From assembly GCA_013995675.1 (NCBI GenBank), contig VWRR01000015.1, forward strand, positions 372,001 to 436,000: a stretch of DNA of 64,000 nucleotides, given 5' to 3'. A program made the position numbers and the translations under genes. The notes beneath the pieces were generated by a model. It saw nothing but the letters and a program-made list of their open reading frames with translations, made no database searches and had not been told where the DNA came from. Below, piece after piece: positions 1 to 64,000 of the stretch. How positions within the stretch are numbered: the stretch's first letter is position 1; every line of letters starts with the position of its first letter. Source of the DNA: Cyanidiococcus yangmingshanensis. Lineage: Eukaryota; Rhodophyta; Bangiophyceae; Cyanidiales; Cyanidiaceae.

Positions 1-1
1 T

Positions 2-2216
2 CTCCGTGGCCTTGTTTTTTACTCCACGATTCTTGGTGATAAGTATGTCTCCAGCTTTGTTCGTGCGTTGAAGGGTCTAGTGAGCTCCGCGCTACTTCTC
101 GGTATGGACTTGGAGCCGCTGGAGTTTCCAATTATTGGAGAATCTGCCTGGCATCCATCTGATACGGATACGCGACGGACCTCAAGACAAGCGGAGCGAG
201 CACCAGCAGACCATTCTGTTCGCCGTCGATCTGAACGGCTCGAGGATCCCAAACGGAAAGAATTGATCCTGCGAATGAATGATAAGCTTGTTGAGGAAAT
301 CCTCGGCTCAAGTGAATCGGGAAGTCATGAATGGGTTGCACCACTGGAGAGCCCATGGGCATCGGCGCCCTGGAAAGCGCCGTTTGTGCAGTTCTATCGG
401 GATATGTCGGAATTACATACCAAAGACGGTCTGACCTGGGAGGGCCATATTTTGGATCTCGCTCTCTACTCTGCGAACGCTTATACGGAAAGCGTGCAGC
501 AGAACCCGCTCTCAGGAGACGCTTTGGAGTCTGGAGATGATCCGCGTTCCGATTGCCCAGAGGCTCGTGAAGCCGCGAGCGCGGGTAGCGTTGAAGCATT
601 TCCCGAAGCGGCGGCCAGTGATGTCTTGCGCAACGATGTCTTCCGCCGCTCTGTGGTGGCCATGGTTTGCCATGATTTGGATGTTTTGCAGGACCTCTGT
701 AGCTGGTCGCCGTATAGACTGGCGCGCTGTATAGCGTTCAGTATCATGAAACTCACAGAAGCTGATCTTGAGCGCTGCGACCGACAGCAATCCGAACAGG
801 CACAGCGGACGTCTGAAGCGCCAGTTCGAGAACCAACGGTTCATGACGCAGCAGAGATGCTTGTTACGCTACTCGCCAAGGAGTCACTGCCGCCCATCGC
901 TGTGCTTGAAAAAGGTCTCGTAGCACAGAGCCGTGTACCGCGTGCCCTTGTCGCTGACGCACTCGAGCAGAGTCTTCGATCGGTGCTCTTCAAGAGTGCC
1001 CTTACGGCGTCCGCGTCAGAGCCCAAACTTCGTCGCCGCTGGAGTCAGTATCTTCCGCTGATTACGAAACGGATTCAGCTTCGCGGAGACGGAGTTCTCG
1101 GGCAGTACTATATGCTCTATTTCTCCAATCGCGAGCAGCGCTTCAGGCCGGCAGAATCGCCAGATGTTGTGCGTCTGGATGACATTGTGGGTTACGATGA
1201 AACCAAGCAAGCATTCGTCCAGAATATCAAGTATTTCTTGGCAGGTCACCACGCCCATCATGTCCTTCTGATGGGTGCTTTTGGTGTCGGCAAGTCAGCT
1301 CTCGTCAAGGCAGTCGCCAACGAGTTCTATGGCACTGGTCTGCGCCTCGTGCAACTGGACAGCGGCTATTTTGGAGCAGCGCAAGGCCTAGGTACCATTC
1401 CGACTATACGGGTCAAGGGAGGCAAATCCTCGAAACCCATAACCGAGGAGGATATTCCGCTTGGAGCGCTGGGCTTTGCTCACGACGTTCAGGGTCTAGC
1501 CAAGCAGGCCTGGATGCATCCGAATTTACGGTTTATTCTCTTCCTCGACGACGTAGTCCTGGATGATGAGGATCCGCGACTCGTCGCACTTCGGGGTGTC
1601 ATGAGCGGCGGCATGCTCTCATTGCCGCGAAACATGATCGTGGTGGCGACATGCAGCACCGGCATTCTGGCTCCCGATTTCTTCGCCGTGAACGTCGCGT
1701 CCGACGACGACGCTCTGGGCCATCCGAAGCGCGCTCGATCCAAGAAGCGGCTCCGAATGCTGCCCTCGGTGGATTTCTTTGAGGTCTTTTCGGGCCTGTC
1801 GGATGATACGGTTACATTTCTGGACCGTTTCGGTATGGTGCTCACCTTTGATTCGCCGAACAAATCCATGTACCTAGAATTTGTACGACATGCGCTGGAA
1901 CGCTACGGGGATGCCGCCCGCCGCATCCCCTGGAATGCACTGCGCAAACGAGCACTCTCCTATGCGCGCGCTCGGTCTTCGTACTCGGCGCGAACTGCTC
2001 GCCATTTCATTTCTGCGGTCGAGGATGAGCAACGATTCGTGCGCGCGGGTGCGCCCTCGGTGCCTTCAGCGGACGCACTCGCTTCGATGACGATATCGGA
2101 TCCGGACAATGACGACGATGATGACGATGATGATGATGACGACGATGATGATGACGACTGATGACGAGTTTCTGGATGATGAGGATTTTGGCGACGACGA
2201 CGATGACGACGACTGA
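2..2216 (+). CDS. DUF815-type AAA ATPase, 5' partial
   Basis: The frame is open to the left edge of the window, so the N-terminus is missing. The first in-window ATG is near 104, but coding-like residues precede it. Walker A (GAFGVGKSALVKA) lies near nt 1276 and an acidic Walker B-like FILFLDD near nt 1530. This arrangement with the following 'RGVMSGG...VVATCS' stretch is typical of the DUF815 ATPase family, found in bacteria and in algal and plant plastids. Its biochemical role is not established. The protein ends in a long Asp run that stops at 2161. A +1 shift there would continue an acidic tail (EFLDDEDFG plus Asp run) to 2216, which I think is the true end. Family assignment is fairly sure; organelle location is a guess. 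Confidence 0.8.
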
Positions 2217-3365
2217 TGAACACAAACTCAAACCGACAGCTCTTACGATATCATTGTTCCCAACGTGAACACCCTTCGTGGCCGCATACCCAAGCTGTCT
2301 ACCGAGCATCGAACTGATGTGTGGATACCGCTTTAAAAGGTATTCGCCAAGCGTGGCAACGCCGTCCGACGCTGAGGCAGCATCCCAACCAACGTGGTCG
2401 AAACAAACAGACGCATGCAATATCCGTGTCGCACCACGTTCCAGACATCTGACCTAAACAACCATGCTCGCGCCTTTAACGGAGGAATCAAGACTCCGAA
2501 AAGAGTATTGGACGACGACCAAAGCATCTCTAATCGTAGCGCAAGCACGCCGCAACCCTGCTTGTTGCGCACACGAGCGTGAGCGCGCAGCCGGGCGACC
2601 ACGACGCATCGATCGCGCCCAGTTGCAATATCCCGCCAAACAATATCCACGCTCGATTGACTACGTATCAGGAAAATATCCTCTTTATTGTGTCGTAGAA
2701 CAACAACACCTGTTCCCTATATGACTTTTTCTCCTCACCAAAACAGCCTTCGTGCATAGTTTGGGAGAATTGACGCCACTATGCGACCTCAAGCAACCAC
2801 GCCATGCCCGCAGCGGGCGTCGACGTCCGACCCCGTGCCCCGGCATCGATCAAGCGGTCGCCGACCAGCGGCGCAAGTGGCGAACCTTCGGAACGCGTTG
2901 CGCACACACGCATTCGTGTGCCAGCGGCGGCGGCTCGAGGCCAAGGATCGGCCGGGCTGGCGGGACGCGCGCTCCCCTCCCAATGACGCCCGAGGATCCG
3001 AACGGCAGACCGGCGGCGTGCGCGTCGCATGGCACCCTCGCAGGCCATCTTTCGCCGTCCGTTCTCCGCAGCAGGGCGCACCGACCATGAAAACCCGATT
3101 TGGCCCTTGTGGCGGCGTCCATCCGAACATCTCGGTCGTCGTCGCGCGCCGGATTCGGAGATCAGCGCCGATCGCCGTCCCGTTGCGATACGCCCGGTAT
3201 GGCGAGCGGGACCCCATGGATGCGTTCGGGGCCGCCGATCAAGGCCGCTGCGCTGGCGAGCGACACCGCGTGCGTCTGGCGCGTGCGGGTCGCGTGTTCA
3301 GGCGCTCCGGCACGCGCCGATCGACCGCTGAGCGTATGCCGTTCGCCACGACTCGCCAGCACAAC
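2217..3365. other. Intergenic, GC-rich, no supported gene
   Basis: Long open frames occur on both strands between about 2780 and 3220. They overlap in all frames, have Arg/Pro/Gly-rich composition expected from GC-rich non-coding DNA and show no domain. I see no RNA gene here. Confidence 0.5.
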
Positions 3366-3504
3366 ATGAGCATTGGTGAGCGAGACCAGCTCAAGGTCGA
3401 GTTTGTAGACGCTTTAGGTGTGCCTATAGAGGCAAGAGCGGACGAGTTTTCTGTGCTCGTCGAGAACGAGGAGGCGTCCATATGGGATCAACTTAGGAAA
3501 CGGT
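3366..3504 (+). other. Coding-like segment upstream of NRAMP gene
   Basis: Starting at ATG 3366 a short frame gives MSIGERDQLKVEF followed by an acidic stretch, quite unlike the Arg-rich noise before it. It ends at a TAG directly after GTGAGT at 3505, which matches a eukaryotic 5' splice-donor consensus. It could be a 5' exon of the transporter gene, the start of the transporter read through a frame break, or a small upstream frame. I could not find an acceptor that keeps frame without making a stop, so this stays unresolved. Confidence 0.3.
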
Positions 3505-3567
3505 GTGAGTAGGCTTGGACTGAGAATACGGCATACAGAGCGACGGTGTTCGCACACGGTGGCCCGT

Positions 3568-5476
3568 ATGGCGAGCGACACGAAACTCGATCAGGGGGCT
3601 TTGGCTGAGAGTACTGACTCATCTTTCTCTTTGACTGAGAAAGCACCTGACCACGCGAATAGTGAGGAGAGCTCTGATATTATTTCGGCGGCGAACGAGA
3701 CTGTCTCGTTACCGAACTTGCCGTCCAAGGCGGGCGCTGAGACACCTAGGCGCGGATATGCGCGACAGGTCAGGGCATGGCTCAAGGAACTGTTGCGCTT
3801 TGCTGGCCCCGGCTGGTTGATATGCATCGCTTTGATCGATCCCGGTAACTATGAGGGAGACATTCAGGCCGGTGCTGGCTATCAGTACGCACTCATCTGG
3901 ATTATCTGGTGGTCGACGATCGCTGAAATCTGCATTCAGGCGCTGACCATTCGACTTGGCCTGTATGCGCGGCGCACCCTGAGCCAAGCATGCCGCGAAA
4001 CGTATCCACGCTGGGCAGTTATGACGTTATGGGTACTGTCGGAGGTCGGCATGATGGCGACGGATCTTTTGCAGGTCATTGGCTTTGGCGTGGCGATGGA
4101 GATCTTGTTTGGGATTCCGCTCTATGCGGGTGTATTGGTCTCTTTCGCGACGACGCTACTGTTGCTATCGACCCAGTATATTACCTTTCGCTTGTTGGAG
4201 ATTATTGTGATTGTTTTGGTCTTTATCATGTCGATAACGTTCTTCATCCAATGGGGCATGGTTGGGACGGACGGTGCGGCACTGATGCGAGGCTGGGTCA
4301 TACCGACGATCCCGAGCGGATCCGCGTTAATTCTGCTGTCACAGATTGGTGCCTCTGTGAGTCCTCATAATGTCTTTTTGCAGTCTGCGTTGGTTCAAAC
4401 ACGGACTGTGGAGCGCAGCAAGAAGGCGCTCCGATCAGCCACGATCTTCAACATCATCGAGACCATCATCCCAATGATGTTGGCGTTTGTTGTGAATCTG
4501 GCAGTCATTGCGCTCGCGGCGCAAGGGTTTTACGATAACCCCGCCGTAGATATGAATCCCAATGATATCACGCTGCAAGACACGTGTACGCTCATTCAAC
4601 GCGTTTATGGAGATTCGGGAGCAGGTTGTATCCTTTTTGGAATTTCACTGCTGGCGTCGGCCCAGAGTGCGACGATCTCTGCGACCTACGCGGGCCAGAT
4701 CGTCATGGAGGGTTTCCTTAATTTGCGGGTCTCCCTCTGGCTACGGAACCTCATCACGCGTTGCATTACGATTGTGCCTGGCCTCTTCATTGCGATATTT
4801 GCGGGAAATAGTGGTTCTGGGCTGGCCCTGCTGATCTCGTCGTCCATTCTCTCCGGCGTGATTCCGTTCCTTATCATACCCTTGCTGAAATTCACCAGCA
4901 GTGAGGCTTGCATGGGCCCGTATCGCAATCCTTGGTACGTTACGTGGCCAATGTGGGGACTCACGCTGAGCATCATCGCTGCCAATGTCTATCTGATCGT
5001 CGGCGCTCAGGGCGATCGTACGCTGCAGCAAGCGCTCTCCAGTGGTGGCGCTGGCAGCGCGGTGGGTATCGTCTTCACCGCTATTATCGGATTGCTCTAT
5101 TTAGGTTTCCTGGTCTATCTTATGTTTACAGCCCGTCGGAAGCGTCGGGGAAGTATACGATATAGACGATGGTGCGAAATCGCTTCTTGAGAGCGGATTC
5201 GAGACGCACGTCCTCATTGAACCGAAGCCAGTACCGAGTGAGCCGTGCCGACCAGAGCCCGCCTATCTGGGAGATGTCGCGCCGGCCCTTTTCTTCACTC
5301 CTCTCACGGCACCACGCGAATCGAATGACCGCTCTGGTGATAACATGAGCGTGCACGTGACAGCGCCCGCACAGCAAGCGTCGTCAGACTCGAACGAGGA
5401 CCTGCTCACGGTCGAGTCCGAGATCTCGGATGGAGAGCGCCACGAAGCCCCCAAGACAACCTTACGGACCCTTTGA
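3568..5476 (+). CDS. NRAMP-family metal ion transporter
   Basis: A polytopic membrane protein of about 540 residues in the main frame (ATG 3568 to stop 5190), with a Ser/Glu-rich cytosolic N-terminus and about 11 hydrophobic segments. TM1 carries the NRAMP metal-binding DPGN (nt 3838), preceded by GPGWL. In TM6 the usual MPH metal-binding motif reads SPH (nt 4360), so the metal-coordinating Met is Ser. NRAMPs are proton-coupled divalent metal importers at the plasma membrane or vacuole. Loss of this Met occurs in relatives with altered selectivity, such as plant Nrat1 (Thr). Near 5150, at a GGGG run, a +1 shift would replace the basic tail with an acidic Ser/Glu-rich C-terminus ending at 5476, which looks more protein-like. 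Start choice: the first ATG after a GTG-only extension; see also the coding-like segment at 3366. Confidence 0.88.
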
Positions 5477-7088
5477 TAGAAATTTGGCATGCAGCAATGA
5501 TAAGAAGGAATTTTGAATCGCTTGGGGCTGGCCAAAATGAAGAGCCTGGTCGAGCTTGTGATTTGGGTGTTCGTGCCGAGCAGCTATAGGTGTTCTTTAA
5601 ACGGTAGTCTGGATCGTTTATTTCTGGACCAAGGCGCTCCATTCGTTCCGTCAATTACAATGAGCTTTTAATCGTTTACGGAACAGGGCTCTAGCGCCTA
5701 GGTTTTGCCCCTTCAAATCATCGAGGACGAACGGCGCTATCCAGGACCCGGCGAACTCGTTACGGGATTCTGTAAGCGCCGCGCATCAGCATTCGCCGAA
5801 ACGACGGCACTCGACCGCAACACGATTTGGAGAATAACTCAGTATCAGTCTCCACTGGAATTAGAGCCAAATGAGCACTCGTTTGGCCACAGGCGACCTT
5901 TGAAGTGCACCCAGCCGTGTCATCGACCATACAGTATATCCGCCAGCGAGCATTGGTGCTATTTCCTATGCAGGACACATCCCTCGGAGTCGTTCTTGAT
6001 TCCGTTCGGGACTGCTTGCGAGGTCACGAGGCGGTTATCAAGCAGCCTCGGATGGTGTATCGTTAAGATGCAGCGACCCGCATTCGTGCATCAAGACCAC
6101 CTCACTTTGCATGATGCATCGCAATTCCTGTGATGAGCAGCGCTCCAAACCGCGCTGCCGATTTGGATCGTCCACATGACATTCAAACACCCCAATACAG
6201 TCATCGAGCGAGGATGCCCTCACCGTACAGCCCAGAAACGCATGCCAGAGCCCAGCGTATCTCTAACGACAGGTGTCCGAATTGGCCAGTTTTATGAACC
6301 CTCCAGCACAACCGACATTCACAAAATAACTGTTCCGTACCCTAAAAGGAAAAAAACGAGATCAAGTCACGCCAACTCCCTTTTCGACTGACGCAACCCA
6401 TGACTGAACACCCGAGAGCTGTCGGTCACGAGCCTGGGGCATCCGTGCCCCTGCACGTCTCTTCTCAAGCGCGCTCCAGGCCAAGACGACGACTCGCGCG
6501 ATGCCGTTGCAAAGGCGTCACAGACGATCGGCCCGCAATGCCTAACGCTATGGGCGATACGCATACAACGAATCGACTAGTCATGGATGCCTCTATGGAC
6601 GATACGCCTACATTGACTTGACTAGTCATGCATGCTTCTATGGACTTACGTATGCATCGAGTTGATTTCTGATCTCTCCCTCTGTTGATGATATGCATCC
6701 ATCGAGTTGATCATTCATGCATCCGCAGGGCGCCCAGATGGTTGTCCACGACGATCCGAAAGATGAATCTCTGGCGAGGCAGACGCCGCCGCGCGTCGCC
6801 TCTAGCGCCTGGCGGTGTCACTTGATCGTATCGATCTGCAGAACGTTTCCTGCCAAGGTATCGTGTACGTTCAAGACACGCCTCCGCAGCAAGTAGCTGT
6901 TTCGACAGTCTCATTCACTCTTCAAGTGAGCGAGCTGCTTGTGTTGGATTGTGGTCTCGGTCTGCAGTGGTGTCGAACTGGTTGTGGGTGACGGCGCTAG
7001 CGGCTGAGAACATCAGCGTAGCCGACCTAACGGCTGCGGTGGTGACGGCGCGAGTGCTCCTGGGACACTGCTCCGTGAAAAAACGTCC
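5477..7088. other. Intergenic region with minisatellite
   Basis: No open frame here shows a recognisable domain or convincing composition. The only clear structure is the 45-bp tandem repeat at 6549-6660. The right part is the upstream region of the acetyltransferase gene. Confidence 0.5.
6549..6660. repeat. 45-bp tandem repeat, about 2.5 copies
   Basis: Copies begin with TATGGRCGATACGC at 6549 and 6594, and a diverged third starts with TATGGAC at 6639. Each full copy ends with a block like ACTAGTCATGSATGCYTC. The spacing is 45 bp. The copies share about 80 percent of bases by eye. The ATGCATG core also occurs in the 73-bp repeat at 28667. Confidence 0.8.
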
Positions 7089-8178
7089 ATGTTGACGCTG
7101 AGACGGTGTCACGACGTCTCTGGCATGTCGCGAACTATGCAGGCGTCTTTTTCCTTTGTGCAGCAAGCATCCAAGTTGTTTGTGGTGAAGCGACCGGGCC
7201 ACCTCGTTTCTGTGCCGTTCCAGGCTGCGCCGACGCCTCGCTGGTCACGCGCTGCAGTTTGGACGTTTGCTCCTCTAGCGAAACGTGGTCTGCGGCACGC
7301 TGCCGTTCTGCTACGTCTGGAGACGGACGGTGACGAGTGCGTCATCACCTCAGTCCCGGTTTCCGCTGAGCGAGCTGGTGCATCCCACACAGCTGAACTA
7401 AGTGACCGCAGTTGCGTGGTTGCACCAGAGGTCACGAGCACTGGGCACGGCACCCGAGACAGTGGTTCACATCCGGTGCTATTTCGGAAGGTGCTCCGTC
7501 ACGATGGCTGGAAGGAGCTGGCTGCCGTCGCCGAGCTGCGCACGCTGGTTTTCTCACCGTATGCTGCGGATCCCTATTTTTTTGCCCGTCGAAAGGAGGA
7601 GCTCTACACATCCATGCGCAGTCGACTGGAAGTGAATCCTGGACGAAATCACACATTTGTACTGGTACCTCGTGATCCAGAGATGTTCCAGGATGATCGT
7701 GCGACCCCGTTGCTGCATACAATCATTGGTACTGCGGACGTGACGGAGTATCCGCACCCCAGCGAGGATAATGGGCTTTGGTTCGGCCCAGGCTACCTGT
7801 TCCCCTTCTTTCTGTCTCCGAGCGGCGCGAAGACACGTCACGCGCCGGGGAAGGAAAAGGACTGTTGATGACGACGTACTTGAGAATGTCAGCAAGGCAG
7901 GCTCGGTGTATATATCGGGTTTGGCAATCGCGCCGACGTTTCGGCGTCGGGGCCTTGGGCGACTCGTTCTGCTCGAGATTCAGCGCTGGACTCGACGACG
8001 GCATCTTGAGGCCATGTATCTCCATGTTGAACGCCATAACACTGTTGGTCTTCGTCTTTACGAGACTTTCGGATTTCGGCCAGTTCAAGAACGAGAAACA
8101 ATGCAGCTGTGGAAAAAACGAACTGGCGAGCGCGAACATCTGCTGATGTGGAAGCCGCTGGAGCTGGGTCACGGCTGA
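7089..8178 (+). CDS. GNAT-family N-acetyltransferase, probably plastid
   Basis: From ATG 7089 the frame gives a long basic, Ser/Ala-rich leader followed by 'AELRTLVFSPYAADPYFF' and 'HTIIGTADVTEY', the first half of a GNAT fold. The second half lies one base over (+1, break near 7850 in a purine-rich GGGGAAGGAAAAGG stretch): YISGLAIAPTFRRRGLG is the acetyl-CoA-binding motif A, followed by LYLHVERHNTVGLRLYE and FGFRPV (motif B). This layout matches plastid GNATs of plants and algae that acetylate lysines or protein N-termini. No stop separates the halves in the shifted frame, and both are needed for a complete domain. So this is one gene interrupted by a single-base break. Substrate unknown. 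Confidence 0.82.
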
Positions 8179-8604
8179 CGCATGTCATGTTGGCTGACGC
8201 TGTCGCGAGCCTTACAATCCGAGTAGAACCAGAACTTTGCATGAAGCAGATGAGCGGACGCGAACACAGCGTTTGCTTGCAGTTTCATCTCACCCGGCGA
8301 GCTGTGGAAATAGTAAACAGATCTGAGCTATTGGACGAGCGAGTCCTGAAAACGACGAATCCATGAAATACGGATCTCGGTCCGATATAGTCTCGGGCGC
8401 GTAGACAAGACGGCGTCTCTGGTCGGGCGCGCGTCCTCTATAGCGCCCTATTCACGCGAGCGTTCTCGAGTATGTCGCCGCCAACAAACATATACCATGG
8501 AATACAAGCGATCTACCGAAATGGCGTATCCAGATGCGTACCCTAACACGAGCCCCAAACGTCACTCATTTCGGTTTCGTGCCGAGAGTCCTTTTTTCGT
8601 CGCA
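8179..8604. other. Intergenic, convergent 3' flanks
   Basis: Lies between the 3' ends of the acetyltransferase and the SANT-like gene. Nothing recognisable apart from short weak open frames. Confidence 0.5.
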
Positions 8605-9102
8605 CTAGTCTGACGACTTGGCTCGATAGTTGTAGCGTTCGGTCTCATGATACTCTCTCAGACGGAACGTCTCAGGCGCAGAGACCAACCAGTGCTTATT
8701 CGCATCCCAGGTGCCGTTCGCAAGACCACTCGCCCGGTTCTGCTCAACCTCCCGTGCTAGTGCGGCCGCGTCAGCTGGTCGCCACCCTCGGTACCGCTCC
8801 AGGTCTGAGCACCCCACAAGCTGTTTGGCTGCCTGTTCGAGTTCCTCAGTCGTCCATTGAGAGAGCCGCAATCCGATGGGACTCGGATCTGAACGCACTG
8901 CCTCCCAGTGACCGAAACCGTGACGCACGAGCGCTTGGGCGAGCGCCTCTCGGTCCTCGTGCGCGAAATAGCGCTCCTTACTAGCCCGAAACCGTGCTGG
9001 TAAGAAAAAGTCTTGATCAATGTCTCCATCGGGAAGGATGATTTCAGGAGGACTTAATAAATGCCTCATTTTCCGAGCGTACTCGATTCTCTCCGACTCC
9101 AT
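8605..9102 (-). CDS. SANT/Myb-like small protein
   Basis: Starting at ATG 9102, about 165 residues, charged and Trp-rich. The core 'ALAQALVRHGFGHWEAVRSD' looks like a SANT/Myb helix-turn-helix of the type seen in chromatin proteins, and 'QWTTEELEQAAKQLVG' is a second helical stretch with W spacing. The rest (YRGW, NANKHWLVSAPETF-like stretch) has no family I recognise. An in-frame extension to 9165 exists, but the internal ATG leaves a 150-bp divergent promoter shared with the UPRT gene and is the better start. Probably nuclear (inference). A longer multi-domain protein cannot be excluded. Confidence 0.6.
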   Translation of the reverse strand: MESERIEYARKMRHLLSPPEIILPDGDIDQDFFLPARFRASKERYFAHEDREALAQALVRHGFGHWEAVRSDPSPIGLRLSQWTTEELEQAAKQLVGCSDLERYRGWRPADAAALAREVEQNRASGLANGTWDANKHWLVSAPETFRLREYHETERYNYRAKSSD

Positions 9103-9253
9103 GTTCAAATCGTTGCTGTTGTTGTGATGGTTGCAGCCAGGAGGGTATTGCGCCTTGCCGCGCATTCAAGGCGCCGCCAACATCGTGGCTTGCGCGGTTC
9201 CGGGGAAGCGTCTCTCGCAGGCCTGCCGTCTAGAACGGCCGCTTGTCTGCAGC

Positions 9254-9995
9254 ATGGAGGCTTCATTCGAGGATTCTTGGCAGGGCCGTGTTGATTTAGT
9301 GCCTCAGACACCACAGCTTGTCGCCTTGTACACTGTGATCCGGGACTCTCGTACGAGCCGGGGTGAGTTTGTTTTTTACGCCGACCGCGTGATTCGTTTG
9401 TTGCTTGAGCACGCCCTGAATCATATACCGCTGACGCCTCGAACGGTGCTGACTCGACTAGGCGCCAAGTTCGTTGGGCTCGCGTACCACGAGAAAATAT
9501 GTGGTGTGTCGATCGTGAGAGCGGGTGAGGCGTTTGAACAAGGTTTGCGGCAGATCGCTCGCTCGGTACGAATCGGGAAAATTCTCATTCAGAAGCGTGA
9601 GTCAGGCGAGGCGCGACTCATTTCCGTACGCTTTGCCTCAGGACGTTGCACTTCGGTGGGTGCTGCTCATGGATCCAATGCTTGCGACGGGAGACACTGC
9701 CAAAATGGCGGTGCATATATTGACTCAGGTTGGGGTTCCTGCAGAGCGAATTCTCTTTGTGTGCATGTTTGCTTGTCCCGAGGGCATCCAGGCGCTGTTG
9801 AGCGCTTTTCCTGGAATACAGCTCATTACAGGTGCTGTGGATAGCGGTCTCACAGCCGATAAGTTTATAACTCCGGGGCTGGGCGACTTTGGGGATCTGT
9901 ATTTCGGGACCTGCGAGGATGACCGGGACTCGAGTTTGAGTTTTACTGACTCGGATGCAGGGACATTAGACGGGACCTCTCCGCACACATCCTAA
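9254..9995 (+). CDS. Uracil phosphoribosyltransferase
   Basis: Converts uracil plus PRPP to UMP in pyrimidine salvage. From ATG 9254 the frame gives 'YADRVIRLLLEHALNHIP', 'CGVSIVRAGEAFEQGLR' and 'IGKILIQKRESGEAR', all typical of eukaryotic UPRT. The remainder sits in the +1 frame: YALPQDVALRWVLLMDPMLATG (PRPP-binding loop), the conserved 'VPAERI' region and 'ITGAVDSGLTADKFITPGLGD'. The alignment to yeast Fur1 across the break is gap-free, so one extra base lies near 9615-9625. The PRPP loop reads DPMLATGDT instead of the usual DPMLATGGS. A 16-nt GT..AG stretch at 9626-9641 cannot be an intron because it encodes the conserved LPQD. Confidence 0.9.
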
Positions 9996-10721
9996 CAGAG
10001 TGCCTGTATGTGTGCATCTGGGTCGATGGATGAATGCTTGTGCGGCCACGTGAGGCCGGCGTCGAGCGCCCACGAACGACTTGAGCAGCTAGGGCCATGC
10101 CTCGTTGCATTCGGTAGGCCAGTCGATCTGGAAAGCTTTCGTCAGTTGGATGCTATGAGCGAGCGAAAGATATCTGGAGTCTCCGCAGCCTGTCGGCATG
10201 GTGCGCAGTGCGTGCTTCGAGTTCGCGTCTTCTCAAGAGGGTGCTGCTCGCTTCCCGGGCTCGATGTCGCGGCACCAGACGAATGCTCCTAGGCGTCTCC
10301 CGTATCGTTTTGTCTCTAGATAGATAGCACTATCATCCAAAGTTGCTGCCTGATCAGGTACTGCATCCCCGGACGCGCTCCAGATCAGCCGCAAGGGTCG
10401 CATGAGAATCGAAGCACTCACGATCTTTTCTGCTCCGGTTGTTCCAAATGGAGATACCGCCTTGAGCTCTTTCCGCAACCGAGCCTATCCCGCGCTCATT
10501 CACACCAATCACTGATCGCACGACATGCTGGCTGGCTGGAGCAGAAGGAAGCGCAACGAGGCCTCGATCAAAGAGGGGCGGCCTTGACGCGTCTGCGGCC
10601 CCAGCAAACGCCTCGATCTCTCTGCCACTGACCGAGTCAGGTGCTGCTCCAGGGTCATTGCACGATGTTGATCTAAAACGACAGCCGGGATGTACTTGGA
10701 CGTCACCGCGTGGGCTCGCGC
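9996..10721. other. Intergenic, no supported gene
   Basis: Several short frames on both strands, none with a domain, targeting signal or convincing composition. It separates the 3' ends of the UPRT gene and the single-TM protein gene. Confidence 0.45.
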
Positions 10722-11105
10722 TCACGACATGTACGGTATGACACCGGTTGCTACTCCCCATATAAGGATTCCCAGCGGCAGGAGGATGAACAGCAACCCG
10801 ATTACAAACCAAACGTCTATTCGACCCCGGTTGCGTGCCGCCCAGGCATCACTGAACGAAAGCGACTCTTGTAACGCTGCAGCTCGCGTTACTTTCTTTT
10901 TCCTATTTGGAGACGGTACCGTAGCCTGTTTGTCATCGAGACGCTTCCCAGGCTCGTCCTGCAACGCCAGCACTGCTCGGCGCCGAGCCGCTCGTTTAAC
11001 CCCAGGTTCGCTTCTCGGGCTTCCTAGAGATACTAACTGATTGGAATGCACATATTCTCGATACTTATATTGAACAGAGATCACAAACTGAGTACAGCGC
11101 TTCAT
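10722..11105 (-). CDS. Small protein with one C-terminal TM helix
   Basis: ATG 11105 gives about 127 residues. A basic, disordered first half (RRRAVLALQDEPGKRL, then NRKKKV) is followed by 'RGRIDVWFVIGLLFILLPLG', a strong membrane helix close to the C-terminus, ending IPYMS. The pattern suits a tail-anchored protein or a small plastid-envelope or thylakoid protein with a basic transit leader. I do not recognise the family. Codons upstream to 11210 lack an ATG and are probably leader. Confidence 0.55.
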   Translation of the reverse strand: MKRCTQFVISVQYKYREYVHSNQLVSLGSPRSEPGVKRAARRRAVLALQDEPGKRLDDKQATVPSPNRKKKVTRAAALQESLSFSDAWAARNRGRIDVWFVIGLLFILLPLGILIWGVATGVIPYMS

Positions 11106-11210
11106 GACCAACGACGTCTCGGTGCAGAACAGCGGGAGATCAGCCGATGAGCAGCACAGAGGCGCTCGCGTTCTGTCCAAGAAGGTTTGATTCGTGCCGG
11201 AGACGGGCAC

Positions 11211-11711
11211 CGAGCACCGCTCCCCCGAGTGTTGCGAGTTTCAACGAACATTTGCGAGTGCTTTTCTCAGTTATGATGCTGACGACATTGGAGGCATCAT
11301 GTTCATATCTGTTCCGTTGATTGACATTGATGAACGAACTGATGAAAGAACGTCCACGGAACGGGTGTTTCGCCAAGGAGTGTGACAAGCGGCAGCCTTT
11401 GTGAACAAAGTTGTGACTGTTGACACGCAAAACTCTCGTCCATATACGAACGTGCCGTCGTGAGCAAGGACGCTGGACCTACTCTATTTCATAAACCGGC
11501 GTTTGCGTCTGAGTCCCGAGCGCGCAACTGCTGACTGAGACCAGTGTTCCGACGAGCGCAGGTGCTTCGTGAGCGAGCGTTCTCGTGTTCCAAAGCGCTG
11601 AAACGAGCTGCTACTTGATCTATTTACCCAAGGTGCTTGGAGTTCGATACACGACAACGACATCTTTTCCAAACAGTGACTCGATACCGTTTCGCGTGAA
11701 CTCAAGTTCTT
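11211..11711. other. Intergenic upstream of ALKBH6-like gene
   Basis: About 500 bases without a recognisable gene. Divergent promoter region for the single-TM protein and the ALKBH6-like gene. Confidence 0.45.
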
Positions 11712-12365
11712 ATGGACGCGGTCGGAGAGCAGACTGCACGGTCGTGGCCCCGCGGTCTCACCTTGATTCCGGAATATATCTCTCCAGCCACTGAGGCCGA
11801 CCTGGTGAACTACTTTGCAGAGGAAGCCAAATCTCATTGGACCGCTTTGTCAAGTCGGCGAGTGATCCTCTATGGTTTGCATTTTGTACAAAGCGATACC
11901 AGCCATCGTCGGTACACGCGCGTGACTCCCGAACCTATCCAAAGGCTGGCGGAACGACTCGTCGCAGACGGCTACCAAGATCAACTGGCAAACCATATTC
12001 TTGTGAATGAATACAAGGTTGGGCAAGGTATCATGCCTCATGAAGATGGACCAGCATTCGTACCCAATGCAGCCATCATAAGCCTTCTCTCGGCGACTGT
12101 GCTAGACTTTTATCGCAAGGATTCTGCGGATCGCTCAACACCCACGACAAGCATTCGCTTACCGCCACGTTCTCTCTGCATCATCGCCGACGAGGCCTAC
12201 ACATCATACCTGCACGGTATTGCAGAGCGTATTGCCGGTGCAGGCGAGGATCGCGGTTATCGTCTCTCACTGACATTTCGTCACGCGATTCTACCATTGC
12301 CAGCTGCTGCAACGGAACCGGCCAAAGAGAAGCGCATTTTGAACTTGCTGCAGCGACGTCGCTGA
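11712..12365 (+). CDS. ALKBH6-like Fe(II)/2-oxoglutarate dioxygenase
   Basis: 217 residues from ATG 11712, close to the usual length of ALKBH6. 'ILVNEYKVGQGIMPHEDGP' is nearly diagnostic of this subfamily. The iron ligands are H110 and D112 in the HxD motif and H168 in YLHGI. R184 and R190 in RLSLTFR fit the 2-oxoglutarate-binding RxxxxxR. AlkB proteins demethylate nucleic acids or proteins oxidatively. ALKBH6 itself has been linked to nucleic acid binding and genome stability, with substrate unsettled. The frame is intact and ends in a basic LLQRRR tail that could aid nucleic acid binding. Confidence 0.9.
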   Translation: MDAVGEQTARSWPRGLTLIPEYISPATEADLVNYFAEEAKSHWTALSSRRVILYGLHFVQSDTSHRRYTRVTPEPIQRLAERLVADGYQDQLANHILVNEYKVGQGIMPHEDGPAFVPNAAIISLLSATVLDFYRKDSADRSTPTTSIRLPPRSLCIIADEAYTSYLHGIAERIAGAGEDRGYRLSLTFRHAILPLPAAATEPAKEKRILNLLQRRR

Positions 12366-13203
12366 TCCCAGATTTCGAACTCACTAGTGAAATCCATTTC
12401 GAGTCTGCTCTTCAGCGGCAAGGAACAGGCAGGGTTCGCTGTCCGTCGTCGTCATCGTCGCCCGCAGTCAGGGTCATGGACACGCTCCGTTCGAAGTGCT
12501 GGCTCCATGGTTGTTGACACCAGCAGTGCCTCGAATCAGGTAGCGAGTGGCACTTTCGTCTCCGAGCCTCGTTCCAAAGCGTAAAACTCGGTGGCTCGCC
12601 CTTGTTATTGCCAATAAACAGATAGCGTTTTCATCTGAAGATATCCGAGGTAAAAAGTCTGTGAATGCAGTGCACCCACCGAGCGAACGCTATGCAGGCT
12701 ATCACTACCTGTTCGTGTCTCGTAGAGAAACCGTTCAAAGCGCGAGCCGCAAGCCCCCGCTCACCATCTCACCGCGCCCCAGACCAAGCACTTGTCGACA
12801 AACCCAAAACATCCCCAGACACGAATTGGATGGAAAAAACATTTCCGACCAGAATCTGACTGAAAGAGCCAAGACAATGCTCACTTGATCAAGACGAGCA
12901 ACGAACGTCTGGAGAGAGGCCCTCGAGCGACAAACTGGCTCGCCAATTCCATCTGGAGATGCGAATGGATATCTGGTTGTGGCATTGTCGACCAGCACGT
13001 CTCTGCCATTCACCAGGACGATAGGTACAACGTTTCAGTACCTCAAGCGAGAAAAAAACTCATACTTGCAATAGGTTCAGTGGGACGTAGCATAGAACGC
13101 TAGGAGAACGAGCAGAGTGTGTGTAGAGGCAGCGTTCACAAAGGGTGACTCGGACGTTCCCGGAAGGGCGACGTGCTCGCAACGACGGCCCTGGTGGTCA
13201 TGA
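12366..13203. other. Intergenic, no supported gene
   Basis: Only short low-quality frames. It contains the 5' flank of the ClC gene on the right. Confidence 0.45.
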
Positions 13204-15356
13204 ATGCCCGGCTCTCAAGCGTTTCTGTTCCATGCGAACGTGTTCGTGAAACGTCGGGAACGGAACTTGTGTACTGTGGTGGTGCGTCGAGGACAGACGA
13301 ACGCTCGACGTTTCGTGTGGGCCAGCGCGGTGAAACCCGAGCAGAACGCAAGGTCGAGCGCACCCGTCCAGACGAGCGTTGACACCGGGTCGCTAGACGA
13401 GCAGAAACGTCAACAGTGGCCAAAGTCTCCAGATGGGGCTATCGTGCTCTTTATGGCGGCGTTGATTGGAGTCAGTGGCGGTCTAGGGGTCACGGCGTTC
13501 AAGACCGCTATTCGGGTGGTCTCCGACGTTGGCTACGGCGACATTGTGGCGGGCGCACTGCTCCCTTTTTTCGGATCCTTGAACTTGATTGCAGTGCCAT
13601 TCATAGGCGGTGCATGTGTGAGTCTGCTGAGAATCCAATTCGGTCCATTTGATGGCGGCATTGAAGCGATGCGAAAGTCCATGGAGAAATCCCAGCGACT
13701 AGATGGTGTTCGTTCGCTGGTCAAGGCGACAGCGGCTGTATTCACACTCGGGAGCGGATGTTCACTTGGACCAGAGGGGCCTGCAGTTGAAATTGGGGCT
13801 TCTTTCGCTCGTCTTGTTCCGCAGTGGATCTCAGATAGCATGCACCTGCGCTTGTCAACGGAGCGATTACGACAGCTCTTCGCTTGTGGGTGTGCAGCTG
13901 GCGTTGCGGCTGGTTTCAATGCACCTTTCGCTGGCGTGTTTTTTGCGTACGAAATAGCGCAGCGGGCTGGTGGAGGTCACGTTGAATTTGGCATAGGTGG
14001 TAGCACAGGCTCCCGCGCTGCTTATTGCCTCAGCGATGAGTTCGTTGATCGCTCGGCTCGGACTCGGCGAGCGTCCAGCGTTCTCGATTCCGACTTATGA
14101 TTTGCGCAACCCGCTGCTTGAGTTGCCGCTCTATCTAGGGCTGGGCATTCTGGCTGGTTGGACGAGTTTGGGGATTTCGAAAAGCGCTGTTGATTGGCCA
14201 GCAGCTTTATGACCACCCCTGGTTGCGTCGGGTGCCACGCTCGTGGAGGCCGCTTTTTGGTGGTTTACTCAATGGCATTGTTGGGTTTGCCTTCCCACAG
14301 ATTCTCTTTTTTGGTTACGACATGTTGGATGCTCTCCTGGCGGACACAAATTTCAGCATTCCGCTTCTAGCTGGATTGCTGGTTCTCAAGCCAGTCATGA
14401 CGGCGGCGAGCCTCGGAAGCGGACTTGTCGGAGGTACTTTTGCGCCAGCGTTATTCGTTGGCGCCAATTTGGGGGCACTCTACTGCAAATCAATCGAATG
14501 GATCAGTGACTGGTTCGTCTCAGCGGTGTTCAAAACGCTGGGCGCGATCCCAGCCAGTGCACTCTCTGGCTCGATCCCTATCGCTGGACCTCCAGCGTAC
14601 GCCATGGTGGGCATGGCTGCGGTCCTTGCGGGCATGTTTCGCGCGCCCCTAACCGCTTGTCTCTTGCTCTTCGAGATGACACGCGATTATCGTATCATTT
14701 TGCCGCTGATGGCGGGCGTTGGTATCAGTGCATGGATCGCGGATGACTCTGGTCCAATGGCTAGGGCAACCGCGCCTCAGTATGCGGAGAAACGGGAGGG
14801 GCCCTCTCCCCTCTATTTGGGTATTCGTCCAGACGCGGAGTTTCGTTCTGTAGCAACGCGATTAATGGTCCGTGATGCTATCTCATCACTCAAGCCGCTC
14901 TTTTTAGATGCCCAGCAGAGTGCGGGAGAGGCGCTCGAATGCTTGCGCGAACGAGACCGTGCTTGTATCCTGGTGACAAGAACCGAGACGACCCCGAGAA
15001 TCATGGGCCTCGTGACCATTCAGGATCTGTTACGGGCAAAGAATGAATATGGCTCCCTGCAAACTGTCGTCCTGCGTGATGTCTGTTCCAGTGACTTTCA
15101 GCTCATCTCCGAAGACGAACCCCTCGTTCGTGCTCTCGACATCCTCGAATCGCAGTCGATGCCACTGTTACCCGTGACTTTTTCTGACACGTCTGAGGAA
15201 CGCTCTTACACGGAGACTCCGAATGGGGCGCCCTTTGCCAGTTCAGTAGCAGGGGCGCCAATTCAGATTTGTGGTTTTGTCGACTTGTCGAGCATCGAGC
15301 GGGCGGTGCAGCTCTCGCGTTTGCTGACCGAGCCCAGCCAAACAGAGGCCTCATAA
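13204..15356 (+). CDS. ClC chloride channel/transporter with CBS pair
   Basis: ATG 13204. A basic leader of about 75 residues may be a plastid transit peptide. The ClC core contains 'GSGCSLGPEGPAVEIG' (the gating Glu in GPEGP is present), 'CAAGVAAGFNAPFAG', and 'GGTFAPALFVGANLG' (the anion-selectivity GGxFxP motif). Two CBS domains close the protein: 'MVRDAISSLKPLF...' to about nt 15040 and 'LRDVCSSDF...' to about nt 15320. The core resembles cyanobacterial and plastid ClC-e-type proteins. The gene needs two +1 breaks: near 13996 and near 14183 (AAAA run). The middle piece 'GERPAFSIPTYDLRNPLLEL' fits the family exactly. It probably adjusts anion balance across a plastid or vacuolar membrane. 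Confidence 0.87.
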
Positions 15357-16010
15357 GCTCTTGTGAACGATTGTGTTGTAAACTGCTCGTCGTAGACACT
15401 GGGTTTAGGTCGAGGATTCAGACTCGGTAACGTTCTCTCGACGAGGGACCTCGTTAGGTCTCCATTCGGCATAGCTCCAGCGTGCGCTCCTATCAACGAA
15501 ACCATCCTGTTTCCGAGAAGGATGATGTCATCGCATCCGGACCTGAGCCCTCGCGATGATAGCCGGAATCTTCTCATATCTTTCATGACAAGCTTCGCCC
15601 ATAGGCGTCGAGTATACGTTCGTGATGAAAAGTGATTGGGGTCAGTCGCTCGGACATCTCCGTTGGGTGCGCTCGTGGCGAGTTCGCACAGTCGCTCCAG
15701 CTCTTTACTGCTGATGGTGTCTCGATACCGACACATCGTTGTATCGGCTCCTCTGCCACGAGATGTGCACCCGACACATGCCAGATCTGACGCTTTTGCA
15801 ATCAGATACGCGACATACATCCGAGCTGCGACGTGCGCACGGCGGCTTTCGAAAGGGAACCCCCGTCAAAGCATACAGTCTACGGAGCAGTGGAATAAGC
15901 GCTCGTGGAACTTCAATCTCAGCGCTCCCGACATGCGCGGCGTAAAGGCGATGCCAACCCCTGCGCTGAACATCGTCCAGTTTTTCACAGACAACTCGTT
16001 ACGGGGCCAT
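15357..16010. other. Convergent 3' flanks of ClC and PUM3
   Basis: A minus-strand frame up to 15820 overlaps the ClC coding end and shows no domain, so I do not call it. Otherwise nothing seen. Confidence 0.45.
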
Positions 16011-17687
16011 TCATTTTGAAGAATGTCCAACTTGGACGATTTCGTGGTTTTTCAATAGCTCATAGAGTTGTTCCGCCCGCTCGTGCTCTGCCGCAAGGCG
16101 AGCAAGTCTCGGTTCGAATGCTTTCATGCATGTTGCGACGGTATCCGGCAGTAGTTTGCCGAGGATATTCAGCTGATGAAATAGTTCATTTTGCTGTCGT
16201 ATATCGCGAGCTTCGAGCGCTTCCCATGAAGCCTCATTCATGACGTTGGACAGCGCTCGAGATATTCGCTCAGACTGAGATTGCCTGTCCCAATACAGGC
16301 AGAGCTCGACAAACAAGGTCCCTAGACGGGGCGAGGCCCTGCAGTCGCAGAGAAGCGCCGCACCATGCGCCAGCGCCAATTCAAAGAGTGCCTCCGATAT
16401 ACTTTCGAGTACCTCTTGTCTCCGAAGCAGAGATTCCTTCTTGGGTGCTACAGTTTCGACAGAGACCAGCTGGGGACTCCACACACAGTTGTATGACGTC
16501 GGATGGAAATAGCGAGTAGTCTCGCCTGCCAAGAGGTACAGGAATGGCACGTGCGCATGAACCAGTGGAGTGATCGTGTTTGAAGTTGTTGAACTGAAGA
16601 TCTGACCTAACTTGGGCAGCAGCGGCCGAACAAGGCCTTTGCTTAACATAACCGTATCATCGGTCCACGTAAATAGAGCCAAAATAACGCGATGCCCATA
16701 CTTGCTGTTCCACACTTCGGGCAGCACCTCTCTGAACGCTTTGACGCACTCTTTTCGCCATTTTGTGTCCCCCATTTGTATCAGGAGGATCAAAGCCGCA
16801 CTGCCACTGTTGGTGTGATATAGATAGAGCGCTCGCGACGCGAATTCTTGCCCAATCTCCCGCTTCTCTCGCGGCTCCAACCGTTCCGAGGAGAGCATGG
16901 TCCACAAAAACTCGTGAACAAGAGCATTCGACAGAACTCGCGGCTTGTCATATACTTGCTCGAGTTGCTGACGGCAACATTCAATGAGACGTCGGTGAAA
17001 GGGCTGTTCCAACATTCCAAGCAGCCAATCAAGTGCGTTTCCGTTCAAGTCTGCTGGTTGCTCCAGCCGTTTTGCGAGCATCTTTCGAAGCCCCCGATCC
17101 CGATGCACCAGCAGTGAGAGCAGAAGTGAGCGTCGCTCTTGTCCATTGGCCACCGATTGGTACACATAGTCGACAATATTCGCGCCATCCTGTGTCGTCG
17201 CCAGACGCACCAACGATTCACGTAGAGAGGAAATCAACGCTCGACGCTGTGCCCCAGTTCCATATTGAACAAGGGCGCGAATGACGTGTTGTCCGTAACG
17301 CGTCTCTACAAGTCTCGCAAGTTCCAGAGTCAGTGCACTCCAGATGCGACCCCGTTGCTCGCTGGAGCCATGCTTGAGGGCGATCTCCACGACGCGCGCA
17401 GCGTCGTGACGACGAGCACACCAAACCAGTGAATGTTCAAGCTTCTTCAAAACCTCATCAATTAAGATTTGTTTTCTCTCCTTGGATGTTGATTTTTGAC
17501 GCATCTCCTCAAAAAGCGGCTTGATGGAGGTGATCGCCCCGTCGAGCGGTGAAGGTTGCGAACGAACGCAAGCTCGCTTTTCACGCTTGTTCGTCGCGTC
17601 TTTTCCAAGTGTTGCATGCTTCCCTCTCCGTTGATTCGAGTCGCTCGTTCGAAACGCTTCTTTCGACAAAAGATCAGCCTTGGACAT
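16011..17687 (-). CDS. PUM3: PUM3/Puf6-type Pumilio protein, ribosome biogenesis
   Basis: 558 residues, intact frame from ATG 17687. A basic N-terminus leads into divergent Puf helical repeats: 'EHSLVWCARRHDAARVVEIA', 'LARLVETRYGQHVIRALVQYG' and 'LVRLATTQDGANIVDYV'. A second set includes 'EVWNSKYGHRVILAL'. The C-terminal half is all-helical and fits the CPL region that defines the PUM3/Puf6 branch. Yeast Puf6 acts in the nucleolus in 60S assembly and in ASH1 mRNA control. In this organism a role in large-subunit biogenesis is the likely one (inference), matching RPF1 and DCAF13 elsewhere in the window. Confidence 0.85.
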   Translation of the reverse strand: MSKADLLSKEAFRTSDSNQRRGKHATLGKDATNKREKRACVRSQPSPLDGAITSIKPLFEEMRQKSTSKERKQILIDEVLKKLEHSLVWCARRHDAARVVEIALKHGSSEQRGRIWSALTLELARLVETRYGQHVIRALVQYGTGAQRRALISSLRESLVRLATTQDGANIVDYVYQSVANGQERRSLLLSLLVHRDRGLRKMLAKRLEQPADLNGNALDWLLGMLEQPFHRRLIECCRQQLEQVYDKPRVLSNALVHEFLWTMLSSERLEPREKREIGQEFASRALYLYHTNSGSAALILLIQMGDTKWRKECVKAFREVLPEVWNSKYGHRVILALFTWTDDTVMLSKGLVRPLLPKLGQIFSSTTSNTITPLVHAHVPFLYLLAGETTRYFHPTSYNCVWSPQLVSVETVAPKKESLLRRQEVLESISEALFELALAHGAALLCDCRASPRLGTLFVELCLYWDRQSQSERISRALSNVMNEASWEALEARDIRQQNELFHQLNILGKLLPDTVATCMKAFEPRLARLAAEHERAEQLYELLKNHEIVQVGHSSK

Positions 17688-18345
17688 TCGTGCAACACAA
17701 CAACGCCCTCGTCAAGACTAGCCGCGGAAAGGATGTATCTAGGGCCACCGCATTCCCCTCTCGACGGCTGGGCGGACGCCGGCAGAGGCCGCCACCGCAA
17801 AAGCGCCACCACAGCACGAGGCGACGGTCTGCGGACGCTTTCCGAACGGTGGCGACTGCCCTGAGGGCCTCTTCTTCGAATGGCCTCCTCATCTCAGATT
17901 CATGAACAGTCCAAGTTGTTTCACTGAGACGATTTCCATGGGTATGTATCGAATTCTTCAAACTCGATGGTGAATGCGACGCTCCGAGGGGCTCTCCAGC
18001 GTCGGACGTTGGAGGTGCTTGAAGCGCTTTCTTTCACGCGAGCGTCATCTGATCAGCATGGGGAACATTGCAGATGCCTTTTTTTATGGATAAACTGAGC
18101 TTTTCGAATCGATTTATATTCAGAGGATCGGATGCTGCGTGTATCATGAATGCTGAGCACGGATGATGGGTATGGATCTCGTCGCCGAGTTCGTCCATCA
18201 AATGAGCAAGCACCCACACGCTTGTGCAAGTACCAAGTGTCCATGGTTTCGTCATTCCAGTGTGCCGTTTTGTTCACGGAGGAGGAGGCTGGCTCAGAGT
18301 GCATGGATGAGCGATATTATTGCGATTGTATGTTCGAACAGCGGG
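17688..18345. other. Upstream region of PUM3 gene
   Basis: No recognisable gene. Frames near 17549-17900 are antisense to, or in the 5' flank of, the PUM3 gene. Confidence 0.45.
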
Positions 18346-18753
18346 TCAGCGCACGAGATTGTAATCGCGAAGGAGATTACCTTGGTAGCAGTTTATGGGT
18401 CTCTGTACCGCACAAAGAGGTCTGTTTCGCAGTGTTTCTATCTTCACAAACACCTGGTCATTAAAGCGAGATAGCGCAGCGTTGCCGAGTCGCCGCTGCA
18501 TGCTCGGCATGACCGGATGCGCCTCTTCGTGTGTCGTGGACGGTGGCGAATCCCCACGGTTGATGCCTTCGGTCTGCGTCTTAGCCAATGGCGACGCAGA
18601 CACAGAGCTCGTGTAGGACTGCTTTCTGTAAGGTGATGGTGTGGGTATTCGATTCGTATCGGTGTCTTTCGCATGCGATGGTGACGCAGATACAGAGCTC
18701 GTATAGGACTGCTTTCTGTAAAGTGATGATGAAGGTATCCTATTCGTGTCCAT
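18346..18753 (-). CDS. Small protein with a 30-residue tandem repeat
   Basis: 135 residues from ATG 18753. The N-terminal 60 residues are two copies of a 30-residue unit whose anchor blocks DTNRIP and YRKQSYTSSVSASP are identical. The two DNA copies (18588 and 18678 on the plus strand, 90-bp period) differ in these blocks only at synonymous positions: GAT/GAC, CGA/AGG, CCC/CCT, TAC/TAT, GTG/GTA, TCG/TCA. The amino acid changes cluster in the middle (TPSP versus SSSL). That supports translation in this frame. Ser/Tyr/Lys-rich repeats suggest a disordered, possibly phosphorylated protein. No family recognised. Confidence 0.55.
   Translation of the reverse strand: MDTNRIPSSSLYRKQSYTSSVSASPSHAKDTDTNRIPTPSPYRKQSYTSSVSASPLAKTQTEGINRGDSPPSTTHEEAHPVMPSMQRRLGNAALSRFNDQVFVKIETLRNRPLCAVQRPINCYQGNLLRDYNLVR
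18588..18752. repeat. 90-bp tandem duplication, two copies
   Basis: Copies start at 18588 and 18678 (ATGGYGACGCAGAYACAGAG). They align for about 75 bases with roughly ten substitutions. The period is a multiple of three and lies inside the minus-strand repeat protein. Confidence 0.85.
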
Positions 18754-18809
18754 ATATTTTCCATATGGTTATTTGTGCAATGATGCTCGAGGTCAGTCAG
18801 CAAGTGCGC

Positions 18810-19148
18810 TCATTTTAATAGTGGAGATGCGGCAGGTTTAGGATTCTTTTGAGACTGTCTCTCACTGATGAGGATGAGTGTTCGATCGAGACATTTTCGT
18901 TCCGAACAAGGTCTACTCATGGACAGCGGAGTTTTCCAAAGTTGGTATATGAGCGGAGTGAAACCCTCATCTGATTGTGTTTCGTCCTCGTCATAGGAAT
19001 GATTGGAACAGAGGTGTTCCCGAAGCATCGGGTCTGTCTCGGGCCAAACAAATGATGCGGCACATTTGAGGACCATGATGCTCCCGCTGGTACCAAGCAC
19101 CGGGGGTACAGCGCGATCTTTTTGCATACTGATGCTATCGAATGGCAT
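18810..19148 (-). CDS. Hypothetical small protein
   Basis: 112 residues from ATG 19148. Composition is protein-like (acidic stretch SYDEDETQSDEGF, then 'IYQLWKTPL'), with no domain I know. It lies between the MED14 3' end and the repeat protein, same strand. It could be the N-terminal part of the repeat protein if a frame break lies at about 18800, or an independent gene. Low confidence. Confidence 0.35.
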   Translation of the reverse strand: MPFDSISMQKDRAVPPVLGTSGSIMVLKCAASFVWPETDPMLREHLCSNHSYDEDETQSDEGFTPLIYQLWKTPLSMSRPCSERKCLDRTLILISERQSQKNPKPAASPLLK

Positions 19149-19184
19149 GGATCTGGAATAGGCCGAACAGAATCGAGGCAGTAT

Positions 19185-22100
19185 TTATTCAAATGATGCA
19201 GCACAAGACGCTGAGATTAACGCCTCCAGTGTCTGTCTTAGTTGCACCAGCGGGACTCGCATACTCCGATGATCTGTTTCTGACTCCGATCTTTTGGCAC
19301 TCGATGCCTGGACGTGATCCCAGCCAGGCAGCGGCACGATCGATGCAGTACCTGGGCCAGGAGGCGCTCGTGCTCCAATGTCGAGGAGCCGGACGAACCC
19401 AGCGCCCTCCTTCGCATCAAGCTCCAGTACATGGTTCCTAGCGGCGGCGTCCCGACTCGGAACATCTTGAGCGACCACGACAATCCGTAAGCGCAGAGCC
19501 GAGAGAAACCGGAAACGCGCTTGGCGCCCGCGAAACGCCGCCTCGGCTGCCAGCGCCAACGGCAGGGTGCGCTCCAACAGACCATACAGCACTGTGTAGC
19601 ACGGTTGTGCATTCAACACTTCTTCTATGAGGCGAATCGCAAATTCCAAGGAGCCAACCAGTCCTCGAAAAGCCGCAATGTAACCGTGCGGTCGCTCATG
19701 ACAGCGATAAGTGATCACGAGCTGTATACCATCCGGCAGACGTACCAAGAGACGCGCTGGTGTGATGAGATCGAAACGGAAAAAGTTTCCTGTTCGACGT
19801 ATCTGCGCAGGGGACAGACTTGGGTCACGCAACAGCGTCGCCATGCGCGATGCTCGTGTCAGATCCCAAGCCAGGTGTTGAATATAGGCTGTGGTTGCGT
19901 GAGGGTACCGCAGACGCATACGATGTCGCAAGGAACTTCTACAGGCGTCACTGATTCCAGTCGACTGACGTCGCTTTCGGGCTTCCCACGATAGCGCTAG
20001 GAACTGGTGTCGGCTCCTCAATGCCCCGGGGTGCTCGTGTCGATTCGACGACAATTCGTCCTGCCGACGATTCACCGTCGATGGCAGTACTGTCTGTGCA
20101 GGAGTCGAACAAATCGGTAGCGATTTCGAGTTCCACACTCCACGGTGATCGATCTGGACATGCAGCTTCAATGTGTAGCCAGCTATGGTGGATCGTTAGC
20201 CCCTCATATGTCCTCATTCGAAGGGGAATGATCAATCTTTCAGCCCGGCCTCGAATGAGCGCTACGGCTGTCGACCATGGTATGATATCGGGAGTTCTGT
20301 CTTCGTCGAGGACGCCGCTCTCTCGCATAAGACTGGTGAGATACTCAACCCGACGTAAAGCGTCAACAGTGTAGGCAACAATGCGGGTCCAGCGCGATCC
20401 TTGCACAGACTCTTCGCGGTGCCCTGCCAGAGCGGCAAGCACATGCCCAATCGGTACAAAATACGAGCCAGACGAGAGTTTCACGGCCAATTCCAGACGG
20501 TTCGCACCCGGCATCAGGTATACTGGATGAGGATACCAGCTACAGAGATCCGCTAGGACTCGGACTTGATCGCTCAGTGCATGACGTTGCAGTGCCTCAA
20601 GCCGAATCAGTATTCGTTGGCGCTGTTCGGAGATGGGCAACCACGCCGGCCAAGTTTCAATCCGCAACCAGCCAGGAACCAAGGGATCCACATAGCCGCC
20701 AACGTTACGGATAGAGGTCAATACGTCGTCCGCGCCCACACGTACGCAGACGACACCGTCTTGCTCCTCTACTTGGACATGAACTGTCAAGTCTCCTGCA
20801 CCAGGCAATCGCAGATCAAGTGAGCACGGATACATGAGCTGTTTTCTGATTGAAAGCGGCAGCTCAGAAGCGATGGTCCGCAAGAGCGCATGAGCTCGAG
20901 CACGACGGACCTGCACGAGGAGCCCAACACCATCCCCAGTCTCTATATGCGCCATATCAACGGAAGCATCGGTTGGCAGAGGAGGCTGATGACCTATCCG
21001 GACATACCCATGCAATGGCCCTTGGAGGCGATAATTTGGGTCCCAGAGCCATTCAGGCGTTGGCGGCACCTCCAGATGAGTACACTGGACAGAGATTGCA
21101 TGCCACCAACGATTCTCTGCCTGGACAAGGTCTAATGCGACCGACGGCTTGCTCGATGTCGGCCAATAGAGGACCTGGAAGTGCGCATGGTGCGGCCCCA
21201 GCCGACGGACTCGTATCGTCGACGGTGTTCCAACCGTCGCTCGACCTTGGAACCCATTCGATGCCGCGTCAGATTGGTCTTTGACGAGCGTCTCGATGGA
21301 TGATGCGAGCGAGACGACTCGCAACGGCTCGCAAAGCTCCACCGAGAGACACGAGACCAGGCAGCCCAGGAAATAGCGGGTCTTCTCCGCAAATTCGACT
21401 ACCTGTTTTTTCCTACAAATGTTTACATAGCGTCCCTGCACGACGCTTGCAGCCAGTGGCGCGTTTGCTGCGTCTCCATCCAGAGTCACTTTCGAAACGA
21501 CCCAGTCCCATTCGGCTTGTTTCATCGATGTCGCTTGCAGCGGTGGCAATGACATCGAGGGGCTAACCGGACGGAGACCCACAACCGCACGCCATCCGCG
21601 CATGTTCCTGTCGGATACTGCGACAAATGCTCGGCTGGCTTCCGTTTCATTGCATGGCGAGAACTGGAGCTGCACGTGCATTGTTGAGGCTGCCTCACGC
21701 AACAACAGACAAGTGCGGGTGCCGAGAATACGAATGGCCTGGTGCCGCAGTTGTGGTATGGCACTCGACTTTGCCAAGTGCAGCACCAGCGGCAGCCGAT
21801 CATATGTGCCAGTCGCAGCGACTGTGGCAGCGGCAGGCACGTCCATGGCAGCAGCAAACAGCGGACCTGCTCGCAGCTGCTGGTGCATCGACCAGAGCAC
21901 GTCAGCGCCAGTTCGTTCGAAGCGGTTTGCGAGCCAGTCAGCCTCGATGACACAAACTTGTGCTTGACGCAACGTTGTATACGATCCTCGGAGCCAGCGA
22001 AATAAAGTCAGCAAGCGCAGGAGTCGATGGCGTTCCCGCTGTGATACGTCTATCACGAGCACGTTCTTCTCAGCTGCGTCGACGTCGTCAGAGCGCTGTT

Positions 22101-22245
22101 CCACAAGCTGTTCGACTAGATCGCGCAAAGCCACATAGCCAAACTCTGCTACGGACTCGCAAAGAGACGGAAAAGAGACTGCCGGGAAAGCAGCCTCCAC
22201 AGTGTCGACCGTCGGCACGGGCGCCTCTGTGCCGCTCAACGCCAT
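19185..22245 (-). CDS. MED14: Mediator complex subunit 14 (MED14/Rgr1)
   Basis: Backbone subunit of the Mediator co-activator of RNA polymerase II. From ATG 22245 the N-terminus shows the MED14 signature: 'CESVAEFGYVALRDLVEQL', then 'RHRLLRLLTLFRWLR', 'ADWLANRF', and 'AAMDVPAAATVAATGTYDRL', which parallels the 'AIDVLTTGSYPRLP' of animal MED14. The first frame (765 residues) ends at 19948. The protein continues in the +1 frame ('RYPHATTAYIQHLAWDLTRA', 'FFRFDLITPARLLVRLPDGI') to 19185, giving roughly 1,020 residues. The break lies between about 19955 and 20020. The assignment rests mainly on the N-terminal 200 residues; the rest is diverged, as is normal for this subunit. Confidence 0.78.
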
Positions 22246-23557
22246 CTGAGCTAGCGTCCTCCCAGTCTCTTCCAGATCAACGAGTGTCGCACGGTTTCTG
22301 GTCAGCGAGGCCGTCTATGAACTCATGCGTGCTTCGTAGCGCTGCCCCAAGCTCTGGGGCGGTGGAAACCTCAGACCAACCGGAACTGCACCGGTACCCA
22401 AGACAAACTCTGCCGACTGACATCGACACGGCCATGGAGAGCACACCAGATGAGGCTGTGGATGCTGATATAGGTCCTGATCTCTTCGACGTTCCGCTGG
22501 TCGACTGATCAGGTGCATTCAGGTTCGATCCTTGTCTCAATAATGCTTGAAGAGTTTTGGGAGCCCCGAAAGAGGTTCTCGGGTCCATGGACTCGAAAGG
22601 GTATTTCCAACCAAGCTCTTGGTGACGACGCTCTCGACCGAAGGATCCTTGGAGCAACACGAACAAGGCACGCAAAGTCCAAAGACTGCCACCACGTCGC
22701 ACTCGTAAGGCCTATTTTTAGGGAACTCTTCCAGGCATGCATCTGAAAACCGCGGTTTCGTGAGCATTTTGTTGCTGCGCTTGGATGGCATGGAACCCAT
22801 TGGAGTACCAGGTCGATCAACTGTTGAGCGTAGCGACGACACCTCATGGACGCTCTGCAACTCAGCAGGGTAGGGTTGTCGGCGTCCATGGCCCATTTCA
22901 GCAAGCTGGACGGCACGCTTCGGTAGTCATCTTGTAAAAAAAGAACTCACAAGTCGTGCCCGAGGACGAAGATGACCCTGTCCAAGTATCGTGCCGTGTC
23001 ATCTTCCGAGCCCCAAGTAGATGCTGCACCGATGCGGGCTTGCTTTGGCGCCAAAAGCTGCTCAAGTCTGCAAATATTTCCGAAGAAACGCAGGTCAACG
23101 CTAGCAGCCGGACTAGGTATTGGTCATAACCTCGTCTTGGTTACGGGCTGCCTGATGCTACTGCCACGGTCTTGTTACAAGAAGCGGCAGGACGCAACAG
23201 GTGTCAGCATATTCTGGGCGTTTGCATTCCCACAGCACATCGCGCCGCCATTTCAGAGGCACTTGCGCGGAGCAAACAATCTTGAGTCCCCGAATGGACC
23301 CAACGCGCTCATGACGATGCAACCCAAGACTCCAAGCTGAGCATCTATACTTCATGACCCGTCAAGCCAGTCTGCGAAAAAGAAAAGCCCGCCTCGGTAG
23401 ACCGTTCAGCGTATGCATGTATTTGGCTCAAACTTTCTTGCTTGGAAGATTCAGCTTTTCCGACAAGAAAGCTCCTGACGCGGGTGTCGATCGTTTCCGA
23501 TGCCGAACACTTGTCCAAGACAAGCGCCTCACATCAAAGCCGCAGTGCAAGATTTCC
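22246..23557. other. Gap between MED14 and RPF1 genes
   Basis: About 1.3 kb with no gene I can support. Minus-strand frames just upstream of MED14 (to about 22700) are open but show no domain. Confidence 0.4.
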
Positions 23558-24451
23558 TCACATAGCGAATACCCGTTTGCCCGTATCAACTTTGCGGCTC
23601 CGTTTCCAACTCCAGTGGCCTTCAGCGCCCGCCACTGGATGACGGATGAGCATAAGCTTCAGCGTGAAACGCGGCCCAAGCTCCTGCATTCGTACCCTGA
23701 TCCTCTCTGCAGACAAAGATTCACTGGACTCGTCGAAAATGTATCGATGGAACCGAAAAAAGATATAGTCTCGCTGGTTCCGAATAAGTACAACCTGTCG
23801 ACCGCGTGGCGAGTCTCGATGTGGAAACAAGGCCGTGAGGCTACGCTCGACGTGTCGACCCAGGATAGTCTGAAAGTTGCTGGCAACTACCTCCGAGGGA
23901 TGAAGCGTCGGCGTGCCACGCTGTGGAATCGACTCACTACACACGATGGATGAGAGCCGATACAAATAGAGCGGACCATCCGGCAAACGAATGTGGACCA
24001 GGTATCGCAGGAGCATGCCTTTGCCCTGGGCAATAATCCAGACGTCGGTAAAGCCCTGCGAGAACGCGAAAGTGCACACTTGTGCCAGGCTACGCTCACC
24101 TCTCTCCCTGTATACAGAGTTCGGGAAAAGGAACAAAAGGTCGCCGATAAAGTCGTAGATCTCCTTCCCCTCTGGCCTGAGGCTCGTGGTAAGCATGACC
24201 CTCGGTGAGCGCTCGCCACGAAGCACCGCAGTGATGGGTTCCTCATTCACCGGGAGTTCACTTCCCCAGTCGAGGTCAGGTCGATAGATTCGCGTCGATT
24301 CGAGCGTCCTGGGCAGTTTTTCGGGCGGCTCGCCTCGAGCAGCCCGTTGCTTTCGACGCTTTTTCGCCTCTCGTCGTCGCCTCTGGCGTTCTACCAGCCA
24401 GTATGTGGGGCGTCTCGCTGTTCCAGATCGATGCTGCCGATGTCCAGTCAT
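23558..24451 (-). CDS. RPF1: RPF1, Brix-domain ribosome production factor
   Basis: 297 residues, intact. A basic, Arg-rich N-terminus is followed by the Brix domain: 'VMLTTSLRPEGKEIYDFIGD', 'LLFLFPNSVYRERG', 'LAQVCTFAFSQGFTDVWII', 'VHIRLPDGPLYLYRLSSI', then 'RGRQVVLIRNQRDYIFFRFH' and 'ELGPRFTLKL'. These match Rpf1, a nucleolar factor needed for pre-60S assembly (27S pre-rRNA processing). The C-terminus 'KVDTGKRVFAM' parallels the conserved basic end of the family. ATG 24451 lies 191 bp from the divergent PSMA2 start, so the two genes share a short bidirectional promoter. Confidence 0.93.
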   Translation of the reverse strand: MTGHRQHRSGTARRPTYWLVERQRRRREAKKRRKQRAARGEPPEKLPRTLESTRIYRPDLDWGSELPVNEEPITAVLRGERSPRVMLTTSLRPEGKEIYDFIGDLLFLFPNSVYRERGERSLAQVCTFAFSQGFTDVWIIAQGKGMLLRYLVHIRLPDGPLYLYRLSSIVCSESIPQRGTPTLHPSEVVASNFQTILGRHVERSLTALFPHRDSPRGRQVVLIRNQRDYIFFRFHRYIFDESSESLSAERIRVRMQELGPRFTLKLMLIRHPVAGAEGHWSWKRSRKVDTGKRVFAM

Positions 24452-24642
24452 GATCTCCAGTCCATCAATACCTACTTAGGTATGCGGGTCGTCCCAGAAA
24501 AAGAATAAGGAACTGCGGTGACTCGTCGTAAGGACGCTCACTAGAGAGGCCGAGCGGCCAACGTGACGCGCCCAACATCATCCAACCGTTCGCGTTCTTC
24601 TGCCACGGCGCTTCGGCTGAACGGATACAGGGAGAGAGAGAG

Positions 24643-25352
24643 ATGGCGGACTCGGCGTCGTCCTTCTCGTTGACAGTGTTCTCGTCCTCAGGGAAAATTG
24701 AATCAATTAGAATATGCGTTAAAGGCAGTTCAAGCTGGCGCTACTGCGTTAGGAGTCCGAGCCAAGAACGGCTGCGTGATCGCGACCGAGAAGCGACTCC
24801 CGTCGGCACTTGCCGATGAGCGCACTGTTCGAAAAGTGGAGTTGATCACACCTGAGATAGGTGCTGTGTATGCTGGCATGGGTCCAGGACTATCGCATCA
24901 TGATCAAAAAGGCGCGAAAGTCAGCCCAAAAGTACTTTCAAGTGTACAGAGAGCACATACCCATGAATCAGCTTGTTCGCGAGGTTGCAACAGTCATGCA
25001 GGAGTTTACCCAATCAGGAGGTGTGCGTCCGTTCGGGATGAGTTTGCTCATTGCTGGTTATGATGAGGAAGGGCCACAGCTCGCGCAGATTGATCCAAGT
25101 GGGAGTTTTTTCTTCTGGAAAGCGACTGCGATCGGGAAGAACACAGTGAACGCGAAGACGTTTCTGGAGAAGCGTTATCAGGACGACGTGGAGCTCGAGG
25201 ACGCAATTCATATGGCCATTTTGACGTTGAAGGAAGGATTTGATGGAAAGATGACCGAGGATAACATCGAGATCGGAATTGTCGGATCTGATCGCTGTTT
25301 CCGTGCGCTCACTCCAACCGAGATTCACGACTACCTCGGCGAAGTCGAATAG
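24643..25352 (+). CDS. PSMA2: 20S proteasome subunit alpha type-2
   Basis: One of the seven alpha-ring subunits of the 20S proteasome. ATG 24643 gives [17 protein letters not shown], then [15 protein letters not shown] in the +1 frame (break at AAAA near 24697), and 'GAVYAGMGP' followed by [16 protein letters not shown] after a second +1 break (GG near 24888). The body includes [14 protein letters not shown], '[20 protein letters not shown]', '[18 protein letters not shown]' and the C-terminal [12 protein letters not shown]. It aligns to PSMA2 without gaps when both breaks are read through. As an essential gene it is unlikely to be a pseudogene. The breaks look like one-base insertions in homopolymers. 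Confidence 0.93.
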
Positions 25353-26127
25353 CCCACGGTTGCGAATAGCTGAGACCCTTTGCTCACCCGGGACTGGAGG
25401 TTCTTTTCCAATATCAATAGGTTGTTAGCGTGCAACGCTACGAAACCGGCAAGAGGGACAGCTTGATGCCACGAAATCGAAAAGTCCGAAAACGACGCTT
25501 CATCTGGGCATCTAAAGCTCGGCGGGTCCCGTCTTGTTAGAGCCTCGGTCGCTGGTTGAAAGTCGGATGTGCAGGTCTGAAACGAACAGGCGATTTTCAA
25601 TGAGGAACAACAAAGTCGCGTCGTGGTTTGGTCGGGTCTCAGTGGATCATATGGGGTCCTTCCGCAATCGGCGACACTCATCGATTTTGTAGCGGTGCTC
25701 GATCCAGTACTCGCAGGGATACTCCCCAGTCCTATGAGCCTACTCTGGTACCGGATCCGTCGACTGGCAACTGCGCAGTAGTCACTGGTACCCGTGAAGT
25801 GACTCTGCTCTGTTGAACATCTTCATGATCGGAGTGCTGTCCCACAATCGTTGCTGCCGAGAACATATCGCTGGGGGTTGGTGCTTCTCGGCTCGAGCCT
25901 GAGCGTAGCCTATGCTGGGGAGGTGTCGTAGCGAGTCTTTTCTGGAATCCTTAAAGCAGTCGAGAGCTCGAAACAAGCCAACCAGCGTATTCATGATACA
26001 AGTTTCATCTAAAAGCAACAGCGCTCGCCCAAAATCATTGCCCCATGCATGTCATCCCGAGAATCAAAGTGTGTCACTGTAGGTTTGCGTTGATCGTGCA
26101 ACCGATCTTTATCACAGTGCTGGTACA
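25353..26127. other. Convergent 3' flanks, PSMA2 and ALDH
   Basis: Nothing recognisable. Short frames on the minus strand lack domains. Confidence 0.45.
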
Positions 26128-27954
26128 CTATCGCGGTTGAGGCAGTGTTTTCAGTTTTTCTGTTTCCAAGGTGGCGACCTCGCTTGTATTTCCCGTCGAA
26201 TGTTCAAGACTAGGGCGCAAAAGAGCGACCAATGCAGACAACCGGGCCCAGATATCGTCCTCGATATAGATAAATCGAATCAAAGCATCGAGGAACGCTG
26301 GCGCTCTTGGACCGATTGGGTACTGCAGAGATGCCGGAATGCGAGTCCGAAAACACCAGAATCGATCTTGCGTCACGCTCTTCATGAGGCAACAACCACG
26401 CAAGCCTTCGATGCCTGCAAAGCGGTCCGAGCCGCTGTCCTTCGTTCCGCCAAACGGCAGCGACTGACAGAGATAATTCACGCCAAAGTCATTCTCGTTC
26501 ACCATGCCCACAACAAGTTGATTTCGTATGTTTGCGGCCCGCGACCGATTGGCCGTGAAAACACTGCTCCCTAGGCCGAACGGGCAGGCATTCACGATCT
26601 GAATCGCTTCCTCATCATGATCAAATGGTATAATGACCATGACTGGTCCGAAAACTTCTTCCCGAAGGATCCGGCTCTCCGACGGAACATCACATAGTAA
26701 GGTGGGCTCCCAGTAGAATTGGTGGGTTGCCTTGCCACCGCACAAGAGGTTTGCCCCGCGTGCTACGGCGTCTGCTACAAGCGACTCCATGTGTCGAAGC
26801 GCGGCCTCACCCATGGTCATCGCACCAAGGTCTTCTCCCAGACGAAGCGAACGTACCTGTCGCTCCATCTGGGTAACAAAGCCCTCGTACCGCGAACGTT
26901 GTACCAAGATGCGTTCAACACCAACGCAATTCTGTCCGCTGTTTTGAAAGACGCCACGCATGGATATTGCAGTGGCTTGTTCCAGGTCCGCATCATCGCA
27001 AATGATGAGAGCATCCTTGCCACCCAGTTCGAGGACGCATGGTTTCAGCTTTTCCGCTGCAGCCTTCGCCACTTGACGCCCCACGGCTGTCGAACCGGTA
27101 AAGAATACCTTATCCACACCAGGATCCGTTACGAGCGCGTTGCCAGCAGCAGCCCTGCCGGTCACAAGCTGAACGAGCTCTGGTGGGTGTCCGCATGCAG
27201 CCAGTACTTGTCGCACAAGATCCACATAGTGCACCGAGCACCACGAACTGTACTCACTGCACTTGACCACAATCGCATTACCAGCAAAGAGCGCCGCCAG
27301 AATCGGATTCATCAGGTTGTGAAATGGATAGTTCCATGGAGCGATCGCAGCGATCACACCAAGGGGCTCGAACTGCACAAAGGCGCGTTTGTGAAGCGTG
27401 AGCGGCCCTACAGAGCGGTGCTCCGGGGCCAACGCCCGCTCGCCTTGCCGCAAAAGCCAACGAATCTTCTCCAGCGTCGTGAGCATTTCGCCTAGCTGTG
27501 CATCGACGAGAGTCTTACCTGTCTCCTGAACACTTGCCTGGAGAATGCGCTCACGATTCGCCAGAAACGCTCTTCTTAGAGCACGTAGGACTCGTACGAC
27601 GTTCAGCATACGAGGTTCGCTTCCATCGGCCCTGTGCTTCACGCTGCTGCTTGAACGCGAGAACGCACGTCCATGGCGTCCATCTCGGGGACCAAGCCAA
27701 GAAGACGACCACTAGCTGCCTCGCCACAACGAATCTGTTTTCGTTTTTTCACACCGCTTAGGGTTCGGAACGCGTCTGTTGCAGCTTCACTCGCAACTGG
27801 AGGAACGTGTAGCGTAAGCGCCTTCCCCGTCATAGCGCAACCTCATCACGACACTTGGTAGGCGATGTTTCGGGCGATGCCACCGCTGAGACACGAAAAA
27901 CAAGCATAGAACTGACAGAAGAATCAATACTAAACTTGTCAAGGGAGTTTCCAT
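26128..27954 (-). CDS. ALDH22/Msc7-type membrane-anchored aldehyde dehydrogenase
   Basis: NAD(P)-dependent aldehyde oxidation. The main frame (ATG 27642 to 26128) holds the complete catalytic domain: 'EPLGVIAAIAPWNYPFHN' (Rossmann), 'KVFFTGSTAVGRQVAKAAA', 'CVLELGGKDALIICDDADLE' (catalytic Glu), 'FQNSGQNCVGVERI' (catalytic Cys) and 'EEVFGPVMVI'. Upstream, METPLTSLVLILLSVLCLFF from ATG 27954 is an N-terminal membrane anchor, followed in another frame by 'VPPVASEAATDAFRTLSGVK' and RLLGLVPEMDAMDVRSRVQ. These match the N-terminal half of plant ALDH22A1 and yeast Msc7. Two compensating breaks, about +1 near 27830 and -1 near 27650, reunite them. The predicted length of about 605 residues matches the family. 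Probably ER or secretory membrane. Confidence 0.85.
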
Positions 27955-29003
27955 AACGAGCCACGATTTTCCTTACGGACTACAGTGGCTTGAAGAATCG
28001 TTCTAAATCGAAGCGCTTGCGCTAATTCGGCCCTTGTGGCAGCGGGTGGTACACGGCCTATCTTCCAGGGCGATATCGCCTCGTTGTCATTCCTGTTTCT
28101 GTGACATCGTATACGCTGTGCGTAGCATTCTTGGATGCCAAGGACACACCAGCTCCGATGCAGTGCTCATTCAGGGCTCCGCTGCATCTCATGCTATGTC
28201 AACAACATGCTTGAACGTTTTGGCGCTCTTGGTGTAAGAGTCTCGAGCGCGCCGGTTTACCTGGCATCCAGGTTGATCCCTCGCTATGAACCTGTCTGGT
28301 CCAGGTGATTGTCGCAATTCACCCAAGCGATTCAATCAACGATAATTCACTGAGGAGATCTGCTGAAACCGATGCTCGTTACAAAGAATCAACAAATTCG
28401 GCAAAACAATCATCGATATATTGTCTGGAGGGGTGGATATCGCAGGGCCTCACCCAGCAATCCCAAGGGACTAGAGATCGCCGCTCATCTATGCTCCCCT
28501 TTCATCACATACATCGAGCAAAAGTAAGAAAAAGCAGGATTGATGTGCACCTTGTCACACGATGTTGTCTCCGAATCCCAATCCGATATTCAACTTGGAT
28601 GGACCTGCATGCATATCTCCTATACGTTCATGAATGCGGCCAGACGTTATGGCCACTGACTTGTCCGGGTCGATCTATGCGTCCATATCTCCTATATGTT
28701 CATGCATGCGTATTTGCCTCAAAGTAGTTGGGCTGGTCCGGGTCGATCTATGCGTCCATATCTCCGATAGGTTCATGCATGCGTATTTGCCTCAAAGTAG
28801 TTGGGCATGTCCCGGTCGATCTATGCGTCCATATCTCCTATAGGTTCATGCATGCGTATTTGCCTCAAAGTAGTTGGGCTGGTCCGGGTCGATTTCGGAC
28901 ACGGCGCGCCTCGGGGCAACGATGCGCCGTCCCAGCGTCATCGGGCTCGAGCGCAGTCTACAAAAAAAATGGTTGCTGGCATTGCGCTGCTCGAATATAG
29001 ACC
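27955..29003. other. Divergent promoter region, ALDH/CCT5
   Basis: About 1 kb with no recognisable gene. It holds the 73-bp minisatellite next to the CCT5 start. Confidence 0.5.
28667..28900. repeat. 73-bp minisatellite upstream of CCT5
   Basis: Three full copies begin at 28667, 28740 and 28813 (SGGTCGATCTATGCGTCC), and a fourth starts at 28886 and fades. Each contains CCTATAKGTTCATGCATGCG and CTCAAAGTAGTTGGGC. Copies differ by only a few bases, so expansion is recent. A diverged unit precedes them from about 28594. A period of 73 rules out a coding repeat. The array ends about 100 bp before the CCT5 ATG at 29004. Confidence 0.92.
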
Positions 29004-30614
29004 ATGTCGCTTGTGTTTGACGAGTACGGTAGGCCGTTTATCATTTTCAAAGATCAGGAGAAGCAGACTCGAACGAAAGGACTAGAGGCCATTCGTGCGA
29101 ATATTGCGGCTGCGACTTCCGTGTCGCGCACGATGCGCAGCTCGTTGGGTCCGAACGGTATGGACAAACTGCTGGTCTCTGCGGACGGGGACGTCACGGT
29201 TACGAACGACGGTGCGACGATCCTTAAAGAGATGAATGTGAACAACGAGGTAGCGAAGCTTATGGTTGATTTGGCTCGATCGCAGGATGATGAGATCGGT
29301 GACGGCACGACTGGAGTGGTCGTTCTCGCTGGAGCGCTCCTCGAGCAGGCGCAGCAGCTTCTCGATCGTGGCATGCATCCGTCTCGAATCAGTGACGGCT
29401 TTGACCGTGCTTGTGCGCTGGCTGTAGATCATCTGGAACAGATCGCCCACGTGTTGCAACGTAGCAAAGCGGACACTTCGGAGCTGGTGCGGGCGGCGAT
29501 GACTGCCCTAAGTTCCAAGGTCGTGAACCGACACAGCCAGGCTCTGGCGGAGATGTGCGTTCGAGCGGTGCTTGCGGTGGCCGATCTCGAGCGGCGGGAT
29601 GTGAATTTGGAGCTGATAAAAATTGAGGGCAAAGTTGGCGGGCGATTGGAGGACTCGCTCTTCGTCGAGGGTATCGTGATCGACAAAGATATGTCGCACC
29701 CCCAGATGCCAAAACAAGTCTCAGGTGCCAAGATCTGTATTTTAACGGCTCCTTTCGAACCGCCCAAACCAAAGACGAAACATCGACTCGAAATCAGCAG
29801 CGTCGAACAGTACCAAGAACTGCAGCAAGCGGAGAGGGATTATTTTACCAGTATGGTGAAACGAGTGAAGGAGAGCGGAGCGAACCTTGTCATCTGCCAA
29901 TGGGGTTTCGATGATGAAGCCAATTCGTTACTCTACCAGCACGACATTTGTGCGGTGCGCTGGGTGGGCGGTGTCGAGATCGAGCTCATTGCCATGGCGA
30001 CTGGTGGCCGAATCATTCCGCGCTTCGAGGAGATCACTCCGGAGAAACTCGGCCATGCGGATTGTGTTCGGGAGATGCACTTTGGTACGACACACGACAA
30101 AGTTATCGTCATAGAGGGATGCCACAACACTCGCGCAGCGACGATTCTGGTCCGTGGTGGAAACAAGATGGTGCTTGAGGAGACCAAGCGCAGTCTCCAC
30201 GATGCCCTTTGTGTGGTCCGCAACCTCATTCGCGACCAGCGCATTGTTTACGGCGGCGGCGCCTCGGAAATCGCATGTTCCATTGTGATCAGCGAAGCAG
30301 CAGACCGCTGTCTAGGGCCTGAGCAATACGCCATGCGGGCTTTCGCAGAAGCGCTCGATGCGATTCCGATAGCTCTTGCCGAGAACAGCGGTCTGTCGCC
30401 GATTGAGACGTTGTCGAGCATCAAAGCCCGTCAAATCGCGGAGCAGAAGACTTATCTCGGCGTGGACTGCTTGGGCATCGGCACCATGGATATGCGTGAG
30501 CAGAACGTCTACGAAACTCTGGAGAGCAAGAAGCAACAACTCCTGCTCGCTACTCAGTTATGCAAGATGATTTTGAAAATTGATGATATGCTCCAGCCCA
30601 ATTCGTTGAACTAA
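29004..30614 (+). CDS. CCT5: CCT5, chaperonin TRiC subunit epsilon
   Basis: 536 residues, intact frame, standard length for CCT epsilon. The protein is one of eight subunits of the cytosolic TRiC ring that folds actin and tubulin. Nucleotide-binding motifs: LGPNGMDK at 48-55, NDGATIL at 68-74 and GDGTT at 99-103. The epsilon-specific start '[16 protein letters not shown]' and '[12 protein letters not shown]...[11 protein letters not shown]' identify the subunit. The C-terminus '[11 protein letters not shown]' is typical. A 73-bp tandem array lies directly upstream, and the HSF gene lies convergently downstream with only about 220 bp between stops. Confidence 0.97.
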
Positions 30615-30832
30615 AGTGATTGATCTGGAACATCCCAGCGTTTACTGTACACGAGCATGCGTTCGCAGCACGACCAGCGCATCGTAAGCAAGCTGCGTGC
30701 TTCGCGTTCCGGCTTGGTGTCGCGGACACCCTCCAGTCAGAATCCCAGTCTACGAAATGACCACCAGCGTCGCTGGAATGGCAACCGCCGACTCTGTAAT
30801 GGCCTTTTTGTTCAGGGAATGTCAGCCTGCTC

Positions 30833-32560
30833 CTAATCTGGTTCGTCTTCGAGAAGTCTCCGAACCTCCTCGGCGAGCAAGTCCGCATCCTGACCCGGTG
30901 GGAGAGGCATCGGCCCCGCACCCGCCACGTCCAGCAGATCCTCTACATTGACGTATTGCGAGAGATCGAAATCCTCCTCCAGTGCTCCCGAGCCCGCGTC
31001 CATTTGCTCGTCTGCTGGCGTGTCGTTCATACTTGTGGGGCCATTCTCATCGTCCAGCAGCAGAATAGAGGGCCCTTTGGAGCGCGTTCGAGTTCCTGCC
31101 TCAAGGGCGCCATCATGATCCCCTTCAAGCTGATGTCGAGCTAGCTCGGAGGCAGAGGCCCCAGACAGACCACTCGGCACCGCACTTACCGAGAATGTGT
31201 CTCGCTCCGCGCCGCTTTCCGGGTGCACCTCAGCAACAATCGGGTTCGCCGAGTTTCTCAACGCCATGTTGGCCATTTGCAGCTGTGCCATGAGGTTGCG
31301 GATAAGCTCGATGGATTCGGGGTGCGCCTGCCGGAGCACCAGCGACTGTGAGGCCGGTGGCGATCCCGCAACGCCATCGCTCATAAGTTCACCGGTATCG
31401 CCTTTGTACTCAATACTGCCTATCGAGAGGCCAGCTGAGCTGCCCACGGGCTCCGCCGATACGTTCGTCAGACGCTTTCGTTTCCGCTCATCCAGCCTAA
31501 TCCCGTGCTGTTGCAACAACAACTGAAAGGATTGGTAGATGAATTGTTTCATCTGCTCGACACTGCTCTCCAGCTGCTGGATCCGTTGTTCGCTGTATCG
31601 CAGCTTACGCTCCAGCTCAATCTGACGTTGGCGCGAGGCAAGCAGCTCCTGCAACAAAAGCTTCTTATCGCGACGCAACATATCTAGATCAGGCACGCTG
31701 GCGCTCGCGTCGGTGCCGAAACCATAGTTGCCGATCTCGAGCGCAGCCGTTGTTGGCGGCGGACTCGCCTCCTTGCGCACCAACGTCCGAGACGGCCTTC
31801 GACGCGTCACCTTGGAAAGCCACTCAGGGTGGTCACGCACAAAATACCGGTTCCCGAAAATAAAATGGTCGCTATCAAGCTTGCGAAAGCCGTATTGATT
31901 GAGCTGTCGTGCAAAACTCGTAAAGTTGCTGTGCTTGAAATAACGAGGCAAGACAGTCTTCGCAAACTCACTCGGCAGATGAACTTGGAAAGAGAGTCCG
32001 TCGTCTCTCCAGGAAATCAGATCATTGGTGGTCGGATCATCCACCATGGCGCGCAGTTTGGTGACGAACGGAGGCATCAGCGCCTTCTCCCAGGCCGCCT
32101 CGATCGTCGATAACTCGCTAGGCGCTCGCGGCGGCCGAGTAGCCCCCTCCTGAACACCACTACGAACGCTCTCCGTCATCGACTTGGCCCTGTACAAGGC
32201 TATGGATTCGTTGCGACAAGGTTCCAACGCTAGCGCGTCGTGTCCTCCGCTCAGCGATACGGTGTCGTTCGGGGTCGAACGCCCCAGGAGAGCAACACAG
32301 TAGTCGCAGCGGCAGGTCATCGAGATGCTGGCCGCTGTACCCGACCGACGACGTGCCGCTGCCCGGTGGCGTGCACGCGCATGGGCAGGCACGTCCGGAG
32401 GCGGATCGCGAAGGCCGACGCGCCAGCGATCGCCGCCCTGCTGCTGCTGCTGCTGCGATGAAATAGATTGAGGTCGTCGCGCTGCCTCGAGGCCGTGCAT
32501 GCACTGGCACGGATGATAAGAATTACAACGCGTTATTTTCTTCGAGCGAGCTGCAAACAT
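30833..32560 (-). CDS. Heat shock transcription factor
   Basis: A winged-helix HSF DNA-binding domain lies at residues 162-255: 'PPFVTKLRAMVDDPTTNDLI', 'FQVHLPSEFAKTVLPRYFKH', 'NFTSFARQLNQYGFRKL', then 'FGNRYFVRDHPEWLSKV'. Residues 291-350 form the heptad-repeat trimerisation coiled coil (LLLQELLASRQRQIELERKL onward). A basic cluster ERKRKRL at about 359 is a likely NLS. The C-terminal 90 residues are acidic and probably form the activation domain. The 575-residue frame starts at ATG 32560; the Gln- and Arg-rich first 127 residues may be untranslated, with ATG 32179 (MTESVRSG) the alternative start. HSF binds nGAAn heat-shock elements to induce chaperone genes. Confidence 0.93.
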   Translation of the reverse strand: MFAARSKKITRCNSYHPCQCMHGLEAARRPQSISSQQQQQQGGDRWRVGLRDPPPDVPAHARARHRAAARRRSGTAASISMTCRCDYCVALLGRSTPNDTVSLSGGHDALALEPCRNESIALYRAKSMTESVRSGVQEGATRPPRAPSELSTIEAAWEKALMPPFVTKLRAMVDDPTTNDLISWRDDGLSFQVHLPSEFAKTVLPRYFKHSNFTSFARQLNQYGFRKLDSDHFIFGNRYFVRDHPEWLSKVTRRRPSRTLVRKEASPPPTTAALEIGNYGFGTDASASVPDLDMLRRDKKLLLQELLASRQRQIELERKLRYSEQRIQQLESSVEQMKQFIYQSFQLLLQQHGIRLDERKRKRLTNVSAEPVGSSAGLSIGSIEYKGDTGELMSDGVAGSPPASQSLVLRQAHPESIELIRNLMAQLQMANMALRNSANPIVAEVHPESGAERDTFSVSAVPSGLSGASASELARHQLEGDHDGALEAGTRTRSKGPSILLLDDENGPTSMNDTPADEQMDAGSGALEEDFDLSQYVNVEDLLDVAGAGPMPLPPGQDADLLAEEVRRLLEDEPD

Positions 32561-33728
32561 GGCTAGGGAACGGGTTTATCGTATGCATACGAGGGAGGTC
32601 GATTGATCAAGGCAGCAGGCCTGGAGCGATTGAGGCTGATGATATGCGGCGAAGGATCGGATGATTGAAGTTATCGAGTCTGATGGCATGGAGTGCGTCA
32701 CATGGAGACAGATGGATATCTGGACCTATGCCGACAACTGAACGATGGATCCGAGAGGAATCCAGTGGTATTATTGGGTACATGCGCTTGAGCACGATCA
32801 TCCATCTCGACGACATGGGTCTGGCGAGGTGATCTCAAGTGGCGCAAATGCGGATTCTCTTCAGAAAGGCTCTATCCATGAAACTACACCGGCTGATCAG
32901 GCATCGCAATAGGTACTCAATGCTCGTATGCGGCGTGTCGCCAGGTCCAGCGCGTACCATTTGGCCATTAGCGTGCGATGCATGAGGCCAATATGTCTGG
33001 AAGAGCGTTCGAATCCTCCAAAGTAGACAGATCGGATGGTTTCGCTCGAGCGGGCAGTCGATTGCAGCCGCTCAACTTGTTTCGTCCCCAGCAAGCAATC
33101 GTCTTGAACCATTTCGTCGTGTTGCCGGGTGCTTGTCAGATCGGATGGTGGTTTCTGTCGTGCAGAGATACGCCGGGAGCATGCGTCTTCATTCATTTCA
33201 TGGGGGGCGAATCGAAGCTGGATATCACTTGATCGATTCGCTGACGATTCCCCTATATCTTAAAGTCTCAGGCAAGGCGAGCGGCATTGAACGTTTCTGA
33301 AGAGGTCATCGTCTGCGTCTGCATCATTCTTTGTTGTGAGAACAACCGGCTTGCGGTAGCGAGCAACGTCGTCTCCCTAATGACCCCTGAATGGATGTAC
33401 ACGCAATGGGCTGGATATCCGTCATCCGGCAAAGTGACACTTGAGTGAAACCGATCTAGGCGGATATCTGTGAGAATCTCTGGCCAGCGAAAAGAATGGC
33501 CAGTGCAGTGCTGCTCCCAGCCGAATCCGTCGGTCATGGTGGCGCTGGTATAGCTCGCGTGCTCGTGGCGCTTAGCAAGTGCAGGCTGTTTCGAGGCCGT
33601 TGGACGTTGCGTCCTCTTCGCTACCGCACAGCAACCTCTATGGCCTCAGGCGGCACCGCTCACACATCTGGGTTGCGTACTGCACAGAGACTTTGTTTCT
33701 TGATTGCTACGAACGAACCAGGTTTTCC
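32561..33728. other. Gap between HSF and unknown gene
   Basis: No gene I can support strongly. A minus-strand frame at 33268-33537 (about 90 residues from ATG 33537, WEQHCTGHSFRWPEIL start) has protein-like composition but no domain. Confidence 0.4.
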
Positions 33729-34595
33729 ATGAATGGGCCGAACGCGGAAGGCACTCGCGCCCAACTTGCGCACTGGCTCGCGTGCGTGCAGTCGAAGGAT
33801 CCTTCGTGGACGTGCACTCGTGATTTTTTGTGCTTTGTTCAGTTCTTGCAGCAGGTTTCCCTAGAACTATACAGCGCACGCGCTCAGCCTGAAGCACTTA
33901 TGCATCTCGCTCGCTATGGCGCAACCTGTACTCGGCTCATACACGACGTGGTTATCAGGTGGTGCGTTCCGCTCCTTCACCAACGTGTTGCGATAGCTGT
34001 GGTTCGTATTTTACTCGTCTGTCAGACTAGTCATGGCCCAGTCGAGCTGGCTGAGCGAGCACGTTCTTGGGCGCGCAGCTTGTGGCTTCACGCCGAGTTT
34101 TCCGCGGGCCATCGTGAGTGCACTTTGCCCGCAGCGTTGACGCAACGCATCGACGGTCTGTGCGCGTGCATCGAAACCATCGGTTTCAAGTTTGTGTTGA
34201 CGCCAAAGCTTTGCTCGCTGGTCCCACCCATCATTCAGTGTGCAACATGCAAGCGCCTGACGACAACGCTGGTCCCGCTGCTCGTGGCGATCATTGAGTC
34301 AGCAGATACGGATCCCAGGTATGCCGGGGCAATACGCACTGCACTGCTGTGGACAGATGCAGATACTGGGTACTGCGCTTTTCGAGACGCACTTTCAGCG
34401 GATCAGCAGAGTATGCTCCTCGCCATGGATGCGAGGCTGTTGCAATTGTGTCTCGAGTCACCAGCGACTGTCCTGAAAACTCCAGTCGATCGACTCTGTG
34501 AACGATACGACCATATTCGGCTGTTTCTGGAATCGGAACGCACACGAATCGATCGCAAGCGGCTACGCGACGGTCATCAAACTGGGGCGGCCTGA
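33729..34595 (+). CDS. Unknown helical protein, 288 residues
   Basis: From ATG 33729 an intact frame with leucine- and cysteine-rich helices ('RVAIAVVRILLVCQTSHGPV', 'ALTQRIDGLCACIETIGFKF', 'QSMLLAMDARLLQLCL'). It ends in a charged helix RKRLRDGHQT. It resembles HEAT/ARM-type repeat proteins only loosely. The composition and length make a real protein likely. Partner and role are unknown. Cys pairs CATC and CLC do not form an evident zinc site. Confidence 0.55.
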   Translation: MNGPNAEGTRAQLAHWLACVQSKDPSWTCTRDFLCFVQFLQQVSLELYSARAQPEALMHLARYGATCTRLIHDVVIRWCVPLLHQRVAIAVVRILLVCQTSHGPVELAERARSWARSLWLHAEFSAGHRECTLPAALTQRIDGLCACIETIGFKFVLTPKLCSLVPPIIQCATCKRLTTTLVPLLVAIIESADTDPRYAGAIRTALLWTDADTGYCAFRDALSADQQSMLLAMDARLLQLCLESPATVLKTPVDRLCERYDHIRLFLESERTRIDRKRLRDGHQTGAA

Positions 34596-35033
34596 GGCAG
34601 CGCCCTCCAGACAAGGCGATCTTTGCGGCTATACGGAACTCGTCTTCGCCATTTGCATCAATGATGCCTTGCGATGAAACTAGGCAGCGCGCTTAAGCGG
34701 GCCCGCTGCCAAACGATTTGAGCAATTCATAAAGGCAAACGCAGTTGCGCTAGAAACACCACTTAGATGCAGCGGTCTCCTGCAAGAATGATCTCGATTC
34801 AATAGGGGCGCACAACAAGCACCAACAAGCATATCTCGAGAGCTTGCAACGCAAGTTCCGCCCATAGAATGAATCCGTCATCTCGAAACGATTGCGTTGC
34901 CTCTGATACGGAGCATATCGTCTTCCTTGGAGCGCTGTCCTGCACGCGCTCGCCAGTTCAGCGAGGTTGACTTTATAGCGCGCCTCTCCGCCGCCGCCTC
35001 CCGGATGCACTGGGTCAAAGCGACGCGCTAGCG
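34596..35033. other. Short intergenic stretch
   Basis: Between convergent gene ends. A minus-strand frame starts with an ATG overlapping the TRAPPC4 stop (35037), but it has no recognisable content. Confidence 0.4.
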
Positions 35034-35465
35034 TCATTCCAGCGGGCCAACGATATGCGGTTTCATGAGCTTTGCAAAATGAATGTCAAAGAGTCTGCAT
35101 CGAATCGGCATATCCTGTACATAAAATGGGTTTTTCAGAGCATAGTCCGCATAAAGTAGATGCAACCGGCGCAGGATGCCGAGCAGGACCTCATCTGGCA
35201 TATCTGGCGTCGCGAGCACCACAAACTGAACCCCCGTTGGTGGCTGGTACACGCGCAGACGGAATGTCCGCGCTTCCAACCCAACGAGACCGATATCGTC
35301 CGCGTTCTCCACCGGTGAAACTTGTCGCGATATCTGCTGAATACCATGCAACGTTGACGCGAGCCGAAGACACTCGTTCAGCGGATGCACCTGAGCGCCA
35401 TGAAATTGAGCGTGATAGATCAGACCACCTGAACGATTAACCACAAAAACGAGATAGATCGGCAT
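35034..35465 (-). CDS. TRAPPC4: TRAPP subunit TRAPPC4 (Trs23)
   Basis: 143 residues, intact. It begins MPIYLVFVVNRSGGLIYHAQ, the family's N-terminal longin strand, and continues with LHGIQQISRQ, LEARTFRLRVYQPPTGVQFV and the conserved C-terminal YADYALKNPFYVQDMPIRC. TRAPPC4 is a core subunit of the TRAPP complexes that activate Rab1 in ER-Golgi traffic. Human TRAPPC4 (219 residues) carries a PDZ-like insert between the first strands and the LHG segment; here that insert is absent, leaving a minimal longin domain. Confidence 0.9.
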   Translation of the reverse strand: MPIYLVFVVNRSGGLIYHAQFHGAQVHPLNECLRLASTLHGIQQISRQVSPVENADDIGLVGLEARTFRLRVYQPPTGVQFVVLATPDMPDEVLLGILRRLHLLYADYALKNPFYVQDMPIRCRLFDIHFAKLMKPHIVGPLE

Positions 35466-36202
35466 TCACGATCGCCGCTGCGCCACCGCCAAAACCGACC
35501 GCCCAGGCCAACGCCCTCCCTGTCTCAATCGGTCGTTCGTCCAGTCTGGGCAACCGAAACGTTCGTCGTAACGATCGAGAGCGTCCACCGTGTCCCTGAA
35601 GCGAACGCGTCTCGCGCCGGCAACAAACGGTGTCTTCGATCAGGCACGGTACCGGGTCGATCGCACGTACCCCCCGAGTCGGTCGACCATCGTCTCAATA
35701 GGGACGAACCTGTCTTTTATAGGACTCCCTAGAACCATGAGGACCATAACCGTCGCCGGTCTGTGGCACCTGCGTCCGATCGCGTGCGCACCCCGCATCG
35801 GGCCTCGAAACACGCGCCCGCCAGCAAGGTGATGCGACGTGTCCCGGCGACAACACGCGTGTGCTGCACCGCGACAGGCGGGGCCTCGAGCGCGCCGCTT
35901 GGGGACCCAGACCGCGGCGGTGCGGCCGCTTGGTCGCCAGATCGAAAAATCCGTTTTCCGTGGCGTGCGCGTCGACGCCGCCGGTCCACGCCAGCACCAA
36001 TTTGGCTTGCGAAGGCATCCGTTGTTTTGGCTTGCGCGCCGACGCATCTCTCAGCATACGCGGCGCGACGCGTTGCGTTCTGTCTAGGAGCGCGAGCGGA
36101 AACGGTTTACGCATCGCACGTGGTGTGTGCGCTCCCGGTGGACACAAGCGCTTTCAACCGATCGACTGGCTCTATGGGACGCTTGCCCCTCTGAGACTGA
36201 TC
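35466..36202. other. GC-rich divergent region, TRAPPC4/bZIP
   Basis: Many overlapping long frames on both strands with Arg/Pro/Ala bias, typical of GC-rich non-coding sequence. No supported gene. Probably the long 5' region of the bZIP gene. Confidence 0.45.
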
Positions 36203-38081
36203 ATGGACGGAGAGACAGGTGCTGTTTCACAAGAGGTGCCGGTGAGTGCGGCGAGGCCTCCCCCGACGCGGCGGCAACGTTCGCGAGCAGCCTCGGACGC
36301 TTTCACTGCACCTGCTGAACAACGGAGTGAGGCGGGACAGTCGAATCTTCGGGCGTATCGAGACGCGCTGGCGCCACTGCCACTGAGCGAACTGAGTGGC
36401 CAAAGTGGGGCTTCGGGTCCGGGTGGCGGCACAATGCCTAACGCGGGCGTCGCCTCGGCAAAGTATGCGGGTGTGCCGCCGGGCTTCGTCCACGCCCTGG
36501 GGCGTTCACCGCACTGCTGTCGGTGCAGTGAATGGTGCTGTTGATGCGTCTATGTACGCGGCTACGACACCAACATTTGGTGTTTATGGAGGCGGCTACA
36601 TCGGTAGTGGCGGCATGCTTTTGAGTCCGACGCTGCTCGCGGCGGCGGCAGCGGCGGCCGCCCATTCGAACAGTTCGAGCCCGCGCCGCTCGGCAGTGGA
36701 TGCCTCGAGTCCCACCATGGTCATGGCCGCGGGTCACAGAGCGAATCCTGGTTCGGTTGTCGTGAGCGTTCCGACGCATCCGGGTCCGTACGCAATCACA
36801 CCGAACATGCCATCCCATGGCGGGGAAGCCGGGGCAGTTGGTCCAGACACACCCACTGGAGCCTCCTTCTGGATCGATGAGACGAATTTCGATGCAAACA
36901 ACTATGTTTACACCGCGATACCGAATCCTTATGGATACTATACGAGCGAATTACCAACGGCGTCAACAACGACAACACCGTATGCGGGCGTCTCGATATC
37001 GCCGCTGCACAATGCAGGGGGCTTTTCGGTGGGGTCGCCCTACCGCTCCCTCGTACCTGGGACTCCTCACGCGTCTGCGGTTTGGCAGGCGCATCAGCCG
37101 ACAAATGGCCCGGTCGTGAACATGAACATGGACTCGGAGAGAGAGCAACGCAACGGTTCGACTGAACCTCGTCTGGAGCACGCATTCTTTGCCCAGACAT
37201 CCTCACCGGATCGGAGACTCATATCGGCATGGAATCGAGCCCAGCGTCGGGAGAAACTGGAGCGTGAACGAGCGCAGAAGCGATCCCACGACCAGACACG
37301 GGGTCGGACAGCCGCCCAGGCGACCATGCATCGCTACGAGCGCGAGCCAAAGCGGGCGCTGCCCGACACGGGCGCTCCTGGAATCAGCGAATCACAGGAA
37401 GAGGCTTCAGAAAATACAAGCACACAGCTTGGCACGCGATCTACTTCGGAGCGTAGCCGAGAGGACCACAGCTCCACACGAGGAGTGACACTGACGCACG
37501 TCCATGATCTGGACTGGCACTCGGGACAGCCATTGGCGAACGGGGATCAAAGCAATAGCAACAGAATGGTGACTGGCCTGCACGACTCGCGAGAGATGCG
37601 TGCCCAGCGGAACAGAGAGGCAGCGCGGCGAAGTCGACTCAAGGTGAAACGAATGATCACGGACTTGCAACAGCAGAATGCGAGTTTTGCAGCAGCGTTA
37701 CAGGAACGCGATCGAGAGATCGATCGACTGCGTCAAGAGAATGCTCGCCTACAGGAACAGGTCATGAAACGCTGGCCTGGAAGACATGCCGAGACACCAC
37801 CCCGAGAGGGGAGTCGGACGCGAACCGCAGATCCACCGATGTTGGCCGCGAATGATGCACAAAACGAGTTGCTGCCTGCGCCTGAGCTGGCCGCCTCACG
37901 AGAACCCGTGCCGCCTCGTCCGGAAACTGCCCTGGAGGTATCGTCGACCGTGGTTGCACATGGGGTGCTCAAGTCGACTGATGACGCCTCGAGCCCGTCG
38001 ATAACGTCCGATGCGTCGGCGATGACAACGGTTCGTGATGCCCTTCCCATACTATCACCGGTCCAGAGTGCGGATCCATGA
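36203..38081 (+). CDS. bZIP transcription factor
   Basis: About 625 residues from ATG 36203. The basic region and zipper lie near nt 37590-37765: MRAQRNREAARRSRLKVKRM contains the NxxAAxxSR DNA-contact signature, followed by heptad leucines through RLRQENARLQEQV. The first frame stops at 36544, and a +1 break in the GGGG run near 36500 joins it to the long second frame. The N-terminal half is low-complexity (Ala-run AAAAAAAA, Tyr/Gly-rich GVYGGGYIGSGG), as expected of a disordered activation region. The target genes are unknown. Class resembles fungal/algal AP-1 or CREB-like bZIPs. Confidence 0.87.
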
Positions 38082-39352
38082 ACCATATCCAGTCTCTTGA
38101 AGGTATCTTTATACCGAAGCAGACGACCGATCATCGACCATGCAGAGATGCCGTTAAAAGGGAAAGCGCTAGCTGGATATGTTTGGTCGAGCACGCGAGC
38201 CGCCGCGCGCCTATCCCATGCAGGTCTCCAGTCGCCCCCGCGTTCTAACGCTGACGCGCACAAGCCGAGACGTGCGCTGCAAAGATGAGTACGCGCTTTC
38301 TCAGTTCTACTCGCTGCGTTCTGATCAAATGAGAAGTGTGATGGTGGCGCTCCAAGGCGGCGCTGTGACTACCTCGACCGAACGTAGGACAGTCTCGGCG
38401 TATCGGCAAACATGCGCTCGTGACGTCAGCGTGTCGGGGGTGTCTCTCTCTCTGTCTGTCTCTGCGTGAGGCTCAACCTAAAAGCTGTCCAATCCAGGTT
38501 CCATGCACACGTGCGCAACCTAGCGTACACAGCTACGATTGCTGGGATCGTTCGCCTTGGATCCCGTTCAAATCGGGCAGGCAATCTCCGCAGTGGATAC
38601 TGCATCGACGATGGGCGCTCGGCACGACTGATCACGTTCAGACGCCTAGTCTAGAGTATATAGGATTCGTGATCGCTGTGTTGAACATGACCAGTCGTGC
38701 CGACGTTGTCAAACAGGCCATCAAGCGAGTTTTCGGGTCGCGATGAAAGCGAAGGATGGGTGGCGCCCGACCTCATCGAGGACATCGCGGTCTCCTGACT
38801 GGCGAGCCGATACACTACGCAGCGCTTGCGGACCACCGTCTCGTTCGTAGAGTGCACAGGTTCTGTGATGCTGGTCCTTGGTGGATGGCTTGCGCTCAGC
38901 CGCGTCTACAGCAAAGACGTCCATCCATCGGTGGCCCACTCCAAGGACGACGGATGGTATCTGTCGGAGAGATCGAGCGCATGATACACCGATCAACTGC
39001 TGGCCTTTGGAGTTCGTCCCAAGTCGCATCGGGCCCTTTGGTTTCTATTAGAATTGTGCCGCAGGAGCCGTTGGTAGACTCATCAACAACGGTGGTGCTC
39101 GCACACGTCATTTCTTCATCGCAGTGTTTCTCCCTTAAACATATGCGTGCATTCGTCATGGCAGCTTAGCTTACACGCCCGACCTCGGGTATGGCCGGGA
39201 CGCCTGCCACGGCGCAGTTTCAGCGAGCATTCGTTTACAGATCATCATCGGACCTTGTTTGGATATCAGTCTGGTTGTGGACCTCTCAACCTACTTCCAG
39301 AGTGCAACGCCTCATGGCTGCTCGAGAGCGACATCCGAGTCGGTGCTACCAT
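38082..39352. other. Convergent gap, bZIP/IspG
   Basis: No gene supported. A CT-rich microsatellite (TCTCTCTCTGTCTGTCTCTG) lies at about 38443-38464. Confidence 0.45.
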
Positions 39353-40886
39353 TCATGCAGATGCTGTTTGCGGTTGCTTGCTTGCCTCTCTTTGTGGACT
39401 TTGTTGAAGCGATCCATTACCGTCATTGCTTGGGACGGTATCCGCGCTCGGAGGATCGACCCAAACGCCGTCCTCTTTCATCAACTTGATCAGTTCGGCA
39501 ACACCCTGGCTCTCCGGCACGGTCCGAATTTCCTCGCGTCCGCGATACAAGCTGATCTTTCCGGGGGTCTTGCCCACGTAACCATAATCAGCATCAGCCA
39601 TCTCTCCTGGCCCATTGACGATACAACCCATGACTGCAATGCTCAGTCCCTGGCATGTGCTTGGTCGCATCGCGCACTTTGTGCAGAACTTGTTCAATGT
39701 TGAAAAGCGTCCGTCCACATGATGGGCAGGCCACGTATTCCACCATGGTGCGCCGCAGTCCCAGTGCCTGGAGAATCCCGTAACATACCGGGATTTCCTT
39801 AATGGGGTCCTCGGTCAGCGAGACCCGAATCGTGTCGCCGATACCCTCCGCCAGCAGACCGCCGATGCCGATGCTAGACTTGATTCGACCGTACTCTCCA
39901 TCGCCAGCCTCGGTTACACCTAAATGAATGGGATAATCCATGCCCTCTTCGTCGAGACGTTTTGCGAGCAAGCGATACGCAGCCATCATGACGGGAACTT
40001 TGCTCGCTTTCATGCTGATCACCAAGTTGTGAAAATCGAGCTCGCGACAAACTCGAATACATTCAAGCGCGCTTTCAACCATGCCTTCAGGCGTGTCGCC
40101 ATATGTGAAGAGCATTCGCTCCGAAAGACTCCCGTGATTCACACCGATGCGCATCGCCTTGTTCTGCTCCCTGAGCGAGAGGATAAGCGGTTTCAGGGTC
40201 TCTTTGAGTTTTCGAGCCGCAGCCTCGAAATCGGCTTTGGTATACTCCGTTCGATTCGGGTCCGGCTTCTCGAAGACGTAAAGGCCCGGATTAATACGCA
40301 CCTTGTCCACATGTTTTGCGACCTCCAGTGCAATATTCATACCGTTGTGATGCACATCGGCAACGAGCGGCACATCGCGGTACGTCTCTCGCAGGCGTTG
40401 TTTGATAAATTCCACGGCGTGCGCATGCGCCATAGACGGGACCGTGAGGCGCACGATCTCGCAACCAGCCTCGTGCAAACTCCGAATCGATGAAACGCAT
40501 CCGTCAATATCCAGCGTATCCTCGTTGATCATGCTCTGAACAACAACGGGGTTTCCGCCTCCGATGTACACGTCCCCGACGCGAACAGCTCGCGTCTTGC
40601 GCCGAGGCATAGACCCGGTTAAGTCCAAGTTCACGACGCCTGACTGGTCGCTCAGCGCGTTCTTCGGCTTCGGGGTTGGCGCAGATGGACGTGCAGGGCC
40701 CACGACTTTGGCGTACAGCGGAGGCCGTGTCTTTAGCGAGCGCTGTCGACGAACCCCCTCGGTTACGGCGAGGTGTTTCACCCTTGCCCCGGCATCCGGA
40801 GACGAAACGAACTTTGAGACTCCGGCCGCGCCTCCCCGAAGCACCACCGTCGGTACAAAACTACAAGTCTGGTTATTCATAAACAT
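39353..40886 (-). CDS. ispG: IspG/GcpE, 4-hydroxy-3-methylbut-2-enyl diphosphate synthase
   Basis: Penultimate enzyme of the plastid MEP isoprenoid pathway, an Fe4S4 enzyme. Residues 1 to about 90 look like a transit peptide. The mature part is close to cyanobacterial Isp[21 protein letters not shown], '[20 protein letters not shown]', '[20 protein letters not shown]', '[20 protein letters not shown]' and [12 protein letters not shown] (first two cluster Cys). The third Cys, in [20 protein letters not shown], lies in the +1 frame after a break near 39653. The C-terminal frame ends at 39353. Cyanobacterial IspG aligns gap-free across the break. It lacks the large central insert found in green-plant HDS (bacterial-length type). 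Essential for plastid isoprenoids, so probably functional. Confidence 0.95.
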
Positions 40887-41445
40887 AAAAGGTGGAAGTT
40901 TCCAAACCCTGACAAGCGTCGAGCGTTGAAAGGAACGGAACGCTGCTTTCGAGACACTCGCTCAGGGTAGCCAATCGCCAGGTCAGCGATAAGGGGAGAC
41001 GCGTCTGCGCAACGGCGCGCTGCCCGCTACGCCAGCAGCGGTGATTGTCCGAATAATGCAAAGATGGGTAGATATTTCCTTTTAATTCCATGACGTGAAT
41101 CCCATGGTGATGGACCATCATGTCCATCCTTGGGTACCCGAGTCAACGATGCCGTCAACGCCAGGGACGTCTGTCCCCGGGAACCACGTCGATCCCATCG
41201 TCCAGGATCGTCCTATTGTCTTTATGGGTGGGACGTCGATCCCATGGCGATGGGTCGTTGTGAGCAGCGCTCAAACAGCATGACCACTGAGCCACCGTTC
41301 ATGATGTTGGTCGCGTCCGTACAAAACTGAATAGCATGATGCCAACCAGCCAGCTGCTCATGGTGATGACATCGCCCTTCGTATAGTAGGGCGATTGATC
41401 ATGATTCGGAATTGTGCGCCAACTACGCAGCGACTCGAGACGAGG
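40887..41445. other. Intergenic with short repeated motif
   Basis: No coding content recognised. Contains three copies of an ACGTSRATCCCAT element, described separately. Confidence 0.5.
41092..41254. repeat. Three dispersed ACGTSRATCCCAT elements
   Basis: Copies at about 41092 (GACGTGAATCCCATGGTGATGG), 41185 (CACGTCGATCCCATCG) and 41232 (GACGTCGATCCCATGGCGATGG). The first and third extend into a near-inverted ATCCCATGGYGATGG. They could be regulatory sites upstream of IspG or relics of a duplication. Confidence 0.5.
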
Positions 41446-42969
41446 TCACTGCAAGGCGCCGCTGGCGTTCGCTCGGGCGTGCAGTTTGGTGGGGGCACCT
41501 TGCCGTTGACGTTGTGCTTCTTTCCGTCGACGGCTCGCCACTTCTTCTCGTTTCTGCTGGGCGGCTGAGTGGAGGCGTCGAGGCAGGAAGCGACTTTGGA
41601 GAACACGTCGCACCTGGGGAAGGTAGCGGTGCCGTTCTCGCAGTTTTCGTGCGTACTGCAGGCTGCGTTTCTCGCGCACCAACAACTGTCGCAGGGGGTC
41701 TGCGGCAGACGACTTCCAAACACGCAGATCGCCATCGTCACTGGCGCTGAGAATAAAGCGGGCGTCACCAGTATACTGCACCCGAAAAACATGCTGCATT
41801 CGTTTGGTATGATAAATATCCCGCGATGCGCCCTCCCTTCGATCGAAAATACGCACTGTGCCATCGTAGCTGCCGGTGCACAGTTCATGCCCGGTTGGTG
41901 CATAGGATACGCAAAGCACAGGACCAACGTGGCCACGATAGACCTGCCGAACGCGATCCAGACGACGGATATCGAAGAGATACGCATCGTGATCGTCGCA
42001 CGCAACCGCTAGCTGGAAGGGTTCCATAGGGTTCCAGGCTGCGTCATTGCACCGCATCGGCAGTCGATGACGTGCCAGCGCGCTTTGCTGCCGCGTGTCG
42101 TACAGTGCTATGTCACGGCTCGTCAGGCATGCTGCAAGCAACATTGCCTCCGAAGGATGATAACGAAGGCAGTTCACTGATGCTGACATCTGTTCATGGC
42201 TCCATACCCGTAGCAATGGCTCAGACCGGTGATAGTCCCAGATCTCCAGCCAGCCGTCCTCAGCGCCGGTTGCAAAAACCGTGGCCTGCTGCGGAGAAGC
42301 GGTCACGTCGCCGAAGCCTCCGGATAGACGCCGATAGGAGCCCACCGGTGTCCAGGTGCCCGTCAGCGGACCCACTGGCCAGCGCCAAAGCTGCACAACG
42401 GAGCTGACCGAGTCCCCCTGACTCGCCGAAAGCAAAAAGCGCCCGTCACATGTAGCCGCTAGGCCGCAAACCAACTGGGTATGGCCAGAGCGACTCCGAA
42501 CAAGGCTCTCCCCCGAGCCAGCGGTGCGCTGCGAGAGCCGCCAGACGCGCACCTCGCCATCGCCGCTCGCCGTCGCAACGTCAGCTAAGCGACGCGGGTG
42601 CGTCACCAGGCTGTAGATCCCGTCGGCGTGCCCCTCATGTGCCGAAACAAGCGGCCTAGCCAAAACGCGCTCAATCTTCGCAGCATTCAGCGCCCGCTTA
42701 TACTCCCTCGCCCGTTCAAAGGGGTGAATCACCGGATCCAAGTTGCGAACCGTACTCGCTACCGCAGTTTCCTTCAGCTCACGCTCTGAGCGCGTCAAAC
42801 AGTGCACCCGCATACCTGCAGGTCCGTGTTCCGCCACAGACAAACACTGTTTGCTGCGCTCCCCGGTGCACGGATCAAATCGGTCCATGCGTGGCACCGA
42901 CGTCGGACGGACACGTGTGCGTGCTGTTGACGGCTGCAGGTGCCGGGGCCCCGCGTCGCTCGATCCCAT
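41446..42969 (-). CDS. DCAF13: DCAF13/Sof1, WD40 small-subunit processome factor
   Basis: 507 residues, intact. After a short leader come 'VRNLDPVIHPFERAREYKRA' and 'LNAAKIERVLARPLVSAHEG', the Sof1/DCAF13 N-terminal signature, then about seven WD40 blades (e.g. GHADGIYSLVTHP, 'GRFLLSASQGDSVSSVVQLW', 'GHELCTGSYDGTVRIFD', 'ARFILSASDDGDLRVWK'). The C-terminal Sof1 domain (RQLLVREKRSLQYARKLRER, 'LPQVRRVLQSRFLPRRLHSA') is basic. The protein works in the U3 snoRNP/SSU processome in 18S rRNA maturation. The ATG MDRFDP, residue 28, is also a plausible start. Confidence 0.94.
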   Translation of the reverse strand: MGSSDAGPRHLQPSTARTRVRPTSVPRMDRFDPCTGERSKQCLSVAEHGPAGMRVHCLTRSERELKETAVASTVRNLDPVIHPFERAREYKRALNAAKIERVLARPLVSAHEGHADGIYSLVTHPRRLADVATASGDGEVRVWRLSQRTAGSGESLVRSRSGHTQLVCGLAATCDGRFLLSASQGDSVSSVVQLWRWPVGPLTGTWTPVGSYRRLSGGFGDVTASPQQATVFATGAEDGWLEIWDYHRSEPLLRVWSHEQMSASVNCLRYHPSEAMLLAACLTSRDIALYDTRQQSALARHRLPMRCNDAAWNPMEPFQLAVACDDHDAYLFDIRRLDRVRQVYRGHVGPVLCVSYAPTGHELCTGSYDGTVRIFDRREGASRDIYHTKRMQHVFRVQYTGDARFILSASDDGDLRVWKSSAADPLRQLLVREKRSLQYARKLRERHRYLPQVRRVLQSRFLPRRLHSAAQQKREEVASRRRKEAQRQRQGAPTKLHARANASGALQ

Positions 42970-43384
42970 CGCCCAGATCGCGTCGTATGCCGGTCGCGCA
43001 TCGGTGCGTCGAGGCCCCCGCCAGCGGCTCTAGGATCGCCATGGCGCAAGGGCGCAGCGCGTCGACCGGTGCAATTCACCAAGAACAGCAGCGTTGCCTG
43101 CACGCCGGGTGGCGTGCGCGCGCCTGCTGATCGGCCTAAAGTGGCGGCGATCGCGCCATGGATGGCGATGGCCATGCTGGCTGCTGACTGCGGTCCGCAG
43201 CCGCTGCTGTTGTTGATCTGTGGACCGACACGAGATGCATGGCCTCGGTTCGCATGACTGCAGACGCCTTCTTTGTCCGTTGGTTTGTTGTTCTGAGCAC
43301 GAAGCAACTGTCGTACGACACTCTAGACGTTTGACTTGAAATTGTGTACTTTGAAGAACGACTATTCTCACCGAAACGCAACTC
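42970..43384. other. Divergent promoter, DCAF13 and Tyr-rich gene
   Basis: About 415 bases without a supported gene. The right end is the 5' flank of the secreted repeat protein. Confidence 0.45.
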
Positions 43385-43986
43385 ATGAAGAAAGCACTGG
43401 CATTGATCTTCCTTGGTATGATGGCGACCGCTGGTGTGGCTCGGGCAACCGAAGTCACGGAAGGCGAGGAGGTTGCTTTTGAGGAGAATCCGATTGAGGA
43501 AACCGAGCGTGGTGGCTACTACTACGATGGACAGAACAATAACAACTTTTACGTCAACAATAAGCCTTCATACAAGCCGAAGTACAAGAAGAACTATTAC
43601 CCGGAGAAGAAGCCTTACACGAAGCAACCGATTTACACGAAGCAGCCCATCTATACCAAACAACCGATTTACACGAAGCAGCCTTACACCAAGCAACCCA
43701 TCTACACCAAACAACCATCTACACCAAACAACCCAAATACCAGAAATCGTACCAACCAGAGTACAAGAAGAAGAAAGAGTACTATCCTCAGGAACAAAAG
43801 CAGTACCAGACTCAATACCCCAAGCAGGAACAGAAGAAGAATTACGGTGCGAAGAAGGAGTACTATGCGCTGAACAAGCAGTACAAGGGCCAGCAGCAGC
43901 AGAAGAAGTACCCTGAGAAGAAAAAGCCATACATCAACAAGAAAAAGTACTATGGTGAGCAGAACAATAATCAGTACTACTACTGA
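43385..43986 (+). CDS. Secreted Tyr/Lys/Pro-rich repeat protein
   Basis: ATG 43385 begins MKKALALIFLGMMATAGVARA, a clear signal peptide (cleavage expected after ARA), then an acidic TEVTEGEEVAFEEN linker. The body is dominated by Tyr, Lys, Pro, Gln and Asn: 'YYYDGQNNNNFYVNNKPSYK', then hexapeptide repeats YTKQPI (about six). After a one-base deletion near 43713 (CC where the preceding repeat has CCC), the continuation is YQKSYQPEYKKKKEYYPQE and onward to GEQNNNQYYY at stop 43984. Total about 200 residues. Lys/Tyr/Pro repeats of this sort are typical of adhesive and cross-linkable extracellular proteins (mussel foot protein style) and of Tyr-rich cell-wall proteins. Secretion is well supported; adhesive function is inference. 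Confidence 0.72.
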
Positions 43987-44267
43987 AGGGAGTTTACGAG
44001 GACTGTACATCGCGTAGCCGAAGCAGTTGTCTGCTTCCGACGAGAATCTAAAAGGATCCGCATTTCGTAGATAATTTGAATCTTGTCCAGGGAGATAGGT
44101 TGATCACAACGACCATGAATGCACACCAGCAGCAGTCTCCCCTTCGACTAAACCGAGTTCGTAAGACCGTCTCTGGACGTACACGAGTCCAAATCAAACA
44201 AACATCCTTCGCAGATCATTCAGGGTCAAGCGCTGAGTATCAACCATGCGCGCTCGTATCTGTCACC
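43987..44267. other. 3' flank with duplicated SHPRH end
   Basis: Between convergent genes. It contains the extra copy of the SHPRH 3' end; see the repeat entry. Confidence 0.6.
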
Positions 44268-44345
44268 TCACGATATACACGAGTCCAAATCAAACATCCT
44301 TCGCAGATCATTCAGGGTCAGGCGCTGAGTATCAACCATGTCTGC
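44180..44345. repeat. 96-bp tandem duplication of SHPRH gene 3' end
   Basis: TACACGAGTCCAAATCAAAC starts at 44180 and again at 44276, each followed by CATCCTTCGCAGATCATTCA and GGTCARGCGCTGAGTATCAA. The first copy has an extra AAAC. The right copy encodes the last residues of the minus-strand SHPRH gene (VDTQRLTLNDLRRMF); the left copy lies beyond its stop and is a spare end. Confidence 0.9.
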
Positions 44346-47300
44346 TCGCGTCTGCGATCGAGACTGCTCCGATGAGCGGAGATGTTGCTCGTGCCACTGA
44401 TTACGCGCCCCAATCGCCTGTACATGTTCCTCGACTGTGCCCTGAACCACGTAACGATGCACAAAGGTGGAGCAGGTCTGGCCGATGCGATGAACGCGGC
44501 CAATAGCCTGCAGCTCGGCAGCTGGATCCAGCAGCGGCTCCAACAAGAGCACATGGCGCGCCTCGGTCAGGTTCAGACCGTTCGCGCCCGTCCGTATCGG
44601 TAACAACAGGACACAGAAAGGATCTGTCCGTTGGCGAAACGCTTCAATATCACCGATGATGTGTGGAATGCTGTTCCGCTCAAGTGCTGTGCTCAGAATC
44701 TGCAGGAGCTCCGACCACTGCGAAAACACAACGCATCGATGATTCATGCTTGGATGGCTTCCGAATTCAGCGGCTTGTCTGGTTGCAAACTCCTGCAGTA
44801 GCAGCAGGTCACGCACGACTGCCTCAATTTTGGCACCGTAGCTGCCCTTGATCGGTTCGCTCGCCATGCACGAACTCGACGCCGTTGTCTGAATGAAGGA
44901 GAGCTCTCGTGCGTTGCAGACTTCTCGACAGACGGGACAGGGAAGCAGACGGCTATGCTGACGATAAACCCGAGACTCCAGATAACTCGAAATGCATTCA
45001 ATACAGAAACAGTGTCCACAGGGCAACAACACCAGCTCGGCACCAAGGGTACGGTAACAGATCGGACAGGATTCGCGGCTCTTGGCTGCCAGGTCTTCAA
45101 TGCAGGCGCTCTTCAGATGCTGTAAGTAGATGAGCTGGCCCTTCTTGCGACGCAACTGTTCTTCGGCGAGACGACGGTCCATCTCTAGGGACAGGGCTGT
45201 AGGTTCAATTTCAGCTTCCAGAATCCGATATCGACGCTCCGACTCGCTAACCTTCTCTGCCGGCTTTCGTATCGTGATACGCATTGCGGCCATGACGAGC
45301 TCGTCCAGAGCGCCTAAATAGTCTTTCTGGGCGCGAAAATAAGCATGTGCTTGGGTAAACTCTCTCTTCAGGAGGGCAAACCGCTCCCACTCCGCCACAG
45401 CAGCGTCAATCAACATCGGGGCATGACCCTCGACTCGTCTCAAGGCGGTTCCAATGAAACGCAGGGTGCGTTCGAGTTCGCTGGCGAGACGAACACCACC
45501 GTCACCCTCGGTAATTACGGCTGCCAGTCGGCGGATGCGCTCTCCACTGTTTGGCTCGCGCGTTTGAGTCGCGTTCACGGGTCGCGTACGAACCGCAAAT
45601 AGACGTCTCTCATACGTCTCGAACAATTCCTCCGAGCGACAATGCTCACAGGGCTCACCATGCATATCCTGCCGGCACTGGCCGCAATTACCCGAGTTTC
45701 GAACCTGGATGTCAGTCGGTTCTGAAGCGCCATTGCCGGGGAGCGTCACGAGTCGATCCAGGAGCGCTCGTCGAGCCTGCTCCAGCGAATCATAACCTTG
45801 CACCAGAACGTAGGTGAGTGTCTTGATGGAGGACACTGGTGTCGTCGCGCCCAGCTGTTGCAGAATCCCGTCCTCGTCGAGTCGGTCCAGAAGCCACCGC
45901 TCTTGACCGGTTGCAGCGATCGCCTCGAGAGCAGCCACCCACCAGAGACGTCCAGCTCGCGACTGCGCTCGACGCTCGAGTTCCTCGCCCAGTTGGAGCA
46001 GTTGGGAGCGAGCAGTCTCGACCAGCTCGCGACTCCCCCGAAGATAGGCCCTTCGGAGATCGGCTGCATCGTCGACTAATTGAGCCTCTCGAAGGGTCAT
46101 GCCCAGACCAGAGCGCTCCAGATGACGCGTCTGAAGCACTTCTGCCAAGTTCACCATGACGTGATAGCGCTGCAGAGGATCGATTTCAATGAAATCCGCT
46201 TGTTTCGGATCTTGAGCGCGTTGCAGAACCGAGCGGTAGAGATCGACTGCATCCACTGCCTGTCCTCGAAGCAACGCGATAGCGGCCAGACCATTCAGAG
46301 CGGCCACTAATGATCGTTGTGCCTCTTCACATTCGAGACGCGCTCGCTGCACAAGCACGTCCAGGACCTGGTCCATGGTCATGATGTTGGGCTCGAGTCC
46401 GCCGCCACCAGCACTGGCTGGTGCCAAACGAGGGTGACAACACGCCTGTCGGAGCACCTTCAGATGATGCAGTACCAGCCGAACGAGTCCGTAGCCCCGC
46501 CTTGATGCTGTTTTCACGAGCGACCCCGGCTGCTCGAGATGCTTGGCCACCCGCGAGTTTAGAAGGTGACCAACGAAACTTGCACAAGTCTCGTGCTGAC
46601 GCATATAGTAATGCCGTTCAACTGGGCCCAAGGAAAGCGTCTGCATGACCTCAAACTGAGGTAGGAGGCCGATCTCCCGCTGCACATCGACTTTCTCAGA
46701 ACGCCATGAGAGCGCTCGAATCACTTGGGCGAGACGCGCGCTGGCACCAACTCCGTTCCGCTCACAGGGACGAATCAGCCACTTTCGCCATCGGTCCGGC
46801 TCATCAAACGGCTCAAAGCGCAGAAAACGGACGAGACCTTCGAGGTCGTCCACTGAACGCCGCACTGGTGTTCCAGTAATACACCAGCGCTTGTGTGCCC
46901 GTAGTTTGAGGGCCATCGCAGCCGCTGCAGCGACGCCGCCGTGAATCATCTGGGCTTCATCGAGACAGATGCGCTCCCATTCAATACGACTCAGCGGTGT
47001 CGGTGCCACTTGGTAGCGTTTCGCGTACCGTAGGTTGCGTTCCTGAAGGATTTGGTCCTGCGCACGGTTCACATCCGCTCGCAGGGCATCATAGGTGGTC
47101 AGAACAATGTCGGCACTGGCCAGACGCTTGCAGCGTTGATAGGTCTCCCTGCGCAGACCCCGATACACCACCACATCTACTGATGCATCAAGGAGGTGCT
47201 TCCGAATTTCGAGTTCCCATTGGCCTAGAATCACGGTCGGGCAGACAATCAACGTCGCTCGGCTCGGCTGGTATGACTCGGTGCGCATTTTTTCTACGCA

Positions 47301-48656
47301 GTCGTCACAGAAATATCGTTTGCGAGCGCGTCCTACCAGCAGACAATGCACAAGCGGCTTTGCACTTGTTACGCCACATTCAAAACAGGTGCGTTTGGTT
47401 TGGCGAATCCGATTCAGATCGGTCGACTCGATGCCATTCAAGTGGAGCGACGCCTGTTCGGCCTTCTCCTGGCGTTGGAGCAACATACAGGCCAGCAATT
47501 CGACGGTTTTCCCCAGGCCCATTTCATCACAGAGCATGCCACCGTAGACAAGCGGCAGCGAGGAGCAGTTCGGCTCTGACGACGATGCGGTCGTTGCTAC
47601 CGACTCGAACGGTTCATAGAGAAGCGGTGAGAAGCTGTCGCCACGCCAGTCTGGAATGCTCAGCGGCTGCAGGTGTTCGAACGCAATGCCAAGACGTTCT
47701 CGCTGCAGCATCCAAGACACTGCTCGGCATTGGTACGGTCTCAGGTGGGGTCTCAGTCCAGGCACCTCGGGGCGGACCTCGAACTCGACTGCTGGTTCCG
47801 GCCCCGGGGCCAATGCCGAGGTCTCCCTTTCGAGCTCGCTTCCCTGGTGTGTACTCGAGTCAGCCGGCAGACGACGCATGATTTCGTAGACCCAAGATGC
47901 TTCACCCCAGGCAGCACGCTGGTCGGTATGCTGAGGCCCAGGCGATACTTCCACAAGACCACGAGCCGAGCGAAAGCGCCACAACGACCGCCATGTGGAT
48001 GAGTTTGGTGTTTCGCGTTCACGGAGCGATGCCTCTGTGAGCGCTGCCTCGGGATGCCAGAAGGTGATCAACCGCTGAAGATCTCTTCGAGTACTTTCCT
48101 GCCTCAGGGACGTCGATAGACAACATTCGCGATGCAGAAGCACCAACCATCCCGAAACGGGGACTTGTATGAACACCAAGGTTGCAATGCGCTTTTGAGT
48201 GAGACGCCACAGAGCCTCCACCAGAGGTGCCTTCAACTGGACCGTGAGGACTCCATCTTCCCGTGCCAGTGAGTCTGGAGCCTTGCGCTTGCGTGCGGCT
48301 AGCCTTGGTTTGGCTTCGCGGGAGCTCGTCGATGACGCGACCCAGCGTAGTGACCAGCGAGCGAGCGGTTTCTGATCGCCACCTAAAGCTGCTTGACAAC
48401 GCAGTTGCAACTCCGACTGGTCCACCGACTCGAAGTTAGGGTCCTCGATCAGATTCAGGATACCAAGCCCGAACCAGTCTGGGTCGTTGGCCGACACAGG
48501 CACCACGTCAAGCCAAGCCCCTGGCAGCGGCTTGGCGTTCCTCACCGCGTGCAAAGTGCCCGACGGTGTCTCCCGCTCAACTTTTACAGCTATATCAGCG
48601 ACGTCTCCATCATTTTCACCAAGTCGTCGTTGTGGTTGCAGTTGTTTGCGACGCAT
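44268..48656 (-). CDS. SHPRH-type SNF2 helicase and RING E3 ligase
   Basis: 1,462 residues, an intact 4.4-kb frame. Motif I is CDEMGLGKT at about 377. A PHD-like zinc finger (CFEC...CDDC) lies at 424-453 inside the helicase, as in human SHPRH. Motif II reads DEAQ (CLDEAQMIHGG near 565), also as in SHPRH. The RING finger is at 1197-1243 (CPIC...LPCGHCFCIECISSYL...CPVC). The second helicase lobe (VFSQWSELLQ at 1310 to IGRVHRIGQTC) follows it. SHPRH family members ubiquitinate PCNA and promote damage tolerance and rDNA-related functions. The 96-bp duplication at the 3' end leaves this frame unchanged. The exact orthology (SHPRH rather than Rad5/HLTF) rests on PHD, DEAQ and domain order. Confidence 0.93.
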   Translation of the reverse strand: MRRKQLQPQRRLGENDGDVADIAVKVERETPSGTLHAVRNAKPLPGAWLDVVPVSANDPDWFGLGILNLIEDPNFESVDQSELQLRCQAALGGDQKPLARWSLRWVASSTSSREAKPRLAARKRKAPDSLAREDGVLTVQLKAPLVEALWRLTQKRIATLVFIQVPVSGWLVLLHRECCLSTSLRQESTRRDLQRLITFWHPEAALTEASLRERETPNSSTWRSLWRFRSARGLVEVSPGPQHTDQRAAWGEASWVYEIMRRLPADSSTHQGSELERETSALAPGPEPAVEFEVRPEVPGLRPHLRPYQCRAVSWMLQRERLGIAFEHLQPLSIPDWRGDSFSPLLYEPFESVATTASSSEPNCSSLPLVYGGMLCDEMGLGKTVELLACMLLQRQEKAEQASLHLNGIESTDLNRIRQTKRTCFECGVTSAKPLVHCLLVGRARKRYFCDDCVEKMRTESYQPSRATLIVCPTVILGQWELEIRKHLLDASVDVVVYRGLRRETYQRCKRLASADIVLTTYDALRADVNRAQDQILQERNLRYAKRYQVAPTPLSRIEWERICLDEAQMIHGGVAAAAAMALKLRAHKRWCITGTPVRRSVDDLEGLVRFLRFEPFDEPDRWRKWLIRPCERNGVGASARLAQVIRALSWRSEKVDVQREIGLLPQFEVMQTLSLGPVERHYYMRQHETCASFVGHLLNSRVAKHLEQPGSLVKTASRRGYGLVRLVLHHLKVLRQACCHPRLAPASAGGGGLEPNIMTMDQVLDVLVQRARLECEEAQRSLVAALNGLAAIALLRGQAVDAVDLYRSVLQRAQDPKQADFIEIDPLQRYHVMVNLAEVLQTRHLERSGLGMTLREAQLVDDAADLRRAYLRGSRELVETARSQLLQLGEELERRAQSRAGRLWWVAALEAIAATGQERWLLDRLDEDGILQQLGATTPVSSIKTLTYVLVQGYDSLEQARRALLDRLVTLPGNGASEPTDIQVRNSGNCGQCRQDMHGEPCEHCRSEELFETYERRLFAVRTRPVNATQTREPNSGERIRRLAAVITEGDGGVRLASELERTLRFIGTALRRVEGHAPMLIDAAVAEWERFALLKREFTQAHAYFRAQKDYLGALDELVMAAMRITIRKPAEKVSESERRYRILEAEIEPTALSLEMDRRLAEEQLRRKKGQLIYLQHLKSACIEDLAAKSRESCPICYRTLGAELVLLPCGHCFCIECISSYLESRVYRQHSRLLPCPVCREVCNARELSFIQTTASSSCMASEPIKGSYGAKIEAVVRDLLLLQEFATRQAAEFGSHPSMNHRCVVFSQWSELLQILSTALERNSIPHIIGDIEAFRQRTDPFCVLLLPIRTGANGLNLTEARHVLLLEPLLDPAAELQAIGRVHRIGQTCSTFVHRYVVQGTVEEHVQAIGARNQWHEQHLRSSEQSRSQTRADMVDTQRLTLNDLRRMFDLDSCIS

Positions 48657-49360
48657 CCACGACCGTCAACGCTTCGTTGAGTAAGCGCCACCAACACGAA
48701 CATTCTCGTGGACGGCATCGAAGACGTTCGTGGTTTGGCTCGAACCCTAGGTGGTGGTCGTTCTGCAACCGGGCCTTTCGAAAGTACTCGCGACGAGTCG
48801 CTTCCATCACAAGCACGCTTTATTTGATATTGAATATAATCTTTTGTGAGGAAAGATCACGAGGTTGGTTATACCGGAGACAAATTCGATGTGAACACCA
48901 TTTATCAGCCAAAATCATGCGGGACATACCTAGTGCTGACCTGATCGAGTAGACTGACTTGGGCCAGCACTGTTTATTCAGTTCAGTCGATCGTTGTCGT
49001 TCCATGTGACTGGCACACTCATTCAGATCACGTTCAACGCGAGTCCGCTCATGGAATGCATTTGGAGTATTCAAGTTTCCTCGGTGTCCATCATTTCGTT
49101 GTTGGCTACTCAGGAGACTCTCACAGGCAATGAATCATCGCTTCTTTCCTATTTTTTGGCTAGCATTGGTAGCGGTTGCTTTTCGCTGCTGGTGGATCAC
49201 AACGAGCTTGTCCGACCCGCTCGCCAAAGAGTTTCTACATACCCTGGGGATCGCGTCTGCTTCGCGATCCTAACTGTACAGCAACAGCATACTATTCTTT
49301 GAATTCCCTGAAATATCTTTATTCTGGCTGATCTTTCCCCACATTTACATTTCTTAGCAT
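48657..49360. other. Intergenic, no supported gene
   Basis: A plus-strand frame 48994-49302 is open but has no domain. Otherwise nothing seen. Confidence 0.4.
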
Positions 49361-49498
49361 TCATCTGCTTGGCCCAGCTGGGATGCAGCGGGTCAGCGCC
49401 CCGCTGTCGATGTTGGCTTTCTTCTCGAAGCGGCCTCGGTAGGCTCGCCGTTGTTCAAAACGGCCTTTCCCGGTACCTTTCTCTGGTCTGCCGGACAT
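49361..49498 (-). CDS. Possible 45-residue basic protein
   Basis: ATG 49498 gives MSGRPEKGTGKGRFEQRRAY and onward, ending in PAGPSR, a Gly/Arg/Lys-rich peptide similar in style to small ribosome-associated proteins. Its start codon overlaps the ATG of the plus-strand gene at 49497 (shared CATG). It could equally be leader antisense. No family assigned. Confidence 0.3.
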   Translation of the reverse strand: MSGRPEKGTGKGRFEQRRAYRGRFEKKANIDSGALTRCIPAGPSR

Positions 49499-50480
49499 GC
49501 TGGGCTTCTTGGTCGTTTCGGAGAGAGCGTCTCTACTTCCAAAACACCACAGAGTAGCAGGTGGACCTCTGGAAGGCACATGCGGGCCCCGAAGGACTTC
49601 AGTTAGAAGCGTACGCGTACTTGGCCAGCCTCTGCAGTGTCGACTGCGCAACCCGGGTGGTTTTCATCTACCACCTCAAGTACCTGGAGATGAGGCATCC
49701 ATACGAAGAGCGATTGAGCTGCTGGGCAACCGAACCCAGCGTCGGTTGCAAGCGAGTGGACGGCAGGCGCTCACGACCCTCGTCGGTGCGTATCCGCCGA
49801 CCAAGGAGGTCGCGCAGCAGTGGAAGTTCCGTCTCGAGCGGCTGGCCAAAGAGAACAAAATTCGCGCTCGGGAAGCGGCTGAGAAAGAAAGCGGAGTAGT
49901 CCAAGCGTCTCTGACGCGACGACTCTCTCGCTTGCAGGAGATTGAGCGGAATCTGACCCTACCAGGGACGGACGAGCTGGTACAACGAGCGTTTTCCGTT
50001 CTGGGACGTATTCTGGCTCGCAATTCGGCGCCAAACGCAGAAGAACAGGCGGAACTCCAGCGACTTATCAATGTTGTGCCGGGTGGTATGCAAACGACTC
50101 GACGAGCGATTAGGTTACTTCGAGAACGCTCACTCGAGCGCCGACGTTTTGAACGATGGCCACCTTTTGTTCCCTTGAGCATAGAGAGCGTCCGGAAGGC
50201 GCGCATTATTCTACGTCAGATTGCGATACAGCGGTCGGCTGGAGCAAAGGCAGCAGAGCGCTTGCGATTGCTGCTTGCTGGTGGCTATCCACGTAGTCAA
50301 AGGGTAGCGCGCGCTTGGTGGAAGCGCCTTGGCCTCGTGGAGCATCTCTACCGAAAGAAAGCTCATAGAGCGATGCGGCTGGAGACCGTCGAACGAATAC
50401 GAGCCGAGCGGCGAGCACGAGCATCCGCGCGATCACAGGCTCTCCAGCAGTCTTCTCGAGAGGATCAAGCACCAACGTGA
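49497..50480 (+). CDS. Unknown Arg-rich helical repeat protein
   Basis: 327 residues from ATG 49497, intact. The first 65 residues are low-complexity and may be a targeting leader. The rest seems to be three related units of roughly 90 residues: ASIRRAIELLG...LTTLVGAYPPTKEVAQQW, ELVQRAFSVLG...LQRLINVVPGGMQTTRRA, and ESVRKARIILRQ...LRLLLAGGYPRSQRVARAWW. Conserved features are RA-(x)3-L helices, then an L-L/V-x-G/V-Y-P turn and a following W-containing helix. It ends in a basic helix RIRAERRARAS. Such Arg-rich helical repeats may bind RNA. I do not recognise the family; TPR/PPR-like proteins are alternatives. Confidence 0.55.
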   Translation: MLGFLVVSERASLLPKHHRVAGGPLEGTCGPRRTSVRSVRVLGQPLQCRLRNPGGFHLPPQVPGDEASIRRAIELLGNRTQRRLQASGRQALTTLVGAYPPTKEVAQQWKFRLERLAKENKIRAREAAEKESGVVQASLTRRLSRLQEIERNLTLPGTDELVQRAFSVLGRILARNSAPNAEEQAELQRLINVVPGGMQTTRRAIRLLRERSLERRRFERWPPFVPLSIESVRKARIILRQIAIQRSAGAKAAERLRLLLAGGYPRSQRVARAWWKRLGLVEHLYRKKAHRAMRLETVERIRAERRARASARSQALQQSSREDQAPT

Positions 50481-51267
50481 GTAGGGACTGGCCCCAGCGA
50501 CTGGCCCATGAACCCGGTATCGATGACTATCTAACGCCAAATCCAACCTTCCCGAGTAGATGCCTGCTAGATAGAACGGTTGTAAGGCTGTATCGGTGGA
50601 GTGATTCGAGGTGGAGGTCGCTTGGCTTGGACGACGAATCGCACTTGGCACTGGTACCCGCTTGCTGCGGTGCACGAGGATGCCTCGTGAAGAAGTGCTC
50701 AGACACTGGTGATGACGATGCAAGTAAGATGTTCGTACCAATGTTTATCCTGATCGCTTGATCATCAGTATGGGAGCTGGATGCCTCTCCTGGGGTAGAG
50801 CGTCGCCTGGGATCTCTCTGAGAGTCGTGCTCGAATACTCCTGGCGTACGCTGCTCTGTCTCGTACGGGAACACGCTCGTACCTAAGTCTTGCCTTGCGC
50901 ACCTGAATCCGCACCAACAAATCTCCCGAAAAGCGCCAAGATGACTTTCGTGCATGTGGATGCACCATGGCAGGACACCTGTTCAAAGCAAACCTACGGA
51001 ACGGGGATCGATGCTCAACCGTCCTGTTCGCTTGAGAAGGAACGGTGCAGGACCCGAATCGTGAAGAAGATAAATAGAGACATCTTGGAATCTATCTGTA
51101 TCAATGAAGATCTTCATGGACAGGCATTTCGCGGCCTCTGTATGCATGATTTTAAATAGAGACATCTTGGAATCTATCTGTATCAATAAAGATCTTCATG
51201 GACAGGCATTTCGCGGCAACGTCATGCGTGCTTCCTTTCGCTTCAAGAGTTCTTGCTTGGCTCGTCT
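50481..51267. other. Intergenic with 82-bp repeat
   Basis: No supported gene. Holds an 82-bp tandem duplication at 51071-51216 next to the NUP35 start. Confidence 0.5.
51071..51216. repeat. 82-bp tandem duplication
   Basis: Two copies at 51071 and 51153, each starting TAAATAGAGACATCTTGGAA and including ATCTTCATGGACAGGCATTT. They differ at very few bases over about 64 positions (GAAG versus AAAG). The period is not a multiple of three. It lies about 50 bp upstream of the NUP35 gene start. Confidence 0.9.
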
Positions 51268-52317
51268 ATGTCTAGCGCAGACTTGAAGACACCCATACAG
51301 CCCCGAAAGGTGGAGTTTGCCCAAGTGTCAGCACAGAGTCCTACAAATGATCGGCAACAAATAGCCATGCAGACTGCAAATCGTAGTCAACGGTTGCTTG
51401 GCGACTCGGTGGCATCGGACACGGACGAGCAGCAGCGTCTTCGTAGCGAGTCCACGCGTGTGCCATCAACGGCCGCTTCTCTATCTTGGCGAGCGCCAAC
51501 ACCAGCACATGATGGTCCAAGCATCAGCGCAGTGGACTGGAGCATAGAAGGGACACCGTCCACGACTGGAACGCGTTCAGCGCACCGGAACTGGGGCGGA
51601 TACGGTCGGTTCCAGCGCCAGCGTCTGTCACCGCTGGATAGTGGCTTTGGTGCTGGGCGGACGCCTGGTCGGACGGTGGGTCGCGCCCCGCCCAACGAGT
51701 CGTGGATGGACACTGCGCACGCCGCTGGTCGTCACCGTGCTGAAACTGGAACACCGATGTCTAATATGGCTCGCGGGTTGTTTACGCCAGCTCCGCCCGC
51801 TTCACCGGACTCGAGCCGCACATCGCCGTTGCAGGAGGGTGAGCTTTCGCGCTGGGTTACTGTTTTTGGTTTCGCGCCTGGTCAGCAGTCTCAGGTTCTC
51901 CGGGAGTTGCGCTCTTTCGGACAGGTGCTTGAGCATCGACTACGCAAGGGAAACTGGATGCACGTGCGTTTCGAGAGCCCATTGCAGGCGCAAGCTGCCT
52001 GTAGTCGATCGAGTCGACTTGTCAACGACGCCATGATGATCGGAATCGTACCATGTACGGAGCCTGAACTCATTTGGAATGAACATATGCAGCGAGAGTT
52101 TCCAGGTACCTCGTTGGGACCTGGGGACAGCACCGCGACGGCTCCGGTATCCGCGCTTGCGTCCAAAACAAAATCGACGTCGCGATCATTGATAGCGGGA
52201 CCCGAACGATCTTCAAATGATGTTTATGACAGGGTGCATGCAACCAAACTGGTAGCACCAATAGAGCCAAAACGTGGTCTCCTAGGCCGAATCATCGACG
52301 CTGTCCTGAACTGGTGA
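51268..52317 (+). CDS. NUP35: Nucleoporin NUP35/Nup53
   Basis: 349 residues from ATG 51268. A disordered N-terminus leads to the MPPN (RRM-like) dimerisation domain at residues 195-265: ELSRWVTVFGFAPGQQSQVL, 'GNWMHVRFESPLQAQAA' and MMIGIVPCTEPE, all close to human NUP35. The C-terminal 'KRGLLGRIIDAVLNW' is the membrane-binding amphipathic helix of this family. The protein links inner-ring nucleoporins to the pore membrane. Intact frame; only a few scattered FG dipeptides (GFG, VFGF), as expected for this scaffold nucleoporin. Confidence 0.92.
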   Translation: MSSADLKTPIQPRKVEFAQVSAQSPTNDRQQIAMQTANRSQRLLGDSVASDTDEQQRLRSESTRVPSTAASLSWRAPTPAHDGPSISAVDWSIEGTPSTTGTRSAHRNWGGYGRFQRQRLSPLDSGFGAGRTPGRTVGRAPPNESWMDTAHAAGRHRAETGTPMSNMARGLFTPAPPASPDSSRTSPLQEGELSRWVTVFGFAPGQQSQVLRELRSFGQVLEHRLRKGNWMHVRFESPLQAQAACSRSSRLVNDAMMIGIVPCTEPELIWNEHMQREFPGTSLGPGDSTATAPVSALASKTKSTSRSLIAGPERSSNDVYDRVHATKLVAPIEPKRGLLGRIIDAVLNW

Positions 52318-52710
52318 CAAGCACTGAGGCCATCCTAGATGCCACGACAGGCTTGGATACAAGGAGCCTGGCGCTCTCCTCGACACGAGGTTCTATCTCC
52401 GAAACGTGAGCACTCTGGCCCACATTGACGACACAGACGGCGGGCAGCAACCAGTGCGACAATCAAGTGCCCAGGCGTGCGGGTGCATGTCGCGCGAGGT
52501 CACCGATATTCCGAACCCGAAACTCTGCGAGCGAATGGTGTTCCAATCGAACGTTTATCGAGAATAACAAAGCCCTCAAAATCGGGTGATGCGCGTTGGG
52601 CTCAAATGAAACCGTTGAGTGCAGACAACCGACGCCACTCCAGCCATTACAAAACAGAATAAGAATAGGTTCACGGGAATGAGCCAGCGATTCTGATCAA
52701 TCCAACTCAC
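52318..52710. other. Convergent 3' flanks, NUP35 and agmatine deiminase
   Basis: No gene supported. Confidence 0.5.
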
Positions 52711-53874
52711 TCAAAAGAGCTTGACGGGCCCGTCAATGACCGGTTGCTGCTGGGTGAGACAATGGATATTTCCGCCACCAAGTAGAATTTCGCGACCAAC
52801 TGGCACCTGCACGACGTGAACATTCGGCAATACGAGCTGTAAGGCTTTTCGCGCTGCCTCATCATGTTCTGGAATGCCGAACCCGGGCATAACGATGCCG
52901 CCATTGGCCCGGTAGAAATTCACATAGCTCGCGGCTAGGCGTTCTCCAACTTTGCGCTGTTCGTAGCCGGAAGCGCCATTGTCGCGCTGCTCGGGTCCCG
53001 CTCGAGGCAGCTCGTCCTCTCCACGATGGAGTTCGGGTGGTGCCGGCACCAACACGATCTGTAGCGGTCGACCGCAGGCATCCACACTTTGCGATAGCAC
53101 CTGGTGCGCTGCTTGGCACCGTCGGTCAGTGGGATCCCAGTGCAATGCGACCATGGCTGGCGCTAAGAACACAGCCATGTTGTCTACATGGCCACTGGTG
53201 TCCACATCACCCTCGATGCCATACGGCAACCAGATGACCCTGGTAATACCCAGATATTCCCGCAAATGGTACTCGATATCCTCTTGCGAAAATGTTGGGT
53301 TTCGGTTCGGATTCAAAAGGCATTCTGCAGTAGTGAGGGCAGTCCCTTCCCCATCAACACTGATGCTGCCACCTTCGAGAACCATGGGGCACCAGAAACG
53401 AGGCAGTCGCTCCATGAGCAGCATCTTCTTCCCAACCTGTTGATCGAGGCTGCAGTCCACATAACAGCTGCCTGCCGGGCCACCCCAAGCATTGAAGGCG
53501 AAATGGACCCCTGCTCCGAGGCTGACACCCTCCGCAGTGTCGCTGCGTACGAAAATCGCCCCCGTATCCCGCAACCAACAATCATTGCTGCTTATCTCGA
53601 CTACCCGAACGGAATATTGCGCAGATCGACCTGGACTGTCCGAAGAATCAACCAGCAGTGCGCACGCCCGGGAAAAGGCTCGACCCGAACACACCACCGT
53701 TACAGGCTCGAACTCCGCGATGGCCGCTACAACTTGAGTTACTGCAAGCTGGGCCGGTTCTGCTCCCAGACGCCAGTTATCGAGACGTTCTGGCCAACCG
53801 ATCCAGCAGTTCGCGTGCGGAACCCACTCTGCAGGCTGTCGCAGCCCGAGTGCGAACGGCGTTTGGTCGCTCAT
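52711..53874 (-). CDS. Agmatine deiminase (AguA)
   Basis: About 387 residues from ATG 53874 (MSDQTPFALG). Hydrolyses agmatine to N-carbamoylputrescine in the arginine-decarboxylase route to putrescine. Signature segments: PAEWVPHANCWIGWPER, 'NDCWLRDTGAIFVRSD', 'HFAFNAWGG', 'MVLEGGSISVDGEGTALTT' , 'GDVDTSGHVDNMAVFLAP' (active-site acidic/His region) and 'REILLGGGNIHCLTQQQPV' with the catalytic Cys. These match the plant and bacterial guanidine-modifying family. Intact. An in-frame extension to 53907 lacks an ATG. A long plus-strand frame across it is an antisense shadow. Confidence 0.95.
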   Translation of the reverse strand: MSDQTPFALGLRQPAEWVPHANCWIGWPERLDNWRLGAEPAQLAVTQVVAAIAEFEPVTVVCSGRAFSRACALLVDSSDSPGRSAQYSVRVVEISSNDCWLRDTGAIFVRSDTAEGVSLGAGVHFAFNAWGGPAGSCYVDCSLDQQVGKKMLLMERLPRFWCPMVLEGGSISVDGEGTALTTAECLLNPNRNPTFSQEDIEYHLREYLGITRVIWLPYGIEGDVDTSGHVDNMAVFLAPAMVALHWDPTDRRCQAAHQVLSQSVDACGRPLQIVLVPAPPELHRGEDELPRAGPEQRDNGASGYEQRKVGERLAASYVNFYRANGGIVMPGFGIPEHDEAARKALQLVLPNVHVVQVPVGREILLGGGNIHCLTQQQPVIDGPVKLF

Positions 53875-54168
53875 CGTGCGACGTATCGACTCTGGGCAGT
53901 GACCCAACCGCCAACCTCGCTAGTCCTGAGCGAACAAGAGACCAAGAAGTTTCAAACTCTACGCCCCAGGCCGATACTGCGTTCAGCACTGAACGAGCGA
54001 CCTCGGACAGACGCGCCGACTCCAAAACCACTTGACTTTACGATCAGCAAAAGCGCATTCGAAACCGCAAACGAATCACCAGATCGTTCGCTGGGACCAA
54101 CCACAACGTGCCTCTGTTCCGATCAACAACTAGAGAGTTTCTTCCAACCGGAATTGGACAGCGCATGA

Positions 54169-54477
54169 AAGCACAAGCGCTTGAGTTGCTGACAAGTTGT
54201 TTGGCTACCTCGCTGACGACGGCTGACCCACGTTCTTGATCAAGGTTAGGGAACCGGAAATCTCCTGACTCTTTTTCTGTCCATATCTATGATATGGAAT
54301 CTGGCTCCTGATCGATAACGGCTCGCTTCTGGCACCATTCCAGAAAAGCTGGTGACAATCGCTTGTCTGATCTTAGATCAGGTACGGGACCAGTCCAGAA
54401 CGAGCTAAACGTTGTGAAAGAAGCACCCGTTTCAGACTTTGTTGGTCTGTCTCCATGCCTGTGTCTACGATCGAGAT
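54169..54477. other. Intergenic
   Basis: About 300 bases between minus-strand genes. No gene supported. Confidence 0.4.
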
Positions 54478-54870
54478 TCAGCAACGTTTGAGCTTGCGAC
54501 GACTCGTTGAGCTCGACGACGCAGTGGGCGACGCTCCCGGCAGTTGCAGACCACACTGCGCTGCCGCCCGTTCCCTGACCTGTTGTTGCCAACGTCGACC
54601 AGATTCATCAGTCTCATCCGCTTTCGCAATGCCATACAGCTCGTGCAACCGGACCAGCTCATCAACGAATGACTGCCATTGAAGCACGTCCTCAGCCAGT
54701 GCCTGCAACATGGCTTTTTGTCGCATCAACTCAGTGTCCGCTTCGACAGACTCGACTTGTCGACCTTCAAAACACGCTCGCAGCGCCCGTTGACGTGCGC
54801 TGATCAAGTCTCGATCAGTGGTGACTGCTCGGAGACGACGCCATATCGCCCGATATAGACGCAACGTCAT
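54478..54870 (-). CDS. LYR-motif protein, LYRM7/MZM1-like
   Basis: From ATG 54870 (MTLRLYRAIWRRLR), 130 residues. The L-Y-R motif just after the start codon, the basic helix that follows and the pattern 'DLISARQRALRACFEG' match the LYR family of mitochondrial assembly factors. Length and the downstream acidic helices (SVEADTELMRQKAMLQALAE) fit LYRM7/Mzm1, which matures Rieske protein for complex III, better than SDHAF or ACP-binding NDUFA6 types, but I am not certain. The open frame runs further upstream without an ATG and that part is probably 5' flank. Confidence 0.6.
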   Translation of the reverse strand: MTLRLYRAIWRRLRAVTTDRDLISARQRALRACFEGRQVESVEADTELMRQKAMLQALAEDVLQWQSFVDELVRLHELYGIAKADETDESGRRWQQQVRERAAAQCGLQLPGASPTASSSSTSRRKLKRC

Positions 54871-55364
54871 CAGTCGCAACCAAACGTGATCATTGGCGCA
54901 CCAACCAGTCCGCGAAACTTGAGTCGCAACGTCAGACCCCAGCTCCGTTGCGTCTAGACGTTCCAAACCCTCCAGGTCTATAGAGTCAGTGCCAGTTTGA
55001 ACACAACCCAAACAACCTCCGGACGCTTTCTTTTCGAGTGTTATTCGAAGGTTGACGGAAAGCAGCAATGCCCACGTCAAGCGAGAAGCGGAATGGTCGG
55101 TAAAGGGCACCCCATCGTTGGCTCGTCCTTGGCGGTCTTTAGAACGTCGATGGGCGTTTCACGAGTGGTTGTTGTCGAAACGCCCTAGTCGGAGACTTGT
55201 ATCCGGCAAAGAGATCACCTCATTTGATTGCCATAAAGGCGCGTGATTACTTGTTCAGTCAGATTAGCTGGTTTCATTGTTTGACTTTGGGTTCATCCCG
55301 GTCGTCGCGTGCGTTTGGGGGCGCTGGTCTCGCCACAAGTTCAGTTCGGTCACCAACCCATAGA

Positions 55365-56813
55365 ATGCAGCGACTTGGATCGAGACTTGCTCGTGTTTTG
55401 ATAGACCAAGCATGGCACTTGAAGGTACCAGTGGGTACGCTAGGAGGCTCTGGACGATTGGCAACTGCCGTGCAGTCAGCAAGACGGCCAGGTGCGGGTC
55501 TGATAACGACGCTGTCGAACGGGGTCTTGGCTTGTCGGCGACCAACTCGCCAGCCCATCCAAGCGTTTCAGTGGCGGCCATCACGAGGCGAACGTTGGAT
55601 GAGTGCAACCGCTGTTGCAGCGTCTCGTGATCCCTACCAGGTGCTGGGCGTCTCGCGAAACGCCACGCTCGCCGAGATCAAGAAAGCCTACTATCGTCTA
55701 GCGAAGGAGCATCATCCGGATTCTGGAGGCGACAAGGCCAAGTTTGCCGAGATCAACGCAGCATACGAACTTTTGAGCGATGAAAAGAAACGAAAACAGT
55801 ATGATCGATACGGGATTCGTGAGGATACCGATGATTCCGCTGCTGGTGGTTTTGAGACCGCTTCCGGTATGGGTGCTGAGGACATTCTTCGTCAGTTTCG
55901 GGAGTTTTTCGGTGGCATGGCTGATGAGTCTGGTGCCGGGACGGGTCCTGCAGGCAGTGGTTTTGGCTTTTTCGCGCACGGTGCCGATGTAGAGGTTCCC
56001 CTGGTCCTGTCGTTCATGGAGGCAGCCCGGGGAGTAGAGAAGACCGTCCAGGTCTCAGCAGCAGTCGAATGTCGCGCTTGTCGGGGCACTGGCGCAACTG
56101 GTGGACGTACTGAATGGAGTGCTTGTGCACAATGTGGCGGAACGGGTCAGGAGAGTTACCAACGGGGGTTCTTCGCTTTCCAGAGTACCTGTCGTCGATG
56201 TGGCGGCAGCGGACGACGTCTTCGGAATCCCTGTTCCTCGTGTTCGGGCAGTGGCGTCGTTTCAGGTAGTCGTCGGGTTGTCGTTCAGGTACCTGCTGGC
56301 GTCGATAGCGGCTACAGCTTGCGAATGACTGGCAAGGGAGAGGCTGCTCCACGTGGTGGCACTCCCGGAGATTTGTACGTTCGTATCCAAGTAGAGGATG
56401 ACCCGTACTTTCATCGCGAGGGGCCTCATCTCCATGTGGTTGCTCCGATTAGTTTCGCGGATGCTGCACTTGGTGGCAGTGTCCGAGTGCGAACGCTCGA
56501 TGGTGAGGCTGAAGTCAAGATTCCGCCAGGTACACAACCGGATGATGTGCGGCTCATGCGCGGACGAGGACTCCCTCGACCCGGGAGCGCCGTTGGTGAC
56601 CGTGGTAACCAGTATGTACACTTTCGTCTACGCGTTCCGACCAGTCTCACGAGCCGAGAGCGCGAGCTTATAGAGGAACTCCGACAGATCGAAGTACAAC
56701 GTCGAGGCAATCGCTCTACAGAATCGGCCTGTGATCATGATGCGACAGAAGAGGGCGGGTCGAAGAACTTTTTCCGTCGACTCAAGTCCTTGTTTGCCGC
56801 TGGAGGAGCCTAA
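55365..56813 (+). CDS. Mitochondrial DnaJ (Mdj1/DNAJA3-type)
   Basis: 482 residues from ATG 55365, intact. A basic, Ser/Ala-rich leader of about 80 residues suits mitochondrial (or plastid) import. The J domain is at 88-150 with HPD at 117-119. A Gly/Phe-containing linker (GFETASGMG) follows. Four CxxCxGxG zinc motifs occur: [24 protein letters not shown] and CSSCSGSG. The C-terminal substrate-binding domains include '[19 protein letters not shown]' and [19 protein letters not shown]. It is the type I Hsp40 partner of an organellar Hsp70. An in-frame upstream extension to 55197 starts at a non-ATG codon. The DnaJ is probably heat-inducible, though no HSE was demonstrated. Confidence 0.93.
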
Positions 56814-58117
56814 CCCAGCATTGCTTGCCAGACAGAATTGATGAACCATGTCGTGGTTGTGACTAGATGCCAAGTCCGAAACGGCGTTGCGAGTTTCATT
56901 GCACACTGGCAAGTACACCACGGTGGGTTCCACCAGCGGGACATCCAGTTTGCCCTGTATGCTTACGGTTCATTGCGTGACTGTATCTCGTACGCTTCTT
57001 CGGAGGGCGCTGCAGCGGATGCGTCGATAAAGGCCTTGGGCGCCCCGCGACTCGATGGGTGTACTCTTCAACGAGGACGTTGTTCTGGACGAAGCACACG
57101 AGATATTCTCGTCGCTAGTTCCATCAAGAGCTAGCAGGAATCACGATGGCTTCAGAATATGTTGTCGTTTTGCTCAGTTCTGAGCGCTGTCTGCAGTACA
57201 TCCTTGAGTGTGCGACGCTGCAGGCGACAGCTTGGATGAGCCAGTTCTCCGCCTTGCTGAGGAGCGTCTCGAGGTCCTGTTCATCATACCAAGACGAACA
57301 AGTTCATATCGGAGCATCGAGATCTGCCGATGAACGTACCCTTGAATGGAACCGTATTGAGACGCTTGGTTTCAAGAGCGTCTCTCTCACTGGTTGGGTA
57401 CAAGCCGAACGTTGCCAACTCAAACGACCCTGATCATTCAACGGGAACCAATGCCTTTGACCTGGTTTCCAAATCGTGCGGATGGTTGATGCACAGACCG
57501 TGTCTTGGGAGCATGCCTTACCTCCAACTGATATGGCTAGATGCAACTGCTTGCTCATCAAAAGTGAGCCAGCAACAACAGGGATACTGCGCAGGCAGGC
57601 GACGAACACGCTTTCAACGGATGCCCGGTCGTTTGAAAGTAAACCTTGCACAGCGACGTGGTGGATGACGACTCGTCTCGCGCTGTTCAAAGACAGTGTT
57701 GACCCGAAACCCCCACTTTATGAAGACAACCTTGCATATCGAGTGTTATCGCGCTGCATTCGGTAGTTGCAGCTGCACTCATTGGGTGTCGGATAGAGGG
57801 CCGACCCCCCAAAGTCACCAACGAAGTCGTTTTGGTCTCGACAGCCGGAATGCTGGTACAGCGTCCTTCCTCTGCGTTCGTCGGACGTGCTCTGGTTGCT
57901 TTTGTGTTTTTGCAGTCGTCGGAGTGTAGCGTGTGGAGGTCGATCAAGCGAGCGCCACGAAGAAAAGGTTATGTGCGGTCCTTGTCGTCCACTGTTCTTT
58001 TAGGAAACGAGTCGATAGCGTTCGACGGTGTCTCCTTTGCTCGGCAGTGCTCCGCCAGAGAACGAGGTCAACGATCGCTCGAGCGTCGACGGCTCGTTGG
58101 ACAGTCGCTTGCTGCAG
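56814..58117. other. Unresolved region with coding-like fragments
   Basis: Several short stretches look protein-like but sit in different frames: from about 56838 (RDIQFALYAYGSLRDCISYA), then 'FNEDVVLDEAHEIFSSLVPS' near 57068, then 'LDEPVLRLAEERLEVLFIIP' near 57233. No family is recognisable. It may be a real gene with introns or frame breaks, or noise. The right part is the 5' flank of the phosphoesterase gene. Confidence 0.35.
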
Positions 58118-58996
58118 ATGGACACTCACCCGGAAGAGCTGACGGAGAGCCAACGCTCTGAACGATCACGAGTTCGCGGCTACAAGCAGCGTTCGAGGCC
58201 GCCACAACGGCATCGTGCAAGCATACCTAGACACCCTTCGACGACCATAAGACCGGATCAAGCACGACTTTTCGTTGCTTTTGAGGCGCCTTCCGTGTTT
58301 GTGGATGCAGCAACCACTGCACAGCAGTTTTTTCAGGATCACTGGCGAGCTGATAGAAACAGTGCCACCGATGGACTGTTGTTACCAGCACGACCGCCAG
58401 TTCGTTGGACGAACCCAGACTCTTGGCATATCACTTTGCATTTTATGGGCACAACGCCTCGAGAACTTGTTCCTCAAGTTACAAAGCGACTTGATGAGAT
58501 AGCCAGTCAGTACCCCCCGATAACGCTGGTAATCAAGACGATTGCAGGACTACCACCGCCTATACGTCAGCAACGTCTACGTGTCATCTGTCTTGAGATC
58601 GCTGAAAGAGTTTCGGGTACCGTATCAACGTTACCGGTTCTTGTGAATGCGCTTGCTGCACAACTAGCCCAGTTTTCGATCACAATCGACCCTGCTGACG
58701 AGCAACGACCACTCGAGCAAGCCGAGCGGAAGCGTCCTCACGTATCGACGAAACCGTACACTCCGCACCTGACACTTGGCAGAGTGAAAGACTGGGCCAA
58801 CTCGGCGAGTGTCGAACAACTATGGAGCCTCATTAAGTTGGCATCGAATGGTGCTTGGTCCTGCACTAGGACCACGAACGTTTGTTTCGCCCAGTTCACA
58901 CTCTATGAGTCAGTTTGGGAACGAGAGAGCAGTTCGCCGTTGTACAAGCCCTTGGGGCACTTTATGCTCCGCAACGGCGAGGCGACAACCGCATAG
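58118..58996 (+). CDS. 2H phosphoesterase, ThpR/LigT-like
   Basis: 292 residues from ATG 58118 (MDTHPEELTE). The fold begins at about 49 (ARLFVAFEAP). Two HxTL catalytic tetrads are present: HITL at 104-107 and HLTL at 217-220, the 2H-phosphoesterase active site. ThpR-type proteins cleave RNA 2',3'-cyclic phosphates or act in RNA ligation. A basic Arg-rich leader of about 45 residues precedes the domain and may be a targeting peptide or nucleic-acid-binding tail. Plant and algal relatives exist. Substrate unproven. Confidence 0.85.
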   Translation: MDTHPEELTESQRSERSRVRGYKQRSRPPQRHRASIPRHPSTTIRPDQARLFVAFEAPSVFVDAATTAQQFFQDHWRADRNSATDGLLLPARPPVRWTNPDSWHITLHFMGTTPRELVPQVTKRLDEIASQYPPITLVIKTIAGLPPPIRQQRLRVICLEIAERVSGTVSTLPVLVNALAAQLAQFSITIDPADEQRPLEQAERKRPHVSTKPYTPHLTLGRVKDWANSASVEQLWSLIKLASNGAWSCTRTTNVCFAQFTLYESVWERESSSPLYKPLGHFMLRNGEATTA

Positions 58997-59460
58997 AGGC
59001 AACTGGTCAACGAACGAGCGGCACGAGCAGCGTTACGAACGTTCTAACGTTCTCGTCGCTGACGCTCTCGAATCAACGACAAACTTTCTAAAAAGGTCAC
59101 GTTCCGGTTCTTAGATCGAACGGACTCTACAAGACGAACTGAGCGACTGTCTCTAACTCGACAGAGGTCTTGCTCGTTGCAACAGGCAAGTATCAGACGC
59201 TGATCTTGGTCAACGGCGCCTAGTGTACGAGCAGTCACCAGTGACCAACCTTACGCGTTGCACGGTTCTCTTCGAATCATAGCGAGGCTTTTTGAACCAT
59301 CAACAAAGCACATAAACAGACCAACTTGTGCTTTCGCGTTCGTTGGCGGCCCTCAAGGACCGACACGTTCGAACTCGTTGACGAGTACCCGGTGGCCCTT
59401 GTAGCGCTTGCTGAAACGACGCTGTGCGCTTCGAGTCTGACAACCGTGTCTGAACCGTCC
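58997..59460. other. Intergenic between phosphoesterase and PPPDE protease genes
   Basis: No gene supported. In-frame sequence upstream of the PPPDE ATG at 59461 is open back to 59326 and may be untranslated. Confidence 0.45.
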
Positions 59461-61009
59461 ATGTCGGTCGTGGTTCTCCACATCTACGATCTTAGTGGTG
59501 GTTTAGCGGCAGCATGGAGTCCGATGTTGCTTGGAAGGCGGATCGAAGCCATTTATCACACAGGTGTTGTGGTGTTTCAGCGCGAGTACTACTTCGGAGG
59601 TGGCATTCAGAGCGCTACGCCCGGCCAGACACCCTACGGTCGACCGCTGCGCCTTCTCGTTCTCGGTGAGACGAGCATTGATGAGGAGACACTACGTGAC
59701 TTTCTGAGCGGCATCTCGAGTCGCTTCCACGTCGGAAGCTATGATCTCCTGCGGAATAACTGCAACCACTTTGCAGATGAGCTCTGTCGGTTCCTGGTCG
59801 GCAAGGGAGTTCCTGAGGAGATCCTGCAGCTCCCGCAACAAGTCCTCGAGACTCCTTTAGGGCCATTTTTGAGCCAGTTTCTTCGACCACCGGAGGTACC
59901 GAACGAGATTGGCGAGCCCGGATCACGAACAGGGTCTGTATCGACCGCAAACACCTTGACTCTACATAACACTTCTTCGACAAGCTCATCTAGAGGGACA
60001 TCCGAAGGCATGCAGTACTCGACAAGGACGTTGTCGTCTAGTAGAGACCAGGACGGGACATCTTTGCCAGTGCAACCGCAAGCATTGCTGGATGAATCCG
60101 ATAAAGGCAGTTTCGGGAACACGGCGATGTCGTTCGGTATCCCGTCGACAACCTCTATTGAACGATGTAGCTCTCGTCGAGAGTACTCGATCGAAGTGGA
60201 TTCATCTTGGAGCAGGACATTTTCAAGGATTCGACCCGAGCTAGAGACACTCGGTATGCCGGCATCAATAGCATCTATGCTGTCGTCGTCATCGTCGTCC
60301 TGCGGCTGCAGCACCGTGGCCAACTCGGCCTCGTCCAAGGACAACACCAAAGATGAAGGACAGGCAGCGCTGGCTCAACTGATTGTGAACGCATCCGAGG
60401 AGACTGCTCAGTGCCTGCTTGAGTGGCTTTCCCGTTCATGTCGTTTCTGTGCTGGTCGCAGACGATGGTGTGCTGACTGCCAATGCCGCATTCTGGCTGG
60501 AGATTGGGTCTCACTGGCGTCTACAGAAGCGATTGTCCTGTCTCGTTGCTCTGTTGGCCACCCTGGATGCGTTGCTTCATGACCCGGCCAGCTCGCTCCT
60601 CTTGCTGACCGCAGAGGTGGACCAGCCATGGATCGCTTGGCTGGTGCACTGTGTCGATGGTATTTCGCTCGATGAACGACGTATCTGGATACAGACGAGC
60701 TGCACGCTATGTCAACTGGGGCGGTCGGCACTCGAACTGCCGCCTGCATCACAGGAGCGCGTGATCGCTGTACTGCTTTGGGAATTGGCCGGGAACCTCG
60801 AGGTGTGGCGTCCTGGCCTTCAGGCGAACGACGAGGTTGCAACGGCGATCCAGCATCTGCTTCAAGACATGTTTACTCAGTCTGAAGTTGCTCGTGAACT
60901 GGGGCGATCTCTCGATTATCAGCAGGTCATGGAGACCCTGTTACCGACGGTTTCGGCAGAACGTATTGGTCAACTGCTGGAACAACAGCCCGGTACCAGC
61001 AGCGCTTAG
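59461..61009 (+). CDS. PPPDE (DeSI-like) protease with helical C-terminal domain
   Basis: From ATG 59461 (MSVVVLHIYDLSGG) the PPPDE/DeSI thiol protease domain spans residues 1-145: H33 (AIYHTGVVVF) and C101 (LLRNNCNHFADELCRFL) form the catalytic pair. DeSI proteins remove SUMO or ubiquitin from substrates. A Ser/Thr-rich linker follows to about nt 60340. The first frame ends at 60582, but a +1 break near 60424 (LLEWL to FPVHVVSVLVADD) opens about 190 more residues of Leu-rich helical sequence ('LQKRLSCLVALLATLDALLH', LLWELAGNLEVWRPGLQAND) ending at 61009. It resembles a PUL-type armadillo domain in layout only, unproven. PPPDE-PUL fusions are known in other eukaryotes. Confidence 0.83.
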
Positions 61010-62075
61010 ATCCGATGCAGACATCTGCGGCGGTACTTGCAAATCTATGCAAAAAGGGATCAACGGGCCGCCAGGTCGCCGTACTGGTAGACTACAAGTG
61101 ACATTCGTTGCCGAGCTACCGCGAACGTTGTGTAGGATGCAGGCGTACCCTCTGGCTCGGCCATGTTGTCGATGCGAGCCTTGTCACAGAGAAGCAATGT
61201 TTGCGCCGTTGACCTTCGTGATTGCTCGTTGCAAGGAGCGAGCGAGTATGTACAGACTCGTGTTCGTCTTGACGCTACAGCATGAGCAGCGAGAGCGCCT
61301 AGGCACCGTTTTAGCAATAATGCAATCAGCAATGCACAGCCTTCATGCATCCCTGGTGTCGACACGAGATGGCTCTCTCTCAGGAATGTTTTATGTCATC
61401 ATGGACACGCTCCGCTCTTTGGACTGGGCGTCTGTCTATAGAGCGCAACGATCCCAGACAGCGCCGATCATAATGAAGGCGTCAAGCAACGTTGAATATT
61501 CTCCAGAGTGACCGGGATCAAGAGTGCCACGTTTTCCGATACGTTTCTATGCTGAAGCAGCTTGTTCTTGCACGTCTGTGGATGTGCGCTAACGTCGTAC
61601 GGGTTCACGGCTCGTGCGTCGACGCACCGCTTCTGCACTGAAAACGTGGTGCTCAAAAATCTCTATTCACGACAGGGATACATCGGTCTCGTCGCGAATA
61701 TCACTATCAACGCAGTTCGAAAACAGCCCATCCATAGGCATCAAGCGTCCTCGGTTTTGGTTTCGGAGACCAGACCATGTGTAGACGGACAACCACGGGC
61801 TGTTGCGGGCACCAGCCAAGCCGATGCATAGACGCCCTCTATCGTCCTTGCATGTAGATAGAGAAGGAGAGAAACAGCACCAAAACGAAATGCTTGCTGT
61901 TGTTGTTGTTGCTGCATACCGCATGGTTGTCGAGCGCAGGCTGCTTATTGCGGTGCATGTTCAAGCTGCACCCGCCTGTACAGAGAAATCCCTAGCTCGC
62001 CCAAGTCACGCTTGCTTCGATGCCTGCAAACACTGCAGTGACGCTTCAAGCAGCCGTGGCGTCCGAGCCCCAGCC
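61010..62075. other. Intergenic, no supported gene
   Basis: Open frames are short or shifted and show no domain. Convergent 3' region of the PPPDE and beta-rich genes. Confidence 0.4.
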
Positions 62076-63253
62076 TTAGAAACGTCGTTTCAGTTCTGCA
62101 GAGTACTGAGCCATGTACTGGGGGTTCACGTCAAAGCGCCACGCCCCTCGGAACGTGATTGCACTCATCTCATTCCCTATGTAAGGATAGCGGTAGTCGA
62201 TGGACGAGGGCTTATCCGTACCCGCAAACAGTCGCAGTCGAAAGGGCTCTCGACGGACCGTGAGGCGCCATGCTCGTTCAGGTTTTCTCGGTGACATGGT
62301 CTCTTGTCGATAGCGCAACTGCAGGTTCGTGTGCCAGCGAGCCAACGGCACCTGCATGCTGGCCTCCCAAAAGTTCTCTGTGAGCGGCAAGAGTCGAAAC
62401 TTGAAGAATCGCCGCAGCTTCACTTCGACACGAAGGCTTACTTTGGGCTCGTCCCAGGGCTGGGTGTTCAGTGGACGAAAAAAGACTGCTGGTTTCAGGG
62501 CCAGCCAGGGGTAGACTAGAAACGTTTTCTTCAGCTCAACGCGAGAGCGTTGTTTGCTCTCTGCCACTCGAATGTAAAAGTCTATGTGATGATGCGCAGT
62601 GCGAGGTGTCTCTCGCTGTCTGTCGAGTCGCATCATGAGTTTTTCGAGAAAGTCCTCTCCATCTGATGGTTTGCCGGTGTTCCAGGGCCCTCGTCCCGGT
62701 ACCAAACGCGGTCTTCCGGGTGTTCCGCCTGGCACAGGCCCTCGAGGCACGATTGGGCCCGAGTCCTCTGGTCGAAGCGAGTCTGGTATTGCCCGTTTTG
62801 AAAAGCTTGGTGGTGCCTGCTCTAGACGGAGACTTGGTTCCATTAGGTGCACGACCGCGTCAACAGGGGGAACGAGCAAGTCGTTCACGGTAACGAGCGG
62901 CTCGCCTCGTGCAACCGACAGGCGACAATGGGTTTACGGACCGCCGCGGAAACGCAAGTCCGATAAAACGACTCTGGACAGGAGCAGTTACCGTAACGTT
63001 GATACAGTGAGTTGAAGAACGGTCCGTATTCGTGATATTTCAGGGACCGATGTCCGATCGCTTTTTTGGCACCAAACGGCACACGATTCTCCCGACTAAT
63101 CGACCAAGTCGTGTTGCTCGTTGAACGCACGCTTTCACTAGCGCTTTCCGCAAGAAAAGCACTCATGAGGTGCTTGAACGAAGTATCTTGAGTAAGGAAC
63201 CTCGTTCCGTCGACTCGAGTGATTGATTGCAAGCAAATCGGTCGTTCATCCAT
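62076..63253 (-). CDS. Unknown beta-rich, probably plastid-targeted protein
   Basis: The main frame (to 62843 if ATG, open to about 62888) alternates charged and hydrophobic residues: 'VSLRVEVKLRRFFKFRLLPL', 'ARWHTNLQLRYRQETM', RAWRLTVRREPFRLRLFAG and 'TFRGAWRFDVNPQYMAQYSA'. This strand-like pattern suits a small beta-barrel or beta-sandwich, as in outer envelope proteins. A separate frame from ATG 63253 (MDERPICLQS) to 62885 reads like a plastid transit peptide (FYRTCVSAAVRKPIVACR). It would join through a -1 break near 62900 to RLSVARGEPLVTVNDLLVPP. Family unknown; the joining is inference. Confidence 0.5.
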
Positions 63254-64000
63254 CCGGCGCTGTTCAGAACGAAAAGACAACTTCAATCCGACGCATCGCT
63301 AGGAAAGCGGCTCATGGCAGTCCTTCCATCGTCCTGCATTGTGTGAATCGTCATTGCATCGTCGAATACTCGATCGAGGAACTGCATTTTTTTCAGATGA
63401 ACTGCACAGACACTAGGGCAGTCTATCGAGAAGACTTTTGTTGGAGCGCGCGCTGGCCAAACCACGGTGGCATGCTCGAAAAGCCCGAAACAAATTGTTC
63501 GAGGCGACCTACAGGGTTCATGGGAACCGAACCATAAACAGGCTGAGACCAGCCAGTTGAGAAGGTCTCAGCGCTGACCCAAAAAAACGCAACATCCCGC
63601 TATCCAGGCATCGACAAGTCTAACGAATCGCGCTCTCAGCGGTATCTACGACCGACAACGAACTCGTTCGTACAGGGCATTCCGAGAAAAATCTACATTC
63701 ACAATCGACTCTCTCCCAATGCAGTATCTTGGAAACAGTACTGGAGTACTCGAGCATCCCCTGGACTCTAGGAAAGCACATCCTTGAGTAGTCAAATAAA
63801 CCAGACAGGATACGTTACAGAAAGAGTGCTCAACAGGATCTAATGTCGGTCGAGGCCTCGCAAGACTTGGTGATGATTCGCGTCTGGGTGTAGAGTGTTT
63901 TGTCCTTGTCCCTCACGGAAAAGGAATAAAGGCATCATCGTTTTGGACAAGGTTCTGTTTGGATCGGGCCTCATCTCCTCATACTCCCTAGCGGGCGTCG
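63254..64000. other. Intergenic to window edge
   Basis: No supported gene, repeat or RNA seen. AT-richer than the genic parts. Probably the 5' flank of the beta-rich gene and of a neighbour beyond the window. Confidence 0.4.

Follow-up and report, generated by a model that had tools for sequence, protein, structure and literature searches.

A candidate orphan secreted Lys/Tyr-rich repeat protein, encoded across a frame break in the red alga Cyanidiococcus yangmingshanensis

The secreted Tyr/Lys/Pro repeat proteins closest to the one considered here come from mussels and plants. The repeat of mussel foot protein 1 (Mefp-1) is described as AKPSYPPTYK (PMC6282983), and those of the plant proline-rich wall proteins and extensins as PPVYK and PPVEK (PMC4020777). 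For the Cyanidiales, one account reports walls that are 50–55% protein, citing Bailey and Staehelin 1968, and the absence of CesA/Csl (cellulose synthase) genes (PMC13353863). Its secreted wall candidates are FAS1, LOX, TFF-like and Hog proteins, together with RBOH and glycosyltransferases; the bulk structural polymer is not among the candidates that this text gives, and the FAS1, LOX and RBOH genes are described as being expressed mainly in walled diploid cells (PMC13353863). According to a proposal by Tomo et al., a secreted lysyl oxidase-like protein cross-links proteins of the wall, none of which is named in the sections consulted; the loss of the histidine core from the algal lysyl oxidase-like protein is noted there and, independently of that text, by Grau-Bove et al.

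The window analysed here is a stretch of 64,000 nucleotides (GC approximately 55%) from C. yangmingshanensis contig VWRR01000015.1 (GenBank assembly GCA_013995675.1, positions 372,001–436,000 of the forward strand). A preliminary description made from the letters of this stretch placed one secreted Tyr/Lys/Pro repeat protein at positions 43385–43986 and likened it to marine adhesive proteins. This interval comprises 602 bases, which is not divisible by three, and therefore no single open frame spans it. The frame-0 ORF listed in Table 1 encodes, in order, a predicted signal peptide, an acidic segment, a Tyr/Lys/Asn-rich stretch, six YTKQP units and an out-of-frame tail rich in Arg, Ser and Thr. 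The corresponding DNA repeat has a period of 18 and extends from approximately 43615 to 43733, with one unit a base short at the frame change. In what follows, the joined reading is the two-frame protein of 200 aa that follows frame 0 as far as residue 111 and then continues in the second frame from IYTKQP. It holds seven YTKQP copies, in keeping with the YTKQPI-type repeats first described; the last of these copies is outside frame 0, as is the C-terminal half. The locus does encode a real and probably functional protein, predicted to be secreted and, as set out below, an orphan, but the preliminary description had joined its two frames silently and missed the break.

Table 1. Features of the locus and its neighbours (positions are those of the window).
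Feature	Position	Strand	Remarks
Frame-0 ORF	43385–43873	+	162 aa; stop 43871–43873
Predicted signal peptide, residues 1–21	43385–43447	+	Heuristic; P0003 similarity
Acidic segment, residues 22–42	43448–43510	+	Charge approximately -8.6 at pH 7; mostly gapped in P0003
Tandem YTKQP(I) array	43616–43732	+	Units of 18, 18, 18, 15, 18 and 17 nt, then a partial unit
17-nt repeat unit at the frame change	43703–43719	+	One base less than its 18-nt neighbour
Second-frame C-terminal part, 89 aa	43717–43986	+	Ends in YYY, then stop 43984–43986
Best conserved module, approximately residues 149–191 of the joined reading	43828–43956	+	Alignment with P0003
Upstream divergent neighbour: WD40 protein with Sof1-like domain	41446–42969	-	Pfam
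Downstream convergent neighbour: SNF2 helicase with RING finger, SHPRH-like	44268–48656	-	Pfam

The 3' end of the SHPRH-like gene carries a 67-bp direct duplication (44196–44262 and 44288–44354; 90% identical, spacing 92). Elsewhere in the window, a 73-bp tandem repeat of 3.2 copies (28663–28893, 94% match) lies just upstream of a TCP-1 chaperonin gene, and positions 52711–53907 of the minus strand give a whole-profile match to the Porphyromonas-type peptidyl-arginine deiminase family, here in a red alga.

The mature chain of the joined reading (residues 22–200, 179 residues) is as rich in the five residues named in the preliminary description as had been claimed, with 20.1% Lys, 18.4% Tyr, 13.4% Gln, 9.5% Pro and 7.8% Asn. 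It contains no Cys, His or Trp and a single Arg (0.6%), has a pI of 9.55 and lacks N-glycosylation motifs. The combined Tyr and Lys content is 35.5% in the joined reading and 19.1% in the frame-0 ORF. The latter value ranks first among 288 ORFs (mean 4.6%, s.d. 2.2%), a set that takes in ATG-to-stop ORFs of at least 120 aa, spurious ones included, from the window and 20 ten-kb genome pieces (264 kb), and the composition is therefore not a matter of chance. The signal peptide is a heuristic prediction drawn from the ATG at 43385, a KK n-region, a hydrophobic core and cleavage between ARA and TE; no hydrophobic 19-residue stretch follows it in the joined reading. Neither the Pfam families nor the PDB chains searched gave any match to the window protein. 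The chain may well be disordered, for which the single-sequence AlphaFold model of its relative P0003, described below, gives mild support: the model (mean pLDDT 57.9) is largely coil, and the weak helix that it shows at residues 139–164 is the counterpart of the best conserved module.

A database of 5.8 billion proteins yielded one relative, P0003 (187 aa; E = 5.3e-5; 99% query coverage), encoded on a 33,681-base ENA contig that presumably derives from a related alga. Local BLASTP puts the identity at 39%, and the MAFFT alignment puts it at 50%. P0003 has an unbroken frame and aligns with the joined reading from the signal peptide to the C-terminus, across the window's frame break; since this intact protein matches end to end over both frames, a full-length design exists. 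Lys is the commonest residue in both mature chains, with P0003 consisting of 22.3% Lys, 18.1% Gln and 12.0% Tyr and lacking Cys and His. The two proteins have in common a similar signal peptide, which bears out the one first described, a K/Q/Y-rich chain, the TKQP motif and the C-terminal Lys/Tyr module. They differ in that P0003 lacks most of the acidic segment, has less Tyr (12.0 versus 18.4%), carries Glu in place of Tyr in its motifs and is without a YTKQP array. Its related motifs number five (ETKQP, ETKQA and, three times, ETKKP), of which just ETKQP and ETKQA line up with YTKQP units; the alignment of the repeat is loose. P0003 has no copy of YTKQP.

The similarity to P0003 was compared with that of shuffled sequences. 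Four comparisons gave scores that none of 1000 shuffles equalled, with z at 12.1 for the signal peptide, 12.9 for the mature chain, 5.9 for the frame-0 part and 13.4 for the second-frame part (score 203, shuffled mean 89.4); the last 55 residues gave z = 14.0. In contrast, the out-of-frame tail of the 162-aa ORF was equalled by 575 of 1000 shuffles and the third-frame translation by 582. Residues 112–140, equalled by 96 of 1000, do not rise significantly above the shuffles, and so the middle of the chain is conserved in composition only. By hand count, 13 of the 33 tyrosines and 19 of the 36 mature lysines of the joined reading fall in invariant pairwise columns, and P0003 retains seven of the eight tyrosines present in the C-terminal module. 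These counts indicate that Lys is kept at least as well as Tyr and that Tyr matters mainly near the C-terminus. Judged by their sequences, the window protein and P0003 appear to constitute a new orphan family, with a similarity that runs end to end and goes beyond composition.

Searches of the alga's own genome (12,072,675 bases, 20 contigs) with the frame-0 protein, the joined reading and P0003 returned this locus alone, in a procedure that scores the best candidates only and could let paralogues of low similarity escape. No relative was confirmed in viral_contigs (211 pattern stretches) or in genome_contigs (75), each searched with two short peptide patterns, and a profile search with the joined reading and P0003 as a pair found just P0003 again among 2485 candidates. 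As a control in the same database, the LOX of this alga retrieved eight proteins, among them two Cyanidium caldarium sequences and a JGI protein at 95% identity. No relative of the window protein came from C. caldarium, which is present in this protein database, although divergent repeats could be missed. Because the database holds such algae yet gave no relative from them, any claim of wide conservation is limited. Literature searches (tyrosine-rich proteins of Cyanidioschyzon merolae or Galdieria, YTKQP, Cyanidiophyceae wall protein) found no counterpart in the article text that they covered, most of it openly accessible.

The frame break consists of one missing base, which is most likely a sequence error because the window contains two further conserved genes with broken frames. 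The UPRTase gene (9128–9995, plus strand) matches positions 1–106 and 108–206 of PF14681 in different frames, and the CLC chloride channel gene (13204–15356, plus strand) occupies three frames at approximately 13930–14220, as read from the translations. These are two of the 17 Pfam-matched genes, with split genes counted once, in a scan that covered 22 of the 29 window ORFs of at least 230 aa and the second UPRTase piece. The alternative is that the break is real and the gene dead or dying, its product being the 162-aa ORF or nothing at all. The break does stand in the assembly, and the published assembly of 8.1.23 F7 was corrected with Illumina reads; the strain is called haploid, and it could tolerate a genuine break if the gene is required by walled diploids alone. 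However, the second frame still resembles P0003 more than any of its shuffles do, and its GC3 is 0.719 (43717–43983) against 0.451 for the frame-0 reading of 43718–43870, the three neighbour genes having 0.595–0.628. Together with the broken UPRTase and CLC genes, which point to sequence errors, this leaves a dead gene very unlikely in our view. Two further accounts of the break were set aside. A programmed frameshift has one in-phase X_XXY_YYZ heptamer at its disposal (CCCAAAT at 43732) in the stretch where both frames are open, where approximately 0.4 would be expected by chance in 104 codons by a hand estimate. A -1 slip at this position, which is 3' of the YTKQP frame change, would yield all of the C-terminal half yet lose the last YTKQP copy, and P0003 needs no such slip; we judge it unlikely. 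An intron at the break is unneeded because the repeat units on either side are continuous.

The lysyl oxidase domain has one match in the genome (positions 1309–1965 of stretch L004, G000:C20, with 219 aa readable). Its product, the lysyl oxidase-like protein P0004, has two features described for the protein that strain RK-1 secretes, the glycopeptide PMLNYSIWDSAGNLVRSGK and the Ala25-Gln26 cleavage site, and this exact match to a published peptide agrees with the earlier view that the DNA comes from a unicellular red alga of acid hot springs. Strain RK-1 is stated to have been renamed to Cc. yangmingshanensis (PMC13353863). The copper-site stretch reads CTGQFIT in P0004–P0007, and CHGHYH or CHDHYH, with the histidines preserved, in the more distant JGI homologues P0008 and P0009. 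Tyrosinase (PF00264) and animal-type peroxidase (PF03098) each gave no genome match, with no control positive for either, so that the tyrosinase result is a weak negative; laccase-type Cu-oxidase_2 (PF07731) gave none with nine of 14 controls positive. Plant-type peroxidase (PF00141; five of 14 controls positive) gave two genome matches, which we take to be of the ascorbate-peroxidase-like and plastid types, and no clear secretory peroxidase was seen among the matches to PF00141 (two genes) or PF03098 (none). FAS1 had one match in the genome and PF08030 one weak match (E = 7.4e-4). PF13640 had a single match (two of 14 controls positive), in a protein that is not a clear wall prolyl hydroxylase because it has an Ofd1 C-terminal domain. 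The published account reports class III peroxidase as absent from the genus and two RBOH genes as present (PMC13353863).

In our view, the best explanation, to which we give about an even chance, is that the window gene specifies a secreted, orphan structural protein for the wall or matrix of a Cyanidiales red alga, disordered and strongly cationic. The wall or matrix role suggested in the preliminary description is plausible because the walls are reported to be so largely protein. Guided by the signal peptide, a disordered chain rich in Lys, Tyr, Gln and Pro would travel the secretory pathway and end up in the extracellular matrix or the protein-rich wall. Once it is outside the cell, at pH 1–3, its acidic residues would be protonated and its lysines charged (approximately +38), and the flexible polycation might pack against other wall polymers, with covalent locking possible by way of Lys and, less surely, Tyr. 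The fast-changing repeat would supply length and flexibility, and the conserved C-terminal Lys/Tyr module would be the likely binding or linking part. The protein is a concrete candidate for the bulk wall polymer, and one that could be offered as a substrate to the alga's secreted lysyl oxidase-like protein. Because the organisms are described as transformable and switchable between walled and wall-less phases (PMC13353863), the role is directly testable. A stronger version, which we regard as unlikely, is that this is the first identified structural protein of the Cyanidiales wall. In this version a disordered Lys/Tyr-rich chain would harden in hot acid after its export, with no part played by tyrosinase, laccase or class III peroxidase; the agent would be either an unusual lysyl oxidase-like enzyme that has no copper histidines or oxidants supplied by NADPH oxidases. 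If the proposed role is true, it would also show that a protein-based material can set under hot, acidic conditions.

Several other roles compete with that of a structural wall or matrix protein. One is that the protein serves specifically as the substrate of the lysyl oxidase-like enzyme, with oxidized lysines going on to covalent cross-links as in elastin and collagen. The genome has the domain, P0004 carries the peptide and site of the secreted RK-1 protein, the available text of Tomo et al. proposes just such cross-linking of wall proteins, and Lys leads both mature chains; the enzyme would be an attractive cross-linker. However, the copper-site histidines are missing from P0004 and the enzyme may be inactive, and we consider this role unlikely. 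To a similar degree we doubt that the protein is secreted with no part in the wall, as a haploid-cell coat, a soluble exopolymer or a precursor of short peptides. Secretion is, after all, the sole prediction, and approximately 35–50% of the secretory-protein genes are reported to differ in expression between phases (PMC13353863). A peptide precursor, however, would retain its repeat and dibasic cuts, and neither a retained repeat nor more than a single Arg in the mature chain is found here; a peptide pheromone precursor, suggested by the tandem repeat, was rejected on the same two counts.

It is also conceivable, if unlikely, that the protein forms a proton-excluding coat in which positive charges anchored in the wall keep H+ out by Donnan exclusion; the number of lysines would then matter and cross-linking would be secondary. 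The predicted charge at pH 2 is consistent with this, being +37.9 for the joined mature chain and +38.9 for P0003 despite their different Tyr contents, but the idea is derived from composition alone and growth at low pH is also seen in wall-less haploid cells. Highly improbable, in our estimation, is the mussel-like adhesive of the preliminary description, in which Tyr would be converted to DOPA to glue cells to rock or to one another. The Tyr and Lys contents, the tandem Tyr/Lys/Pro repeats and the tyrosines retained in the C-terminal module speak for it. On the other hand, the repeat Tyr, which would be expected to last, is Glu in all five motifs of P0003, which counts against DOPA in the repeat being the point; an AKPSYPPTYK-type repeat is excluded because the joined reading has no PP dipeptide. 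The missing Pfam and PDB matches, the lack of tyrosinase matches (for which the controls were also silent) and the lack of Cu-oxidase_2 matches also weigh against such an adhesive.

Like Mefp-1, the window protein is secreted (here by prediction) and has Tyr/Lys/Pro repeats, and its side-chain chemistry may be similar. However, its repeat is YTKQP(I) without PP, tyrosinase was not detected (a weak negative), the repeat Tyr is not kept in P0003 and no homology was seen; the mussel analogy is chemical at best. With the plant proline-rich wall proteins and extensins it shares the character of a secreted Tyr/Lys/Pro repeat protein, insolubilization in the wall being a feature of the plant proteins; unlike the extensins, the joined reading has neither SPP nor PP, Pro makes up only 9.5% of the mature chain and no Pfam family is matched. 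Substrates of the elastin and collagen type are likewise secreted and Lys-bearing, and this alga secretes a lysyl oxidase-like protein, but the window protein has no Pfam match and the algal enzyme is without the copper histidines. Nothing in these comparisons places the window protein in the mussel, extensin or elastin families, and we infer that it works in the manner of structural proteins of the wall or matrix.
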